From assembly GCF_004022215.1 (NCBI RefSeq), contig NZ_SAUZ01000027.1, positions 1 through 56,126 of the forward strand: DNA of 56,126 bases, in the 5' to 3' direction. The DNA is from Paenirhodobacter populi (GTDB lineage: Bacteria; Pseudomonadota; Alphaproteobacteria; Rhodobacterales; Rhodobacteraceae). How positions within the stretch are numbered: position 1 is the stretch's first letter; each line of letters begins with the position of its first letter. The translations under genes were made by a program, and so were the position numbers. Below are positions 1-56,126 of this stretch, piece after piece. A model generated the notes under the pieces. It was not told the origin of the DNA. It searched no databases and was given only the letters and a program-made list of their open reading frames with translations.

Positions 1-170
1 CACTACACGCGTCACGGCACACCGCAATGTTCCGAGCGTTCAGGCAGAAGCTCCAGGACGCAGGAAAGCCGGTGAAAGCCGCCTTGACAGCGACGGCCAG
101 GAAGCTGCTCAGCATGCTCAACAGCATAATCGCCGCCGGAACCTGCTTCACGGAGGTTCAACCAGCCTGA
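1..170 (+). pseudogene. IS110-family transposase, C-terminal end (cut by window edge)
   Basis: Read in the frame starting at base 3, the segment encodes about 55 residues ending at a TGA at 168-170. The stretch with KAALTATARKLL followed by SMLNSII is typical of the last part of IS110-family (DEDD) transposases. Only the C-terminus is inside the window, so it cannot be told whether the element continues intact to the left. It abuts the IS5-type remnant directly, so at least one of the two elements has lost its end. Confidence 0.7.
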
Positions 171-177
171 ATACAGT

Positions 178-864
178 TGCCGGCAAAAGACCATATCGGT
201 TCAGATCGAGCAGCGCCGTGCGCCGGGTCCGCTGAACCTGCTGGTCGACAGCACAGGGATCAAGTTCCTGGGTGAATGAGATGGGACCGTGGCTGCAGTG
301 CAGCCGCGTAAGCCCATCGAATGAATGGTTGGCGCGCAGGCACGGCACACATCGCCGTCGCCAGTATCGGCAGCGGTGCATCTGGCTATGGACACGGCTA
401 CCGGTGACATCTTTGCGGTAGAATTCACCTCCAGCGACAAGGGTGACAGTCCCATTCTGCCGCACCTTCTGGATCAGATCCCGCCCGATGAGCAGATCGG
501 CACAGTGACCGGAGACGGTACGTTCGACACGCGCCGCTGCCACACTGCTATCCTGGAGCGCGGTGGCACCGCAGCCATTCCCATCCGCAAGAACGGGCGA
601 CGATGGCGGGAAGATTGCCCCGCCGCCACCGCACGTAACGAGATCCTCCGTGCGACTAAACGCTTGGGCCGAACCATCTGGAAGCGATGGAGCGGCTATC
701 AAGTCCGAAGTCGGATCGAGGCGAAAACGCGATGCTTGAAGGCCTTCGGCGAGAGGATCGCATCACGTGACCCGGACCGCCAGACCGCTGAAATCCACAT
801 CCGTGTGGCACTGATGAATCTGTTCAATGCGCTCGGCACTGCCGAAATCGAACGCGTGGCATGA
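178..864 (+). pseudogene. IS5-family transposase, truncated and frame-disrupted
   Basis: The first part (178-273) reads RQKTISVQIE then LNLLVDSTGIKFLG, the first-aspartate region of an IS5-type DDE transposase. It then meets a stop at the edge of a 39 bp insertion (280-318). Beyond that, the frame recovers from about 385 as VHLAMDTATGDI and runs to a TGA at 862-864 through TGDGTFDTRRCHTAI, IPIRKNGR and SRIEAKTRCLKAFGERI, covering the second D and the Y-R-E region. The N-terminus (about 60-80 residues) is missing. Inactive by truncation, stop and frameshift. Confidence 0.85.
280..318. repeat. Short hairpin element, copy 1, with 6 bp flanking direct repeats
   Basis: A 39 bp insert in the IS5 transposase begins GATGGG and ends CCCATC. 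It contains a 9 bp stem (288-296 with 300-308) closed by a 3 base loop; one pair is T-G, a wobble in RNA. It is flanked by GAATGA on both sides (274-279 and 319-324), as expected of a target duplication. A second copy lies at 55030-55063. It resembles a REP/MITE-like non-autonomous element; the mobilising enzyme is unknown. Confidence 0.6.
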
Positions 865-944
865 GACCAACGGGGAAAGGGGGCTGATCGATCCCGCGCT
901 GACTTCTGCAACAACGCCCATCCGAACCGCACCGGAGGGCGCAC

Positions 945-1685
945 ATGACGGAAAATTACGCCGCGAACCTGCGCCGCGCCTGCAATACGCGGCCCTCGGT
1001 TGCCCTTATTTGCCGCGAGATCGGTATCAACCGGCAACAATTTAATCGCTATCTGTCGGGGCAGACGATACCGTCGCGTCACAACGGGGAACGGATCTCG
1101 CAGTATTTCGGGGTGCCGGAACCCGTTTTCCACCTGTCGCCGGAACGGTTCGAGCGCGCCCTGACCGAGCAGCGTCGCCCGGTCACGCAGGGTCTGGTCC
1201 TGCGCAACGCCTTTCCGGGCGATTTGCGCCGCCTGCGGGATTACATCGGCTATTACGAACTCTAAAACAAAAGTCTGTCTTGGCCCGGCATGATCGTCCG
1301 CAGCTGCGCCCGGATCTGGCAGAACGACGACGTGATGCTTGTGAAATCGGTCGAGAAGATGGCGGATGCACGCGAAGGCATCCGGCAGTTCTCGAAATAT
1401 CAGGGACAGGTGGCCTATTGGCGCAATCGGCTGTTCATCATCGAATGCGGAATGCACCAGGAATCCTTCATCGCGGAAACGATCCTGATGCCCTTCGCCG
1501 AACATCAGCGGAACTATCTTTGCGGGATCACCACCGGGGTTTCATGGCGGAGGGAGAACCTTCCCTACGCGACACGTTCGGTATGGCGCGCGCTCGGCAT
1601 CGCGCCGGATCTGCGGCGTCTGCTGCGCAACTGCACGGTCTTGCCTGAGAATTCCCCGCAGATCCCCCCCTTTGTGAGGCGTTAA
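945..1685 (+). pseudogene. XRE/Cro-type HTH regulator interrupted by an in-frame TAA
   Basis: The gene starts at ATG 945 with a good ribosome site (GGAGGG). It reads an HTH segment early in the protein (VALICREIGINRQQFNRYLSG) and stops at TAA 1263-1265. The same frame then continues without interruption to TAA 1683-1685 (NKSLSWPGMIVRS, FSKYQGQVAYW), giving a plausible single protein of about 246 residues: an N-terminal HTH plus a C-terminal ligand or unknown domain. I therefore read it as one gene with a nonsense mutation. The downstream part could still be translated from ATG 1290. Target genes are unknown. Confidence 0.6.
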
Positions 1686-1773
1686 ATAAACGGCGGAACA
1701 GATTCACAGATGATCAGTGCCGATAGAAAGGGTGCTTCAGGACTCGTCGTCGGCTCTCCAGGAATATCCGGAG

Positions 1774-2712
1774 TCAGATCGAGCGATTGCGCATGTCCTT
1801 CGGAGGGACGCCATAGATCCGGCGAAAGGCCGTAGAGAAATTCGCCACCGTGCCGTAGCCCGCCAGATGGGCGGCCTGATGGACACTGGCCCCTTCCTCG
1901 GCAAGGGCGCGATGGGCGCGGGCCATACGTTCGGTCCGCACATAGTCGCGCAGGGTGCAGCCGAAGCTTTTGGTGAAATGGCGTTGAATCGAGCGGCGGT
2001 TCAGGCCGAGATCCGACTCCATGCGCGGTAGCGACAGGTCATGGCCAAGATGGCGGTTGAGATAGAGCCGGATCGTCTCGGCCACGGGGTCGGCGGTGGG
2101 CGGTGCGCCACAGGGCAGATGATCGGTCAAGCAGCGGCGCAGAATCTCGAGCCCCCGCGACATGCGGAACAGATTGGCCTGCGCCGTTGTCTCGGTGGGC
2201 GGAGGGGCGACTATCTGCACCGCGAGACGGGCGATTTCGGTATCGGGCCGCCATGTGACATAGCCGAGAGGGGACTCGAGCAGACCTCGCCGGGTGCCGT
2301 CCTCTCCCATGAGCTGGTTGATCCAGTCGCAATCGCAGGCCAGCGCGATCTTGCGGAACGGATCGCCCCAGGACCCGGCATAGCGCAGTGTGCAGGAACG
2401 GGTCAGGTGCATCATGACTGCATGTGGCCCTGTTTCGGCGTCAAGTTCGATCCGGTGGTGGTCGAGATGGAACACCTGCCGTCCGGCAAGCAGCACAAGG
2501 ATCTGGAATTTCGGGTCGAGCCGACACGGCAGGGGATCGCCAACACCGTCTGCGAAGCCATCAAGCACACCGATGCGAAAATTCCCAGGGTAACGGGTCA
2601 CGGTCATATCGATCTCGTTTTCTTGGGCGGTGTCGTCGCGGCAAAACTTAAAGTCGTTCCTGCCGCACCGCGGCCACTGGAGGGGCGGCTGCATCGCGGT
2701 TAAAATAACCAC
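1774..2712 (-). CDS. AraC-family transcriptional regulator of siderophore uptake
   Basis: A 312-residue protein whose last third is the AraC/XylS double HTH. The first helix region contains LPRMESDLGLNRRSIQRHF and the second VHQAAHLAGYGTVANFSTAFRRIYGVPP. The N-terminal two thirds resemble the AraC_binding_2-type sensory domain of regulators such as those next to TonB receptors. The gene is divergent from the TonB receptor at 2784 with a 71 bp spacer, the usual arrangement for a regulator activating its receptor in response to a ferric siderophore (inference). A shorter start at the internal Met of MTVTRYPG (near 2607) is possible. Confidence 0.85.
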   Translation of the reverse strand: MVILTAMQPPLQWPRCGRNDFKFCRDDTAQENEIDMTVTRYPGNFRIGVLDGFADGVGDPLPCRLDPKFQILVLLAGRQVFHLDHHRIELDAETGPHAVMMHLTRSCTLRYAGSWGDPFRKIALACDCDWINQLMGEDGTRRGLLESPLGYVTWRPDTEIARLAVQIVAPPPTETTAQANLFRMSRGLEILRRCLTDHLPCGAPPTADPVAETIRLYLNRHLGHDLSLPRMESDLGLNRRSIQRHFTKSFGCTLRDYVRTERMARAHRALAEEGASVHQAAHLAGYGTVANFSTAFRRIYGVPPKDMRNRSI

Positions 2713-2783
2713 CTAAAATAGTCAAGATAATTGCGGCTTCGGACAGACCGTTCCGGGGCCCGCATATGTGAATTCGAGGGAAC

Positions 2784-4967
2784 ATGAGACCGACTCACCA
2801 CCTGGTGCCGCAGCTTGCCATCCTGCTGGCAAGTACGGCGCTGACCGTTGCCGGAACCGATTCACTTCGGGCCGAAACCCCTATCGAGCTTGATCCGTTG
2901 GTGATCAGCGCGACGGCCCCCGCCGATGAAAGGGCCGATGGGCCGGTAAAGGGCTATGTCGCAAAACAATCCGAGTCTGCGGCAAAGATCGACCTGCCGC
3001 TCGCAAAGACTCCGGCCTCGGTTTCGGTGGTGACGGCGGATCAGATCACGGATCAGGGCGCGCGGACGGTGGCCGATGCGCTGAACTACACCGCCGGTGT
3101 ATTCGGCAGTTATCGCGGCTCTTCGAACGTGGCCGAGGAGATCCAGATGCGCGGCTTCGGCGGTCGTACCGCCGTCGCAAAGTTCATCGACGGCATGACC
3201 TTCGGGAACACCAATTTCGGCCAGATTGATCCTTGGTATTTTGAGCGGATCGAAGTGGTAAAAGGGCCGAGTTCCGTCGCCTATGGCCAGGTCACCCCGG
3301 GCGGCGTGATCAACATGGTTTCCAAACGGCCGACCGAGGCGCAGGACAACCGGGTGGAATTCTCCCTGGGTAATGACAATTTCAAACAGGTCGGGGCGGA
3401 TCTGCAAGGCGATCTGGATGGCGCGGGTGCGCTGCGCTATCGATTGGTGGCGCTGGCGTGGGACAAGAATCTGCAAGGTGATTTCGATCAGAACAGGGTT
3501 CTGGTGGCACCCTCGTTGACCTGGACGATGTCCGATAGGACAGAAGTGACGGTGACCGCCCTTTATCAGCGTGAACCGGATGCGGGACAGCGCGGATTCT
3601 TCCCGTGGAAGGGCATCGTGACGCCCACTGCGGATGGCGTGCTGATTGATCCGGATTTCATCTCTTACGCACCGGATTACGACTATATCGACCGCACCAC
3701 GACCGCCGTCGGCTATGATGTGCGACACCGGTTTGGCAATGGCTGGGAGCTGTCGCACCGGCTGCGCTACACCGACATCGACATGGAACAGAGCCAGATC
3801 GGCCTTTGGAGCGCGTCCGACGATGGGGCGGGGAACTATTCGCTCTATCGGTTCCACGACCGGAATTCGATGCAGCAGCTGACGGCGGATGTCTCGCTGC
3901 GCGGGGAATGGCAGTCGGGCGGTCTGGATCACAAGACGGCGGTGGGCTTTGACTACCTGCACGCCGATACGGGTGCAGATTACGTCCGGACGGGCGGGAT
4001 CTTCAACTTCAGTTTCGCGCAAAAGAACTATCCGACGCTGGCCGAGATCGAGGCGGCCCAGATGGATGCCTATACCTCGCATACCACGAAGAAGCTGGAA
4101 CAGACCGGGATTTACCTGCAGGACCAGATGAACTGGGGCAACTGGGGCTTGCTGGTGGGCGCGCGCTACGACTGGGCAAAGACGAAGATCACCGAGGATT
4201 ACGTTTCCGGCAGTCGCGCCGGATCGGACAGAGCCACTTACCGCGACGAAGCGGCGACCGGGCGGGCTGCCCTGTCCTATGACTTCGGCAACGGGCTGAT
4301 GCCCTACCTGTCCTATGCGACGTCCTTTGAACCGGTGAACGAGCTGGACGACAGCGGCAAGGCGAGCTTCAAACCCGAGAAGTCTCGGCAATGGGAACTG
4401 GGCGCGAAATGGGTTTCGGCGGATGGCGATATTCTGCTAACCGGCGCATTGTTTGACATCCAGAAGAAGAACATCACCGAATCCGTGACCGAAGAAGGCA
4501 CGACGACGACACGGCAGATCGGATCTGTCCGCTCCAAGGGGATTGAGCTGGAAGCCCATGCGCAGGTGAGCGACCGGGTGGGGCTGGTGGGCTTCTATTC
4601 CTTCACGGATGCCTATTATGAAACCGGCGACAACACCGGGAATCAGTTCAACGCGATCCCGATGCGAATGGCCGGGATCTGGATGAAATACCGGGTTGCG
4701 GAAGGGGTCGATGCGAGTCTCGGGCTGCGCCATGTCGGCAGTTCCTGGGCGAACGAGGCGAATACGCTGAAGGTGCCGGGCTACAACCTGATCGACGCCG
4801 GGCTTTCGGTGGATCTGAGCCCGCTTGACGCGGGGCTGACGGGGTCGAAGCTGGTGTTCACGGCGCAGAACCTGACCGATGAACGCTATGCCTCATCCTG
4901 CGTGAACAGCTATTGCTGGCTCGGCGCGGGGCGGACGATTAGCGCGACCTTCACCCATGAATGGTGA
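2784..4967 (+). CDS. TonB-dependent ferric-siderophore receptor
   Basis: Outer-membrane receptor of 727 residues. It has a signal peptide (to about residue 30, ending near LRAETP), a TonB-box-like DPLVISAT near residues 38-45, a plug domain with IDLPLAKTPASVSVVTADQI and IQMRGFGG, then a 22-strand-type beta-barrel ending in an aromatic residue (THEW). The arrangement matches the TIGR01783-type ferrichrome/pyoverdine receptor family. It imports a ferric siderophore with energy from TonB-ExbBD, which are not in this window. The stop overlaps the start of the esterase gene, so the two are translationally coupled. The specific siderophore cannot be told from sequence. Confidence 0.92.
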   Translation: MRPTHHLVPQLAILLASTALTVAGTDSLRAETPIELDPLVISATAPADERADGPVKGYVAKQSESAAKIDLPLAKTPASVSVVTADQITDQGARTVADALNYTAGVFGSYRGSSNVAEEIQMRGFGGRTAVAKFIDGMTFGNTNFGQIDPWYFERIEVVKGPSSVAYGQVTPGGVINMVSKRPTEAQDNRVEFSLGNDNFKQVGADLQGDLDGAGALRYRLVALAWDKNLQGDFDQNRVLVAPSLTWTMSDRTEVTVTALYQREPDAGQRGFFPWKGIVTPTADGVLIDPDFISYAPDYDYIDRTTTAVGYDVRHRFGNGWELSHRLRYTDIDMEQSQIGLWSASDDGAGNYSLYRFHDRNSMQQLTADVSLRGEWQSGGLDHKTAVGFDYLHADTGADYVRTGGIFNFSFAQKNYPTLAEIEAAQMDAYTSHTTKKLEQTGIYLQDQMNWGNWGLLVGARYDWAKTKITEDYVSGSRAGSDRATYRDEAATGRAALSYDFGNGLMPYLSYATSFEPVNELDDSGKASFKPEKSRQWELGAKWVSADGDILLTGALFDIQKKNITESVTEEGTTTTRQIGSVRSKGIELEAHAQVSDRVGLVGFYSFTDAYYETGDNTGNQFNAIPMRMAGIWMKYRVAEGVDASLGLRHVGSSWANEANTLKVPGYNLIDAGLSVDLSPLDAGLTGSKLVFTAQNLTDERYASSCVNSYCWLGAGRTISATFTHEW

Positions 4968-6534
4968 TCTGTTGTCGCGGCTGGTGCCGGTGCTCATCCT
5001 GAGCGCCGGTTTCGCCTCTGCGCAACCCTTCACGCAGGAGGTGGACCTGCCTGCGGCGGGGCGGGCGGCATGGGGGCTTGAGGCCGATCTGAGCGTCGTG
5101 CCCGGAGCATATGTGCAGGGCAGCATCGCGGCGGACGGGCCGGTGACCCTGCACCTGACGGACGAAGCGGGGACGCCAGTGCGCCGGCTGCTGGACCGGG
5201 CACAGGGTGGCCAGGAATTCCGTTTCGTCGCGGGGGCGCCGATGGCACGGCTGGTGCTGGAAAACACCGACTCTGTTGAAACGCACGCAAAGCTGCGGCT
5301 GGACCGTATCGTGCCGACGGCGGAACAGACCGGCATGCCGAAGCGCTACCTCAGCCCGCGGATCGCCGGATTGGCGGCGGGAGGCGACATCGCGGCCTTC
5401 TGGGCGCAGATCGCGCGTGAGGGGGCGCCGATGATCGAACCCGGCACACGGCCCGACACGGTGATCGCGACCTTCCTGTGGCGTGGGGCCTTGCACAATG
5501 TGCGGTTGTGGGGGGCGCCTGCATCCGATCACGTCTGGCTCGAACGGCTGGGCGGGAGCGATCTGTGGTTCGCCAGTTTCGAGATTCCGCAAGATACCCG
5601 GCTGTCCTATGCGCTTGCGCCCGACGTGCCGCAGTTCGATGCTGGTGCAGGCGAAAACCGCCGGGCGCTTCTGGCGACGGTTCAGGCCGACCCCCTGAAC
5701 CCGTACACCGAGCCTGTCGATGCGCCCGATCAATGGGCGCGCCGCAGCCTGCTGGAGCTGCCCGATGCGCCGGAACAACCGGGCATGACCGGCGCGGATC
5801 CGGCGCGACGCGGGCAGGTCGAGGCACTGGCCTACCGCTCGGCGGTCCTCGGCAACAGCCGCGACGTGAATCTGTATGTCCCGGCGGGGTTTGATCCAGA
5901 GGATTCGGATACGGTGCTGCTGATCCTGTTCGATGGGCCGCAATACCAGCGCGAGGAGGCGCCTCTGCCGCGCATCTTCGACCGGCTGATCGCTTCGGGG
6001 CGGCTGCCGCCGGTGGTGGTGGCGTTCGTCGATCCGATAGATCCGGAACATCGCGCCGCCGAACTGCCGCCCAATGCCAACTTTGCCGCAGCGATGGCTC
6101 AGGAGTTGAAACCGTTGGTCGAGGCGCGGCTGGCGCGAGACTTTGTACCAGAACGGACCGCGGTTGCGGGGTCTTCGTATGGCGGCCTGGCTGCGGCTTG
6201 GCTGGGGCTGACGCAGCCGGCCGCCTTCGGCAATGTCATTGCGCTGTCGGGATCGTTCTGGTGGGGGCCCGAGGGGTGGAGCGGGGATGAGATGCCCTTC
6301 ATGTCTGCCGAATGGGCGCAGGGGGGAAACCGGGATGTGCGGTTCTGGATCTCGGCCGGACAGTTCGAGGACGGAGACGAAAGGTCCATCCTCGACACTT
6401 CGCGGCACCTGCGCGACGTGCTGCGGTTGTCCGGACAGCGTCAGGTCTTCTGGCGGAATTATTCGGGCGGGCATGATTACGCAGTCTGGCGCGGCGCGCT
6501 GGCCGATGCGATGATCGCGTTGTTCGGGCGCTGA
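4957..6534 (+). CDS. Periplasmic siderophore esterase (Fes/IroE-like)
   Basis: A 525-residue protein with a signal peptide (about 1-23, LILSAGFASAQ) and an extra beta-rich domain (about 25-120). An enterochelin-esterase N-terminal-like domain follows (about 150-250, TVIATFLWRGALHNVRLWG). The C-terminus is an alpha/beta-hydrolase with the nucleophile elbow GSSYGG (Ser near 407) and a terminal His region (GGHDYAVW). It would hydrolyse ferric siderophore ester bonds to free iron. Unlike cytoplasmic E. coli Fes it is predicted to be exported, like IroE. It overlaps the receptor gene by 11 bp, giving a two-gene uptake and release operon. Confidence 0.85.
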   Translation: MNGDLLSRLVPVLILSAGFASAQPFTQEVDLPAAGRAAWGLEADLSVVPGAYVQGSIAADGPVTLHLTDEAGTPVRRLLDRAQGGQEFRFVAGAPMARLVLENTDSVETHAKLRLDRIVPTAEQTGMPKRYLSPRIAGLAAGGDIAAFWAQIAREGAPMIEPGTRPDTVIATFLWRGALHNVRLWGAPASDHVWLERLGGSDLWFASFEIPQDTRLSYALAPDVPQFDAGAGENRRALLATVQADPLNPYTEPVDAPDQWARRSLLELPDAPEQPGMTGADPARRGQVEALAYRSAVLGNSRDVNLYVPAGFDPEDSDTVLLILFDGPQYQREEAPLPRIFDRLIASGRLPPVVVAFVDPIDPEHRAAELPPNANFAAAMAQELKPLVEARLARDFVPERTAVAGSSYGGLAAAWLGLTQPAAFGNVIALSGSFWWGPEGWSGDEMPFMSAEWAQGGNRDVRFWISAGQFEDGDERSILDTSRHLRDVLRLSGQRQVFWRNYSGGHDYAVWRGALADAMIALFGR

Positions 6535-6714
6535 TCTGCGAAGCAAACGTGATCGAACACAGGCTGGCCAGACCCAGCCACCCGTGGATGACCGATGTGA
6601 TCGACAAGAGCTTTTTGAGCGGATTCGCGCTATTCTCATATTGCGCGCGGAAGACCGCGGGCGAAGGGCAGGGTCCGAGGTGAGAGCCCTGCCGCGCAGC
6701 CTCTATCGTGGCGC

Positions 6715-7350
6715 CTAATTTGCAGCATCCGTGCGTGTCTTCTTCGGAGCTCGCGGGCTCCAGCCGACCACGGAGCGGGCATAGCCGTCTTCGGCCTGCT
6801 CGAACCAGCGGCGCTCTTCCTCCCGGTGCCTCTTGATGTTGTAGGCGCGGGCGGCTCCCTTCTGGCCCGCGCCCAGGCGTAGCTCTCCCCCTTCGTGAAC
6901 AATGCCAGATGACGACAGCAGGTTTGCGCGCGGTTGCTATAGCTGCGACATGCTGGCCATGACCGGCTCGCACCCACAGGAAGAGGGCCCGCAACGGTCG
7001 GGGCACGCGTGCCGCCGCCCAGGCTGCTTCGACGAGCATGTCCGCGACCCAGTTTGGTGATCCGTCCGTGGCAGGCAGGCGCCGGTCGTGATTGCCTGAC
7101 GCCCGGATCAGTCCGAGATGGCTTACAAGCTTCTGTGGTTCGTCGAAGCGGGTCACGTCGCCGATTGCCGCTTTCATCGCCAGCGCGCCGGTTATGTCGA
7201 CGCGCCGCGGCACCTGGCGGCATAGCGCCTGCGTCGGTTCGTCGGGTATCCAAACCTCCAGCAAGAATCCGCTGGCATAGTCGGAGGAGGTGAGCGCCTT
7301 GCGGGCAGGCTTGCGCAATGCGAGTAGCCTCCGCATGTGGCGGATCAATG
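6715..7350 (-). pseudogene. IS110-family transposase remnant, frameshifted
   Basis: On the minus strand three reading frames together spell an IS110-family C-terminal domain: ITGALAMKAAIGDVTRF, FDEPQKLVSHLG, GRITKLGRGHAR, MLVEAAWAAARVPRPLRA and HVAAIATARKPAVVIWH. The tail runs through RAYNIKRHREEERRW to a TAG at 6715-6717. At least two frame changes are needed, so it is dead. The N-terminal catalytic half is not recognisable; the sequence up to about 7432 may be the rest of the element. The 180 bp between the esterase stop and 6715 holds no gene that I recognise. Confidence 0.75.
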
Positions 7351-7516
7351 CGTCCGTGCAAAAGCAAGCGCTCCAAGTCGTTTGCAGCTGCGAGGTTGGC
7401 GTGATAGAGGCCGCGCAATGCAGAATCTTCAATTTGGCTCATAATTTTCATGAGAATTATGAGCCCGCAAGCATATTGACCCTGCGACCGTTCACGCACA
7501 TCACTGTGCAAGAAGA

Positions 7517-7677
7517 TCGAGGTGCCGGGGGAAGCTCCGGGTAAAAGGGAATCCGGTCGAAATCCGGAGCTGCCCCCGCAACTGTAGGCGATGAGCCTTG
7601 CCCGACATGCCACTGGCGCGCGTCTTGTGCCGGGAAGGCCGGGCAAAGCGATGATCCGCAAGTCAGGAAACCTGCCC
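7517..7677 (+). promoter_or_regulatory. Adenosylcobalamin riboswitch upstream of metE-like gene
   Basis: The conserved cobalamin-aptamer blocks are present in order: GGTGCC near 7521, AAAGGGAA near 7544, GCTGCCCCCGCAACTGTA at 7569-7586, and the B12 box AGTCAGGAAACCTGCC at 7661-7676. Cobalamin binding usually lowers expression of the downstream gene. The following methyltransferase is of the B12-independent type, a classical target. Confidence 0.95.
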
Positions 7678-7745
7678 CGATCGTTCACCTGTTCCGGCCG
7701 CGGAGGGCGCGTCGGGAGCGGAAGATCCGCAAAGGTGGCGTTTCC

Positions 7746-7806
7746 GGCCCCGTCTTCGGATGGGGCCAGAGTTTCGTTCACTGGCCCTTCGGGCCTTCAG
7801 GAAGGC
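7746..7806 (+). promoter_or_regulatory. Possible riboswitch expression platform (hairpins ahead of the ribosome site)
   Basis: Three stems follow the aptamer. A 9 bp stem with a TTCG loop lies at 7746-7767. A GGCCC-TTC-GGGCC hairpin lies at 7783-7795. A GCCTT-CAGG-AAGGC hairpin at 7793-7806 would cover the Shine-Dalgarno sequence GGAAGG of the gene at 7814. The last two share bases 7793-7795 and are mutually exclusive, which fits translational control by a sequestor/anti-sequestor pair. There is no T-rich tract that would favour a terminator. Structure is by eye only. Confidence 0.5.
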
Positions 7807-7813
7807 AAGACAG

Positions 7814-8938
7814 ATGACGACACAGACCATTCGCCGACGTGCGCCCCACCGGGCCGATCATGTGGGTTCGCTTTTGCGTCCGGCCACTGTGCAGATGGCG
7901 CGCCACGACCATATCCCGGCCGAAGCATTGACAAAGGTCGAGGACGAAGCCGTCCCGGGCCTCGTGAAGCTGCAAAAGGAGGCGGGGCTCAAGGTCTTCA
8001 CCGATGGGGAAGTGCGCCGCCAGTTCTGGCACTACGATTTCATGGGGATGCTCACAGGTCTCGACATGAAGCCTGCGAAGAAATCTCTGGATTTCAAGGG
8101 CGAGTTCAAGACGCCGCAGATCGAGCCGCATCTGACGGGCAAGCTGGATTTCCCCGCAGATCACCCGATGCTGCGTCACTTCACCTTCCTCAAGGACCTG
8201 GTGAGACCGGAAGACGGGATCGCCAAGATCTCGATTCCCGGTCCCTCGGCCTGCCATTTCCGCGTCTCGCCCGACAACACGGAATATGAGCCTTATCGTG
8301 ACCACGATCTGCTGTTCCACGATATCGCCGCGGCCTACAAGAAGGCCGTGCAGGCGTTTTACGATGTCGGCTGCCGGTATCTTCAGCTTGATGACATTTT
8401 CTTTGCCTATCTCGGCGACGAGCATCAGCGCGCCCTGCGCCGGGCTATGGGGCAGGATCCGGACAAGCTGATCCAGAGCTACGCCTGGATGCTGGAAGAG
8501 GCGATCAGGGACCGCCCCGCCGATATGATCATCGGCATGCATATGTGCCGGGGCAATTTCCGTTCGCAATTCGTAGCCGAGGGCGGCTATGACGCGGCGG
8601 CGGATGCGATCTTCAATCATACCTCGGTCGACGTCTATTTCATGGAGTACGACACCGAACGGGCGGGTGGGCTCGAACCCCTGAAGCTGCTGCCGAAGGG
8701 CGACAAGCGGGTGATGGCGGGCTTCATCACGACCAAGACCGGGACGCTTGAAAGCCTCGACTGGCTGAAGAAGAAGTTCGACGAAGCGTCGAAATTCGTT
8801 GATCTCGACCAGCTTGGCATCGCGCCGCAATGTGGCTTCGCCTCGACCGAACATGGCAATGCGATCACTGAGGATGAGGAAAAGGCAAAGCTCGAACTCG
8901 TCGTCAGGACTGCCGAAGCAATCTGGGGCGAAAACTGA
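7814..8938 (+). CDS. Cobalamin-independent methionine synthase, short (core-MetE) type
   Basis: A 374-residue protein equivalent to the C-terminal catalytic barrel of MetE, without the N-terminal domain of the 750-residue enzyme. The zinc and homocysteine site can be traced: H243 and C245 (GMHMC), E278 (FMEYD) and C340 (APQCGF). It should transfer a methyl group to homocysteine or a related thiol. Short forms (YxjG/YxjH, Mes-type) often do not use polyglutamylated folate, so the methyl donor is open. ATG 7814 has GGAAGG upstream; the same frame is open back to 7760. It lies behind a cobalamin riboswitch and ahead of a TRAP transporter. Confidence 0.85.
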   Translation: MTTQTIRRRAPHRADHVGSLLRPATVQMARHDHIPAEALTKVEDEAVPGLVKLQKEAGLKVFTDGEVRRQFWHYDFMGMLTGLDMKPAKKSLDFKGEFKTPQIEPHLTGKLDFPADHPMLRHFTFLKDLVRPEDGIAKISIPGPSACHFRVSPDNTEYEPYRDHDLLFHDIAAAYKKAVQAFYDVGCRYLQLDDIFFAYLGDEHQRALRRAMGQDPDKLIQSYAWMLEEAIRDRPADMIIGMHMCRGNFRSQFVAEGGYDAAADAIFNHTSVDVYFMEYDTERAGGLEPLKLLPKGDKRVMAGFITTKTGTLESLDWLKKKFDEASKFVDLDQLGIAPQCGFASTEHGNAITEDEEKAKLELVVRTAEAIWGEN

Positions 8939-8951
8939 TCCGTCTTCCTCC

Positions 8952-8973
8952 GGCGTTCCCTGGCCGGAACGCC
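8952..8973 (+). other. Intercistronic hairpin between metE-like gene and dctP
   Basis: GGCGTTCC pairs perfectly with GGAACGCC over a 6 base loop. There is no U-tract, so it is more likely an mRNA-stabilising or processing hairpin than a terminator. It sits 17 bp before the next start codon. Confidence 0.5.
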
Positions 8974-8989
8974 GCCCGAAAGGTTTCAC

Positions 8990-9961
8990 ATGTCTATACT
9001 GAAATGGGGCGCCGTTGCGGCTGCCCTTTCCGTCGCTGTGCCTGCTGCGGCAGAAACCCTGAAATTCGCGCATTTCGTTGCGCCGACGCATACGCTTACA
9101 GAGGCGATCGTTACGCCGCTGACCGAGGCCGTCGCGCCCTTGGGGTTGGCGATCGAGACATACCCGGCGGGCAAGCTCGGCGCAGGTCCGGCCGAACAAT
9201 ATGTACGGGTGGTGCAGGGTGTTGCCGATATCGTCTGGGGCCTGCCGGGCTATACCTCTTCGCAGTTTCGGCTCACCATGTTGACAGAGCTTCCGGGCGC
9301 TTTGCCGGCTGGCATGACCGGTGCCGATTTTCTCTGGAACGGCTGGGATGCGGGGCTTTTGACGAAAGAGTTTCCGGCGACGGTGCCCTTGGCGCTCTGG
9401 ACGGCGGAGCCTGCGGTTCTGATCCTGCGCGACAAGGTGGTGCGCGAGCCCGCCGACATGAAGGGTCTGAAGATCCGGGTTTCGAGTTCGATCACTGCGA
9501 AGGTCGTTGAGATGCTGGACGCGATCCCGGTGCAGATGCCCGCGGGCGATGTCTATAACGCCCTGCAGACGGGTCTTGTCGATGGCGTCATCACCGGGTC
9601 GAGCGCGATCAGTGATTTCAAATTCGATGAGGTGCTGAAGCATGTCACCCTTGGTATTCCACTCGGCAATCAGTCGTTCTTTGTCGTGGCCAATGCAAAG
9701 CGGGTGGCGAAACTGCCCGAGGGTCCGCGCGAGGCGCTGTTGAAGGCCGGCGGGCGCGTGCTTTCGCGCCACGCCGAGGCGGCTTGGCACGCGAAAAGCG
9801 ATACGGCGATTGCGGGTCTTCACGCGCGCGGCCCTGATGTGGTGACCGATCTGACACCCGAGGAGATCGCTGCCTTCGATGCGATCCTGCTGCCCTTCAC
9901 ACAAAAAACCGTCGCGGCGATGAAGGCCGAGGCTGCTTTCAAGACGATGCGGGGGGAGTAA
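8990..9961 (+). CDS. dctP: TRAP transporter substrate-binding protein (DctP family)
   Basis: A 323-residue periplasmic protein with a signal peptide (about 1-21, ending AAAE) followed by LKFAHFVAPTHTLTEAIVTPL, the usual first strand of DctP-family proteins. MKGLKIRVSSS, with the arginine that binds a carboxylate in many family members, and DVYNALQTGLVDGVITGSS are also typical. It delivers a ligand, probably an organic acid, to the permease pair encoded next. It is the second gene after the cobalamin riboswitch, 51 bp downstream of the methyltransferase, so the ligand may feed methyl or methionine metabolism (inference). Confidence 0.9.
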   Translation: MSILKWGAVAAALSVAVPAAAETLKFAHFVAPTHTLTEAIVTPLTEAVAPLGLAIETYPAGKLGAGPAEQYVRVVQGVADIVWGLPGYTSSQFRLTMLTELPGALPAGMTGADFLWNGWDAGLLTKEFPATVPLALWTAEPAVLILRDKVVREPADMKGLKIRVSSSITAKVVEMLDAIPVQMPAGDVYNALQTGLVDGVITGSSAISDFKFDEVLKHVTLGIPLGNQSFFVVANAKRVAKLPEGPREALLKAGGRVLSRHAEAAWHAKSDTAIAGLHARGPDVVTDLTPEEIAAFDAILLPFTQKTVAAMKAEAAFKTMRGE

Positions 9962-9964
9962 GCC

Positions 9965-10450
9965 ATGCCCGGCGCGTTCGCTACCGGGCTTGGCCTTGTC
10001 GACAGATTTTGCGCCCGTGTATCGGGTGCGGCGCTCCTCGGCGTGGCGGGGCTGCTGCTTGCCGATGTGGTGGGGCGCAGCCTCGGGCGTCCGGTGTTCG
10101 GCGCGCAGGACATGGCCGAAATGGCGATGGTGGTGGTGATCTTCGGTGCAGTCCCGTTGCTCGAGCAGCGGGGCGGCCAGATCCAGGTGGATCTGTTGCG
10201 CCCGTTCATGTCCCGCCGGATCGAGGCTGGGATCGGGCGGCTCTCGCATGCACTTGCCGCCACCCTGTGGTTCACCCTCGCATGGACCTTATGGCAATCA
10301 GCGAAACTTTCTTCGATGCTGTCGCTCTCGACCAACATCCTTGGTCTGCCGAAGGCGCCGTTTCAATACCTGCTCGCGGCCTTCGTGATGATTGCAGGGC
10401 TTGGAGCAGTACTGCGCACCATCCGCGCCCAGAGGGCCGAACATGTCTGA
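9965..10450 (+). CDS. dctQ: TRAP transporter small permease (DctQ family)
   Basis: A 161-residue membrane protein with four predicted helices (about 18-36, 49-66, 90-110, 128-148). The family motif region DVVGRSLGRPVFGAQDMAEM lies between the first two helices. It forms the small membrane subunit that joins DctM to the binding protein. It starts three bases after the dctP stop and overlaps dctM, so translation of the three is coupled. Confidence 0.88.
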   Translation: MPGAFATGLGLVDRFCARVSGAALLGVAGLLLADVVGRSLGRPVFGAQDMAEMAMVVVIFGAVPLLEQRGGQIQVDLLRPFMSRRIEAGIGRLSHALAATLWFTLAWTLWQSAKLSSMLSLSTNILGLPKAPFQYLLAAFVMIAGLGAVLRTIRAQRAEHV

Positions 10451-11756
10451 TATTGCAACCGGCACCGCGGGCATCGCCATTCTGCTCATCCTCATCCTTT
10501 TGCGGGTGCCTGTAGCGCTTGCGATGTTCGTCGTCGGATTCGGCGGGATCTGCGTACTGTCCGATATGGATTCCGCGATGTCGCTCCTGGCTTCGGAGAC
10601 TTTCACCCTCGCCTCGAAGTTCGAGCTGGTGGTGATCCCCCTGTTCATCCTGATGGGGAACATCGCCACGCGCACCGGGGTGAGCCGCGCGCTTTACGAT
10701 GCTGCCTATGCCGCGGTCGGACGGTTTCGCGGCGGGCTCGCCATGGCGACGCTGATGGGCTGCGGTGCGTTTTCTGCGCTTTGCGGCTCGTCGATCGCCT
10801 CTGCGCTAACCATGGGCAAGGTCTCGCTCTCCGAAATGGAGCGCTACCGCTATGCGCCGAGGCTGGCCACCGCAACGGTTGCGGCTGGCGGAACGCTCGG
10901 TATCCTGATCCCGCCTTCGACGGGCTTCGTGATTTACGCGATCCTGACAGAGCAATCCATTGGTCGGTTGTTTCTGTCTGGCTTCCTGCCGGGGCTGCTC
11001 CTGCTGCTTCTTTTCATCGTGACGGTGGCGCTGATCTGCCACTTTCGGCGTGATGCGGGGCCTGCGGGCGTGCCTTTGGCGCCTGCCGCCGCTCGACAGG
11101 CGTTTCTTGCGGCGTTGCCCGGGGCGGGGGTGATCTTCATCACCATCGGCGGGCTTTACGCGGGCGTATTTTCACCCGTCGAATCCGCCGCTGTCGGCTC
11201 GGGTCTGATGGCGCTCATTGGTCTGATGCGGCGCGAAATCGGCTTTGACGACCTCTGGGATGCAGGGCGCGACAGCGCACAGACGACCGCTTCGGTGATG
11301 ATGATCCTGATCGCGGCGCACCTGATGAACCCGTTTCTGGCGCTGAACCATGTGCCGCAGTGGATCGGCGACACGCTGACGACGAGTGGCTTGCCGCCCA
11401 TGGGCATTCTTGCGCTGATCGTTCTGTGCTACCTCATCCTTGGAACGTTCATGGACGGCTTTGCCATGCTGGTGCTGACGCTGCCGATCTTCTACCCGGT
11501 CGTGATCGCGCAAGGCTTCGATCCGATCTGGTTCGCGGTGATCGTGATGATCGTTCTGGAAATGGGTCTGCTCTCGCCGCCCGTCGGAATGAATGTCTTC
11601 ATCGTGCATTCCGTGGTGCCGCATGTCGCGCAATCGACGATCTACCGCGGTATCGTGCCATTCTGGCTGGCGATGATCGGGGCTCTTGTTATCCTGACTG
11701 CTTTTCCCGCCATCGCGACCGCGTTGCCCGATTGGGTAATGGGTCCGCAGAGATAG
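10443..11756 (+). CDS. dctM: TRAP transporter large permease (DctM family)
   Basis: A 437-residue protein with about 12 membrane helices and DctM hallmarks: VPVALAMFVVGFGG, PLFILMGNIATRTGVSRALYD, a serine/alanine-rich segment (MGCGAFSALCGSSIASA) and GILIPPSTGFVIYAI. The C-terminus has LLSPPVGMNVFIV. It moves the substrate using the sodium gradient. I chose ATG 10443, which overlaps dctQ by 8 bp; the frame is open back to 10392. No clear terminator follows; IS debris begins about 35 bp downstream. Confidence 0.9.
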   Translation: MSDIATGTAGIAILLILILLRVPVALAMFVVGFGGICVLSDMDSAMSLLASETFTLASKFELVVIPLFILMGNIATRTGVSRALYDAAYAAVGRFRGGLAMATLMGCGAFSALCGSSIASALTMGKVSLSEMERYRYAPRLATATVAAGGTLGILIPPSTGFVIYAILTEQSIGRLFLSGFLPGLLLLLLFIVTVALICHFRRDAGPAGVPLAPAAARQAFLAALPGAGVIFITIGGLYAGVFSPVESAAVGSGLMALIGLMRREIGFDDLWDAGRDSAQTTASVMMILIAAHLMNPFLALNHVPQWIGDTLTTSGLPPMGILALIVLCYLILGTFMDGFAMLVLTLPIFYPVVIAQGFDPIWFAVIVMIVLEMGLLSPPVGMNVFIVHSVVPHVAQSTIYRGIVPFWLAMIGALVILTAFPAIATALPDWVMGPQR

Positions 11757-11794
11757 GAGGCTCTCGTGCAACGGGTAGAATGCCCATCGACAGC

Positions 11795-12150
11795 TAGGCT
11801 CCAGACCATTAAACACCTCCCGCAGGACCGCCCAGAAGCCTAGGGCACCGTCGCCGATGGCCAGTTTTGGATCATGCTTCAGGCCGCGCCGCCTCAGGTC
11901 AAGCAGCACTTCGCGCCAGCTTTGCATGCTTTCGCGAAAGCCATCGGTCATCGCCAGCAGCTCCTTGTGGGCATATTCGTCGGCTCCGACGGTCTCCAGA
12001 ACACATTGTTTCTCTTCAGCCATTCGCGGCTTGAAGTAGACGCTGTTGGGCCAGATGTAGAGGAAACGCCGGGCGCCAAGATCGCGTTTGTTCCACGCCT
12101 CGTAGAGAAACGCTTGAAAGTTGGTAATGCCCGGAGGGGCGGCATATCAT
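11795..12150 (-). pseudogene. IS256-family transposase, internal fragment
   Basis: The minus strand reads EAWNKRDLGARRFLYIWPNS, then LLAMTDGFRESMQSWREVLL and APKLAIGDG-like KLAIGDGALGFWAVLREVF. This is the DDE region around the first catalytic Asp of IS256-family (mutator-type) transposases. Both ends are missing: it begins abruptly near 12150 and loses similarity after LREVF near 11810. Confidence 0.75.
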
Positions 12151-12199
12151 GGCGGTGTTAAGACGCCGTCAATTCTCATGCGAGAAAGGAATATGCCAC

Positions 12200-12478
12200 A
12201 TGGATGACGATACCATCACCCGACTGACCGATCCATCGGGAATAGTCCCGGATTCGCTGACCGAGGTGATCGGGGCGGGGCGTGCAAGCTGATCGAGGCG
12301 CTTCTGGCATCCTTTTCGAAGGATAAGCTCGCAGACGGGCGGTCGCGTCTGGTGCGCCACGGGCATTTGCCGGAACGCGAGGTGCTGACCGGGATCGGGG
12401 CGGCTGCCGTCAAGGTGCCGCGCCTGCGCGACCGAGGCCCCGGCGAAGACAAGATCAGCTTCACGCCCATACTCGGGA
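12200..12478 (+). pseudogene. IS256-family transposase, N-terminal fragment, frameshifted
   Basis: From ATG 12200 the sequence starts MDDDTITRLT and PDSLTEVI, then meets a frameshift near 12280. In the next frame it continues ASFSKDKLADGRSRLVRHGH, LPEREVLTGIGAAAVKVPRL and RDRGPGEDKISFTPIL, the typical N-terminus of the family. It ends near 12475. It is divergent from the fragment at 11795-12150, so the two are not simply halves of one undisturbed element. Confidence 0.75.
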
Positions 12479-12720
12479 AGACATCGAAGATGGGTCACCA
12501 CGCCATGTTCCGCCAGCAGACCCCGCATCTGATTCACGAGCTGCGTCCGATCTGAGATCAACCGCTGCCTGATCCGGTGGACAGCTTGGATCTCCAACTG
12601 CTCCGGAGATTTCGGCGGTACGACCTGTGTTCCAAACAAGGTGACGGCCACATCGGACCATTGGCATATACGGGGTGTCCCGAGCCCTTTCTGCACCAGC
12701 GGGGCCGGTCGAATACCCGC
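12470..12720 (-). pseudogene. IS110-family transposase, central fragment
   Basis: Minus-strand translation gives PPKSPEQLEIQAVHRIRQRL followed by ISDRTQLVNQMRGLLAEHG, the middle linker region of IS110-family transposases (the segment after the RuvC-like domain). Neither end is present, and the upstream part degenerates. It abuts the IS256 N-terminal fragment. The remaining bases to 12950 show nothing that I recognise as a gene. Confidence 0.65.
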
Positions 12721-12950
12721 GATGATGGCCTGTAAACCCGCGCTCCGTTCTGAGCACGCACACCGCATTCGACGGTATATGCAGAGGCCTGTCTGACATG
12801 CGGCCGCTTCGGTGTGATCGCGGTCGGTGTGGGCATTTCCGGAACGCCGGATCCCATGCGGAAAGATCCTGACACGCCGGAACAAAACGCCGTATCAATG
12901 GTTTACCTCTCCGAAGGGTGACAGACGCCGCTAATTAGGAGAGGAACACC

Positions 12951-13343
12951 ATGCGAAACATGATTGCCGTGACAGCGATTTCTGCAGGTCTTGCAATCGG
13001 AGGTGCGGGTATGTTGTCGGCTCAGCCGTCTTTCGTGCCGCCCGCGGGTTACAGCCTCTCTGAGAAGGGCACGGTGACGGGCGATCAGCTCAAGGGTGTC
13101 GGCCTCTACAGCTCCTCAGACGAAGAGATCGGGAAGGTCGCAGACGTCGAGCTTGGCGTGGATGGTGCGGCGACCAACATCATCGTGGATGTCGGCGGCT
13201 TCCTCGGCATCGGTGCAAAACCCGTCGCGCTGGATCTGAGCGAAATCGCCGTCTATAAGCACGAGAATGGCGACCTGAGGGCCTACACGCACCTCACGAA
13301 GGAACAGCTTACTTCGCTGCCGGAATACCACGCACCGAAGTAA
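12951..13343 (+). CDS. Exported PRC-barrel domain protein
   Basis: A 130-residue protein with a signal peptide (about 1-24, ending MLSAQ). A PRC-barrel-like domain follows (about 40-120): GDQLKGVGLYSSSDEEIGKV then VELGVDGAATNIIVDVGGFL. PRC-barrel proteins of this exported type are common in Rhizobiales and Rhodobacterales, are often stress or photosynthesis related, and have no assigned enzymatic role. AGGAGAGG precedes the start, and a strong terminator follows the stop, so it is monocistronic. Confidence 0.85.
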   Translation: MRNMIAVTAISAGLAIGGAGMLSAQPSFVPPAGYSLSEKGTVTGDQLKGVGLYSSSDEEIGKVADVELGVDGAATNIIVDVGGFLGIGAKPVALDLSEIAVYKHENGDLRAYTHLTKEQLTSLPEYHAPK

Positions 13344-13367
13344 GGCGTCGCGATAGCTACGACGACA

Positions 13368-13392
13368 GGGCTGCTCGGCGAGCAGCCCTTTT
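13368..13392 (+). terminator. Rho-independent terminator of the PRC-barrel gene
   Basis: A perfect 9 bp stem, GGGCTGCTC with GAGCAGCCC, around a GGC loop, is followed directly by TTTT. It lies 25 bp after the stop codon. Confidence 0.88.
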
Positions 13393-13700
13393 GCTTTGCG
13401 GGGCAGACCGCCGGAAGCCTTGCCGTCTCAGGCAAGCTGCCTGACAATGCATTTTCAGCACCGGACGCTATGCCCATCTCGACGGGGCGCATACCGGCGC
13501 GGCGACGGCTTGGCGGCCAGAATCGCGAGCATGATCGTGATACTGACGGCGCTCTCCGGCGGTCGCACGCACTAAAGACACGCTCCGCGCCCGGACGATG
13601 TGTTATATCCGCACCGTCCGGGCGGTCTCGGATCTTTGGAGGCCGCTTGCACATGCTGCGCCCCCCGTCATGCCAGAGAGCTTGAGCCGGACAGATAAAT
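13393..13700. other. Gene-free stretch
   Basis: About 300 bp without a supportable gene. A short plus-strand reading near 13465 (GRYAHLDGAHTG) faintly recalls the end of a tyrosine recombinase but is too short to claim. It ends at the toxin-antitoxin operator. Confidence 0.4.
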
Positions 13701-13725
13701 GATATACCTTTATAAGGTGTATATC
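13701..13725 (+). promoter_or_regulatory. Palindromic operator of the toxin-antitoxin operon
   Basis: GATATACCTT and AAGGTGTATATC form an almost perfect inverted repeat (two extra bases in the right arm) around TTAT. It is AT-rich in a GC-rich setting and 20 bp upstream of the antitoxin start. AbrB-type antitoxins usually bind such a site, alone or with the toxin, to repress their own operon. Confidence 0.6.
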
Positions 13726-13745
13726 ATGCCTCGGAGGGGAAGATC

Positions 13746-13973
13746 ATGCAGGTTGCCAAATGGGGAAACTCGCTCGCCGTCCGACTGCCCGCAAATCTGG
13801 TGCGGGAACTCGGCCTGAAAGAGGGCGACAGGATCGAGCTTGAGAAGGCCGGCGACCACCTCACGGTGCGGCGGCGTCCCTCGGCGGAGGACATTCTGGC
13901 CGAACTGCATCGCTTCCGTGGTCGGCTCCCGGCATCGCAGCGCCTGAGCCGCGAAGATGCGAATGCCCGCTGA
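13746..13973 (+). CDS. vapB: AbrB/MazE-fold antitoxin (VapB type)
   Basis: A 75-residue protein with the swapped-hairpin AbrB DNA-binding fold at residues 1-45 (MQVAKWGNSLAVRLPANLV, then LGLKEGDRIEL). A C-terminal tail (about 50-75) would wrap and inhibit the toxin. GGAGGGG precedes the start. The end overlaps the PIN toxin gene by 17 bp, the normal arrangement of a toxin-antitoxin pair. Confidence 0.88.
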   Translation: MQVAKWGNSLAVRLPANLVRELGLKEGDRIELEKAGDHLTVRRRPSAEDILAELHRFRGRLPASQRLSREDANAR

Positions 13974-14361
13974 CTTCTTCGATACCAACGTCATCCTCTA
14001 TCTGCTCGATGACGGCCCCAAAGCAGACCGGGCCGCCAGCTTGCTGGCTTCCGGCGGACTGATCAGCGTTCAGGTCCTGAACGAAGCGTTGGTCAACTGT
14101 ATCCGGAAGGCGGGGCTGTCCTGGCAGGAGGCTGGCGAATTCCTCGGCGGCATCCGCGAATTGTGCGAAGTGGCGAACCTGACCGCCGGCATCCACGACA
14201 TCGGCCGAGCCCTTGGCGAGAAGCATGGATTCTCGGTCTACGATTCCATGATCGTGGCGGCGGCTTTGGCGAATGGTTGTGACAGGCTCTATTCGGAGGA
14301 CATGCAGGATGGTATGCTCGTCGAGCGCAGGCTCCGGATTGTGAATCCCTTCATGGCGTAA
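13957..14361 (+). CDS. vapC: PIN-domain toxin (VapC type)
   Basis: A 134-residue PIN-domain ribonuclease. The first acidic residue is D9 (FFDTNVILYLL); a central Glu lies in VLNEALV and a third acidic site in SVYDSMIVAAAL, with the fourth region at LYSEDMQDG. These four acidic positions hold the metal that cleaves RNA, usually initiator tRNA or rRNA in VapC proteins. An alternative start is ATG 13963. All expected residues are present, so it may be active. The pair sits among IS remnants, typical of a horizontally acquired module. Confidence 0.88.
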   Translation: MRMPADFFDTNVILYLLDDGPKADRAASLLASGGLISVQVLNEALVNCIRKAGLSWQEAGEFLGGIRELCEVANLTAGIHDIGRALGEKHGFSVYDSMIVAAALANGCDRLYSEDMQDGMLVERRLRIVNPFMA

Positions 14362-14528
14362 GACGGAATCGCATCCGACGTTTTGAGATTCTCTTGTTTC
14401 ACAAGTACTTAAATCCCAGTCTCAATCCTGCTCCATCCTCTCTCAACGCGCGCCTGGAAACCCGGATTTGGGTGTTTGATCCCCCGGTTTGATGGTGCGA
14501 TCCTTTCTTTGGAATGGAGGGTTTCTCT

Positions 14529-14715
14529 ATGGGACAAATTCGTCACGGCAGCGCCACGACCATGCACGCTGTCCGAGCCGCAATAATGAGGGCCTGCCCG
14601 CCATCGATCCGAGGGCTGGCCCGAATGATCGCACGCTTCGCTCGCGGAGCTGAGCCGGGAGCTGGGCATCAATCCCCAGACCGTAGCGAAGTGGCGCAAG
14701 CGCGCGAGGGAGAAC
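14529..14715 (+). pseudogene. IS481-family transposase, N-terminal fragment
   Basis: ATG 14529 begins MGQIRHGSATTMHAVRAAI, the start of an IS481-type transposase. After a frame change the HTH follows as ELSRELGINPQTVAKWRKRA. Similarity then stops and the frame runs into regulator-like sequence. The catalytic core is absent. A different part of a very similar transposase, lacking this N-terminus, lies at 54724-55510. Confidence 0.75.
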
Positions 14716-14879
14716 ATCGCTGTTCCCTATGTGGCGGACCGGAGTGGCCATGCTGCACTGACCTCGTTCACCCGGACGTTCACGCGCCTCTTCGGCAAGA
14801 TACCGGCGAGGCGCCGGAAAACCGTGCCTTCTGCAAAAAAGATGCCTGTCCTGCCGCCGTTGCTTGGAATGAAAGTTTG
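14715..14879 (+). pseudogene. AraC-type regulator, C-terminal HTH remnant
   Basis: In frame with the IS481 HTH, the sequence reads IAVPYVADRSGHAALTSFTR followed by FTRLFGKIPARRRK, then a stop at 14877-14879. This resembles the second HTH of AraC-family regulators (the GYxSxSSFSRAFRRxFG pattern). It appears to be the tail of a destroyed regulator, possibly one that governed the sulfonate-type operon just downstream (inference). Confidence 0.5.
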
Positions 14880-14983
14880 ATCCCTTTCGCCATTTGAATA
14901 CGGCAATTCCCGTCTCTCGCTTCTGTGCATAATGGTCCGACTTTCAGTGGGTTAACCCCCCAGCGGAGCATCAGGAGAATATC

Positions 14984-15997
14984 GTGACCGTCAAATCCCT
15001 ATCGAGCCTTTTCGGCCTTGTCGTGGCGTTCGCGCTTCCAGCCCAGGCCGGGGCGGCCAACAAGGTCGTCATCGCCTATCAGACGGGTGCCGAGCCTTAT
15101 TTCGCGGGCATCGCCACCGGCGAGATCGCCCGAAGTTTTGGTCCCGACTGGGAGGTGGAATTCCGCCGCTTCAATTCCGGTGCGGACATTTTCGCGGCGA
15201 TCAGTTCGGGGTCGGTGCAGATCGGTGCCGTCGGCTCCAGCCCCTATGCTGCGGTGGCGAGCCGTGGGCTTGACGTGAAGGGGATCTATGTCACCGCCGC
15301 CGCTGGCGAAAGCGAGGCTCTGGTGGTGCGCAAGGATATTGCCTCTTCCGCGGATCTGGTGGGCAAGAAGCTGTCGGCCGCGCCGGTTTCCACCGATCAT
15401 TACCAGTTGCTGGCCTATCTGAAACAGGAAGGGCTGAGCGAAAAGGACACGCAGGTCATTGCCATTCCGCAGCCCGAAATCGTCGCGGCGTGGAAAAGGG
15501 GCGACATCGACGGGGCCTTCGTCTGGGATCCAGCGCTGGCCGAGCTGAAGAAGGACGGCAAGGTTCTTGTCACCTCGGGCGAGGTTTCGGAACGCGGTGC
15601 GCCGGTGTTCACGGCTTTTGTGGCGACCGGCGATTTTATCGGGCAGCACCCCGATTTCCTGAAGAAATTCGTGGGACTGATCGACGGCTATTCGGTCGAT
15701 TTCGTGCAGCATCCCGAAAACTGGGGCGTCGATTCCGAATACGTCACGGCGATCGCGCGTCTTCAGGGCGGCACGCCCGAGGAAATCGTGGCCTGGAACG
15801 CTTCTATCGTGACGGTGCCGCTGGCCGAACAGGGCACGGCCGCGTGGCTTGGCGGTGGCGCGGATGGCGCGGTGGCGCGGACGCTGAAGGATACGGCCGC
15901 CTTTCTGAAAGAACAGAAGAAGATCACCGCGGTGCTGGACGATTACAGCCCGTTCGTCGATCCGCAATTTGTCGATGCGCTCAAGGTCACGAACTGA
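14984..15997 (+). CDS. tauA: Sulfonate/taurine-type ABC transporter substrate-binding protein
   Basis: A 337-residue periplasmic protein with a signal peptide (about 1-24, PAQAGA). Family features are NKVVIAYQTGAEPYFAGIAT, an RRFNSGADIFAAISSGSVQIG segment and VASRGLDVKGIYV, as in TauA of the NMT1/SsuA superfamily. It would bind taurine or another sulfonate; GSSPY and the acidic pocket fit, but the ligand is inferred. It starts at GTG 14984 with AGGAGA eight bases upstream. It is the first gene of a long co-directional block of uptake and oxidation genes. Confidence 0.85.
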   Translation: MTVKSLSSLFGLVVAFALPAQAGAANKVVIAYQTGAEPYFAGIATGEIARSFGPDWEVEFRRFNSGADIFAAISSGSVQIGAVGSSPYAAVASRGLDVKGIYVTAAAGESEALVVRKDIASSADLVGKKLSAAPVSTDHYQLLAYLKQEGLSEKDTQVIAIPQPEIVAAWKRGDIDGAFVWDPALAELKKDGKVLVTSGEVSERGAPVFTAFVATGDFIGQHPDFLKKFVGLIDGYSVDFVQHPENWGVDSEYVTAIARLQGGTPEEIVAWNASIVTVPLAEQGTAAWLGGGADGAVARTLKDTAAFLKEQKKITAVLDDYSPFVDPQFVDALKVTN

Positions 15998-16021
15998 ACG
16001 CAGTCAGAAGATCATCGGGCA

Positions 16022-16047
16022 TCCCGGGCCGCGCTTGCCGCCCGGGA
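16022..16047 (+). other. Hairpin between tauA and tauB
   Basis: TCCCGGGC pairs perfectly with GCCCGGGA around a 10 base loop, 25 bp after the tauA stop. With no U-tract, it probably stabilises the binding-protein message or attenuates read-through. Confidence 0.5.
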
Positions 16048-16069
16048 AATCGTTATCGGGAAATCGCAT

Positions 16070-16858
16070 ATGCTTTCGATCCGCAACGCCTCCGTAGTGT
16101 TCGATGCCGCCGACGGATCGCGTGTCAACGCGCTGGAAAACGTGTCTTTCGACATTCCGCCGAAATCCATCGTGGTCGCGCTTGGCGCCTCGGGTTGTGG
16201 GAAATCGACGCTGTTGAATGCGATCGCCGGGTTTTTGCCGCTGACCTCGGGGGAAATCCTGCTCGATGGGCGGCCCGTCGAGGGGCCGGGCGGCGACCGG
16301 GGTGTCGTGTTCCAGAAGGATACGCTGCTGCCATGGGCCACCGTTCTGGACAATGTGGCGCTTGGCCTGCGCTATCGGGGGGTACCCCGGGCGGAACGCC
16401 GAGACCATGCGCGGGAATTGCTGGCGCTGGTCGGGTTGCAGGATTTTGCGACGAAACCTCCTTATGAGCTGTCGGGCGGGATGCGGCAACGGGTGGGCAT
16501 TGCACGCGCTCTTGCGACGGACCCGAAGATCCTGCTGATGGATGAGCCTTTCGGCGCGCTCGACAGCCTGACCCGCGAAACGATGCAGCAGCTTTTGGTC
16601 GATGTCTGGTCTCGGACGGGAAAGCAGGTCTTTTTCATCACCCACTCGATTGAAGAGGCGCTGACGCTTGGCACGGAAATCCTTGTCATGTCGCCGCGTC
16701 CGGGGCGGGTCATCGCCCGCTACAAGGCAGATTTCGTGCGTGATTTTGCCGCCGCGGGCGATATTGGCGGGGTCCTGAACGATCCCGCCTTTGGTCAGCT
16801 GCGCGCCGAGATACGCGCCCTGATCCATCACCCTACCCAGACGCGAACCGCTGCCTGA
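16070..16858 (+). CDS. tauB: Sulfonate/taurine-type ABC transporter ATPase
   Basis: A 262-residue ABC ATPase with Walker [13 protein letters not shown] (about 38-49), the Q-loop region [10 protein letters not shown], signature [15 protein letters not shown] and Walker [13 protein letters not shown] followed by the switch His in ITHSIEEAL. It matches the TauB/SsuB/NrtD group. It powers uptake by TauC. A motif TTATCGGGAAATCGC lies just before the start (16053-16067) and has a near copy upstream of the monooxygenase gene. Confidence 0.9.
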
Positions 16859-16874
16859 GCCATCCCGAAGGAGC

Positions 16875-17723
16875 ATGACCGAGATGAGCGCCCTGAGCGA
16901 ACAAGAACCTCTTTCCGCCGCTGCCCTGCGCGTGAGCCGTCGCTGGACGGATGGGAAGACTGGGGGAACCGCGCTTATCAGCGCGGCGACGCTGCTTGCG
17001 ATCCTGTTGCTGTGGGTGGCGACGACGCATTGGCACTGGACCTCGCCGTTGTTCCTGCCGTCGCCTTCCGAGGTCGCGACGCAGGCCGTTGCCACGGCGC
17101 TGGACGGCTATGCGAACGGCACCTTGCTGGACCATCTTCTGGCAAGTCTGGGTCGGATCGGTCTGGCTTTGACCATCGGCATCGTCCTTGGCGTGCCGGT
17201 CGGGTTGCTGATGGGGCTGAACCGGGTGGCGCGCGGCGTTCTGAGCGTGCCGATCGACATCTACTGGGGGCTGCCGCCGCTGGCCTACCTGCCGTTGCTG
17301 ATCATCTGGCTGGGGATCGGCGAATCTTCTAAAATCCTGTTGCTGAGCCTGTCGGCCTTTGCGCCAATCTGCTTTGCCGCTCAGGCGGGGGTGCGGTCCG
17401 TCCCGCAGGAAAGGATCAACGCGGCGCTGTCCCTTGGGGCCGATACCCGGCAGATATTCTTTACCATCATCCTGCCTTCGGCGCTGCCGGAAATCCTGAC
17501 CGGGCTGCGGATCGCCATCGGCGCCACCCTGTCCACGTTGGTCGCGGCGGAACTTATCGCGGCGCAATCCGGCCTTGGCTATATGATCATGTCGGCCGCG
17601 AATTTCCTGGCGACGGATGTGGTGTTCCTTGGGCTGATCGTGATCGCGGTGATCGCTTTCGGCTTCACCGTGCTGATGCGGTTTCTGGAACGCCGGCTGG
17701 TGCCGTGGAAGGGCAAGCTCTGA
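16875..17723 (+). CDS. tauC: Sulfonate/taurine-type ABC transporter permease
   Basis: A 282-residue membrane protein with about six helices. The cytoplasmic EAA loop reads INAALSLGADTRQIFFTIILP and continues PSALPEILTGLRIAIG, as in the SsuC/TauC family. It starts 16 bp after tauB with GAAGGAG upstream. Together with TauA and TauB it forms a complete importer. Confidence 0.9.
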   Translation: MTEMSALSEQEPLSAAALRVSRRWTDGKTGGTALISAATLLAILLLWVATTHWHWTSPLFLPSPSEVATQAVATALDGYANGTLLDHLLASLGRIGLALTIGIVLGVPVGLLMGLNRVARGVLSVPIDIYWGLPPLAYLPLLIIWLGIGESSKILLLSLSAFAPICFAAQAGVRSVPQERINAALSLGADTRQIFFTIILPSALPEILTGLRIAIGATLSTLVAAELIAAQSGLGYMIMSAANFLATDVVFLGLIVIAVIAFGFTVLMRFLERRLVPWKGKL

Positions 17724-17802
17724 TCGGACCGCACAAAGAATGGCTCTGGAGGAGCGGCTCCGGCTGGCATGACCCGACAAAATTATATGGAGGGATACAG
17801 AA

Positions 17803-18675
17803 ATGACTCATCCGATCAATGGCATAGACCATGCTTATCTGCTTGTGCACGACCTCGATGCCAGCGCCGAGCAGTTTCGCCGGCTGGGGTTCACCCTGTC
17901 GCCCAGAGGGTTGCACAGCCCGGAAAAAGGTACCGGGAACCATACCATCGTCTTCAGGGACGATTATCTTGAACTTTTGGGGATTGTGGCGCCGACTCCG
18001 CTGAACGACGCGCAACGACAGCTTCTGGCGTCGGAAGGCGAGGGGCTGCGGGCGATTGCCAATCGTCCCGCGGAAGGGGCGGATGCGGCGCGGCAGCCGC
18101 TTGCGGAGCGCGGCTTCACCACATCGGATGTCAGCGCCTTTTCCCGTCCGGTTCCCTTGCCGGGCGGCGGTGAGACGCCCGCCAGCTTTCGCACCCTGTC
18201 ACTGGCACCGGGCAGCGCGCCTTTGGGTCACTTCTTTCTGTGCGAACATCTGACGCCGGAAGCCGTCTGGCGTGATGAACTGCGAATCCATGCCAACGGG
18301 GCGCGTGCGTTGTCCGCCGTTGTCGGGGTTGCCGAAGATCCGCAGGCGGCGTCGCAGGCCTATGCGCGGCTCTATGCCGAGGGGAAGGCCACCGCTATCG
18401 GGGACGGATACCGGATCGAAACCGGGATCGCGGGCGGCAAGCCTTCGGCTGCGGTAGAGATCCTGTCTCCCGATAGGGCGGCCGCGCTTTACGGCGATCG
18501 GATCGGGCAGACGCCCCGGACGGGCTATGCCGCCCTGCGCCTGCTGGTGGATGATCTGGCACAGACCGCAGAGGCCCTGCGTACCGGTGACGTCAGCTTT
18601 GACGAGACGCCGCGCGGGCTGCAGGTGTCGCCCGGGCAGGCGGCGGGCGTGATCCTGGAATTCGTTTCGGCATAG
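17803..18675 (+). CDS. VOC-superfamily (glyoxalase-like) protein
   Basis: A 290-residue protein starting INGIDHAYLLVHDLDASAEQ, the first beta-alpha-beta-beta-beta module of the glyoxalase/VOC fold with a candidate metal His in DHAYL. A second module spans about 150-285 (HFFLCEHLTPEAVW, then ARLYAEG). It fits the Glyoxalase_3-type family, which includes dioxygenase-like and isomerase-like proteins. The substrate is unknown. Its position between a sulfonate-type transporter and a flavin monooxygenase suggests a role in degrading the imported compound. GGAGGG precedes the start. Confidence 0.75.
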   Translation: MTHPINGIDHAYLLVHDLDASAEQFRRLGFTLSPRGLHSPEKGTGNHTIVFRDDYLELLGIVAPTPLNDAQRQLLASEGEGLRAIANRPAEGADAARQPLAERGFTTSDVSAFSRPVPLPGGGETPASFRTLSLAPGSAPLGHFFLCEHLTPEAVWRDELRIHANGARALSAVVGVAEDPQAASQAYARLYAEGKATAIGDGYRIETGIAGGKPSAAVEILSPDRAAALYGDRIGQTPRTGYAALRLLVDDLAQTAEALRTGDVSFDETPRGLQVSPGQAAGVILEFVSA

Positions 18676-18744
18676 GGGCGACAGACCGGCGATCCAGAGA
18701 GAAATATCCTCCGAAGTTTGGATGCGGTGATGGAATTCAACTAT

Positions 18745-18782
18745 TTATCGGGAAATATCGCCAATGGCCCTCTATCGATAAA
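18745..18782. promoter_or_regulatory. Inverted repeat and TTATCGGGAAAT motif upstream of the monooxygenase
   Basis: TTATCGGGAAAT at 18745 repeats the motif found before tauB (16053). The surrounding ATTTATCG (18743-18750) and CGATAAAT are an 8 bp inverted repeat about 26 bp apart. This may be an operator for the sulfur-related genes; the regulator is unknown. Confidence 0.35.
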
Positions 18783-18885
18783 TCCCGACGGAACCGATAC
18801 CAATACTCCAACGGTCGCGGCAGCGTAAACCGTAGGCCTCGGTGGTCACAGGCCGTTGCAAATCGCACAAACCAGAGGATTCCCG

Positions 18886-19929
18886 ATGGCTACCAGGCAG
18901 ATCGGTTTCTTTACACGCCTTTTGGACGATGTTCCGGCGGCGGAACGTTACAGGCTGGCTCTTGCGCAGATCCGCGCGGCAGAGGCGGCGGGCTTTCACA
19001 CGGCCTGGGTTGCGCAGCACCATTTCCATGGCGATGAGGGCGGGTTGCCCTCGCCGTTTCCGTTCCTGTCATATGTGGCGGCCCAGACCTCAGCGATCCG
19101 GCTGGCGACCGGGGTGGTGACCCTGACGATGGAGGATCCGATCCGCGTGGCGGAGGATGCGGTGGTGACGGATATCCTGTCGGGCGGGCGGCTCGAGGTC
19201 GGTTTCGGGTCCGGGGGAACGGCGCAATCCTATACCGCTTTCGGGCAGAGCTACGACGATCGCCACAGGGTCTTTGCGCAAAATCTGAGCGTTATCAAGG
19301 CTGTCTGGGCAGGCGCCGAACTGCCCGGGGGGAACCGGCTTTGGCCCACGGCGGGTGGGCTTGCCGACCGTAGCTGGCAGGCGACTTTTTCGCCGGGCGG
19401 TGCCGCGCGCGCGGGGCGGGATGGCGACGGCCTTTTGCTGTCGCGCACCCAGCCCCGGCCAAAGGACCGCCCCGACGCCACCCTTGCGGAAATTCAGCTT
19501 CCGGTCGTCGAGGCCTATCTTGCGGCCTTGCCGACGGGCCGGGCGCCGCGCATTCTGGCCTCGCGGTCGGTTTTCGTGGCCGATGACCGGGACGAGGCGC
19601 GCCGGTTCGCCCGGATCGGCCTGTCGCGGCAGGCGGCGAAATTCCGGGAAAGCGGCCACACCATAGATGAAACCAGCCTCGATACGCTGATCCGGACCTT
19701 CGATGTACATGTGGGCACACCCGATGAGGTGATCCGGTCCCTGTCGCAGGACCGGACGCTGGAACATGCGACGGAAATCGCCATTCAGGTTCATTCCGTC
19801 GATCCGCCGCACGCGCATATCCTGCGCTCGATCGAGCTTTTCGCCGCCGAGGTCGCGCCGGCGCTTGGCTGGGGCAATCGCGGGGCAGGGGCCGGCAGGC
19901 CGCGCGCCGTGCTGGAAACCATCAGATGA
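18886..19929 (+). CDS. LLM-class flavin monooxygenase (KPN_01858-type)
   Basis: A protein of about 347 residues with the luciferase-like TIM-barrel signature: AAEAAGFHTAWVAQHHF near the N-terminus, RLATGVVTLTMEDPIRVAEDAVVTD and LSGGRLEVGFGSG. It should use reduced FMN from a separate reductase to oxygenate its substrate; relatives cleave C-S bonds of sulfonates. Neighbouring CMD and AhpD-like genes and a KPN_01854-type binding protein are the established partners of this subfamily (TIGR04027 with TIGR04028 to TIGR04030). I chose ATG 18886 (MATRQIGFF); the frame opens at 18856. Confidence 0.85.
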   Translation: MATRQIGFFTRLLDDVPAAERYRLALAQIRAAEAAGFHTAWVAQHHFHGDEGGLPSPFPFLSYVAAQTSAIRLATGVVTLTMEDPIRVAEDAVVTDILSGGRLEVGFGSGGTAQSYTAFGQSYDDRHRVFAQNLSVIKAVWAGAELPGGNRLWPTAGGLADRSWQATFSPGGAARAGRDGDGLLLSRTQPRPKDRPDATLAEIQLPVVEAYLAALPTGRAPRILASRSVFVADDRDEARRFARIGLSRQAAKFRESGHTIDETSLDTLIRTFDVHVGTPDEVIRSLSQDRTLEHATEIAIQVHSVDPPHAHILRSIELFAAEVAPALGWGNRGAGAGRPRAVLETIR

Positions 19930-20546
19930 CAGGAGCTTCCGTGAGCAACCGAACCCTTATCGAAACGCTGGCGCGCATACCGGAAGGCAGCGCGATCGCC
20001 GGGGCCTATGCCCAAAGATCAGATGCAAGGGCGCAGGCGGAACTGAGCTATCGGCTGTTGCTGTCGCCGCAGGACGAAGGCCCGGTCGGTCTAACCGAAA
20101 GGTATGCCGTCGCGGCCTTCGTCGCGGCACTTTATGGCGAACCCGCGACGCGGGACCATTATGCCGGGCTGCTGCGAGGCGCCGCTCCGGATCTGGCCGA
20201 CGGGATCGCCGCCGAGGCGCGATCGGCGGCGGCATCCGGCCCGTGGGGACATTTTCCCGCCGGTCCCCTTTCCGTCGAGGACCAGCCGGGCACCGGCTGG
20301 GAGGCCACGCCCGAACGTGTGGCGCAATATGGCGCGCGTCTGGCGGCGGCGCTTGCGCACACGCATCTGCTGGTGCTGCATCCGCGCGATTCCAGCCCCG
20401 AGGCGCTGGCCGCGCTTTTGACTGCGGGCTGGGACGAAGACGGGATCGTGGTGCTGTCGCAACTGGTGGCCTTCGTCAGCTTTCAGATCCGGGTCGTTGC
20501 GGGCTTTTCCGCCCTCGTGGCGGCGCGTGCCAAGACCCCGGCGTGA
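19926..20546 (+). CDS. CMD-domain protein (Avi_7170-type)
   Basis: A 206-residue protein of the carboxymuconolactone decarboxylase/AhpD-like superfamily. Its helices include LTERYAVAAFVAALYGEPAT and LTAGWDEDGIVVLSQLVAFV. The redox CxxC of AhpD is absent, so a structural or non-redox role is likely. It overlaps the monooxygenase stop by 4 bp (ATGA), and the AhpD-like gene follows directly. In this family the two CMD-like proteins always travel together with the flavin monooxygenase; no reaction has been assigned. Confidence 0.8.
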   Translation: MTGASVSNRTLIETLARIPEGSAIAGAYAQRSDARAQAELSYRLLLSPQDEGPVGLTERYAVAAFVAALYGEPATRDHYAGLLRGAAPDLADGIAAEARSAAASGPWGHFPAGPLSVEDQPGTGWEATPERVAQYGARLAAALAHTHLLVLHPRDSSPEALAALLTAGWDEDGIVVLSQLVAFVSFQIRVVAGFSALVAARAKTPA

Positions 20547-20556
20547 GGAGAGACCA

Positions 20557-21150
20557 ATGGGACAGATCATCACCTATCCGGACAATCACGAACCCGACCG
20601 TTTCACCACGGCGCAGCTTGACTGGCTGCCGTGGATCGCGCCGCTGGACGAAGCGGCGCTGACCGACAGGCACTATGAGGGGCTGGTGGACAGGTCACGG
20701 TCGAAATCCGCCTATTTCCGGCTGCTTGCACGCGATCCGGAGGTGCTTGGCGCGCGGACGCGGACCGACAAGGACATCTTCTATTCCAAGGGCGGGCTGC
20801 CCCGCGCGGAACGCGAACTGGCCGCCGCCGCGGTGTCGCGGCTGAATGGCTGTATCTACTGCGCCTCGGTTCACGCGCGCTTTTCGATCCAGTTTTCCAA
20901 GGACGACGGCGATGTGACGCGGCTTCTGGAACGGGGCACCGATGCGGTGGACAAGGGGCGCAATGGCGCCGTCGTGCGCACGGCGGTCGCGCTGACGCGC
21001 AGTCCGGCGCAGTTCGGTGAAGCCGATATTGCGGCGCTGGACGACGCGGGATTCAAGGATGATGAAATCGTCGATCTGATTCAGGCTGCGGCCTTCTTCA
21101 ACTGGGCGAACCGGCTGATGCTGTCCCTTGGGGAGCCGCAGGAAAGCTGA
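20557..21150 (+). CDS. AhpD-like alkylhydroperoxidase-domain protein (Avi_7169-type)
   Basis: A 197-residue protein with the complete AhpD active-site pattern: ELAAAAVSRLNGCIYCASVH, in which Glu, CxxC and His are spaced as in AhpD thiol peroxidases. It may remove peroxide released by the flavin monooxygenase or act on the oxidised product. I chose ATG 20557 behind GAGGAGAG; it starts 10 bp after the CMD gene stop. A strong GC-rich hairpin (about 21192-21222) separates it from the binding-protein gene. Confidence 0.85.
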   Translation: MGQIITYPDNHEPDRFTTAQLDWLPWIAPLDEAALTDRHYEGLVDRSRSKSAYFRLLARDPEVLGARTRTDKDIFYSKGGLPRAERELAAAAVSRLNGCIYCASVHARFSIQFSKDDGDVTRLLERGTDAVDKGRNGAVVRTAVALTRSPAQFGEADIAALDDAGFKDDEIVDLIQAAAFFNWANRLMLSLGEPQES

Positions 21151-21242
21151 CCGCATCCCGGTTTTACCAAATGCTTTTCAATCCACGATCCGCCGGCCGG
21201 GCCTGCTGTTAGGCCGGTCGGCTTACCGTACAGGTTCAGAAC

Positions 21243-22829
21243 ATGAAGAAGATCCTCACCAGCCTTTTCCTGTCCGCCGCCGTGGCGTTCGGGACGATCC
21301 CGGCCCATGCCGAGGATGGCGACCTGATCCGCTATGCGATCTGGAGCAATCCGAAGGGCACCTTCCATCCGACACTGTATTTCACAGATTACGACCGGGC
21401 GGTGATCTTTTCGGTCTTCAGCCGTCTGGTGACGCTGGATGAAAAGCAGAACCCACAGCCGTCGCTGGCCGAGTCATGGGACTATTCGGAAGACGGGCGG
21501 ACCCTGACCCTGCATCTGCGCAAGGGGGTGAAATGGCACGATGGCCAGCCCTTCACGGCGGAGGACGTCGCCTATACCTACCAGACCGAGGCCGCGCCGG
21601 ATTTCCCGCGGGACCGCTCGCCGTTTGTCAAATATCTGGAAGGGTTCGAGGATTACAGCGCCGGAAAATCCGACATATTGCCCGGCATCCGTGTCGTCGA
21701 CGACGTGACCGTGGCCTTCACCTTCAAGGCCCCCTATGCGGCGGCCTTTTCCCATTTCGCCGACAAGCCCGTTCTTGCGAAACACATCTGGGACAAGATC
21801 TCGCTGAAAACCTGGAACGAGGCTTCCGAAGCGCTGCGCAATCCGGTCGGGACGGGGCCTTACAAATTCGTCGAATTCAAGCCGGATCAGTATGTCAGGC
21901 TTGAACGGAACGACGATTACTTTGGCGGGCAGCCGCGCACCAAGACCATCATCTTCCGTATTTCCAACACCCAGACCGCGCAAAGCGAGCTGATCAACGG
22001 CGAACTGGATATCGCGGAAATCTCGTCCTGGAACGAACGCGATCTGCAGACCTACCGCGACGCGGGGTTGCGTATCGTCGAGCAGCCGGGGACAAGCGGC
22101 CAGTATCTGCCCTTCGATACCCGCAATCCGAAACTGTCGGACAAGCGTGTGCGGCAGGCGATCATACATGCGATCAATCGTCAGGCCATCGTCGACCGGC
22201 TGCTGTTCGGTCACGGGGCGATCTTCAACACGAACGCCCATCCCGACAGCCCCTATTACCCGGCCGATCTGGACCCCTATGCCTACGATCCGCAAAAGGC
22301 GCGGGAACTGCTGGCCGAGGCGGGCTGGAAGGACAGCGACGGCGATGGCATCCTTGACCGGGACGGGCAGAAATTCGTCTTCACGCTGAACTATCCGACG
22401 GGCAACCGCACGCGGGAACTGTCGGCGCCGATCATCCAGCAGAACCTGAAAGCCGTGGGGATCGAGACGGAGCTCGTCTCCGCCGATTTCAACACCACGC
22501 TGGCCATCCTGCAAGATCCGGAGTGCAGCTTTGACGGGGTGCTGATGGGGGGAACCTTCCGGCCGGGCATCTACGACAACAACTTCTGGTGGGAAAGGTT
22601 CACCTCCCCCGACCTGACCGGCTATGCCGATGCATTCAACTCCAGCGTCGATCCCGGGGTTCTGCGCGAGAATATCGGCGCCTGGCTGAAGGGGGTGAAT
22701 GACGAGGCGATACGTGTCTGGCTGTACATCCCGAACCAGGGATATGTGCTCGGTCCGAAGGTGACGGATTATCAGAGCCATCCCTACGAACCCTTCGCCG
22801 GGATCCAAAACTGGGCGGTCAGCCGCTGA
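21243..22829 (+). CDS. Oligopeptide-type ABC substrate-binding protein (family 5)
   Basis: A 528-residue periplasmic protein with a signal peptide (1-23, IPAHA). Family-5 (DppA/OppA/NikA) hallmarks are LAESWDYSEDGRTLTLHLRK, GVKWHDGQPFTAEDVAYTY and KRVRQAIIHAINRQAIVDRL-like VRQAIIHAINRQ. It binds a peptide or peptide-like ligand, possibly a thioether or metal chelate. It begins the first of two complete oligopeptide-type ABC systems (21243-27953), which also carries a peptidase gene. Confidence 0.9.
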   Translation: MKKILTSLFLSAAVAFGTIPAHAEDGDLIRYAIWSNPKGTFHPTLYFTDYDRAVIFSVFSRLVTLDEKQNPQPSLAESWDYSEDGRTLTLHLRKGVKWHDGQPFTAEDVAYTYQTEAAPDFPRDRSPFVKYLEGFEDYSAGKSDILPGIRVVDDVTVAFTFKAPYAAAFSHFADKPVLAKHIWDKISLKTWNEASEALRNPVGTGPYKFVEFKPDQYVRLERNDDYFGGQPRTKTIIFRISNTQTAQSELINGELDIAEISSWNERDLQTYRDAGLRIVEQPGTSGQYLPFDTRNPKLSDKRVRQAIIHAINRQAIVDRLLFGHGAIFNTNAHPDSPYYPADLDPYAYDPQKARELLAEAGWKDSDGDGILDRDGQKFVFTLNYPTGNRTRELSAPIIQQNLKAVGIETELVSADFNTTLAILQDPECSFDGVLMGGTFRPGIYDNNFWWERFTSPDLTGYADAFNSSVDPGVLRENIGAWLKGVNDEAIRVWLYIPNQGYVLGPKVTDYQSHPYEPFAGIQNWAVSR

Positions 22830-22837
22830 ATCTCCGC

Positions 22838-22866
22838 GCGCCTTCCGGGCCGGTCTCGGAAGGCGC
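22838..22866 (+). other. Hairpin between first binding protein and its permease
   Basis: GCGCCTTCC pairs perfectly with GGAAGGCGC around an 11 base loop, directly after the binding-protein stop. It is the same placement as the hairpin after tauA and probably favours higher expression of the binding protein. Confidence 0.5.
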
Positions 22867-22882
22867 CACCAACAGGTGTGGA

Positions 22883-23848
22883 ATGCTGCGTCATCTGCTA
22901 CGACGAGTCCTGATCGCGATCCCGGTGCTGTTCGGGATTTCTCTGGTCGTGTACCTTCTGGTCAACCTTCAGCCGGGCGACCCCTTTGTCGGCATGGTCG
23001 GGCCGGAAACGACGCCCGCGGAAAAGGCCGAGCTGTTGCGGCGCTATGGGTATGACGATCCACTGGTCGTGCAGTATCTGCGCTGGCTGACGCGCGCGCT
23101 TGCGGGGGATCTGGGCTATTCGCTGCAACAGGGGCGCCCGGTCACGGCGCTGATCGGCGAACGGCTGGGCAATACCGGGCTTCTCGCGGGGGCGGCGCTT
23201 GTCCTGACGCTGGTGGTGGCGCTGCCGCTTGGGTTGTTTGTCGGGCTGCGGCGCAACGGCGGGGTGGATCTGGCAGTTTCGGTGCTGTCCTTCGTGCTTG
23301 TGTCCGTGCCTGCGTTCTTTCTGTCCATGTTGCTCATCAAGGTCTTCGCGGTCGATCTGCGCCTGTTGCCGACGGCCGGGGTGACGACTATCGGTGCCGA
23401 TTATCACGGGTTTGCGCATCTGCGCGATGTCGCATTGCATCTGGTGCTGCCCGCGTCGGTTCTGGCCCTTGGCAACATCGCGGTGCTGAACCGCTACTTG
23501 CGGGCCTCGGTCAGCGAACTGGTCGATCAGGATTTTATCCGGGCGCTTTTCGGGCGCGGCATTCCGCGGCGCAGGGTGATTGCGCCGCATCTGCTGCGCA
23601 ATGCCGCGCGGCCGCTGATCACCATCGTCAGTCTGGAAATTCCCGCGCTGCTGTCCTCGGCGCTGCTGACGGAGACGATCTTCAACTGGCCCGGCATCGG
23701 CAGGCTGAGCTTCGAGGCCGTGCAGGGCCGCGATTATCCCCTGCTGATGGGCATCGTGTTGTTTCTGGCGGTGGTCACGCTGGCATGCAACCTGCTGGCG
23801 GATGTCCTTTACGCGCTGGTGGATCCTCGGGTGAGGCTGGCGCCATGA
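22883..23848 (+). CDS. Oligopeptide-type ABC permease (DppB-like)
   Basis: A 321-residue membrane protein with about six helices. It starts LLRRVLIAIPVLFGISLVVY followed by LQPGDPF, the usual DppB N-terminus. The EAA loop is near VDQDFIRALFGRGIPRRRVI and the C-terminus has AVQGRDYPLLMGIVLF. It pairs with the permease at 23845 (ATGA overlap). Confidence 0.9.
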   Translation: MLRHLLRRVLIAIPVLFGISLVVYLLVNLQPGDPFVGMVGPETTPAEKAELLRRYGYDDPLVVQYLRWLTRALAGDLGYSLQQGRPVTALIGERLGNTGLLAGAALVLTLVVALPLGLFVGLRRNGGVDLAVSVLSFVLVSVPAFFLSMLLIKVFAVDLRLLPTAGVTTIGADYHGFAHLRDVALHLVLPASVLALGNIAVLNRYLRASVSELVDQDFIRALFGRGIPRRRVIAPHLLRNAARPLITIVSLEIPALLSSALLTETIFNWPGIGRLSFEAVQGRDYPLLMGIVLFLAVVTLACNLLADVLYALVDPRVRLAP

Positions 23849-24792
23849 CCGAAACCCTTTCCCATTCGACCGGGCCGCGGGCCGCGGGCGGATCGTTGCG
23901 GCGCCTGCTTCAGGACCCGTTCTTCGTGATCGGCGCGGCGGGTCTGTCCGTGCTGCTGCTGCTGACGCTTCTGGCCCCGTGGATCGCGCCTTTCTCGCCG
24001 GACGAAGGGGACCTCTTTTCCATCGAGGCGCCCCCCGGGGACGGGCATCTGCTGGGCACCGACGAAATCGGCCGCGACGTGTTTTCGCGCCTGCTGTACG
24101 GTGGGCAGGTGTCGGTGCTTATCGGCCTGTCGGCGGTGGCCGTGCAACTGGTCATCGGGATCAGTCTGGGGGCGATCGCCGGCTATTTCGGCGGTCTTGC
24201 CGATGCGATCGTGATGCGGCTGACGGAAATCGTCATGTGCTTTCCCTTTTATGCCATTGCCATCACCCTTGCCGCGATCTTCGGCGCGAGCGTCTGGAAC
24301 GTCATCCTGATTATCGGCATCCTGCACTGGACGGGGCTGGCGCGGCTGGTGCGCGGCGAATTCCTGTCCCTGCGCGAACGCGATTTCGTGCGTGCCGCAC
24401 GCAGCATCGGCGTTTCCCGGACACGCATCATCTTTCGCCATCTGTTGCGCAACGCGAGCGGGCCGATCCTTGTCTATGCCACGCTGGCGGTGGCGAATGG
24501 CATTCTGGCCGAAGCCGCGCTGAGCTTTCTGGGCCTTGGCGTGCGCCAGCCGCAGGCGTCATGGGGCAACATGCTGTCGGCGGCGCAAAGCATGCGGGTG
24601 CTGAGCTATCAGTGGTGGCTCTGGATCCCGCCTGGCGCAGCCATCGTTCTGATGGTGCTGTCGATCAATTTTCTGGGCGAGGCTTTTCAGCGCGTCCTGA
24701 ACCGCCGGCCTGCCGCGCCAGTGGCGGACCTGGTGTCGCGCCGCGGATGGCGCGCACGGCTTCCTGTTACGAAAGGATCGGAAAATGGCTGA
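23845..24792 (+). CDS. Oligopeptide-type ABC permease (DppC-like)
   Basis: A 315-residue permease with an N-terminal OppC-type extension, then APWIAPFSPDEGD and HLLGTDEIGRDVFSRLLYGG. The EAA loop is ERDFVRAARSIGVSRTRIIF and the C-terminus reads AEAALSFLGLGVRQPQASWG. I chose ATG 23845, overlapping the previous stop. The stop overlaps the peptidase start at 24785 by 8 bp, so the cluster is translationally coupled. Confidence 0.9.
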   Translation: MTETLSHSTGPRAAGGSLRRLLQDPFFVIGAAGLSVLLLLTLLAPWIAPFSPDEGDLFSIEAPPGDGHLLGTDEIGRDVFSRLLYGGQVSVLIGLSAVAVQLVIGISLGAIAGYFGGLADAIVMRLTEIVMCFPFYAIAITLAAIFGASVWNVILIIGILHWTGLARLVRGEFLSLRERDFVRAARSIGVSRTRIIFRHLLRNASGPILVYATLAVANGILAEAALSFLGLGVRQPQASWGNMLSAAQSMRVLSYQWWLWIPPGAAIVLMVLSINFLGEAFQRVLNRRPAAPVADLVSRRGWRARLPVTKGSENG

Positions 24793-26314
24793 TAATCTTG
24801 CTGCGTCGTATGTTCCGAAAGAACTGACTGCCGCCGAGCAGGACCTGTTCACCCGCGCAGGCGCCTGGTTCGAGGATCACAGGGCCGAGTTCGTCGCGGA
24901 TCTGCTTGCCTGGGTGGCGGTTCCCAGCGTCAGCGAGGCATCGCAGGCGCAACCCGGCAAACCTTTCGGGCCGGAGGTCGCCCGTATCTTCGATCTGGTT
25001 ACCGCCCGCGCGCGGGAACTGGGCTTTCGCACCGAAACGCATGACGGCTACGCAATTTCGGTTCTGTGGGGGGATGCGCTGGAGGAAATCGGGCTGGTGT
25101 CGCATCTGGATGTGGTGCCTGCCGGAGAAAACTGGACCTTCGAACCCTATGCCCCCTTTGAGCGCGACGGGTTCGTGGTCGGGCGCGGGGCATCCGACAA
25201 CAAGGGACCGGCGCTTGTCGATCTTTATCTGCTGCGCGCGCTGCGCGACCTTGGCCTCCGGCCCCGGCGTACGATCCGCATCGTCTATGGTGGCGCCGAG
25301 GAAACCGGGATGGAGGATATGGAACATTACGCCCGGCATTACCCGATCCCGGAAGTGTCGATCATCTCGGATGGCGGCTTCCCGGTGAACTATGCGCAGA
25401 AGGGCGGGTTGAACCTGTCCCTGCATGTGCCCGCGGGGCCGGTGCTGTCGGGGTTCCGCGCCGGTGTGGCGGAGAATGCGGTGCCGGCCACGGCGGCGAT
25501 CAGGCTGCCGCAGGCCTATGAAACCGTGCGTCAGGCGCTGGCGCAACTGCCAGCCGATCTGGCCGCCGTGCTGAGCGTCGCCGAGGCCGATGGCGCCACG
25601 GTGCTGACGGCCAGGGGACAATCCGGCCACGCGGCCTTTCCCGAGAATACCCGCAATGCGATCCCGCTTTTGCTGCGCGCGCTGATCGGAGCGGGGCTGG
25701 TCGAAGGCCGGGATCTGCAGGCGGCGCAGGTGGTGGCGGGCATTCTCGCCGATCCCTGGGGCGAGGGGGCTGGCACCGCGCGCGAGGATGAAACCACCGG
25801 CCGCCTGACGCAGAATGGCGGGATCGTGGTTCCGGCGGACGACGGCTTTGATCTGTCGATCGATATCCGCTACCCGATCTCGGCCGATGCGGCGGAGCTT
25901 GAGGAGGTTCTGGCGCAGGCGATCCGCCCCGTCGGCGGCAGCGTCCGCGTGACGCGCCATGCCGCGCCCATGCACATCGACCGCGACAGCGATCTGGTGC
26001 GGCTGTTGCAGGACACTTTCGATACGCTGGCCCAGACGAAGACCGAGCCTTTCGCCATGGGCGGCGGCACTCATGCGCGGGTCTTTCCCAAATCGGTGAC
26101 CTTTGGCCCCGGGTTCGGGCGCAATCCGGATCTGTTGTTCCGGGGCGAAAGCGTGACGGTGCATCCCGCCTTCGTGCCCGAAAGGCATGGCGCGGCGCAT
26201 GGCCCCGATGAATTCGTGTCGCTCGAAAATCTGAAACGTGCGCTTGGGGTCTATGCGGTCACCTTGCCGCGTCTGGACGACTGGCTGGACAGGGGATCGC
26301 GCAGTCATGCCTGA
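24785..26314 (+). CDS. M20-family metallopeptidase (PepV/Sapep-like dipeptidase)
   Basis: A 509-residue zinc peptidase. Ligand motifs are visible in order: GLVSHLDVVPAG (first His and Asp), GRGASDNKGPA (bridging Asp), YGGAEETGMEDM (catalytic Glu and metal Glu), IISDGGFPV and ERHGAAHGPDEFV (last His). An insertion of about 170 residues carries the lid domain with GQSGHAAFPENTRNAIPLLL. It probably hydrolyses the imported dipeptide or an N-acyl/amide conjugate in the cytoplasm. It lies within the ABC operon, between permease and ATPase genes, so its substrate should be the transported one. Confidence 0.85.
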   Translation: MADNLAASYVPKELTAAEQDLFTRAGAWFEDHRAEFVADLLAWVAVPSVSEASQAQPGKPFGPEVARIFDLVTARARELGFRTETHDGYAISVLWGDALEEIGLVSHLDVVPAGENWTFEPYAPFERDGFVVGRGASDNKGPALVDLYLLRALRDLGLRPRRTIRIVYGGAEETGMEDMEHYARHYPIPEVSIISDGGFPVNYAQKGGLNLSLHVPAGPVLSGFRAGVAENAVPATAAIRLPQAYETVRQALAQLPADLAAVLSVAEADGATVLTARGQSGHAAFPENTRNAIPLLLRALIGAGLVEGRDLQAAQVVAGILADPWGEGAGTAREDETTGRLTQNGGIVVPADDGFDLSIDIRYPISADAAELEEVLAQAIRPVGGSVRVTRHAAPMHIDRDSDLVRLLQDTFDTLAQTKTEPFAMGGGTHARVFPKSVTFGPGFGRNPDLLFRGESVTVHPAFVPERHGAAHGPDEFVSLENLKRALGVYAVTLPRLDDWLDRGSRSHA

Positions 26315-27953
26315 GTTGACGCCGTTGATGTGCGTGAAGGATCTGGATATCCGGTTCGCCGGGTCCTCTTCTTCGGCGGTCAGGGGGATTTCCTTCACGG
26401 TCGGGCGCGGCGAGATCGTGGCGCTGGTGGGGGAATCCGGATCAGGCAAATCCGCCACGGCACTGGCCCTGACCGGGCTTTTGCCCGGGGATGCGCAGGT
26501 CGGGGGCGAAGCCCGTTTCGACGGAACTCCGCTCCTGCCCGGCAACGCGGCGCAGCGGAACGCCTTTCGGGGGCGCAGGGTGGGGATGGTGTTTCAGGAT
26601 CCAGCGGCGGCGCTGGATCCGGTGTTCACGATCGGCTGGCAACTGGATGAAACTCTGCGCCGCCATCACCCGGCGCTGGATCGCAAGGGCCGCCGCGATC
26701 GCGCCATCTCCCTGCTGGAGGCCGTCGGCATTCCCGAACCGGCGGACCGGCTGCGGCGCTTTCCAAATCAGATGTCCGGCGGTCAGTTGCAGCGGGTGGT
26801 GATCGCTCTCGCCCTTGCCGGAGAGCCCGACCTGCTGATCGCGGATGAACCGACGACCGCGCTGGACGTAACCGTACAGCAGGGGCTGCTGGATCTGCTG
26901 TGGCGACTGAACCGCGACCGGGGCATGGCGATCTTGCTGATCACCCACGACATGGGGGTGGTCGCCGATCTGGCGCAGCGGGTGTTGGTGATGCGCCATG
27001 GCGTCATCGTCGAAACGGGGGATGTGCGGGAAATCTTTCAGGCACCGCGGGCTGCCTATACGCGGGCGTTGCTGGCCGCGCTGCCCGGTCGGGCCGGGTC
27101 CGCGACCGCGCAGGCGGATATCTCCGCGCCGGTGCTGACGGTCGATGGGTTGCGCATCGCCTATTCGAGCGGCTTCGGGCGCCGGAACGAGGTTGTGCAT
27201 GGGGTGAGCTTTGACATCCATGCCGGTGAATTCGTGGGACTGGTCGGGGAATCCGGGTCCGGGAAATCCACGATTGGTAGCTGCCTTCTGGGTCTGATCG
27301 CGTCGACGGCCGGCCGGATCACCTTCGACGGCAAGGATCTGGGCCGCCGCGCGCCCGGGGATGTCGCAGCGTTGAGACCACAGATCGGTGCGGTGTTCCA
27401 GAACCCGATGGGGTCGCTGAACCCCCGCCTGACCATCGCCGAGTCGATCGCCGAGCCGCTGCGCACGCATCGCCGGCTGGACGCCCTTGCCCTGCGCCGC
27501 AAGGTGGATCGGCTGATCGGGAATGTGCAGCTTCCCAAGGGCTGGCGCGACCGGCTGCCCGCCGAACTCTCGGGGGGACAGCGCCAGCGCGTCGCCATCG
27601 CCCGCGCGCTGGCGCTGGATCCGCTGTTGCTGATTTCGGATGAACCGACATCGGCGCTGGATGTGTCGGTTCAGGCGGAAATTCTGGACCTTCTGCGGCA
27701 ATTGCAGCAGGAAACGCGGTTTGCGTGCCTGTTCATCAGTCATGATCTGGCGGTGGTGCGTCAGCTTTGCCAACGGGTCGTGGTGCTGCGCGCGGGCGTG
27801 GTGGTCGAGGCGGACCGGACCAGCCGTGTCCTTGACGCGCCGCAAGAACCCTATACGCGCAATCTGGTCGCAAGCGCGCCGCTGCCCGATCCGCAGAGAC
27901 AGGCGGAAAAGCGTGCCGTGAGGCTGGGGCTCCGCAGGGAAGTCTTTGCCTGA
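26307..27953 (+). CDS. Oligopeptide-type ABC ATPase, two domains fused (DppD-DppF)
   Basis: A 548-residue double ATPase. Domain 1 (about 5-250) has Walker [15 protein letters not shown], signature [15 protein letters not shown] and Walker [13 protein letters not shown]. Domain 2 (about 280-540) has [29 protein letters not shown] and [12 protein letters not shown]. Such fusions occur in GsiA and YejF. I chose ATG 26307, overlapping the peptidase stop by 8 bp. It completes the first system. Confidence 0.92.
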
Positions 27954-28220
27954 CAGGGGCCTGACCGCGGGCGATCCGCGGGGCCGGTTTCCCGCCACTG
28001 CCCTGAATCGTAAAAGATGCCTGTTGCGCCGGCGCTGTCCGACCCGGATGTGATCGCGGGCGAATCGGCGCGGCTGTCGCGATGGGGAAAATATTCTCCG
28101 GGCCGTTTGCGCGGCGCAAGACCACCATTGCCGGGTCCGGAAAAACGCCACGCCCGATCCATCGACTTGACCGGCGGCATGACTAACCTGAGCCGGACAG
28201 ATCAACGGGACGACATTCAC

Positions 28221-29867
28221 ATGAAACGCATATCGCTACCACGGCCAAGCCGTCGCGCTTTTGGGCTTTGGTCTTTGGCACTCGGTCTGGGGCTGGCGAC
28301 GGCGCCCGCATTTGCGCAGCAGGTGCCGAAGGCCGGAGGCACGCTGATCTATCTGGAACAACAGCCCCATACCGTGCTGTATCCTCCGGCTGGCGGGTTC
28401 TATCCCAATGGCGGGGTGCTCAATCAGATCACCGACAAGCTGACCTGGCAGAACCCGGAAACGCTTGAAATCCAGCCGTGGATCGCCGCAAGCTGGGAGG
28501 TGAACGCCGAGGCCACCGAATACACCTTTCATCTGCGGCCGGGCGTGACCTTTTCCGATGGCACGCCGCTGGATGCGGCGGCGGTGGCGGCGAACTTCGA
28601 CGCATTCGGCCAGGGCAGGAAAGACAAGAGCTTCGCCGTTTCCGAGGTTGTCAACAACTACGACCGTTCCGAGGTGATCGATCCGCTGACCGTGCGGTTC
28701 CACTTCAAGGCGCCCAGCCCGGGCTTTCTGCAAGGCACCTCGGTCATCGGGTCGGGGCTGGTTTCCCTCTCGACGCTTGACCGCAATTTCGCGGAACTGG
28801 GGGATGCGCGGCTCATCATCGGGTCCGGCCCTTTCGTGGTCGAGAACGAGGTGCCGGGCACCGAGCTCGATCTGAAGGCACGGGAGGATTACAACTGGGG
28901 TCCCGAGGGTCATCCGCATCAGGGGCGCGCCCTTCTGGATGGCATCAAATATATCGTCGTATCCGAGGATTCGGTGCGGATCGGGGCGTTGCTGTCGCGG
29001 CAGGCTGATTTCGTGCGCCAGATTCAGGCCTATGACGAAAGCAAGCTGCGCGATCAGGGCTATGTGCTGTATGCGCCGCCAACGCGCGGGGTGAACAACT
29101 CGATCTCGATCCGCCCGGACAATCCGCTGGTGGCCGATCTGCGGGTCCGGCAGGCGCTGCAACATGCCACCAACCGCGAGGAAATCGTCAAAACGCTGTT
29201 TTCGGACAATTATCCGGTGGCGACATCGGTGATCGCCTCGACGGCGCAGGGATATGTGAACCTTGCCGATAAGCTGAAGTTCGACCCGGTTCTGGCGGAT
29301 AAACTGCTGACCGAGGCGGGCTGGGTGCTGAACGCCAGGGGACTGCGCGAAAAAGACGGACAGGTTCTGGAATTCACCACCTATGAATCGCTGCCTCAGC
29401 CGCAGAACAAGGCGACGCTGCAACTGGTGGCGCAACAATGGGCCAAGGTCGGGGTGAAGCTCAACGTGCAGGGTGGCGATGCGGGCAGCCGGGTAACGGA
29501 CAGCCTCGATCCGCTGAAGACGGCTGTCCTGCCCTCGATGGTGGGTCGCGCCGATCCCGATGTCATCAAGAGCCAGTATTATCCCACCAACCGCAACGCT
29601 CTGCTGCAAACCGGCGGCGTATCGGACAAGGTGGAATCCTTCCGCGACGACAGGCTGAATGGCCTTCTGGAGGCGATTGCCGCCGAGACCGATGCCGCGC
29701 GGCGGATCGAACTGGTGGGGGATGTGCAGAACTACCTGCTGGATCAGGCTTATACCGTGCCGATCTTTGAAGAGCCGCAGGTGTTTGGCGGCGCCCCCTA
29801 TGTGAAGGATGTGGCCTTTGAGGCGGTCGGTCGTCCGAGCTTTTACGGCACCTGGCTCGACCGCTGA
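28221..29867 (+). CDS. ABC substrate-binding protein, KPN_01854-type (family 5)
   Basis: A protein of about 548 residues with a twin-arginine-like start (RRAFGLWSLALGLGL) and a signal cleavage near AFAQQ. LIYLEQQPHTVLYPPAGGFY and NGGVLNQITDKLTWQNPETL are characteristic of the TIGR04028 subfamily, which is established as a neighbour of the KPN_01858-type monooxygenase. It binds an unidentified peptide-like or sulfur-containing ligand. I chose ATG 28221 because the signal peptide starts there; the frame opens at 28017. The 267 bp upstream hold a CCGCGG-palindrome hairpin (about 27970) but no other gene. Confidence 0.85.
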   Translation: MKRISLPRPSRRAFGLWSLALGLGLATAPAFAQQVPKAGGTLIYLEQQPHTVLYPPAGGFYPNGGVLNQITDKLTWQNPETLEIQPWIAASWEVNAEATEYTFHLRPGVTFSDGTPLDAAAVAANFDAFGQGRKDKSFAVSEVVNNYDRSEVIDPLTVRFHFKAPSPGFLQGTSVIGSGLVSLSTLDRNFAELGDARLIIGSGPFVVENEVPGTELDLKAREDYNWGPEGHPHQGRALLDGIKYIVVSEDSVRIGALLSRQADFVRQIQAYDESKLRDQGYVLYAPPTRGVNNSISIRPDNPLVADLRVRQALQHATNREEIVKTLFSDNYPVATSVIASTAQGYVNLADKLKFDPVLADKLLTEAGWVLNARGLREKDGQVLEFTTYESLPQPQNKATLQLVAQQWAKVGVKLNVQGGDAGSRVTDSLDPLKTAVLPSMVGRADPDVIKSQYYPTNRNALLQTGGVSDKVESFRDDRLNGLLEAIAAETDAARRIELVGDVQNYLLDQAYTVPIFEEPQVFGGAPYVKDVAFEAVGRPSFYGTWLDR

Positions 29868-29876
29868 CGGAAACGT

Positions 29877-29901
29877 GGGGGGACGGGATGATCCGGCCCC
29901 C
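29877..29901 (+). other. G-run/C-run hairpin after second binding protein
   Basis: Six G (29877-29882) face five C (29897-29901) with a possible GGAAACG/CGTTCC extension outside. It covers the first candidate start of the permease (ATG 29888), favouring the start at 29927. Third case of a hairpin between a binding-protein gene and its permease in this window. Confidence 0.4.
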
Positions 29902-29926
29902 GATACCGCGTTCCACGGGAAAGAAA

Positions 29927-30886
29927 ATGGCGACTTCTCTGACATTGAAAAACATCGTCACGAAACTGGGACAGGGCCTGTTCGTGCTCTGGGCCGCGTT
30001 CACGATTTCATTCGTATTGCTGCAGATCATGCCGGGGGACGCGATCCTTGTCCGGTTCATGGATGGCGACATGGGGCTGACCCCGGATGCCATCGCCAGT
30101 ATCCGCACATTCTATGGCGCGGATGAGCCGTTCCTTGTGCAGTATTTCCAGACGATCATGGCGTATCTGACCGGGAATTTCGGCAATTCCGTCATTTCCG
30201 GCATGCCGGTGGCGCAGGAAATTATGGTCAACCTGCCCAGAACGGCGCTTTTGGCGGGATTGGGGTTTACCGGCGGGGTTACGCTTGCGCTGATCATAGC
30301 CGTGCTTGCGACGTTGCCGGGGTTTCGCTGGATCCGAAATCTGTTTCAGGCGGCGCCGGCGCTGCTTGCCTCGGTGCCGGTGTTCTGGCTGGGGATCTTG
30401 CTGATCCAGATCTTTTCTTTCCGGCTGGGGCTGATTTCGGTGATCGCACCGGGTCCATGGGAAAGGCTGATCCTGCCGGTGGCCACGCTGGCCGTGCCGA
30501 TCGCCGCGCCGATCGCCCAGATCCTGTTGCGCAATATCGATGCCTTTTCCGTTCAGCCCTTCGCCTATGTCGCGCGGGCCAAGGGCGCTTCGCAACGCTA
30601 CGTGCTGTTGCGCCATGTCGCCCGGAACGCGGTTCTGCCGGTGCTGACGATCGCTGGCGTGACGTTCGGGGAACTGCTGGCGGGGGCCGTGGTGACGGAA
30701 ACCGTCTTCGGCCTGAATGGTTTGGGGCGTCTGGCCGAACGTTCCGTGCGCAATCAGGATGCGGCGGTGTTGCAGGCCGTGGTCCTGATCGCGGCGTTTG
30801 GCTATGTCGTGGTGAATTTCATCGTCGACATGCTTTACCCGCTCATCGATCCGCGCCTGCGCAAACCTCAAGGAGGAAACGCATGA
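29927..30886 (+). CDS. Oligopeptide-type ABC permease (DppB-like), second system
   Basis: A protein of about 319 residues with six predicted helices. The start LGQGLFVLWAAFTISFVLLQ then IMPGDAILVRF is DppB-like, and the EAA loop region is PFAYVARAKGASQRYVLLRH. I prefer ATG 29927 with GGGAAAG upstream; ATG 29888 would add 13 residues but sits in a hairpin. The stop overlaps the next start (ATGA at 30883). Confidence 0.88.
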   Translation: MATSLTLKNIVTKLGQGLFVLWAAFTISFVLLQIMPGDAILVRFMDGDMGLTPDAIASIRTFYGADEPFLVQYFQTIMAYLTGNFGNSVISGMPVAQEIMVNLPRTALLAGLGFTGGVTLALIIAVLATLPGFRWIRNLFQAAPALLASVPVFWLGILLIQIFSFRLGLISVIAPGPWERLILPVATLAVPIAAPIAQILLRNIDAFSVQPFAYVARAKGASQRYVLLRHVARNAVLPVLTIAGVTFGELLAGAVVTETVFGLNGLGRLAERSVRNQDAAVLQAVVLIAAFGYVVVNFIVDMLYPLIDPRLRKPQGGNA

Positions 30887-31740
30887 GTAGTTTCAGTGAG
30901 CCGGTGATCGCCCCGCGGATCGGGACGGGCCGTGGCCTGCGCCGCCTGTTGCACCCTGTCACGCCGGGGCTTTGGTTGTCGGTGGCGATCCTGATCGTGG
31001 TGATCCTGTGGGCCGTGGCACCCGGGCTGTGGACCGGATACAATCCGGTCGAGGGTCAGTCCGGCAACCAGTTGCAGTCCCCCTCCGCCGCCCATTGGCT
31101 GGGCACGGATGAGTTGGGGCGCGATCAGCTTGCGCGATTGATCCATGGCGCGCGCTATTCCCTCTCGGGCGCGCTGACGGCGGTTGGCGTCGGCCTGCTG
31201 GTCGGTACACTGATCGGTCTGGTTGCCGGGGCGACGGGTGGGCGCACCGATACGGTCATCATGCGGCTGGTGGATGTGCTTCTGGCGATCCCCAGCCTGC
31301 TTCTGGCGCTTTCGTTCATCATCATTCTGGGCTTTGGCCATATTCAGGCGGCAATCGCGGTCGGGATCACCTCGATCGCCGCCTTCGCGCGGCTGGCGCG
31401 GTCCGAGGTCGTCTCGGTCCGCCGCCGGGAATATGTCGAAGCGGCTTTCGGCAGCGGCGGTACATTCCTTGGCGTGGTCTGGCGCCATGTTCTGCCGAAT
31501 TCGCTGAATTCCGTGCTGGCCTATGCCGCCGTCCAGTTCGGCTGGGCGATCCTTCAGATATCGACGCTTGGCTTCTTGGGATATGGCGCGCCGCCGCCGA
31601 CCCCGGAATGGGGCCTGATGATCGCCGAAGGCCGCAACTACATGACCACCTCGTGGTGGCTGACCATCTTCCCGGGGCTTTTCGTCATTGTGGTGGTTCT
31701 GGCGGCGAACCGGGTTGGCCGCGCATTGAGAAGGAACTGA
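30883..31740 (+). CDS. Oligopeptide-type ABC permease (DppC-like), second system
   Basis: A 285-residue permease with WLGTDELGRDQLARLIHGAR near residue 70, the EAA loop RREYVEAAFGSGGTFLGVVW and a C-terminus STLGFLGYGAPPPTPEWGLM. All are typical of DppC. AGGAGG precedes the start, and translation is coupled to the preceding permease. It starts at the overlapping ATGA. Confidence 0.9.
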   Translation: MSSFSEPVIAPRIGTGRGLRRLLHPVTPGLWLSVAILIVVILWAVAPGLWTGYNPVEGQSGNQLQSPSAAHWLGTDELGRDQLARLIHGARYSLSGALTAVGVGLLVGTLIGLVAGATGGRTDTVIMRLVDVLLAIPSLLLALSFIIILGFGHIQAAIAVGITSIAAFARLARSEVVSVRRREYVEAAFGSGGTFLGVVWRHVLPNSLNSVLAYAAVQFGWAILQISTLGFLGYGAPPPTPEWGLMIAEGRNYMTTSWWLTIFPGLFVIVVVLAANRVGRALRRN

Positions 31741-31741
31741 G

Positions 31742-33370
31742 ATGAACAAGCCGATTGCAGCCGTTTACGCCGGCCTGTCGCAGGATGTGCCAGTGCTGTC
31801 CGTGCGCGGGCTGTCGGTCGCATATGACGGCCGGGAAACCGTGCATGACGTGTCCTTTGACATCGGCCGGGGCGAGGTCGTGGCGCTGGTGGGGGAATCC
31901 GGTTCGGGGAAATCCACCACGGCGCAGGCGATCATCGGCCTTCTGCCGGAAAACGGGCGGCTCACGGCCGGGCGGATCGTGCTGAACGGCGAAGACATCT
32001 CGGTCTGGAAAGGGCGCCGGCTGGATACGATCCGGGGGACGGTGGTCAGTCTGGTGCCGCAAGACCCGGGATCCTCGCTTAACCCGTTGCGCACCATCGG
32101 CAGCCAGTTGACGGAAATCTGGCGGCTCCACGGCCATCGTGACACGGCTGCGATCCGTCAGGAGGCGGTCGAACTGCTGGGGCATGTCGGGTTGTCGCAT
32201 CCGGAACTGCGCTTTGGGCAATATCCGCATGAACTGTCGGGTGGGATGAAGCAGCGGGTGCTGATCGCCATCGCACTGGCGCTGAAACCGGCGCTGATCA
32301 TCGCTGACGAGCCGACATCGGCGCTAGATGTGACGGTGCAGAAACGGATTCTGGACCTGATCGACAAGTTGCGGGTGGAAAATGGCACCTCGGTCCTGCT
32401 GGTCACGCATGATCTGGCGGTGGCGGGGGACCGGGCGGATCGCATCGTCGTGCTGAAAGGCGGCGCGATCCAGGAAGCCGATGTTTCGTCCAGGGTTCTT
32501 GGGTATCCGGCATCGGCCTACACGCGACAGCTTTTGGCGGATATTCCCTCGCGCACGCATTTCGCCCCGCGCCCCGCGATACCCCGGGCCGCCGCGCCGA
32601 TCATCGAGGTGCGCAATCTGGTTCAGGATTTCGATGCGGCGGGGGGGCCGTTCCGGGCGGTGGACGATGTGTCGTTCTCGGTGCTTGAGGGCACGACCCA
32701 TGCGCTTGTCGGGGAATCCGGCTCTGGCAAGACGACGACGGCGCGCGCCGTCGCCGGGTTGAGCAAGCCCACGCGCGGGCAGGTTTTCGTCAATGGCCGG
32801 GACATCACGGCCCTGCGGGGCGAGCCGCTGCGCCAGTTCCGCCGCGAGGTGCAACTGGTCTATCAAAACCCCTTCGCCTCGCTTGATCCGCGCCAGACCG
32901 TGGGCGAGATCATCGCGGAACCGCTGCGCAATTTCGGCAGGCCCGACCGGGCCGAGCGGCACGCCCGCGTGCTGGCCGCGCTGGAACAGGTGCAGCTTGC
33001 GCCCGAACTGGCCGAGCGGCGTCCCGCGGCCCTGTCCGGGGGGCAGCGTCAGCGCGTGGCGATCGCGCGGGCGCTGATCCTGTCGCCCCGCCTGTTGGTG
33101 CTGGACGAGGCCGTTTCCGCGCTGGATGTCACCGTTCAGGCGCAGATCCTGCGCCTGCTGGACGGTTTGCAGCGCGACCTGAAGCTCACCTATCTGTTCG
33201 TCTCGCACGATCTGTCCGTGGTGCGCGGTATTGCCGATACCGTCACCGTGATGCAATCGGGCAAGGCGGTCGAAACCGGAGAGGTGCAGGACGTCTTTGA
33301 ACACGGACGCGCCGAATATACCCGCGCGCTGATCCGTTCCATTCCGGGCGGGCGTTATCTGGAACGTTAA
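31742..33370 (+). CDS. Oligopeptide-type ABC ATPase, two domains fused, second system
   Basis: A 542-residue double ATPase. Domain 1 has [31 protein letters not shown] and [12 protein letters not shown]. Domain 2 has [31 protein letters not shown] and LLVLDEAVSALD; the Walker B Asp-Glu pair is present, with Ala in place of Pro. It begins one base after the permease stop and closes the 18 kb uptake block. No clear terminator follows. Confidence 0.92.
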   Translation: MNKPIAAVYAGLSQDVPVLSVRGLSVAYDGRETVHDVSFDIGRGEVVALVGESGSGKSTTAQAIIGLLPENGRLTAGRIVLNGEDISVWKGRRLDTIRGTVVSLVPQDPGSSLNPLRTIGSQLTEIWRLHGHRDTAAIRQEAVELLGHVGLSHPELRFGQYPHELSGGMKQRVLIAIALALKPALIIADEPTSALDVTVQKRILDLIDKLRVENGTSVLLVTHDLAVAGDRADRIVVLKGGAIQEADVSSRVLGYPASAYTRQLLADIPSRTHFAPRPAIPRAAAPIIEVRNLVQDFDAAGGPFRAVDDVSFSVLEGTTHALVGESGSGKTTTARAVAGLSKPTRGQVFVNGRDITALRGEPLRQFRREVQLVYQNPFASLDPRQTVGEIIAEPLRNFGRPDRAERHARVLAALEQVQLAPELAERRPAALSGGQRQRVAIARALILSPRLLVLDEAVSALDVTVQAQILRLLDGLQRDLKLTYLFVSHDLSVVRGIADTVTVMQSGKAVETGEVQDVFEHGRAEYTRALIRSIPGGRYLER

Positions 33371-34032
33371 GGATAGGGTGAATTCCGCATCCGAAACGAC
33401 GCTGACCCTCGATGCGCGAAAACCCTTGACTGGGACGACCCCGTTACCAAAGTCCTGAGCGTAGTGAAATCCCTATCCGGGATTTACTGAAATACGTGTC
33501 TGGGATTTACCGGAAACCTTGTCCGGGAATTTGCGAAACCCGCAATCTGCGAGCAATCGAGATCGAGACACAGATGTGGACCCGCTTCGCTGATCACCAT
33601 CCCGGCCAGTGGCTTTTGAAAATTGCCGCACATACAGGCCTGACATAAGACCGCACTCGATCACCTGTCCCAAGAGAAGAGGCCTTGCACAATGGGCGGC
33701 AACCACAGAAGTTGCTAGGGCCGATGCGGTTCAGGTTGCGCGGATCGAGGCGGCGTTGCCCGCCTTGGTAGTCGCCCGCGCATTTGAACGGCCGGTAGGC
33801 GTGGGGATGCTTTGGGCGGCGGCCGTGCCCAATTCGATCGGCATGAAACCGCAAAGTGCGATGATCACGAGTGGTGACGCAAGGAACCGCACGATGCCAT
33901 ATAGCGGGGCGAAAGGCATCGGAGCCCCCGCCGCTGCGGTCAGCAGCCGGGGTATCGTGATTCTGCCGGTTCGGGATTTGCCGCTGATCTGCCCGACTGG
34001 CGATCCGCCCAGGGGTCAGGTATTGTTGGACC
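33371..34032. other. Intergenic stretch with IS21-type end and no clear gene
   Basis: 660 bp. It contains three 23 bp tandem repeats (33474-33542). A minus-strand frame at 33731-33919 could encode a 62-residue protein with one hydrophobic helix (FLASPLVIIALCGFM), but it lacks a good ribosome site and recognisable family, so I do not call it. Nothing else is supported. Confidence 0.5.
33474..33542. repeat. Three 23 bp tandem repeats, IS21-type terminus
   Basis: Three units with exact 23 bp period begin at 33474, 33497 and 33520. They share the core TSTCYGGGAWTT followed by a GAAA-type end (TATCCGGGATTTACTGAAA, TGTCTGGGATTTACCGGAAA, TGTCCGGGAATTTGCGAAA). Multiple repeats at the tip are typical of IS21-family ends, where they bind the transposase IstA. 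No istA or istB lies next to it, so it is a solo end. Confidence 0.6.
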
Positions 34033-34701
34033 ATGCGTCGCATCCGGGTACTTTCCGTTTCTTTCGCTTGTCTGGGCTTTGGCCTGTCGCCCGGACATGC
34101 CCATCCGCATGAGTTCATCGACACTGGCATAACCTTTCGGTTCGACGACAGGGGTCAGCTCGGGGCGATCGGCGTCGTCTGGGCTTGGGACGAACTGACC
34201 TCAATGCTGATCGTCGAGGACATGGAAATGGATACGGATGGCGATGGGGAGCTGAACGGCGATGAGTTGCAACGACTGCGCGATCACTTCGGCCGCTGGC
34301 CTGACGATTTTGGCGGGGATCTCTATGTGAAACAGGGCGGAAAGGCCGTGACGCTCAGCGGTCCCCTGGATGTGCAGGCGGAATACCGAGGAAATCGGGT
34401 GATCATCAGCCATTTGCGGGCCTTGCCGCTGCGCCTAAATCCCGAGACAGCCCCCGTCATCGTGCAGGCGTATGATCCGGCCTATTATGCCTTCTACGAT
34501 CTGGTGGAAACGCCCGGAATTCGGGGGCGCGAAGGCTGCAGCGTTACGATCCGCGAGGCCGACATCGCTGCCGCCCAGAAGCGTTACGATCAGTTGTTGG
34601 GGCAATTGACCGAACAGGAGATAATGGAAGAAGGAAAATATCCGGAGGTCGGCGGTGCCTTCGCGGATGAGGTCAGGATCGAATGCGACAAGCGGGAGTG
34701 A
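34033..34701 (+). CDS. DUF1007 periplasmic protein of a metal exporter
   Basis: A 222-residue exported protein (signal about 1-24) beginning HAHPHEFIDTGITFRFDD after cleavage, the hallmark of DUF1007. An EF-hand-like MDTDGDGELNGDEL (about 66-80) suggests calcium or metal binding. Two cysteines remain near the end (GCSVT, IECDK). The family is regularly found directly upstream of NicO/RcnA-type nickel or cobalt permeases, as here (19 bp overlap), and is thought to assist metal export in the periplasm. Confidence 0.85.
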   Translation: MRRIRVLSVSFACLGFGLSPGHAHPHEFIDTGITFRFDDRGQLGAIGVVWAWDELTSMLIVEDMEMDTDGDGELNGDELQRLRDHFGRWPDDFGGDLYVKQGGKAVTLSGPLDVQAEYRGNRVIISHLRALPLRLNPETAPVIVQAYDPAYYAFYDLVETPGIRGREGCSVTIREADIAAAQKRYDQLLGQLTEQEIMEEGKYPEVGGAFADEVRIECDKRE

Positions 34702-35585
34702 TCGCAGTTCTCCTCGTGGTGCTGGTCTCGGGGCTGTTCTTTGTCCACGGCATACAGGATTGGTTCGTCCATCATGCCATTCCGTTGCAGCGCGAAGCGC
34801 AGAATGCGCTTGCCGGTGCGCTGCGGTCACTGCGGGCAGCGCAGCCGGGGGCGGTTACCGGCTTTCTTTTGCTGTGCTTTTCGCATGGTTTTCTGCATGC
34901 TCTCGGCCCCGGACATGGCAAGGCGGTCATCGCGGCCTATGGCGCCGCCGCGCCATCGTCATTGCGTTGGCTTATGGCTCTGGCCGCGTTGTCCAGCCTC
35001 GCGCAGGCGACGGTAGCGGTTGCGCTGGTCTATGCGGCGGTCTGGCTGCTTGACGGCGCGCGCGATCGCGTCGAGGGGCTGGCCACGATGATCGAGCCAT
35101 TCTCCTTCGCGATCATCGCCCTTCTCGGTCTGATGCTGGTTCGCCGCGGGGCGGGGCGCTTGATAGGGATATTCGCGCGGAAGCGCCCGACGGGTCATCA
35201 CCACCATGTCCATGGGCCGGATTGTGGCTGCGGCCATAGCCATGCGCCAGATCCGGCCGCGCTTGCCGCCGCCCGTGACAGGCGGGAAGCCGTGGCCCTG
35301 ATCCTTGGCGTCGCCCTGCGTCCATGCACCAGCGCGTTGTTCCTGCTGATCCTGACATGGCGGCTGGATCTGGAACTTCTGGGAATTCTTGGCGCCTTCG
35401 TCATGGGGCTGGGGACGATGACGGTCACCGTTTCGGCCGGGCTGGCTGCCGCCCTGCTGCGCCGGGGTATGTTCCTTGCGCTGCCTGAGGGAAGGTCTCT
35501 GGCCCCGGCGGTCGCCCTGTCCGAACTGCTGCTCGGGGCGTTGATCGCGGTGCTGGCGGGCGGCATGGTCCTTCGCCTGATCTGA
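34683..35585 (+). CDS. NicO/RcnA-family nickel-cobalt exporter
   Basis: A 300-residue membrane protein with about six helices. The NicO metal motif is HGFLHALGPGHGKAVI (about 76-91). A cytoplasmic His/Cys-rich loop reads HHHHVHGPDCGCGHSH, and LGVALRPCTSALFLL forms the second conserved motif. It should export nickel or cobalt, possibly iron, from the cytoplasm. Overlap with the DUF1007 gene indicates one operon. It converges with the phosphoglycerate mutase gene. Confidence 0.88.
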   Translation: MRQAGVIAVLLVVLVSGLFFVHGIQDWFVHHAIPLQREAQNALAGALRSLRAAQPGAVTGFLLLCFSHGFLHALGPGHGKAVIAAYGAAAPSSLRWLMALAALSSLAQATVAVALVYAAVWLLDGARDRVEGLATMIEPFSFAIIALLGLMLVRRGAGRLIGIFARKRPTGHHHHVHGPDCGCGHSHAPDPAALAAARDRREAVALILGVALRPCTSALFLLILTWRLDLELLGILGAFVMGLGTMTVTVSAGLAAALLRRGMFLALPEGRSLAPAVALSELLLGALIAVLAGGMVLRLI

Positions 35586-35644
35586 CCAAACCGACATCTT
35601 CATGCCCGGATCAGCCCCCGTCATGCCTGGGCCCCGCGCAAAGA

Positions 35645-36267
35645 TTATGCCGGGCGAAGCTCTTCCACCGACAGCGTGGTTCCATCAGGGGCGATCTTGT
35701 AAACGATCGGAACGCCCGTCGGGATCTCGCGGTTGGTGATGGCTTCCCCGTCCAATTCTTCAAGCTTCATGATCAGGGCCCGAAGCGAATTGCCATGCGC
35801 AGCGATCAGCACGGTCTGTCCGGTGAGCAAAAGCGGGGCGACATTGCGCTCATACCACGGCAGGACGCGGTTGGCCGTATCTTTCAAACTCTCCCCGCCC
35901 GGTGGCGCGATGTCAAAGGAACGGCGCCAGATATGCACCTGATCATCGCCCCAGCGTTGCCGGGCGTCATCCTTGTTCAGGCCCGAGAGGTCGCCGTAAT
36001 CGCGTTCGTTGAGCTTTGATGAACGGGTAATCACCAGATCGGTAATGCCCATTTCCTGAAGTGCGAAATCCAGCGTGTGATAGGCGCGCTGGAGGGCCGA
36101 GGTGAACCACGCATCCGGGATTATGCCGTGTTCCCGCAGGGCCTTTCCGGCGCGACGCGCCTCTTCGATGCCCCGTTCGGTCAGGTCGGGGTTGGGATGT
36201 CGGTAAAGAGGTTCCGTGCGTTCCAGGCGCTCTGGCCATGTCGCAGCAGGATAAGGGCGCGGCTCAT
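35645..36267 (-). pseudogene. gpmA: 2,3-bisphosphoglycerate-dependent phosphoglycerate mutase, frameshifted
   Basis: The gene starts at ATG 36267 (AGAAGGA upstream) with MSRALILLRHGQSAWNARNL, the phospho-histidine RHG motif. After NLFT the frame ends in a stop within ten residues. One base over, the family sequence continues as NPDLTERGIEEARRAGKALR, through ERDYGDLSGLNKDDAR and LIAAHGNSLRALIMKLEEL, to a stop at 35645. A single base is missing near 36200. Otherwise full length and conserved, so the lesion is recent or a sequencing error. An accessory copy in this region would make its loss tolerable. Confidence 0.85.
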
Positions 36268-36318
36268 CGGAGGTTCCTTCTGTATCGCGGTGGCTATTCT
36301 GAAATTCATTAATGCAAC

Positions 36319-36359
36319 TGCAACGCAGTCGCAATAGATATGGGTGCAACGGGGTTGCA
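36319..36359. promoter_or_regulatory. Tandem TGCRA-N5-TYGCA operators ahead of the Fez-like operon
   Basis: Two sites: TGCAA-CGCAG-TCGCA at 36319-36333 and TGCAA-CGGGG-TTGCA at 36345-36359, between the divergent gpmA and HMA-protein genes. The same 5-5-5 architecture occurs before the Irr-like gene (42998) and between mur and sitA (49955, 49985). It resembles Fur/Mur-type boxes of alphaproteobacteria. Confidence 0.6.
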
Positions 36360-36434
36360 ACGTTCCCGGGGCGACCTGTATCAGTGCAGGATTCTGACTG
36401 TGACGGTAAACATGCTGATGGGAGGCGGGTTCGC

Positions 36435-36746
36435 ATGACGGATGAGGAATTGCTGGCGGGGTTGGCGGCATGCCGGATCGCGCATCACATTCCGGGACGG
36501 CTGCGGGTGAAACTGGGCGCAACGTCTTCGCAGGCCATGCCCGGGCTTGCCGAGGCGGCGGCGCTTCTGGATCGCCTGCGCGCCATTCAAGGTGTGAAGG
36601 CGGTAACGGTCAACAAGCTCGCCCGGTCATCGACGGTGGAATACGATCCCGCCATTCTTGCGCCCGAAGGTTGGGAAGATGTCATGCAGGGTAGGCAAAC
36701 CGGGGCGGCTGAAGAACTTCTGGCACGGTTTGGCAAGACCAGATAA
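36435..36746 (+). CDS. Small HMA-like domain protein of the Fez-like cluster
   Basis: A 103-residue soluble protein with a heavy-metal-associated (ferredoxin-like) fold of the HMA_2 type. AHHIPGRLRVKLG is followed by LLDRLRAIQGVKAVTVNKLA and TVEYDPAIL. The CxxC of classical HMA domains is absent; instead it has HxxPGRLR. The ATPase four genes downstream carries the same HxxPxRxR signature at its own N-terminus. It may deliver or sense the transported metal. It heads an operon of five genes with gaps or overlaps under 40 bp. Start ATG 36435; the frame opens at 36312. Confidence 0.7.
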   Translation: MTDEELLAGLAACRIAHHIPGRLRVKLGATSSQAMPGLAEAAALLDRLRAIQGVKAVTVNKLARSSTVEYDPAILAPEGWEDVMQGRQTGAAEELLARFGKTR

Positions 36747-36780
36747 GCATGATGGCAAAACTGGAAAGGACCAAGGGATC

Positions 36781-37116
36781 ATGAATCCGATCGTGACACT
36801 TGCGGCAGGCATCGTTCTTGGCGCGCTTGGAATCCGTTATGGACAGAAGCGTGGATCGCTCCGCGCGATCCGCCAGAGCGGAGAAACCGGAACGGCGCTG
36901 ATCCGGGGTGGACTGGACCGTGCTGGCGACCAGTTGCGTGGCGCGGCTGTTTCGGGCCTCGCCGTGGTCGAGAAGCAATCGGGTCAACTGCGGCAGCGAC
37001 TGGAGGGCGGCCCGGCAGAGCCTGTCCCGGAGCCGCCGAAAAAGGTGAGCCGCGCAAAGCGCAGCCCCCGCAAGACGCCCGCCGCGACCGCGGCGAAAGG
37101 GAAGGCCGATTCGTGA
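36781..37116 (+). CDS. Small membrane protein with basic C-terminal tail (Fez-like cluster)
   Basis: A 111-residue protein that I do not recognise by family. It has one glycine-rich hydrophobic helix at the N-terminus (VTLAAGIVLGALGIRYG), then an amphipathic section (GTALIRGGLDRAGDQLRGAA). The tail is rich in Pro, Lys, Arg and Ala. GXXXG-like spacing in the helix could promote packing in a crowded membrane, as in proteins of bacterial organelles. The tail is overlapped by the next gene (4 bp). Function inferred only from neighbours. Confidence 0.65.
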   Translation: MNPIVTLAAGIVLGALGIRYGQKRGSLRAIRQSGETGTALIRGGLDRAGDQLRGAAVSGLAVVEKQSGQLRQRLEGGPAEPVPEPPKKVSRAKRSPRKTPAATAAKGKADS

Positions 37117-37439
37117 AGCAGAAGCAGCGCAAGCGGGTCACGCAGGCGCAGGTCGCGCGGATGGCGTTCACGCGGGGGCTGGTCGCCACGGGTGTGCTGG
37201 CCTTTGCCGAAAGCGGTGGTGGGGCGCTGTCGCGGAGCGCTTTGCGCCGCGCGCTCAAGTCCGGCATCGCGGTCGCCAGCGGTACACTGGTGGCCGATTC
37301 CCTTGAGCGGGACGAACCCTTGAAAGCGGTGCTGGCGATCGCGGGCGGGATCGTTGGCGCTGCGGCAACCGACCGATTGCTGGCGGTGGCGGATCAGGAA
37401 CAGGAGCGAGTGAGAGATGGCAAAGAAGAAATCGGCTAA
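37113..37439 (+). CDS. Small glycine/alanine-rich membrane protein (Fez-like cluster)
   Basis: A 108-residue protein starting at GTG 37113, inside the previous stop codon. A basic N-terminus (MKQKQRKRVTQAQVARM) is followed by hydrophobic segments rich in Gly and Ala (GLVATGVLAFAESGGG; SGIAVASGTLVADSL; VLAIAGGIVGAAATDRLL). It ends in an acidic tail. No known family recognised. Size, composition and tight coupling suggest a structural membrane protein for the compartment associated with the ATPase. Confidence 0.65.
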   Translation: MKQKQRKRVTQAQVARMAFTRGLVATGVLAFAESGGGALSRSALRRALKSGIAVASGTLVADSLERDEPLKAVLAIAGGIVGAAATDRLLAVADQEQERVRDGKEEIG

Positions 37440-37728
37440 GAAGAAAAAGAACAACAAGATCCGTTACGTGGAAGCCGCCCCCCGGAAGGCGACGGTGCTG
37501 GATGGGCTCAAATCCGTTCTGCCGGAAACCGCGTCCGGGCAGCTCCTGCTGGGGGTGCTGATCGGAGGTGCGGTCACCTATGTGATGAGCGACGAAAAAC
37601 TGCGTGAGAAGATCATCCGTCAGGGTGTGCAGGCGTTCGGCAACGCAGCGGGCGCGCTGGCCGAGTTGAAGGAACAGATCGCCGACATCCAGGCGGAAGT
37701 CATGGCGGAGCAATCCGAAGAGGCATGA
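37417..37728 (+). CDS. Small single-pass protein with lysine-rich N-terminus and coiled coil (Fez-like cluster)
   Basis: A 103-residue protein with MAKKKSAKKKKNNKIRY at the N-terminus and one membrane helix (GQLLLGVLIGGAVTYVMS, about 41-58). A C-terminal helical, coiled-coil-like part follows (ALAELKEQIADIQAEVMAEQ). It resembles the YtxH/DUF5132 style of small proteins found beside unusual P1B-ATPases. It overlaps both neighbours (23 bp and 4 bp). Exact role unknown; the basic tail could bind nucleic acid, phosphate or polyphosphate (inference). Confidence 0.65.
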   Translation: MAKKKSAKKKKNNKIRYVEAAPRKATVLDGLKSVLPETASGQLLLGVLIGGAVTYVMSDEKLREKIIRQGVQAFGNAAGALAELKEQIADIQAEVMAEQSEEA

Positions 37729-39848
37729 CGCAGGATTTCTTGCTGTCGCGGGCGGAGGCGGTGCATTGCCTGCCCGCCCGCGTGCGGTTTCGGTGTGCCT
37801 TCCGCGATGCGGGGCAGGCGGATTGGTCGATGCTGACCGCGCTCGCCCTGGGGATCGACGGGGTCGAAAATGCGCGGGCCAGTGCGCATGCGCGCTCGCT
37901 CGTGCTCGGCTTCGATCCTGCCGTGACCGATCCCGCGCGGATTCGTGCGGAGCTGCTCTCCCTCGGGGCGCAGGCCGCGGCGGCGCGGGGGGATTCAGCG
38001 CCGGCCCATGCCGCCCGCAATGCGCTGCTCACCAGTGCGGTGGTCCTGTTCGGGATCGGCTGGTTGCCGAGGGCCTTGCAGTTCGGGATTTCAGCGGTCG
38101 CCGCCTCTTCGCTGTTTCGCGAGGCGGGCGAGGATCTGGCGCACGAAGGGATCACCTCGCGGGTGCTTGAGGGGCTTGCGGTGGCGATCTCGCTGACGCG
38201 GGGGGATTACGCCGTGGCGAATACCACGGGGTTCCTGCTGTCTCTTGGGGAATATCTGAGCGAAACGACGGCAAGACGTTCCGACATGCTGCTGCGCGAA
38301 TTGCTGCGCCCGGCCCATCCTTCGGTCTGGGTGATGCAGGACGGGCAGGAGGTCGAGATCCCCGCCGACGAGGTGGTCATCGGCGATACGGTGATCGTGG
38401 CCGCGGGGTCGGTTCTGCCGGTCGACGGGCGCGTGCTGTCCGGTCTGGCCAGTGTCAACGAGGCGGCCCTGACCGGTGAAGCCACTCTGGTCGAAAAGAA
38501 GCGCGGGGCCAAGGTGCTTTCCGGCGCTCTGGTTCAGGAAGGCCGGATCGCGGTCTATGCCGAAAGTGTCGGCGCCGGCACGGTGGCGGCGCGGATCGCG
38601 GAATATGTCGAGCGGTCGTTGGCCGCGAAGGGGCGGATGCAGCTGGATTCGGCGCAGCTTGCCGATCAGCTGGTGCCGACGATCCTGCGGGTGGCGACGG
38701 CCTCTTTCCTGATCTCGGGCGACTGGCGGCGCCCGGCCTCGGTCCTGCAGGCAGATTATTCCTGCGCGCTGAAACTTGCGACACCGATCGCCTTCCGGTC
38801 TGCGATGTACGGGGCCGGGCAATCGGGCATCCTCATCAAAGGCGCGGACGCGCTGGAGCGTCTTGCGGAAGCGGATACCTACGTCTTTGACAAGACCGGA
38901 ACCCTGACCACCGGTGTTCTTGAGGTCACCGACGCGATTGCCTTCGACGCCGATTTCAGTCCTGAGGATCTGATCTGCCTCGCCGCATCGGTCGAGGAAC
39001 ATTACGCCTTCCACCCGCTGGCGATGGCCGTGGTGGAGGCCGCCCGCGCCACCGGGCACAACAAGCATTTCGACCATCAGGAAGTCGAGTTCATCGTGGC
39101 GCATGGCGTTGCGAGCAGCATTGACGGAAAGCGGATCGTCGTCGGTTCCCGGCATTTCGTCGAGGACGATGAGGGGATTGATTGCAGCGCCCATCGGGGC
39201 ATGATCGATCACCTGTTCGATGAAGGGAAAACCGTACTTTTCGTGGGATTCGGTGGCCGCCTTCTGGGGATCATCGGGCTGGAGGATACGCTGCGCCCCT
39301 CGGCTGCGGCAAGCATCGCGCGGCTTCGGGAACTGGGCGGCAAGCGGATTCTGATGCTGACCGGGGACCGTGAGGATCGCGCGCAGGAAATCGCCGCTGA
39401 GCTCGGGTTGGACGGCTACCATGCCGATCTGCTGCCCGAGGACAAGGCGCGCATCATCGAGGAGCTTGGCAGGTCCGGCGCGCGCATCGCCTTTGTCGGC
39501 GACGGGATCAACGATGCGCCGGCGCTGGCGCGGGCCTATGTCGGGATCGCGATGAACCGCGGCGCCGATATCGCCCGGCTGACAGCAGATATCGTGCTTC
39601 TGGAAGATGACATCGCAGGGATCACCGATGCGGTCGAGATCGCCCGCGAGGTGATGGATGTCATTCGTGTCAGCTTCCGCCTGACCATCGGGTTGAACAC
39701 CACCATTCTTGCCGGTGCCGCACTGGGTCTGCTGTCGCCGCTGGCGACCTCGGTCCTGCACAACGGCAGCACCATCGCCATTCTGCTCAATGTCCTGCGC
39801 CGGCATATCGGTCCGGCGCAAAGGCCCGTATTGGCCCCTGTGGGCTGA
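37725..39848 (+). CDS. P1B-type metal ATPase without CPC motif (FezB-like, probable iron)
   Basis: A 707-residue P-type ATPase. Order: degenerate HMA-like domain (about 8-85, HCLPARVRFR, no CxxC), membrane helices, actuator TGEA (about 250), transport helix with SCALKLATP (C347) in place of CPC, phosphorylation site DKTGT (D389), LTGDRED, and GDGINDAPAL (near 590). The last helix pair has HNGSTIAILLN. The lack of CPC and the HNxST pattern separate it from Cu, Zn and Cd pumps. It fits the P1B-6-like group that loads iron into ferrosomes. The ion is inferred, not shown. It is the last gene of the five-gene operon. Confidence 0.8.
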   Translation: MTQDFLLSRAEAVHCLPARVRFRCAFRDAGQADWSMLTALALGIDGVENARASAHARSLVLGFDPAVTDPARIRAELLSLGAQAAAARGDSAPAHAARNALLTSAVVLFGIGWLPRALQFGISAVAASSLFREAGEDLAHEGITSRVLEGLAVAISLTRGDYAVANTTGFLLSLGEYLSETTARRSDMLLRELLRPAHPSVWVMQDGQEVEIPADEVVIGDTVIVAAGSVLPVDGRVLSGLASVNEAALTGEATLVEKKRGAKVLSGALVQEGRIAVYAESVGAGTVAARIAEYVERSLAAKGRMQLDSAQLADQLVPTILRVATASFLISGDWRRPASVLQADYSCALKLATPIAFRSAMYGAGQSGILIKGADALERLAEADTYVFDKTGTLTTGVLEVTDAIAFDADFSPEDLICLAASVEEHYAFHPLAMAVVEAARATGHNKHFDHQEVEFIVAHGVASSIDGKRIVVGSRHFVEDDEGIDCSAHRGMIDHLFDEGKTVLFVGFGGRLLGIIGLEDTLRPSAAASIARLRELGGKRILMLTGDREDRAQEIAAELGLDGYHADLLPEDKARIIEELGRSGARIAFVGDGINDAPALARAYVGIAMNRGADIARLTADIVLLEDDIAGITDAVEIAREVMDVIRVSFRLTIGLNTTILAGAALGLLSPLATSVLHNGSTIAILLNVLRRHIGPAQRPVLAPVG

Positions 39849-39855
39849 CCCGTCG

Positions 39856-39895
39856 CCGGGGGCGCAGGGCGGGATCCGCCTCTTGCGCCCCCCGG
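39856..39895. terminator. GC-rich bidirectional hairpin between ATPase and ahpC
   Basis: CCGGGGGCGCA pairs with TGCGCCCCCCGG, enclosing an inner GGCGG-ATC-CCGCC-like stem. It lies between two convergent genes (stops at 39848 and 39903). There is no T-tract on the plus side, so termination by a purely intrinsic mechanism is uncertain. Confidence 0.5.
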
Positions 39896-39902
39896 CCCGC
39901 CG

Positions 39903-40466
39903 TCAGATCTTGCCGACCAGATCGAACGAAGGTGCTAGGGTCTTTTCCCCTTCCCGCCATTTGGCCGGGCATACCTCGCCGGGGTGATTGCGAACATATT
40001 GCGCGGCCTTGATCTTGCGCAGAAGATCGGCGGCATCGCGGCCGACGCCCTCTGCCGTGATCTCCAGCGCCTGGATCACGCCATCGGGATCGACGATGAA
40101 AGTGGCGCGATCCGCGAGGCCCTGCTCTTCGCGCATGGCGTCGAAGTTGCGGGTGACGGTCCCCACCGGATCGCCAATCATCGTATATCTGATCTTGCCG
40201 ATCGTATCGGAGCTGTCATGCCATGCCTTGTGGGTGAAATGCGTGTCGGTCGAGACCGAGAACACCTCGACGCCAAGGCTCTGAAGTTCCGCATAATTGT
40301 CGGTGATATCGCCAAGCTCGGTCGGACAGACGAAGGTGAAGTCCGCCGGATAGAAGAAGAACACCCCCCATTTCCCCAGGACATCGGCCTCGGTCACGGT
40401 TATGAATTTGCCGTCCTTGTAGGCCTGGGATTTGAAGGGGCGGATTTTCGTATTGATCAATGCCAT
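39903..40466 (-). CDS. ahpC: Alkyl hydroperoxide reductase subunit C (2-Cys peroxiredoxin)
   Basis: A 187-residue typical 2-Cys peroxiredoxin. The peroxidatic Cys is C47 (FTFVCPTEL) and the resolving Cys is C166 (GEVCPAKW), both conserved, with the C-terminal extension of AhpC-type enzymes. It reduces H2O2 and organic peroxides, normally using AhpF, which is absent here. Start ATG 40466; the open frame further upstream is not coding-like. It lies last in a minus-strand group of redox and iron-regulator genes, next to a probable iron store, where peroxide control would limit Fenton chemistry. Confidence 0.92.
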
Positions 40467-40561
40467 ATCGACTCTCTGGTTCTGGTGAAGATCGGCGGGC
40501 CGGAGCTTTCGGAGAAGAAGGCACCGGCCCGGTGGAGGTATGGGCGTGGATGCGCCCCGCC

Positions 40562-40795
40562 TCAGGGACTTTCGCGTTCCCAGATCCGTGTCACGCCGAT
40601 CTTTTCGGCGGGACGGATCAATCCTTCCTGCGCCATGCGGCGCAGAAGATGCAGGGTGCCGGTTCGGCTCATGCCCAGCCGATCCTGCAATTCCGTCTGG
40701 GTTCTCGGACGGCAAAGCTGATCGAGGACGAGCTGGCGTCTGGCGCCGGCCCCGGCATTGCGACGGCCAAGAATTTCCGGGGTCTTTCTGTACAT
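40562..40795 (-). CDS. Small winged-helix DNA-binding protein
   Basis: A 77-residue protein with a single winged [23 protein letters not shown], then [20 protein letters not shown] and a wing near VTRIWE. It resembles the DNA-binding half of MarR/ArsR-type regulators but has no metal-binding cysteines. Start ATG 40795 behind GGAG; a longer frame reaches 40885 and would overlap the PNPOx-like gene. Likely a local regulator of ahpC, 95 bp downstream. Its effector is unknown. Confidence 0.6.
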
Positions 40796-40847
40796 TGTCG
40801 TCTCCGCCCGACGCCCGCCCGGCGGGGCCGGTTCAGTGTCGCGCGTT

Positions 40848-41261
40848 TCATGCTGCGCCCAGTTCGTCCATCTTCTTCCCCGCATCCGGGCCGGAACGCA
40901 GTGAAAATATCTCGTCGATGTGGACGAGGATCGCGAATTTCGGCGTCTTCATGCCGTTCTTTCCCGCGAATTCAACGGCATTGTCGAAAGGCGCGCCTTT
41001 GTCGAAGATCTCCGGTGTGCCGAGAAAGCGATAGCCGTCAAGCTTTTCACCGTCGATGACGGCGACCGCGATCCTTGATCCGTTGCGCAGATTGGCCAGC
41101 GTCTGGCCGCCGGTATTTTCGTTGAAGATCAGGGTATGGTCGTCATAGACACGCAGGCTGCGCTTGGGTCCGAGGTTGGGAATCCCGCCCTCGGTGACTG
41201 TCGCCTGGATCGGCGTCTGGGTCGCCAGCATGTCTTTCATCGCATCGGTAAGGGTCTTCAT
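40848..41261 (-). CDS. Pyridoxamine 5'-phosphate oxidase-like (split-barrel) protein
   Basis: A 137-residue split beta-barrel protein: QATVTEGGIPNLGPKRSLRV, TLIFNENTGGQTLANLRNGS and AVAVIDGEKLDGYRFLG are typical of small FMN- or F420-type PNPOx-fold proteins in which Asn/Gly-rich loops hold the flavin phosphate. It is not a true PdxH. A reductase or cofactor-binding stress protein is likely. ATG 41261 has AGAAGGA upstream. It stands between the CGHC-tailed protein and the winged-helix gene on the same strand. Confidence 0.75.
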   Translation of the reverse strand: MKTLTDAMKDMLATQTPIQATVTEGGIPNLGPKRSLRVYDDHTLIFNENTGGQTLANLRNGSRIAVAVIDGEKLDGYRFLGTPEIFDKGAPFDNAVEFAGKNGMKTPKFAILVHIDEIFSLRSGPDAGKKMDELGAA

Positions 41262-41323
41262 GGTCCTTCTTTCTTTCTGGTGGATAGCGCCGCCCTCCGG
41301 TTCACGCCGGGCGGCAGGCGGGT

Positions 41324-41878
41324 TCAGTTGGTAAGGCGGCAATGGCCACAGCGTCGCGGGTCATCCGCCTGTCCGACATGGGCGGCGGCATGGCTGACGG
41401 CGGCAACGGCTTCGCGCAGTCTGTCGGTATAATGCTCGATCGACGGTTCCGGCTCGAACTGTTGCGCCAGATGTCCGGCCAGCTCTGAGAGGGTGTATTT
41501 CAGATGCTGGACGCAGGCGATCCGCAACTCGATGGGCGTCGAGGGCTGCCGCGCCGCGTTGATCAGCCTGTCGAAAGCAAGGATCAGAAGACGGCGGCAT
41601 TCCGGCTCGTTTCCGTCCTGCGCCGCGAGTTGTGCGAGATTGTGGCAGGCGATATTCATGATAGCGGGCAAGGGAACGGCGGTATCCTTGGGGTTCCGCG
41701 TCTCGAAGAGCCGCTCGGCTTCCTCGACCGCGCGGGTATAGAGTCTCCGGGCCGGTTCCACCGCGCCATCCTTGAAGGCCTGATTGGCTGCCGAGGTCAG
41801 TTCCAGCCAGCGATGGTCACGCAGGATCGGGATGGCCGTGACGGGAGAGAGGTCTTCGGGCAGGGCGCGGGTGTTCAT
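41324..41878 (-). CDS. Helical hypothetical protein with C-terminal CGHC motif
   Basis: A 184-residue protein, all-helical by inspection. A TPR-like repeat region lies at about 20-120 (ANQAFKDGAVEPARRLYTRA; IACHNLAQLAAQDGNEPECR), and the protein ends RRCGHCRLTN. The terminal CGHC could bind iron or act as a thiol redox pair. No family name recognised. ATG 41878 has GGAG upstream; a start at 41908 is less likely. It lies 164 bp after the first Irr-like gene, in the same direction. Confidence 0.6.
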   Translation of the reverse strand: MNTRALPEDLSPVTAIPILRDHRWLELTSAANQAFKDGAVEPARRLYTRAVEEAERLFETRNPKDTAVPLPAIMNIACHNLAQLAAQDGNEPECRRLLILAFDRLINAARQPSTPIELRIACVQHLKYTLSELAGHLAQQFEPEPSIEHYTDRLREAVAAVSHAAAHVGQADDPRRCGHCRLTN

Positions 41879-42042
41879 AGGGGCTCCGATATCTCTTGTT
41901 GTGGGCATGACGAGACCATGGCGTGGGTTGCACGCATCATTGTCAGGCGGGAATGGAGGGGCGTTTCTCAGTCGCCCATGCGGTCTGGTTTAGCCGGGCG
42001 GTGGGGCATGTTCCGGTTCAGCGGACACGAAGGGCCGATGGG

Positions 42043-42504
42043 TCATCCGGTCTCTCCTTGGTGTTGCGGGGGAGCTGGCTCAAGACGGATCACGACGTCG
42101 ATATTGGCGATCCGGTAGCCTTGCGGTGGAACCGGCAGGCGTGCGAAGCCGATTTCATCGGGCGGGATGTCGATCATCCGATTGTCTGCCTCGATATGGA
42201 AATGGTGGTGATCCCCGGTGCCGATGTCGAACTGCGCCGCGCCGCCTACGGTGGCGAGCCGCCGGATAAGGCCATGCGCCGCGAAGTCGCTGAGCGTATT
42301 GTAGACGGTCGCAAGCGACAGACGTTGCCCGGTCTCCATCGCGGCGGCGAAAATCTCGTCAGCGGTGAAGTGATGATAGCTCTTGCCGAACAGGATATCG
42401 GCGATGGCCTTGCGCGAGCGGGTGACGCGCAGTCCCGCGGCCTCCAGCAGGTGAACGCCCTTTGTCTTGGGGGCGTTGCGCTCGATCGTGGCTTCCTGAA
42501 ACAT
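42043..42504 (-). CDS. irr: Irr-like Fur-family regulator
   Basis: About 154 residues from ATG 42504 (an earlier ATG at 42582 is possible). Fur fold: LLEAAGLRVTRSRKAIADIL, recognition helix LSLATVYNTLSDFAAHGLI, then FDIGTGDHHHFHIEADNRMI with the HHH motif that binds haem in Irr, and IANIDVVIRLE at the end. Irr controls haem and iron genes of alphaproteobacteria according to haem status. The cysteine pairs of Zn-type Fur are missing. It lies directly downstream of a second Irr-like gene; the order and lack of spacing indicate one transcript. Confidence 0.82.
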   Translation of the reverse strand: MFQEATIERNAPKTKGVHLLEAAGLRVTRSRKAIADILFGKSYHHFTADEIFAAAMETGQRLSLATVYNTLSDFAAHGLIRRLATVGGAAQFDIGTGDHHHFHIEADNRMIDIPPDEIGFARLPVPPQGYRIANIDVVIRLEPAPPQHQGETG

Positions 42505-42532
42505 GGGGGTTGGCTTGTCGCTGGGGGTGTCG

Positions 42533-42982
42533 TCATGAGGAATGGAAGGGCGTGTCTTCACGCCGGATGCGGCACAGGACATCGACGCTGGAAAGCCTGT
42601 AACCCTCGGGCGGCGTCGGGAGCGCGGGGAGTCTGCTCATGTCCGGCGGAATATCAAGCAGGCGGTCTTCTTTCTCCACGTAGAAGTGGTGATGATCCCC
42701 GCCCAGCAACTCGTAACAGGAGGTATTGCCGTAAACCGGTACCCGACGCAGGAGCCGGCTTGCGCGAAAGTTTTTGAGGCTGCCGCGGATGCAGCTCAGC
42801 GGTCCCGGCGCGCCGCGCCTGCGCATCTCGTCATAAAGGCCCCCGGCTGATACATGACGAGGCGGTTGGCCATACAGGATGTCGATGATCGCCAGACGAT
42901 GCCGGGTGACGCGCATTCTGGCTGTGGCCAGAATGCGACGGGCTTCTTCCGCGGGGATTCGGCCGTTTGGATTCAGCGTCAT
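42533..42982 (-). CDS. Second Irr-like regulator with altered recognition helix
   Basis: A 149-residue paralogue of the neighbour, with ATARMRVTRHRLAIIDILYG, GDHHHFYVEKEDRLLDIPPD and LSSVDVLCRIRRE, including the HHH haem motif. The usual recognition helix SLATVYNTL is replaced by GPLSCIRGSLKNFRAS, so DNA specificity may differ or be weakened. Start ATG 42982 behind a strong AGGAGG. A TTGCGA-N5-TCGCAA operator lies 16 bp upstream (42998-43014). Probably autoregulated or under another Fur-family protein. Confidence 0.78.
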   Translation of the reverse strand: MTLNPNGRIPAEEARRILATARMRVTRHRLAIIDILYGQPPRHVSAGGLYDEMRRRGAPGPLSCIRGSLKNFRASRLLRRVPVYGNTSCYELLGGDHHHFYVEKEDRLLDIPPDMSRLPALPTPPEGYRLSSVDVLCRIRREDTPFHSS

Positions 42983-42997
42983 CGCCTGCCTCCTGTA

Positions 42998-43014
42998 TTG
43001 CGATCTACTCGCAA
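42998..43014. promoter_or_regulatory. TTGCGA-N5-TCGCAA operator before the second Irr-like gene
   Basis: Perfect 6 bp inverted repeat with a 5 bp spacer, 16 bp upstream of the start codon. It matches the operator core found in the Fez-like and mur/sit promoters. A further AT-rich stretch with ATTATCGCGAATGATAAT lies just upstream (about 43052-43069) and could be the promoter or a Fur-type box. Confidence 0.65.
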
Positions 43015-43074
43015 CAAAATGACAGCGCGACAGCGCGAGGTCAAGCATTATCGCGAATGATAATCAGTAGCATT

Positions 43075-43886
43075 TGCGTGCCGTACTCAATCCCCCCCCC
43101 CAACGCTGTGCACGGGAACTCGCGCCCATGTCGCGCGCTGCCGGATCAGAGCGGCAAGGAGCGGTTGTGGGCGATCTCCAAGATGGGGAACCGGTCTCTC
43201 CGGCGGCTGCTTTACTTGGGTGCCATGGATGTGATCGCCTCCCGCATGCACCATGCCGATGTGGTGATGGAAATGGGCGACACTTTCTTTGAGGCTCAAT
43301 GCACCGCCGCAAAGTTGAGACTTCTCTGCATCCGGACGAAATTCGAAGCCAATGCGCGGGCACTGGGGTTTTCCGGTGTGAATCTCGTCTGCATGTCTGC
43401 GGAAACAGATGAGTAATCCATGCTGGCGGAAGCCGCCCGCCAGTTTGGCAGGAATCCAAGAACGGATCGAAACGCTGAGGCTGAGTGAAGAAGTCGCCTA
43501 CAAAACATGGGGCTGTTCAGGGCTCGGCACGCAGCACCCCATTGGAGTTCAACTCGCACGCAATCATCGGCACCAAGACCTCTGTGTTGCGCGCTCGAGC
43601 TCTCCCTGTTATAAACTGACACTCCTCGGTATCCGCGCTTCGGGCGCATCGCGTGCCGAGCATCATACGATTCCCGCGATCTTCGCGCGGATGCATGGTG
43701 AATGGATCACGGTATGCGGTTTCAGCCGCGATTGCCTGCGATCCTTAGTCGATGTGGTCTTTCGTATCGCATCTTTCAGCCGGGTGCCTGCTTGCGGGCA
43801 GCCCATTCGGCGCAGCTTTGCTCAATAAGCTTCATGGCATTTTCGGCCATGATGCCTCGTGTTCATAATCAAGGAGAACTAACAGC
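43075..43886. other. Gene-poor stretch of about 800 bp
   Basis: Apart from the IS110-type fragment at 43120-43290, I recognise nothing. A plus-strand frame (43409-43828, 139 codons) and a minus-strand frame (43296-43649) lack family similarity and ribosome sites. The final bases carry the ribosome site of the sugar-porter gene. Confidence 0.5.
43120..43290 (+). pseudogene. IS110/IS1111-type transposase fragment
   Basis: About 50 codons reading SGKERLWAISKMGNRSLRRL then LYLGAMDVIASRM match the C-terminal helix-hairpin region of IS110-family (IS1111-like) transposases. It starts and ends abruptly. The same frame runs on to 43416 without recognised similarity. Confidence 0.7.
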
Positions 43887-45296
43887 GTGACAGATCAGGT
43901 CGCTGAGGAAGAGAACAAAGTCCGGCTCGCAGAACGGATCGGCGCGGACCTTTACCTGTTGTCGATCGTCCTCACCGTGGCAATCGCCGGTTTCCTGTAT
44001 GGTTACGATACCGGCATCATTTCCGGTGCGCTCTTGCAGATTACCAGTGAATTCGATCTGAACCATCGCCAGCAGGAACTGGTGACGAGCGTCATCCTCG
44101 TGGGGGCGGTGATCGGGGCGCTGAGTTGCGGGAAGATTTCCTCGCTGATCGGACGGCGCTACACCATCATGCTTGTGGCCGCGATCTTTGCCGGGGGCGT
44201 CATCGCGGCGGGACTGGCACCGAGCGCCTTCTGGCTGGGGGCCGCGCGGCTTGTTCTGGGTTTTGCCGTTGGCGGCGCTTCGCAGATCGTGCCGGTCTAT
44301 ATCGCTGAACTCGCTCCTGCTGAAAAGCGTGGGAGAATGGTGACTTTCTTCAATATTTCCATCGGGGTGGGAATTCTGGCCGCGGGCCTTGTCGGGGCGT
44401 TCCTGCAAAACCTGTGGGATTGGCGGATGATGTTCGCCGTGGCGGCCGTGCCTGCCGTCCTTCTCCTGATCTCCATGCTGCTCCTGCCGGAAAGCCCGCG
44501 CTGGCTGGTCGGGCAGGATCGGGTTCCCGAGGCCCGCGCCACACTGGATCTGGTCCGCGAGACGGAAAAGGAAGTCCACCGCGAAATTCGTTCGATCGAG
44601 AAGATAAACGATGCGGCCGACGCGCGGAAGGACAACGGCTGGCGCACTCTGGCGCAGCCTTGGATGCGGCCCGCTCTTGTCGCGGGCCTCGGCGTTGCGG
44701 CTTTCACACAGCTTTCCGGTATCGAGATGCTGATCTATTACACCCCGACATTGCTGACGAATGCGGGCTTCAGCCATAATGTCGCGCTTCACGCCGCCCT
44801 GGGTGTCGCGGTCATCTACCTTGTGATGACGATCGTCGGCAAGCTGCTGGTCGATCACCTCGGGCGTCGGCGCCTTGTGCTCATCATGCTGCCCGGTGCG
44901 GTGATCAGTCTTCTTGTAATGGGGGCGCTGTTCCTGATCGGCGGCGAGGTTGCGTCCAATGCCTGGCTCATCGTCGGATGCCTATTCGCCTTCATGGTCT
45001 TCAACGCCGGTGGCATTCAGGTGATCGGCTGGCTCATCGGTTCGGAGGTCTATCCGCTTTCCGTTCGGGAAAAGGCCACGAGCCTGCATGCTGCGGTGCT
45101 CTGGGGGTCCAACCTGGTGCTCACGGCGACGGCGCTGACGATGGTGCAATGGCTCAGCATCGGCGGAGCGATGTGGTTCTATGCTGCGCTCAACGCACTC
45201 GGCTTCATCTTCGTGTATTTCCTCGTGCCGGAAACCAAAGGCAAAAGTCTGGAGGCAATTGAGGGAGAGCTCAGAAACGGGACATTTCGTCCATGA
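43887..45296 (+). CDS. Sugar-porter MFS transporter
   Basis: A 469-residue protein with 12 predicted helices and the classical sugar-porter signatures: GFLYGYDTGIISGALL (helix 1), IGRRYTIML after helix 2, PESPRWLVGQDR after helix 6, DHLGRRRLVLIM in loop 8-9 and VPETKGKSLEAIEGEL at the end. It probably imports a hexose, pentose or polyol with protons. The start is GTG 43887 behind AAGGAG. It stands alone between IS remnants, with no catabolic genes beside it. Confidence 0.9.
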   Translation: MTDQVAEEENKVRLAERIGADLYLLSIVLTVAIAGFLYGYDTGIISGALLQITSEFDLNHRQQELVTSVILVGAVIGALSCGKISSLIGRRYTIMLVAAIFAGGVIAAGLAPSAFWLGAARLVLGFAVGGASQIVPVYIAELAPAEKRGRMVTFFNISIGVGILAAGLVGAFLQNLWDWRMMFAVAAVPAVLLLISMLLLPESPRWLVGQDRVPEARATLDLVRETEKEVHREIRSIEKINDAADARKDNGWRTLAQPWMRPALVAGLGVAAFTQLSGIEMLIYYTPTLLTNAGFSHNVALHAALGVAVIYLVMTIVGKLLVDHLGRRRLVLIMLPGAVISLLVMGALFLIGGEVASNAWLIVGCLFAFMVFNAGGIQVIGWLIGSEVYPLSVREKATSLHAAVLWGSNLVLTATALTMVQWLSIGGAMWFYAALNALGFIFVYFLVPETKGKSLEAIEGELRNGTFRP

Positions 45297-45497
45297 GGAC
45301 GAGCGGAACCCCGTTCGGAGGGAATCTTCGGCCGGGGTTCCTTGCAGCGGCCACCGAGCTGCCGCACCTCACAACTCAAGCCCAATTGTGGCTATGTGAA
45401 GCACAACAGGTATCGCCGGATCGGCGAAGACCGCACCGAGCAGTGGGACATGCTGCCCCACGCAGTTGCGGGCCACCGTGACTAGGAGTGCCTTTTC

Positions 45498-45735
45498 ATG
45501 GCATTGAGCATCACCCCCGATTTCGAATACGTGCTCATCAATGCCACGATCTCGGAAGTTCATGCCGATGCAAACTCGCAAAGGAGAGCTTGAAGCTCAC
45601 CCCACTGGCCCGGCCAGCGGCGGGCTGATGACCAAGCTCCATGTCGAGGTCAATGTGTGCGGTTTGCCGGTCCGGCTCATGATTACGACAGCCCGCAGGC
45701 ACAGGGGTCAGGCCGATCGGTGACAGGATGAACCG
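45498..45735 (+). pseudogene. IS5-family transposase fragment
   Basis: ATG 45498 begins ALSITPDFEYVLINATISEV, matching the DPDFEYVxIDATIV region with the first catalytic Asp (here mutated to Asn) of IS427-type transposases. A frame change leads to PTGPASGGLMTKLHVEVNV, the GGxxTKxH segment. Both ends are missing. The 200 bp between the transporter stop and this fragment also read weakly as IS5 sequence (YRRIGEDRTEQWDML). Confidence 0.65.
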
Positions 45736-45779
45736 CAGATCACGCTCTTGAGTTACATCCCGAATGGCTGTATCGCGCC

Positions 45780-46205
45780 TCAGTCCGGGGCATGGTGCGC
45801 CGCAAGGATCGCCTCGAACCGTTCCCGCGCCTTCTTGGGCAGGTCGTCGGGCAGGGCCACGTCTTCAGCATCGCCGACCTGGATCAACATCACCATACCC
45901 ATGGCGATATGGGGCGAACATTTGATCCCGTAATTGCCTGGAACGTCGAATGCGATAGTAAAATCCTCGTTGATTTTCGATTTGAACGGCGCGGCCCCCT
46001 CGGGGATCATGGTGTCGATCGTGGCGGCATTGTGGCTTGGTTGGCTGGGAATGAAGCGCACGGAATCCCCCGGAGCGATGTGCAGGAAGGAGGGCTCGTA
46101 GATCATCGGGCCGTTTTCCGAGCGGTTGAACATTCCCACCTCATGCACCTCGGCAAAGGCGGGCATGGCGACCAGACAGGCAAGAACGGCGAAGGTGTAT
46201 TTCAT
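45780..46205 (-). CDS. Pseudoazurin (blue copper protein)
   Basis: A 141-residue exported protein (signal about 1-18, MPAFA). The type-1 copper ligands are H58 (PSHNAA), C96 and H99 (KCSPH), and M104 (MGM). Their spacing is identical to the H40/C78/H81/M86 set of mature pseudoazurin. It carries electrons in the periplasm, typically to NirK, NirS or NosZ in denitrifiers. The start overlaps the btuD stop (ATGA), so it is translationally coupled to the cobalamin-uptake operon, an unusual place. Confidence 0.92.
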   Translation of the reverse strand: MKYTFAVLACLVAMPAFAEVHEVGMFNRSENGPMIYEPSFLHIAPGDSVRFIPSQPSHNAATIDTMIPEGAAPFKSKINEDFTIAFDVPGNYGIKCSPHIAMGMVMLIQVGDAEDVALPDDLPKKARERFEAILAAHHAPD

Positions 46206-46975
46206 GGGTGATCCTCAAGGCAATGAAAGCGGAACTGGCGCGCGCCATCCGTGGGGTCGGTCAGCGTGCGGGCACCGACGCGGAAGATCGCGGCAAGGCG
46301 TTCGTGGGTGAGCACTTCGGACGGCGGGCCACAGGCCGCAAGGCGTCCGCCCTCCATCACGGCCAGCCTGTCGCATCCCATGGCCTGATTGAGGTCATGC
46401 AGCGCGATCACCACCGTGACAGGCAGCGTCGAAATCAACCGAAGAAGCGACAGCTGATGATGGATGTCGAGATGGTTTGTCGGCTCGTCCAGCAGCATGA
46501 TTCGTGGCCGTTGCGCAAGCGCACGGGCGATGTGGACACGCTGGCGTTCGCCCCCGGACAGCGTGGTCCAGGCGCGCTCCGTCATATCCTCCATGCCGAC
46601 CGCGGCCAGCGCCTCGGCGCAGATCGCCGCGTCATGCGGCCCGAAGGGCGCAAGCGGTGACAGCCACGGCGTGCGGCCAAGCTCGACGGTATCGCGAACT
46701 GACAGGGCCTCGGCGGTTTCGGCCTGTTGCTCGACGAAGGCAAGACGGCGGGCCACCTCGCGCCGGGGAAGGCGGCGCAGCGGCATATCGTCAAACCAGA
46801 CCTCGCCCACCGGACGCGGGGCAATCCCGGCCAGAAGCCGCAGCAGCGTGGATTTGCCCGAACCGTTGGGACCGATCAGGCCGAATGTCTCGCCTGCCGC
46901 GATGTCGAGGCTGACCTCCCCGACGATCCGGCGCCCGCGTACGGTCCAACCGAGGTTACGTGCCGCGATCTTCAT
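46202..46975 (-). CDS. btuD: Cobalamin-type ABC transporter ATPase
   Basis: A 257-residue ATPase of the FecE/BtuD group: Walker A GPNGSGKSTLLRL, Q-loop FVEQQAETAEAL, signature LSGGERQRVHIARAL, Walker B IMLLDEPTNHLDIHHQ and switch His in ALHDLNQAMG. Start ATG 46975 overlaps the permease stop by 4 bp. The riboswitch upstream of the operon identifies the substrate as a corrinoid rather than a ferric siderophore. Confidence 0.9.
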   Translation of the reverse strand: MKIAARNLGWTVRGRRIVGEVSLDIAAGETFGLIGPNGSGKSTLLRLLAGIAPRPVGEVWFDDMPLRRLPRREVARRLAFVEQQAETAEALSVRDTVELGRTPWLSPLAPFGPHDAAICAEALAAVGMEDMTERAWTTLSGGERQRVHIARALAQRPRIMLLDEPTNHLDIHHQLSLLRLISTLPVTVVIALHDLNQAMGCDRLAVMEGGRLAACGPPSEVLTHERLAAIFRVGARTLTDPTDGARQFRFHCLEDHP

Positions 46976-48012
46976 CCGCGAACCTTCCCCCGGATCAGGA
47001 TCAGCGCAAAGCCCGGTGCGCCGACAAGGGCCGTCACCACGCCGATCGGCACGACCTGACCGGGGATCAGCATGCGCGAAACCACATCGGCGGCGATCAG
47101 GAATATCGCTCCGATCAGCGCGGCCGTGGGGATTAGCCGCCCATGACGCGGCCCGACCAGAAAGCGCGCGGCATGCGGAATCACCAGCCCGACGAAACCG
47201 ATGGAGCCGACAAGGCTGACCATGGTCGCCGTCATCAGCGTGACCGCCCCGATCAGCACGATCTGCACCCGCCGCACCGCAATGCCAAGCGCCGAGGCCG
47301 CATCCGCGCCAAACGAAAACGCGTCCAGCGCCCGCATATGCCACAGGCAGGCCAGAAACCCCGCGATTGCCACCGGCGCGGCCAGCGTCACATCCGGCCA
47401 GCGCACGCCCGACAGGTTTCCAAGCAGCCAGAAAATGATCCCGCGCGCCTGTTCCGCATTGGCCGATTTCGCGATGAAAAATGACGTCAGCGCATTGAAC
47501 AACTGCGATCCGGCGATGCCGGCCAGCACCATCTGCGCCGGGCCTCCGCCCGCGGCGCGCGCAAGCAGCGACACCAGCCCGAAGGCCAGCGCCGCCCCCA
47601 CAAAGGCACCGCCGGAAATGCCGATGGCACCTGCGCCCAATCCCATGATGGTGACGGCCACCGCCCCGGTCGATGCGCCGGCGGAAACCCCCAGCAGATA
47701 GGGATCGGCCAGCGCGTTGCGCACCAGCGCCTGTAAAACGACGCCCGCCAGCGCCAGCCCTGCTCCGCAGGCGGCGGCAACCAGCGTGCGCGGCACCCGA
47801 TAGGACCAGATGATGCCCTGATCGATCGGATCGACCGGATGCCCGGCATTCCACAGATTGTTGGCCAGCGCCGCCCACACGGTGTCCCAAGGGAGCGGTG
47901 TTTCCCCCAGAACCACACCGCCAAGGATGGCTGACAGCAGCACGGCCACCCCCGCCAGCGCCCGAAAACCGACGCGCGGCAACAGCCCGGCGGGGAGGGC
48001 CGCCCCGATCAT
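46972..48012 (-). CDS. btuC: Cobalamin-type ABC transporter permease
   Basis: A 346-residue protein with about ten helices, FecCD family: SYRVPRTLVAAACGAGLALA, VVLQALVRNALADPYLLGVS and SAGASTGA are the classical motifs. GSIGFVGLVIPHAARFLVGP precedes the ATPase-contact loop. It overlaps btuF (4 bp) and btuD (4 bp). Confidence 0.92.
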   Translation of the reverse strand: MIGAALPAGLLPRVGFRALAGVAVLLSAILGGVVLGETPLPWDTVWAALANNLWNAGHPVDPIDQGIIWSYRVPRTLVAAACGAGLALAGVVLQALVRNALADPYLLGVSAGASTGAVAVTIMGLGAGAIGISGGAFVGAALAFGLVSLLARAAGGGPAQMVLAGIAGSQLFNALTSFFIAKSANAEQARGIIFWLLGNLSGVRWPDVTLAAPVAIAGFLACLWHMRALDAFSFGADAASALGIAVRRVQIVLIGAVTLMTATMVSLVGSIGFVGLVIPHAARFLVGPRHGRLIPTAALIGAIFLIAADVVSRMLIPGQVVPIGVVTALVGAPGFALILIRGKVRG

Positions 48013-49031
48013 TTCAGATCGAACTTCGGCAGCGCTGCGGCCAGTTCCTCAAGCGCGGCGATGTTGCGGATCGAGGGGTCCATGGCATGGGCGTCGATGA
48101 TGACGATGCGGTCGTTCTTCACTGCATCCATCTCACGCGTTACCGGGTCGGATTTCAGGAAGGCGAGCTTCTTTTCGTAGTCGTCGGCCTCGAACCGGCG
48201 GCGGTCCATGCGGGCGATCACGATCACACCCGGATTGGCCCGGGCGATGGTTTCCCAACTGACCACCGGCCATTCCTCGGGGCTGTTGATCACGTTCTTC
48301 AGGCCGAGGGAGGCCATCATCCACGCCGGCGCACCGCCGTTCCCCGCGACATAGGGATCGATGTCCATCTCGGCCGAGGAAAACCAGAACACCGCCGAGG
48401 CATCTTGCAGATCAAGCGCCTTTGCTGCCTCGATCGCGGCGGCCTCGCGGGCCTTCAGACCATCGACCAGTTCCGCGCCACGATTCGTCACGTCGAAGAT
48501 CTGCGCAAGTTCCGTGACACCCTGATAGAGGCTGTCCATCGAATACATCTCGGTCCGGGTGCCATCCGACCCGGCTGTATTGTCCTTGCCGACGCAATCC
48601 GCGGGCAAGGTGTAGGTCGGTATGCCCAGATCGGCGAACTGTTCGCGCGTCGCGACGATCCCCTGCGCGCCGATGTGCCATTCATATTGAACGGCAACAA
48701 GGCCGGGGCGCTTGGCCACCACGCTTTCAAAGCTGGGATCGTTGTCGGCCAGCCGCTCGACGCCCGCGTTCAGATCCTCAAATTCGGGCAGAACCCCGGT
48801 GAACCAGACCGATGTGCCGACGACCTTGTCGCCCAGACCGAGGGAGTAGAGAATCTCGGTCGTGGCCTGACCGACGGTCACCACGGTTTCCGGCGCCTTG
48901 TCGAAGGTCAGCGTAACGCCGCAGTTCTGCAACGTCAGCGGATAGCTGGTTCCGGCCAGGGTCGGCGCGCCAAGGCACAGCGACAGCATCGCGGTCGCCG
49001 CGCAAAGCCGCAGGGTGGAGGGAAGTCTCAT
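48009..49031 (-). CDS. btuF: Cobalamin-type ABC substrate-binding protein
   Basis: A 340-residue exported protein (signal about 1-26, PTLAG). It has the FecB/BtuF two-lobe fold with a helical bridge: PETVVTVGQATTEILYSLGL and KRPGLVAVQYEW in the first lobe, AWMMASLGLKNVINSPEEWP and RANPGVIVIARMD in the second. It captures cobalamin or cobinamide in the periplasm. I chose ATG 49031, where the signal peptide begins, with GGAG upstream; the frame runs back to 49178 but lies in the riboswitch leader. Confidence 0.88.
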   Translation of the reverse strand: MRLPSTLRLCAATAMLSLCLGAPTLAGTSYPLTLQNCGVTLTFDKAPETVVTVGQATTEILYSLGLGDKVVGTSVWFTGVLPEFEDLNAGVERLADNDPSFESVVAKRPGLVAVQYEWHIGAQGIVATREQFADLGIPTYTLPADCVGKDNTAGSDGTRTEMYSMDSLYQGVTELAQIFDVTNRGAELVDGLKAREAAAIEAAKALDLQDASAVFWFSSAEMDIDPYVAGNGGAPAWMMASLGLKNVINSPEEWPVVSWETIARANPGVIVIARMDRRRFEADDYEKKLAFLKSDPVTREMDAVKNDRIVIIDAHAMDPSIRNIAALEELAAALPKFDLK

Positions 49032-49202
49032 CCGGGGTCTCCGATCATGGATGGGGCGGAGACGGAAGGGAAATGCCCGGACACGGGACACCCCGGCGCG
49101 AAACGCGCAGAAGCAGACAGCAGGGATCGCCCGGAGGCACCCTTTCGGTCGTATACATATCTGGCCTCCCCTGGACACCCCGCCCGGGTCAAGTTGGTCG
49201 CA

Positions 49203-49385
49203 TAAGTCGGCAGGTCTCCTGACTGGCGGGTCACGGGATCATGCGGCCTTCCCATGGATCGCTCCACAGTGGCTTCGTCGCATGAACCTCGCCGCCTACA
49301 GTTGCGGGGGCAGTTCCGGTTCGCTGCGTGCCCGCGGGCGTGACAGCGGCGGATTCCCTTTCAATTCCTCTCGGAAACCGACGTG
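49203..49385 (-). promoter_or_regulatory. Adenosylcobalamin riboswitch upstream of btuFCD
   Basis: Read on the minus strand it contains AAAGGGAAT near 49355, the central block AACTGCCCCCGCAACTGTA near 49315-49297, and the B12 box AGTCAGGAGACCTGCC at 49224-49209. This is the second cobalamin riboswitch in the window. High cobalamin should repress the transport operon. Confidence 0.95.
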
Positions 49386-49463
49386 GCATGGATAACTTGT
49401 CGGATGGCGCCGGGCAATAGGCAAAGGAACCCGTCCATATCCGGTAATGGCAGGGTGTCCCGC

Positions 49464-49889
49464 TCAGTTCGCGGCGGGTTTCTTCCTTGCGCGGATGAAG
49501 GAATGCAGGCTGACGATTTCATATCCCAGCCGATCTGCCAGATCCTGCCGTATCCGGTTCAGCTCTTCGCTTGGCAGTTCGATCACCTCGCCGCTGTCGA
49601 CATCGACAAGGTGGTCATGCTGCGAGGCGGGGGTGATTTCAAAGCGCGCGGGTTCGTTCTCGAAGGTCAGCCGCTGCACGAGGCCCGCCTCCTCCAGCGT
49701 CGAAAGCGTGCGGTAGACCGTGGCGAGCGAGACGGAATCGTCGAGCGCCCGCACCCGCACGAAGATTTCCTCGGCATTCGGATGGTCGGTCGATTCCATC
49801 AGGATCGCCAGCAACGCGACGCGCTGCTGCGTGACTTTCAGTCCCGCTTCCCGCAGGGCCTGGGCGAATTCGTTGCTGCCATTCGACAT
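49464..49889 (-). CDS. mur: Fur-family regulator, probable Mur (manganese uptake regulator)
   Basis: A 141-residue Fur protein: LREAGLKVTQQRVALLAILM, recognition helix VSLATVYRTLSTLEEAGLVQ, and HDHLVDVDSGEVIEL with the HxHxxD metal site. It has no cysteines, so it lacks the structural zinc CxxC sites. In Rhizobiales and Rhodobacterales this form, divergent from sitABCD, is Mur, a Mn-responsive repressor. Two TGCRA-N5-TYGCA operators lie in the shared promoter. Confidence 0.85.
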   Translation of the reverse strand: MSNGSNEFAQALREAGLKVTQQRVALLAILMESTDHPNAEEIFVRVRALDDSVSLATVYRTLSTLEEAGLVQRLTFENEPARFEITPASQHDHLVDVDSGEVIELPSEELNRIRQDLADRLGYEIVSLHSFIRARKKPAAN

Positions 49890-49954
49890 GTAGGCTCCGT
49901 TTTTTATGTGTTCCTACGCGCTGAGCCGGTTTTTCGCAATCGGTTATGCCCAAT

Positions 49955-49999
49955 TGCGATTAGTTCGCATTCACTCTTGACTTATGCAAATGGTTCGCA
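49955..49999. promoter_or_regulatory. Tandem Mur/Fur-type operators in the mur-sitA promoter
   Basis: TTGCGA-TTAGT-TCGCAT (core 49955-49969) and TGCAA-ATGGT-TCGCA (49985-49999), 30 bp apart centre to centre, 43-87 bp upstream of the sitA start. They share the 5-5-5 layout of the sites at 36319-36359 and 42998-43014 and resemble known Mur boxes. Confidence 0.7.
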
Positions 50000-50041
50000 C
50001 TTACATGTGCGCAAAGTCAACCGAGCTGAAGAGGATATGGC

Positions 50042-50944
50042 ATGACACCGACACTGACACGGCTGCTGGGCGCAACGGCGATCATGGCGCTGTGCTCGAC
50101 GGGTGCGTTTGCGGCCGACAAACTGAAGGTCGTGACGACCTTCACGGTGATCGCGGACATGGCGCAGAATGTGGCGGGTGACGCGGCCGAGGTGGTTTCG
50201 ATCACCAAGCCGGGGGCCGAGATCCATGGCTACGAACCGACGCCGCAGGACATCGTGCGGGCGCAGGATGCCGATCTGATCCTGTGGAACGGCCTGAACC
50301 TCGAACTGTGGTTCAAGCAGTTCCTGTCGAACCTGAAGGACGTGCCCGCCGTGACCGTGACCGACGGGATCGAACCCATCGCCATCAACGGCGGCGAATA
50401 CAACGGCAAACCGAACCCGCATGCATGGATGGGGCTGTCGAGCGCCGAAATCTACGTCGACAACATCGAAAAGGCGCTTGCCGAACATGATCCGGCGAAT
50501 GCCGAGATCTACAAAAAGAACGCCGAAGCCTACAAGGTCAAGCTGGCTGAAACGCTCACGCCCCTGAAGGCCGAGATCGCGGAGATCCCCGAGGATCGTC
50601 GCTGGCTGGTAAGCTGCGAAGGCGCGTTCAGCTATCTTGCCCGCGACTTCGGCATGCATGAACTTTACCTCTGGCCGATCAACGCCGACCAGATGGGCAC
50701 GCCGCAACAGGTGCGTCACGTCATCGACGGGGTGCGGAAGAACCATATCCCCGCCGTCTTCTGCGAAAGCACGGTGAATACCGCGCCGGCCCAACAGGTG
50801 GCGCGGGAAACCGGGGCGCATTACGGCGGCGTCCTCTATGTGGACAGCCTTTCGGAACCCGATGGTCCGGTGCCGACCTATCTCGACCTGTTGCGGGTCA
50901 CTTCGGAAACCCTTGCCAAGGGTCTGACCGACGGGGCGAAGTAA
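50042..50944 (+). CDS. sitA: Mn/Fe ABC transporter substrate-binding protein
   Basis: A 300-residue cluster A-I (cluster 9) metal-binding protein with a signal peptide (about 1-25). Predicted metal ligands are H62 ([10 protein letters not shown]), H127 (NPHAWM), E193 (SCEGAFSY) and D268 (YVDSLS), the His-His-Glu-Asp set of Mn or Fe(II) proteins such as SitA and MntC. AAGAGGATATGG precedes the start. First gene of sitABCD. Confidence 0.9.
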
Positions 50945-51042
50945 GAAACAAGGGCGCATCGGTGCCCGCCTGCCTGCCGCGCACCGATGCGCGGCAGGCG
51001 CCATGCGTTTTGGGCGACCGACCCTTCCGGCAGAAAGAGGAC

Positions 51043-51948
51043 ATGCAAGACCTGGAACGAAAAATTGCCGCAAGCGACCCGGCGGGTGGCATCATGGCAA
51101 GCAACGTCACCGTGACCTACCGGAACGGTCACACGGCATTGTATAATGCGAATTTCGAGACCCCCCGCGGCACGATAACCGCGCTGGTCGGCGTGAATGG
51201 CGCGGGAAAATCCACGCTGTTCAAGGCGATCATGGGGTTCGTTCCGCTGGCGAAGGGGCAGATCCGCCTGCTCGGCCTGCCGGTGAAAGAAGCGCTGAAA
51301 AGGAACCTCGTCGCCTATGTGCCGCAGTCCGAGGAGGTGGACTGGTCCTTTCCGGTGCTGGTCGAGGATGTGGTGATGATGGGGCGCTTCGGCCACATGG
51401 GGTTCCTGCGCCGCCCGGCAAAGGCCGACCACGAGGCCGTCGCGGCGGCGCTGGCCCGCGTCGGCATGTCCGGTTTCCGCAAGCGCCAGATCGGCGAGCT
51501 TTCGGGCGGCCAGAAGAAGCGCGTCTTCCTTGCCCGCGCGCTGGCGCAGGACGGACAGCTGATCCTGCTGGACGAGCCCTTCACCGGCGTCGATGTGAAG
51601 ACCGAGGAGCAGATCATCGCGCTTTTGCGCGAATTGCGCGACGAGGGCCGGGTGATGCTGGTCTCGACGCACAACCTTGGCTCGGTGCCGGAATTCTGCG
51701 ACCGCTGCGTGCTGGTCAACAGGACCGTGCTGAGCTACGGCCCGATCGAGACCACCTTCACCCGCGAAAACCTCGAGGCCGCCTTCGGAGGCGTGCTGCG
51801 GCAGTTCACGCTGAGCGGCGATGTGCTGCATGACGATGACGACGCGCGCCATGTCTCGATTCTGTCGGACGACGAACGCCCGTTTGTCCAATACGGCGAT
51901 CAGACCCACCGTGCGACGGGCGCCGGGGGGACCGGGGGAACGAAATGA
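51043..51948 (+). CDS. sitB: Mn/Fe ABC transporter ATPase
   Basis: A 301-residue ATPase: Walker [17 protein letters not shown], signature [15 protein letters not shown], Walker [13 protein letters not shown] and switch His in VSTHNLGSV. The C-terminal extension (about 250-301) is rich in Asp ([10 protein letters not shown]), common in SitB. Start ATG 51043 behind AAGAGG; the frame opens at 50962 but that leader is not coding-like. The sequence just after sitA contains a palindrome, TGCCGCGC and GCGCGGCA, about 50975-51000. Confidence 0.9.
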
Positions 51949-52808
51949 GCACTCTCCTCGAACCTTTCACCTACAACTATATGCTGAATGCGATGTGGGT
52001 TTCCGCGCTTGTGGGCGGTGTCTGCGCCTTCCTGTCGGCCTATCTGATGCTCAAGGGCTGGTCGCTGATCGGCGACGCGCTTTCGCATTCGGTCGTGCCG
52101 GGGGTGGCCGGCGCCTATATGCTGGGCCTGCCCTTCGCGCTTGGCGCCTTCATCGCCGGAGGTCTGGCGGCGGCGGCGATGCTGTTCCTGTCGGATCGGT
52201 CGGGATTGAAGATCGACGTGGTGATCGGGCTGATCTTCACCTCGTTCTTCGGGCTCGGGCTGTTCATGGTGTCGATCAACCCGATGGCGATTTCGGTCCA
52301 GACGATCACCATGGGCAATATTCTGGCAATCACGCCCGGCGATACGCTGCAACTGGCGATCATCGGTTTCGTGTCGCTGGCGGTGCTGCTGGCGAAATGG
52401 AAGGACCTGATGGTGGTGTTCTTCGACGAAAGCCATGCGCGCACCGTGGGGCTGAACCCCGGGCTGCTGAAGGCGGTGTTCTTCGTCCTCCTGTCGGCCT
52501 GCGTGGTGGCGGCGATGCAGACGGTGGGGGCGTTTCTGGTCATCGCCATGGTGGTGACGCCGGGGGCCACGGCCTATCTGCTGTGCGACCGCTTCCCGCG
52601 GCTGATCGTCACCTCGGTTTTCATCGGCACGGTGACGAGCTTCCTTGGCGCCTATGCCAGCTATTTCCTCGACGGGGCGACGGGGGGCATCATCGTTTGC
52701 CTGCAAACGCTGATCTTCCTGACGGCCTTTGTCCTCGCGCCGAAACATGGGCTTCTGGCCGCGCGCCGCAAGGCGGCCGCGGGCCTTCGTACGGGGGTTG
52801 CACAATGA
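51945..52808 (+). CDS. sitC: Mn/Fe ABC transporter permease
   Basis: A 287-residue ABC-3-type permease with about eight helices. [20 protein letters not shown] then [19 protein letters not shown] are family motifs, and [15 protein letters not shown] lies near helix 7. It overlaps sitB (4 bp) and sitD (4 bp). Confidence 0.92.
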
Positions 52809-53638
52809 TCGACATGCTTCTTTCCCCCTTCCAGTTCGGCTTCATGAGGAACGCCTTCTGGATCGCCGCGATGGTGGCGGTGCCCACGGCGCTGCTGTCC
52901 TGCTTTCTGGTGCTGAAGGGCTGGGCGCTGATGGGCGATGCGGTCAGTCACGCCGTCCTGCCGGGCATCGTGCTGGCCTATATCACCGGCATTCCCCTGA
53001 TCGTCGGGGCCTTCGGTGCGGGCATGGTGACGGCGCTGGCGACCGGCTATCTGGCCGACAACAGTCGGGTCAAGCGCGACACGGTGATGGGTGTCGTCTA
53101 TTCGGGCATGTTCGGCGCGGGCGTGGTGCTTTACACCTCGATCACCTCGGACGCGCATCTGGACCATATCCTGTTCGGAAATATGCTCGGGGTGGAACCC
53201 GATGACCTTTGGACGGCGGGGATCATCTCGCTGTTCGTGACCGTGGCATTGGCGCTGAAATGGAAGGATCTGATGCTTCAGGCCTTCGATCCGGCGCAGG
53301 CGCAGGCCTCGGGTCTGCCGGTCGGACTGCTGCATTATGGTCTTCTGGCCATCCTGTCGCTGACGATCGTGGCGACGCTTTCCGCGACGGGGCTGATCCT
53401 TGCCGTGGGGCTCTTGATCGCGCCCGGCGCGATCGCCTTTCTGATCACGCGCAGCTTCGGCCATATGCTGGTCGTGGCCTCGGTGGTCTGTCTGATCGCG
53501 ATGCTGACCGGAGTCTATGTCAGCTTCTTCCTCGACAGCGCGCCCGCCCCCACGATCATCCTGATCCTGACCGCCATCTTCGTCGCGGTCTTCATCCGGA
53601 AATCGTATCTCTCGCGCCAGATCGAAGCGCAGATCTGA
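52805..53638 (+). CDS. sitD: Mn/Fe ABC transporter permease, second
   Basis: A 277-residue ABC-3-type permease, paralogous to SitC: LLSCFLVLKGWALMGDAVSH then AVLPGIVLAY, and LLIAPGAIAFLITRSFG. Start ATG 52805 overlaps the sitC stop. Two different permeases are normal for SitABCD. The operon ends here and is followed by a convergent truncated gene. Confidence 0.92.
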   Translation: MIDMLLSPFQFGFMRNAFWIAAMVAVPTALLSCFLVLKGWALMGDAVSHAVLPGIVLAYITGIPLIVGAFGAGMVTALATGYLADNSRVKRDTVMGVVYSGMFGAGVVLYTSITSDAHLDHILFGNMLGVEPDDLWTAGIISLFVTVALALKWKDLMLQAFDPAQAQASGLPVGLLHYGLLAILSLTIVATLSATGLILAVGLLIAPGAIAFLITRSFGHMLVVASVVCLIAMLTGVYVSFFLDSAPAPTIILILTAIFVAVFIRKSYLSRQIEAQI

Positions 53639-53639
53639 A

Positions 53640-53896
53640 ACCCACGTGGCGCCGCGCAAGCCCGTAAGATACGCTTGGTTCCGGTGCCCCAAGGGCGCCG
53701 GTTAAGGCCAGGAAGCCTGCGATATCGTCGATCGCTTCCTCGCCCCGGTGCGCGCCGACATGAAAGCCTTTGTCGATCCCTTCGCCCAGCCGGACGACCC
53801 GGATCGGCAGGCCGGTGCCCTCTTTGCGCAGGATCCGGTCGGACATCGCGACCGCATCAGAGGTCGGATACGTGTCAGCACCCGATAACGCGCTAA
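53640..53896 (-). pseudogene. Unidentified gene, 3' portion, truncated by an insertion sequence
   Basis: On the minus strand a frame enters from the IS427 edge as ADTYPTSDAVAMSDRILRKE, then GTGLPIRVVRLGEGIDKGFH and VGAHRGEEAIDDIAGFLALT. It carries on into the end of sitD in antisense, so its true stop is uncertain. The composition is protein-like but I do not recognise the family. Its 5' part is missing where the IS427 element begins (53905). Confidence 0.5.
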
Positions 53897-53904
53897 ACTA
53901 TTTA

Positions 53905-54724
53905 GGGCGTGTTAACGCCACCTGACCTACGGCATCCATGCTATCCCTTTGGAATGAATGAGATAAGCGAAGCGCAATACGAGTTGATCCGCCTCTATCT
54001 GCCGGTGCAGCGGGGCAATGTGCGGATCTCCAATCTGACGATGATCAACGCGGTGCTCCATATCGCCGAAAACGACTGCAAGTGGCGAGCCTTGCCTCCC
54101 CGGTTTGGGAATTGGCGCACGATCTACACCCGCCTGCGTCGTTGGGCCGAGGCCGGCGTGCTTGACCGGCTGTTCGCGGCCCTGCAGGAGCATCGGCTGA
54201 TCCGGATCCGGGTCGAATGCCTCGGCCTCGACAGCACCTCGGTCAAGGTTCACCCGGATGGCACGGGGGGCGCCGAAAAAAGAGGCTACAAGCCATCGGA
54301 AAATCTCGCGGAGGATGGAGCGCCAAGGTTCACCTGGTTGCTGCGGATACTCGAACGGCCCTGACATTCAGCCTTTCCGGCGGGCAGGCCCATGATGCAC
54401 CGGAAGGGCGGGCCTTGCTTCGGGGCTGGAAAAGGCCGCTGTCCGGCGTGCCCATGCTGATGGATCGCGCCTATGAAGGCGAAGAAACCCGACAGCTTGT
54501 TCTCGACCTCGGGTTTGAACCGGTCGCTCCACCCAAAATGAACCGCAAGGAACTCCGGGAATACGACCGCGACCTCTACAAGCGCCGCAACGAGGTCGAA
54601 AAGCTGTTCCGCAGACTGAAAGGCTACCGCCGCATCTTTTCACGTTTCGAAAAGCTCGATCTCATGTTCCGGGCCTTCCTGAACTTCGTTCTCATCGCTG
54701 ACATGCTCAAGCGTTAACACGCCC
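53905..54724 (+). mobile_element. IS5-family (IS427 group) insertion sequence, apparently complete
   Basis: An 820 bp element bounded by the inverted repeat GGGCGTGTTAACG and flanked by a TA duplication (53903-53904 and 54725-54726), the target preference of the IS427 group. It contains two overlapping transposase frames. The left flank is the truncated gene; the right flank is the stop codon of an IS481 transposase. Confidence 0.9.
53954..54717 (+). CDS. IS427-group transposase, made by -1 frameshifting
   Basis: OrfA (53954-54364) starts MNEISEAQYELIRLYLPVQR and contains CKWRALPPRFGNWRTIYTRL and LDSTSVKVHPDGTG with the first Asp. OrfB (frame -1, to 54717) gives SRGGWSAKVHLVAADTRTAL, MLMDRAYEGEETRQ (second Asp) and YKRRNEVEKLFRRLKGYRRI (third acidic residue). 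The frames meet at a GCCGAAAAAAGAG slippery site (about 54278-54284), the usual programmed frameshift of this group. The catalytic DDE set is intact after the shift, so the element may be active. Confidence 0.88.
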
Positions 54725-55510
54725 TAGCTGTTCAGTCCCGGCATCTGGTGGATCGGGTTTGGGATGAATCTGTCTGGCTCTGATGTCCAGATCTTGCAGA
54801 TGTATTCGTATGGCGTGAGACCGCCGAGGGTCTTGAGCCTTCGAGCGAAGTTGTAGGCCGCCATGAAGTCTGCGAGGTGCGTTTGAAGCTGGGCATGGCT
54901 GTCGTAATGGAAGCGCTTGACGGTCGCGTCCTTGATCGTGCGGTTCATCCGTTCGACCTGGCCGTTGGTCCAGGGAAGGTTGGGCCTGGTCAGCCTGTGC
55001 TCGATCCCGTTTGCCTCGCAGAGTTGAAGGGGACCGTGGCCCCGGTGGGGCCGCGTAAGCCCCGGAAACGGCGAAGCGCATCGGCCGGGAGTAGATGGTG
55101 TTCCGGTGCCGGGGCTGCTCTGCGAACTGGATCCCGTTGTCGGTGAGAATGGTGTGGACCTGGCAAGGCACAGCTTCGAGCATGTATTGCAGGAATTCCC
55201 AGGCTGTCTTCCTGTCAGCCTTGTCGGCCAGTTGGGTCACGGCGCACTTGCTCGTCCGGTCAATGCCGGCGAACAAATATAGCTTTCCTTCAGCGGTCTG
55301 TACCTTGGCGATGTCGATGTGGAAGAAGCCGATCGGGTAGCGTTTGAACCTCGACCGCTTCGGCTTGTCGCCCTCCACATCAGGCAGGCGCGAGATGCCA
55401 TGCCGTTGCAGGCACCGGTGCAGTGCGGATCTGGTCAGGTGGGGGATAGACGGTTGCAGTGCGTAAAGGCAGTCTATAGCGCGACGATCAGGGTGAGACG
55501 TGCGCGTCAA
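54724..55510 (-). pseudogene. IS481-family transposase, truncated and split by a hairpin insertion
   Basis: On the minus strand the catalytic core reads DCLYALQPSIPHLTRSALHR, IGFFHIDIAKVQTAEGKLYL and HTILTDNGIQFAEQPRHRNT up to PMRF. There the hairpin element (55030-55063) breaks the frame. The rest, CEANGIEHRL-like through MNRTIKDATVKRFHYDSHAQ and AYNFARRLKTLGGLTPYEYI, continues in another frame to TAG at 54724. The N-terminal HTH part is absent (junction near 55490). A fragment holding just that N-terminus lies at 14529. Confidence 0.85.
55030..55063. repeat. Short hairpin element, copy 2
   Basis: GGGACCGT, stem arm GGCCCC, loop GGT, arm GGGGCC, then GCGTAAGCCC, identical to copy 1 outside the stem. 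The inner stem bases differ but still pair (TGC/GCA in copy 1, CCC/GGG here), and the same T-G wobble is kept. The copy may extend to 55072 with GAAG on both sides (55026-55029, 55073-55076). Removing it does not exactly restore the transposase frame. Confidence 0.6.
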
Positions 55511-55523
55511 TCAAGATGAGATT

Positions 55524-56027
55524 CTACGTCGCAGTGAGACCGAGGTTACCATTTTGATTGTCTCTTGCAACCTCGTCGTCGCCTTCTGATTGTCGCGGCG
55601 CGTCAATCCCTGGCGTGTTCTTGATTGTCGCGAATGCCGCGGGCCTTCCTCTCTGCCGCTTTGCCTCGATGGCCGATCGCCGCCTGTAGCTTTCAACGTT
55701 CATCTCGAAGATGGTGGCATGATGAACCAGCCGGTCAACGGCTGCGAGCGTCATGGCCGGGTCAGGGAAGACCCTGTTCCATTCGCCGAAGGGCTGGTTG
55801 GCGGTGATCATAATGGAGCGCCGCTCGTATCGGGCCGAGATGAGCTCGAAGAGAACGCTGGTTTCGGCCTGATCCTTGGTGACATAGGCCAGGTCATCGA
55901 GGATCAGCAGGTCGAACTTGTCGAGCTTCGCGATGGCGGCCTCGAGCAGCAGGTCACGCCACTGCTTGATCTGGTTCGGATGCACGTCGAACTCTTGCGT
56001 GAGAACGGCGGTGCGAAATTGGTCCAC
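55524..56027 (-). pseudogene. Chimeric frame: IS3 OrfA piece fused to IS21 IstB fragment
   Basis: The first about 32 residues (FRTAVLTQEFDVHPNQIKQW, RDLLLEA) match the HTH of an IS3-family OrfA. From AIAKLDKFDLLILDDLAYVT on, it is IstB, the IS21 helper ATPase: Walker B LILDDL, then RYERRSIMITANQPFGEWNR and HHATIFEMNVESYRRR. The P-loop half of IstB is missing. The fusion is in frame, made by an IS-IS junction near 55930, and cannot be a working helper. A downstream tail (to 55524) has no similarity. Confidence 0.7.
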
Positions 56028-56126
56028 GGAAGCGGCGGCCTGATGCTGCTGCGGGCGGCGTAAAAGTCGTCCAGTTTTCCCTTTCTGCGGTAGCAGGGAG
56101 GGCGTGGGGATTTACAGCGTGGAGCT

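Follow-up and report, generated by a model that had tools for sequence, protein, structure and literature searches.

A probable fez-type (ferrosome) operon of the FezC-less kind in Paenirhodobacter populi

Introduction

Ferrosomes have been demonstrated in few bacteria, and in the parts of the ferrosome literature available to us they are described for anaerobes or anaerobic life. The locus examined here raises the question of whether a small gene cluster of Paenirhodobacter populi, which pairs a P1B ATPase with three small membrane-type proteins, encodes such an organelle. The cluster lies in a 56,126-nt stretch of DNA (hereafter the window), for which the initial annotation had proposed a ferrosome-like operon. 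On the sequence evidence set out below, it is probably a fez-type operon of a five-gene, FezC-less variety and is best read as iron-loading and ferrosome-forming, the organelle being what we infer from the genes.

Results

Layout of the five-gene cluster

Open reading frames and their translations place five genes in a tight cluster at 36435-39848 on the forward strand (a single 34-nt gap followed by overlaps of 4, 23 and 4 nt):

36435..36746, + strand: P0001, HMA_2-like protein with HHIPGRLR and no CxxC; resembles the N-terminal half of FezC
36781..37116, + strand: P0002, small protein (K family position), 111 aa; N-terminal membrane stretch, Lys/Ala/Pro-rich tail
37113..37439, + strand: P0003, small protein (C family), 108 aa, GTG start; two hydrophobic stretches
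37417..37728, + strand: P0004, YtxH/FezA-like protein (D family), 103 aa; one membrane stretch and a charged C-terminal helix
37725..39848, + strand: P0005, P1B-6 (FezB-type) ATPase, 707 aa; N-terminal HMA-like domain, SCALKLATP, HNGST and DKTGT

The initial annotation had described five overlapping or near-overlapping genes, and all five are confirmed, as are the motifs it reported (HxxPGRLR without CxxC in P0001, SCALKLATP and HNGST). No gene starts at 36319, which it gave as the beginning of the cluster; a palindrome-like site begins at this position. Its term glycine-rich fits the small membrane proteins loosely (Gly 14.4, 11.1 and 7.8%; Ala 14.4, 18.5 and 15.5%), and hydropathy assigns one, two and one membrane-like stretches to P0002, P0003 and P0004, respectively. 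The layout is not a product of chance, because the gene order recurs in the same genome and in Azospirillum brasilense, with parts of it also seen in other Proteobacteria and in Campylobacterota.

The ATPase belongs with FezB

P0005 matches TIGR01525 (E 4.9e-143), and its predicted model (pLDDT 79) agrees with solved structures of P1B ATPases. The SCA motif is a sign of P1B-6 ATPases. P0005 has the features of that class, with the HN motif (HNGST) present and SCALKLATP in place of CPC; the available part of PMC9374683 counts HN in TM6 among the features of P1B6. Across a 73-row ATPase tree (86 rows, from which 17 long-branch or near-duplicate rows were removed and to which 4 Desulfovibrionaceae rows were added) HN occurs in 39/39 SCA rows, 3/26 CPC rows and 5/8 others. 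In this tree P0005 sits in a 42-row clade (97, starred) with the FezB reference row (L202), which we take to be that of Desulfovibrio magneticus RS-1, while E. coli ZntA and CopA fall in another group, of 26 rows. A position among Zn/Cd or CtpC-type exporters had been set in advance as evidence against the ferrosome reading; the ATPase groups instead with the D. magneticus row and apart from ZntA and CopA, in a tree from which a named CtpC is absent. By motif and tree, then, P0005 lacks the traits looked for as marks of P1B-2 (Zn/Cd) or P1B-1 (Cu) ATPases, having neither CPC nor a place beside ZntA or CopA.

P0001 resembles one half of FezC

P0001 is matched by Pfam HMA_2 at E 6.5e-6 and 26.6 bits, under the family cut-off of 30, and aligns with the FezC family at 96.7% (hhalign, E 3.2e-10) across 60 columns of the HMA half. 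The comparison with FezC thus holds for the HMA half and fails for the haem-binding, electron-carrying half (the DUF4405-like membrane part), which is absent from the five-gene cluster, where HMA parts are found in P0001 and in the ATPase. Elsewhere in the genome, Azospirillum FezC used as a single-sequence query gave a best match of E 0.011, and the FezC profile returned HMA matches only among 671 ORFs from 12 loci. DUF4405 gave 0 matches over its cut-off and 4 under it, with a model that scores known-like FezC proteins under the cut-off too. With the HMA half alone present and no haem half in the cluster, the set is therefore a FezC-less fez-type cluster.

Small proteins P0003 and P0004 mark proteobacterial relatives

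That the small proteins match no recognised family, as initially annotated, does not hold for P0003 and P0004. Their C and D families occur beside 25/26 proteobacterial and campylobacterial relatives, a count in which 15/25 D-positive and 13/25 C-positive clade rows had served to build the profiles and in which two of the tested loci (L024 and L044) represent a single site of R. capsulatus. Profiles built without each protein and its sub-clade still recover P0003 (E 2e-4 in 750 ORFs) and P0004 (E 1.9e-14), and hhalign places them in the C and D families at 93.1% and 98.8%. Neither window protein received a convincing name from Pfam or NCBIfam, and the predicted structure of P0003 is of low confidence (pLDDT 66). 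Both families lie within 5 kb of the ATPase in 16/34 SCALKL, 8/23 'other' and 1/1 ACPVKL cases and in 0/73 with CPC, CPG, CPH, SPC or TPC. One scan for relatives used two generic P-type motifs, and many of the ATPases in the 80 loci retained from it are unrelated. Next to SCALKL rows of Firmicutes and archaea they are absent in 18/18, including three archaeal contigs with less than 1 kb upstream. The C and D families serve as markers of proteobacterial fez-type clusters.

P0004 aligns with the FezA family at 90.4% (hhalign, E 1.4e-6). In a FezA profile search of 750 ORFs its sister in L136 ranks first (E 0.0017), yet P0004 is not among the best 8 rows, and a chance ORF of the window (E 0.32) stands above the P0004 counterpart of the second gene-set copy (E 0.46). 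For P0002 the claim of no known family stands, since it has no sure relative beyond its own sub-clade. It aligns at 71% with K-position proteins elsewhere and at 66-80% with FezA, where unlike families reach 53-67% (P0002's group against D, 53%; P0004's group against K, 67%). Because its matches of 21-80% do not exceed unlike-family levels on membrane stretches, we assign it to none of the K family, FezA and DUF6110. Judged by profiles, P0004 is the better candidate FezA counterpart of the two. Its profile relation to FezA and the place of the ATPase in the FezB clade support the proposal of a ferrosome-like operon.

The same small proteins could instead build an export platform at the plasma membrane with no organelle, PacL-like scaffolds clustering and stabilising a P1B-6 pump that sends surplus Fe(II) out to the periplasm. 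A single span and a charged tail would suit such scaffolds, and a DUF6110 protein lies beside 4/4 relatives tested (three Firmicutes and Mailhella). However, Pfam finds neither DUF1490 nor DUF6110 in P0001-P0004 at E up to 1, hhalign against DUF6110 gave 21% for P0002's group and 6% for P0004's group, the latter showing no link to the Firmicutes proteins, and the ATPases reported in ferrosomes, in the accounts available in part, are FezB-type. We regard this platform as rather unlikely.

A collinear second copy and a shared palindrome class

A second copy of the gene set is present in the same assembly (contamination estimate 2.12%), its ATPase 83% identical to P0005. The two islands are collinear, each with different gene additions, and share a divergent phosphoglycerate mutase-like gene (76% identical) and a SitA-like gene (75% identical); AhpF is present in the second. 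The window's island comprises, besides the operon:

35645..36267, - strand: phosphoglycerate mutase-like gene, divergent neighbour, named by reading
36319..36334, + strand: operator-like site TGCAACGCAGTCGCAA, lying in the divergent promoter that the fez-type operon shares with the phosphoglycerate mutase-like gene
39906..40475, - strand: AhpC peroxiredoxin (TIGR03137, 335.6 bits, cut-off 272)
42046..42510, - strand: Irr-like Fur-family regulator (IrrA 146 bits, cut-off 150; Irr 134, cut-off 170)
42536..42982, - strand: second Irr-like regulator, more divergent (IrrA 99 bits, cut-off 150; Irr 98, cut-off 170)
42998..43014, unstranded: palindrome TTGCGATCTACTCGCAA directly ahead of the Irr-like gene pair
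49467..49889, - strand: Fur-family regulator, divergent from the SitA-like gene
50042..50941, + strand: SitA/MntC-like metal-binding protein, first gene of an Mn/Fe-type (SitABCD-type) ABC transporter, all model matches under cut-offs

Of the neighbours named initially, ahpC is confirmed, and both Irr-like regulators score under the IrrA and Irr cut-offs. What is new here is the second copy in a collinear island, which links the gene set to a pair of Irr-like regulators, to AhpC and to a SitABCD-type transporter.

Whole-genome scans of the 4.78 Mb find one palindrome class almost exclusively at promoters of the two islands, including a site ahead of the Irr-like genes. The first, longer pattern was written from the window alone and later patterns after the sites had been seen, so that for the latter only the near-absence elsewhere is independent. 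The site at 36319 presumably resembles a Fur/Mur box, and weaker similar boxes (3 mismatches) precede the window's SitA-like gene at 49954 and 49985.

In the second island the palindromes have the Irr-like pair on one side and the SitA-like gene on the other, which leaves a manganese role some small probability. The ATPase might export Mn(II), alone or with iron, or load exported proteins, under a Mur/Fur-type regulator common to it and the SitABCD-type importer, and the SitA-like transporter in both islands and the weaker boxes are consistent with this. We think it improbable in view of the FezB-like clade, of the Fe(II) entry for P1B-6 in the available part of PMC7558416 and of the neighbours of its relatives, which are Feo-like genes (FeoA as annotated, FeoA/FeoB-like by reading), siderophore genes or iron ABC transporters. 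The Feo-like and iron ABC neighbours, with a DUF2202 protein (presumably ferritin-like) beside other relatives, also speak for the ferrosome reading. It is very improbable that the ATPase is a common Zn/Cd/Cu exporter and the small genes beside it are unrelated, for although heavy-metal and cadmium ATPases are the best NCBIfam subfamilies, motif (no CPC), tree (apart from ZntA and CopA) and gene linkage (C and D families beside 0/73 ATPases with CPC-like motifs) all disfavour it.

Discussion

In the preferred reading, a fez-type operon, the small proteins would gather in a patch of the inner membrane and help to shape vesicles. Ferrous iron would be passed on or gated by two HMA domains, the free one and that of the ATPase itself, and the pump would move Fe(II) from the cytoplasm to the vesicle lumen for storage. 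Fur/Irr-type regulators may couple expression to iron, while AhpC, with AhpF in the second copy, may curb peroxide damage during free-iron handling. More tentatively, the two copies could represent a cytochrome-free, oxygen-tolerant ferrosome variety, with FezC's HMA domain split off and with Irr-like/Fur-type sensing, AhpC/AhpF peroxide defence and Mn/Fe uptake joined through one operator class; this fuller scheme is possible but doubtful. The two-copy linkage to Irr-like regulators, AhpC and a SitABCD-type transporter, together with the near-private palindrome class, makes ferrosome regulation directly testable in an alphaproteobacterium that belongs to the same genus as Rhodobacter capsulatus.

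Comparison with known systems

Likened by description, the cluster would be a multi-gene proteobacterial ferrosome operon, as are the six-gene fez operons of Rhodopseudomonas palustris (RPA2333-2338) and, we presume, Shewanella putrefaciens, but unlike these it has no FezC-like gene. With fezABC of what we take to be D. magneticus RS-1 it shares the ATPase clade, P0004 being profile-related to FezA and P0001 to the HMA half of FezC, and differs in lacking the haem part of FezC and in having two further small proteins (K and C families). Firmicutes loci of the FezB clade (e.g. L038, with a Fur-family gene, a DUF6110 protein and the ATPase) have in common with it a nearby Fur-family regulator, a small one-span protein and a SCALKL ATPase, but not the C and D families.

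As far as the available parts of these sources go, R. palustris CGA009 forms ferrosomes from six fez genes (PMC12016538), and in C. difficile the ferrosome set is described as FezA and FezB only, both required and Fur-repressed (PMC12574912). Mycobacterial PacL/CtpC efflux platforms also encode small one-span proteins with an HN-bearing P1B ATPase; however, CtpC retains CPC (PMC9374683, in the part available), which P0005 lacks, and the PacL-type DUF1490 is not found in the window proteins. Azospirillum brasilense plasmid p3, known from its genes alone, carries all five genes of the window's cluster, preceded by a FezC-like gene. If ferrosome-forming, the five-gene set without FezC would show which parts are needed.

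Cluster architecture and ATPase placement

The initial annotation proposed a five-gene cluster at 36319-39848, and all five genes are found on the + strand; the end of this span stands, whereas its start moves to 36435, where the first gene begins; at 36319 an operator-like site starts instead.

36435-36746, + strand, HMA_2-like protein (P0001)
36781-37116, + strand, small protein (P0002)
37113-37439, + strand, small protein (P0003)
37417-37728, + strand, small protein (P0004)
37725-39848, + strand, ATPase (P0005)

The first junction is a 34-nt gap, followed by overlaps of 4, 23 and 4 nt. As originally described, P0001 has an HxxPGRLR motif (here HHIPGRLR) and contains no CxxC (Pfam HMA_2, E 6.5e-6, under cut-off), while P0005 carries SCALKLATP instead of CPC together with HNGST, and also DKTGT (NCBIfam TIGR01525, E 4.9e-143). 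The predicted structure of P0005 (pLDDT 79) matches solved P1B ATPases.

Relatives of the ATPase were drawn from the P. populi genome and its relatives, plasmids, a species genome set and whole-genome samples. In the final tree (73 rows, quick method, SH-aLRT support, midpoint root) P0005 falls within a 42-row clade (support 97), in which 39 rows are SCA-type and 3 are near variants (SCAVKF). This clade includes the ATPase of genome G1303, which we take to be Desulfovibrio magneticus RS-1 and its ATPase to be FezB; a small gene upstream and an HMA-plus-membrane gene downstream fit fezABC. Grouping of P0005 with Zn/Cd-type exporters did not occur, E. coli ZntA and CopA lying among the 26 CPC-type rows (support 99), and the same split was present in an 86-row tree before the D. 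magneticus row joined (45-row clade, support 98). P0005 is 39% identical to D. magneticus FezB over 555 residues, 34% to ZntA over 535 and 32% to CopA over 524. Its nearest relatives (support 100) are the second-copy ATPase and those of Azospirillum and genome G989, a sub-clade that joins Arcobacter, Sulfurospirillum and one gammaproteobacterium at 99. An HN pair near the C-terminus occurs in 39/39 SCA-type, 3/26 CPC-type and 5/8 other rows; PMC9374683 gives HN in TM6 as a P1B6 ATPase feature, and CtpC as having HN yet retaining CPC.

Families of the small proteins

Pfam gives only weak matches to the small proteins (best DUF5132, E 0.023; LrgB, E 0.03) and none to P0002. Profiles of the D, C and K small-protein families, built from other clusters only (13, 11 and 5 sequences), were searched against a set of 750 ORFs taken from the window and the second copy as well as from Azospirillum and G989. 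The D profile recovers P0004 (E 1.9e-14) and the C profile P0003 (E 2e-4), while the K profile did not recover P0002 among these ORFs; the earlier statement that the three match no recognised family fails for P0003 and P0004, with P0002 left without a K-profile match. Profile-profile scores are 98.8% (P0004-D), 93.1% (P0003-C) and 71% (P0002-K).

With wider profiles, C and D both lie within 5 kb of 16/34 SCALKL, 8/23 "other" and 1/1 ACPVKL ATPases, and of 0/73 ATPases with CPC, CPG, CPH, SPC or TPC. In the 86-row tree, the proteobacterial/campylobacterial clade has 26 rows, and 25 of them have both families nearby (15 of these rows having contributed to training for D, 13 for C); locus L146 has neither. 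The 18 SCALKL rows without C and D are Firmicutes or archaea; in 13 of them, and likewise in Mailhella, a small protein is matched instead by the Desulfovibrionaceae FezA profile. All four such proteins tested contain Pfam DUF6110 (three Firmicutes, E 9.3e-39, 7.5e-39 and 2.8e-23; Mailhella, E 4e-7).

This FezA profile (30 sequences) scores 90.4% over 56 columns against the group of P0004 and 66-80% over about 34 columns against that of P0002; in controls the P0003 group scores 3.7% against FezA and the P0004 group 0.2% against FezC, and unlike pairs with a common membrane stretch still score up to 53% (K versus D of other clusters) and 67% (D versus K of other clusters). On these scores and controls, P0004 is a likelier FezA counterpart than P0002. 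Counting against this, P0004 is absent among the best eight matches listed for the FezA profile in the 750 ORFs, where a chance ORF (E 0.32) outranks the second copy's P0004 counterpart (E 0.46).

The cluster lacks a recognizable FezC

PMC10979944 describes FezC as a DUF4405-like cytochrome that binds haem. A profile of 26 FezC sequences from D. magneticus and relatives recovers the gene that opens the cluster in Azospirillum (E 2.4e-26). In the window it finds only HMA parts (P0001, E 1.5e-6; P0005, E 5.8e-5), so that, judged by sequence, the cluster is without FezC. Across 671 ORFs of 12 P. populi loci it finds two HMA proteins only. The wider search used one sequence and the DUF4405 model: Azospirillum FezC has a best match of only E 0.011 in the P. 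populi genome, and DUF4405 gives none over cut-off and four under, the best two in Rieske/cytochrome b-like and formate dehydrogenase-like regions (by reading). The DUF4405 test is weak, since the model also puts FezC-like proteins under cut-off and matches in 11/14 control genomes.

A duplicated island and operator-like palindromes

Contig C6 of the same assembly (loci L021 and L162) carries a further copy of the cluster, with an ATPase 83% identical to P0005, and the likeness spans a shared, collinear duplicated island that also has additional ABC subunits in common.

Table. Identity between window and C6 copies
Phosphoglycerate mutase-like gene: 76%
HMA protein: 58%
Three small proteins: 62, 63, 81%
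AhpC: 88%
Two Irr-like regulators: 78, 67%
SitA-like protein: 75%

AhpC and the regulators do adjoin the cluster as first noted, though the latter score 146 and 99 bits with the IrrA model and so fall short of its cut-off of 150. On C6, ahpF-like, peptide deformylase-like and methionine aminopeptidase-like genes (named by reading) precede the fez-type genes in a tightly packed run, in which neighbors overlap by 4 nt or lie a short gap apart. Transposase-like and IstB-like helper sequences of an insertion element lie at the window end (53909-56027, by reading) and may be relevant to the duplication of the island. Upstream (34033-35585), a DUF1007-like and a His-rich membrane protein read as a nickel/cobalt exporter pair; the latter has no NCBIfam match.

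The 22-mer at 36313 recurs, at up to 3 mismatches, once more in the genome of 4.78 Mb (0.02 expected in random sequence). This second site, C6:55468, is flanked by the Irr-like pair and the SitA-like gene, which diverge on C6. A shorter form of the pattern occurs at 4 places genome-wide (backward control 1), all in the two islands, and a palindromic form at 5 (backward control 0; about 0.8 expected), 4 of them in the islands; both forms were composed after the sites were seen. Island sites occupy phosphoglycerate mutase/fez or ahpF promoters and positions upstream of Irr-like genes. Further window matches at 3 mismatches lie before the SitA-like gene (49954, 49985) and, with no evident role, at 6709 and 43548. 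The putative operator presumably resembles the alphaproteobacterial Fur/Mur box.

Distribution

The cluster type is scattered among the genomes sampled. At E <=1e-110 the ATPase is found in 1/295 genomes of the family (P. populi itself) and 3/385 of the class, P. populi included; at E <=1e-100 it is found in 14/347 genomes in the order of Rhodomicrobium, one of which (G779) lies outside the clade. A more distant clade member occurs in 2/17 same-genus genomes, the database grouping used placing P. populi in one genus with Rhodobacter capsulatus. A same-genus genome (L023) and R. capsulatus (L044) carry a different same-clade ATPase, 38-40% identical to P0005, with ACP replacing SCA and its own C and D genes beside it; this suggests separate acquisition within the genus.

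DUF2202, a ferritin-like domain, occurs in a gammaproteobacterium cluster (L034:5886-6632, E 1.1e-6, over cut-off) and an Arcobacter cluster (L027:4339-5022, E 0.0024, under cut-off), and may be a component with which these clusters handle iron. In four other clusters (L138:4481-5095, L028:4658-5383, L029:4263-4817, L044:6795-7310) there is a gene for a Pro/Gly-rich protein whose "FWKGA" membrane stretch comes late in the sequence, a gene not seen in the window cluster.

Function and comparison with known systems

The best explanation, and a probable one, is that the cluster is a five-gene, fez-type (ferrosome) operon of a FezC-less kind. Iron is favored as the metal by the ATPase clade, by the Irr-like regulators, by the genes that neighbor the clusters of relatives (Feo-like, siderophore, iron ABC or DUF2202) and by PMC7558416, which lists Fe(II) for P1B-6. 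The main rival is a PacL-type export platform in the membrane. A manganese pump is improbable and weaker than such a platform, although the C6 palindromes between Irr-like and SitA-like genes make it slightly likelier and the ferrosome reading slightly less so. Titles and abstract beginnings of the ferrosome/fez literature, with few subscription journals, yielded no FezC-less five-gene version and no Irr/AhpC/Sit linkage of one. As a fez-type operon the cluster would direct ferrosome formation, an analogy drawn from D. magneticus, from R. palustris (PMC12016538) and from C. difficile (PMC12574912).
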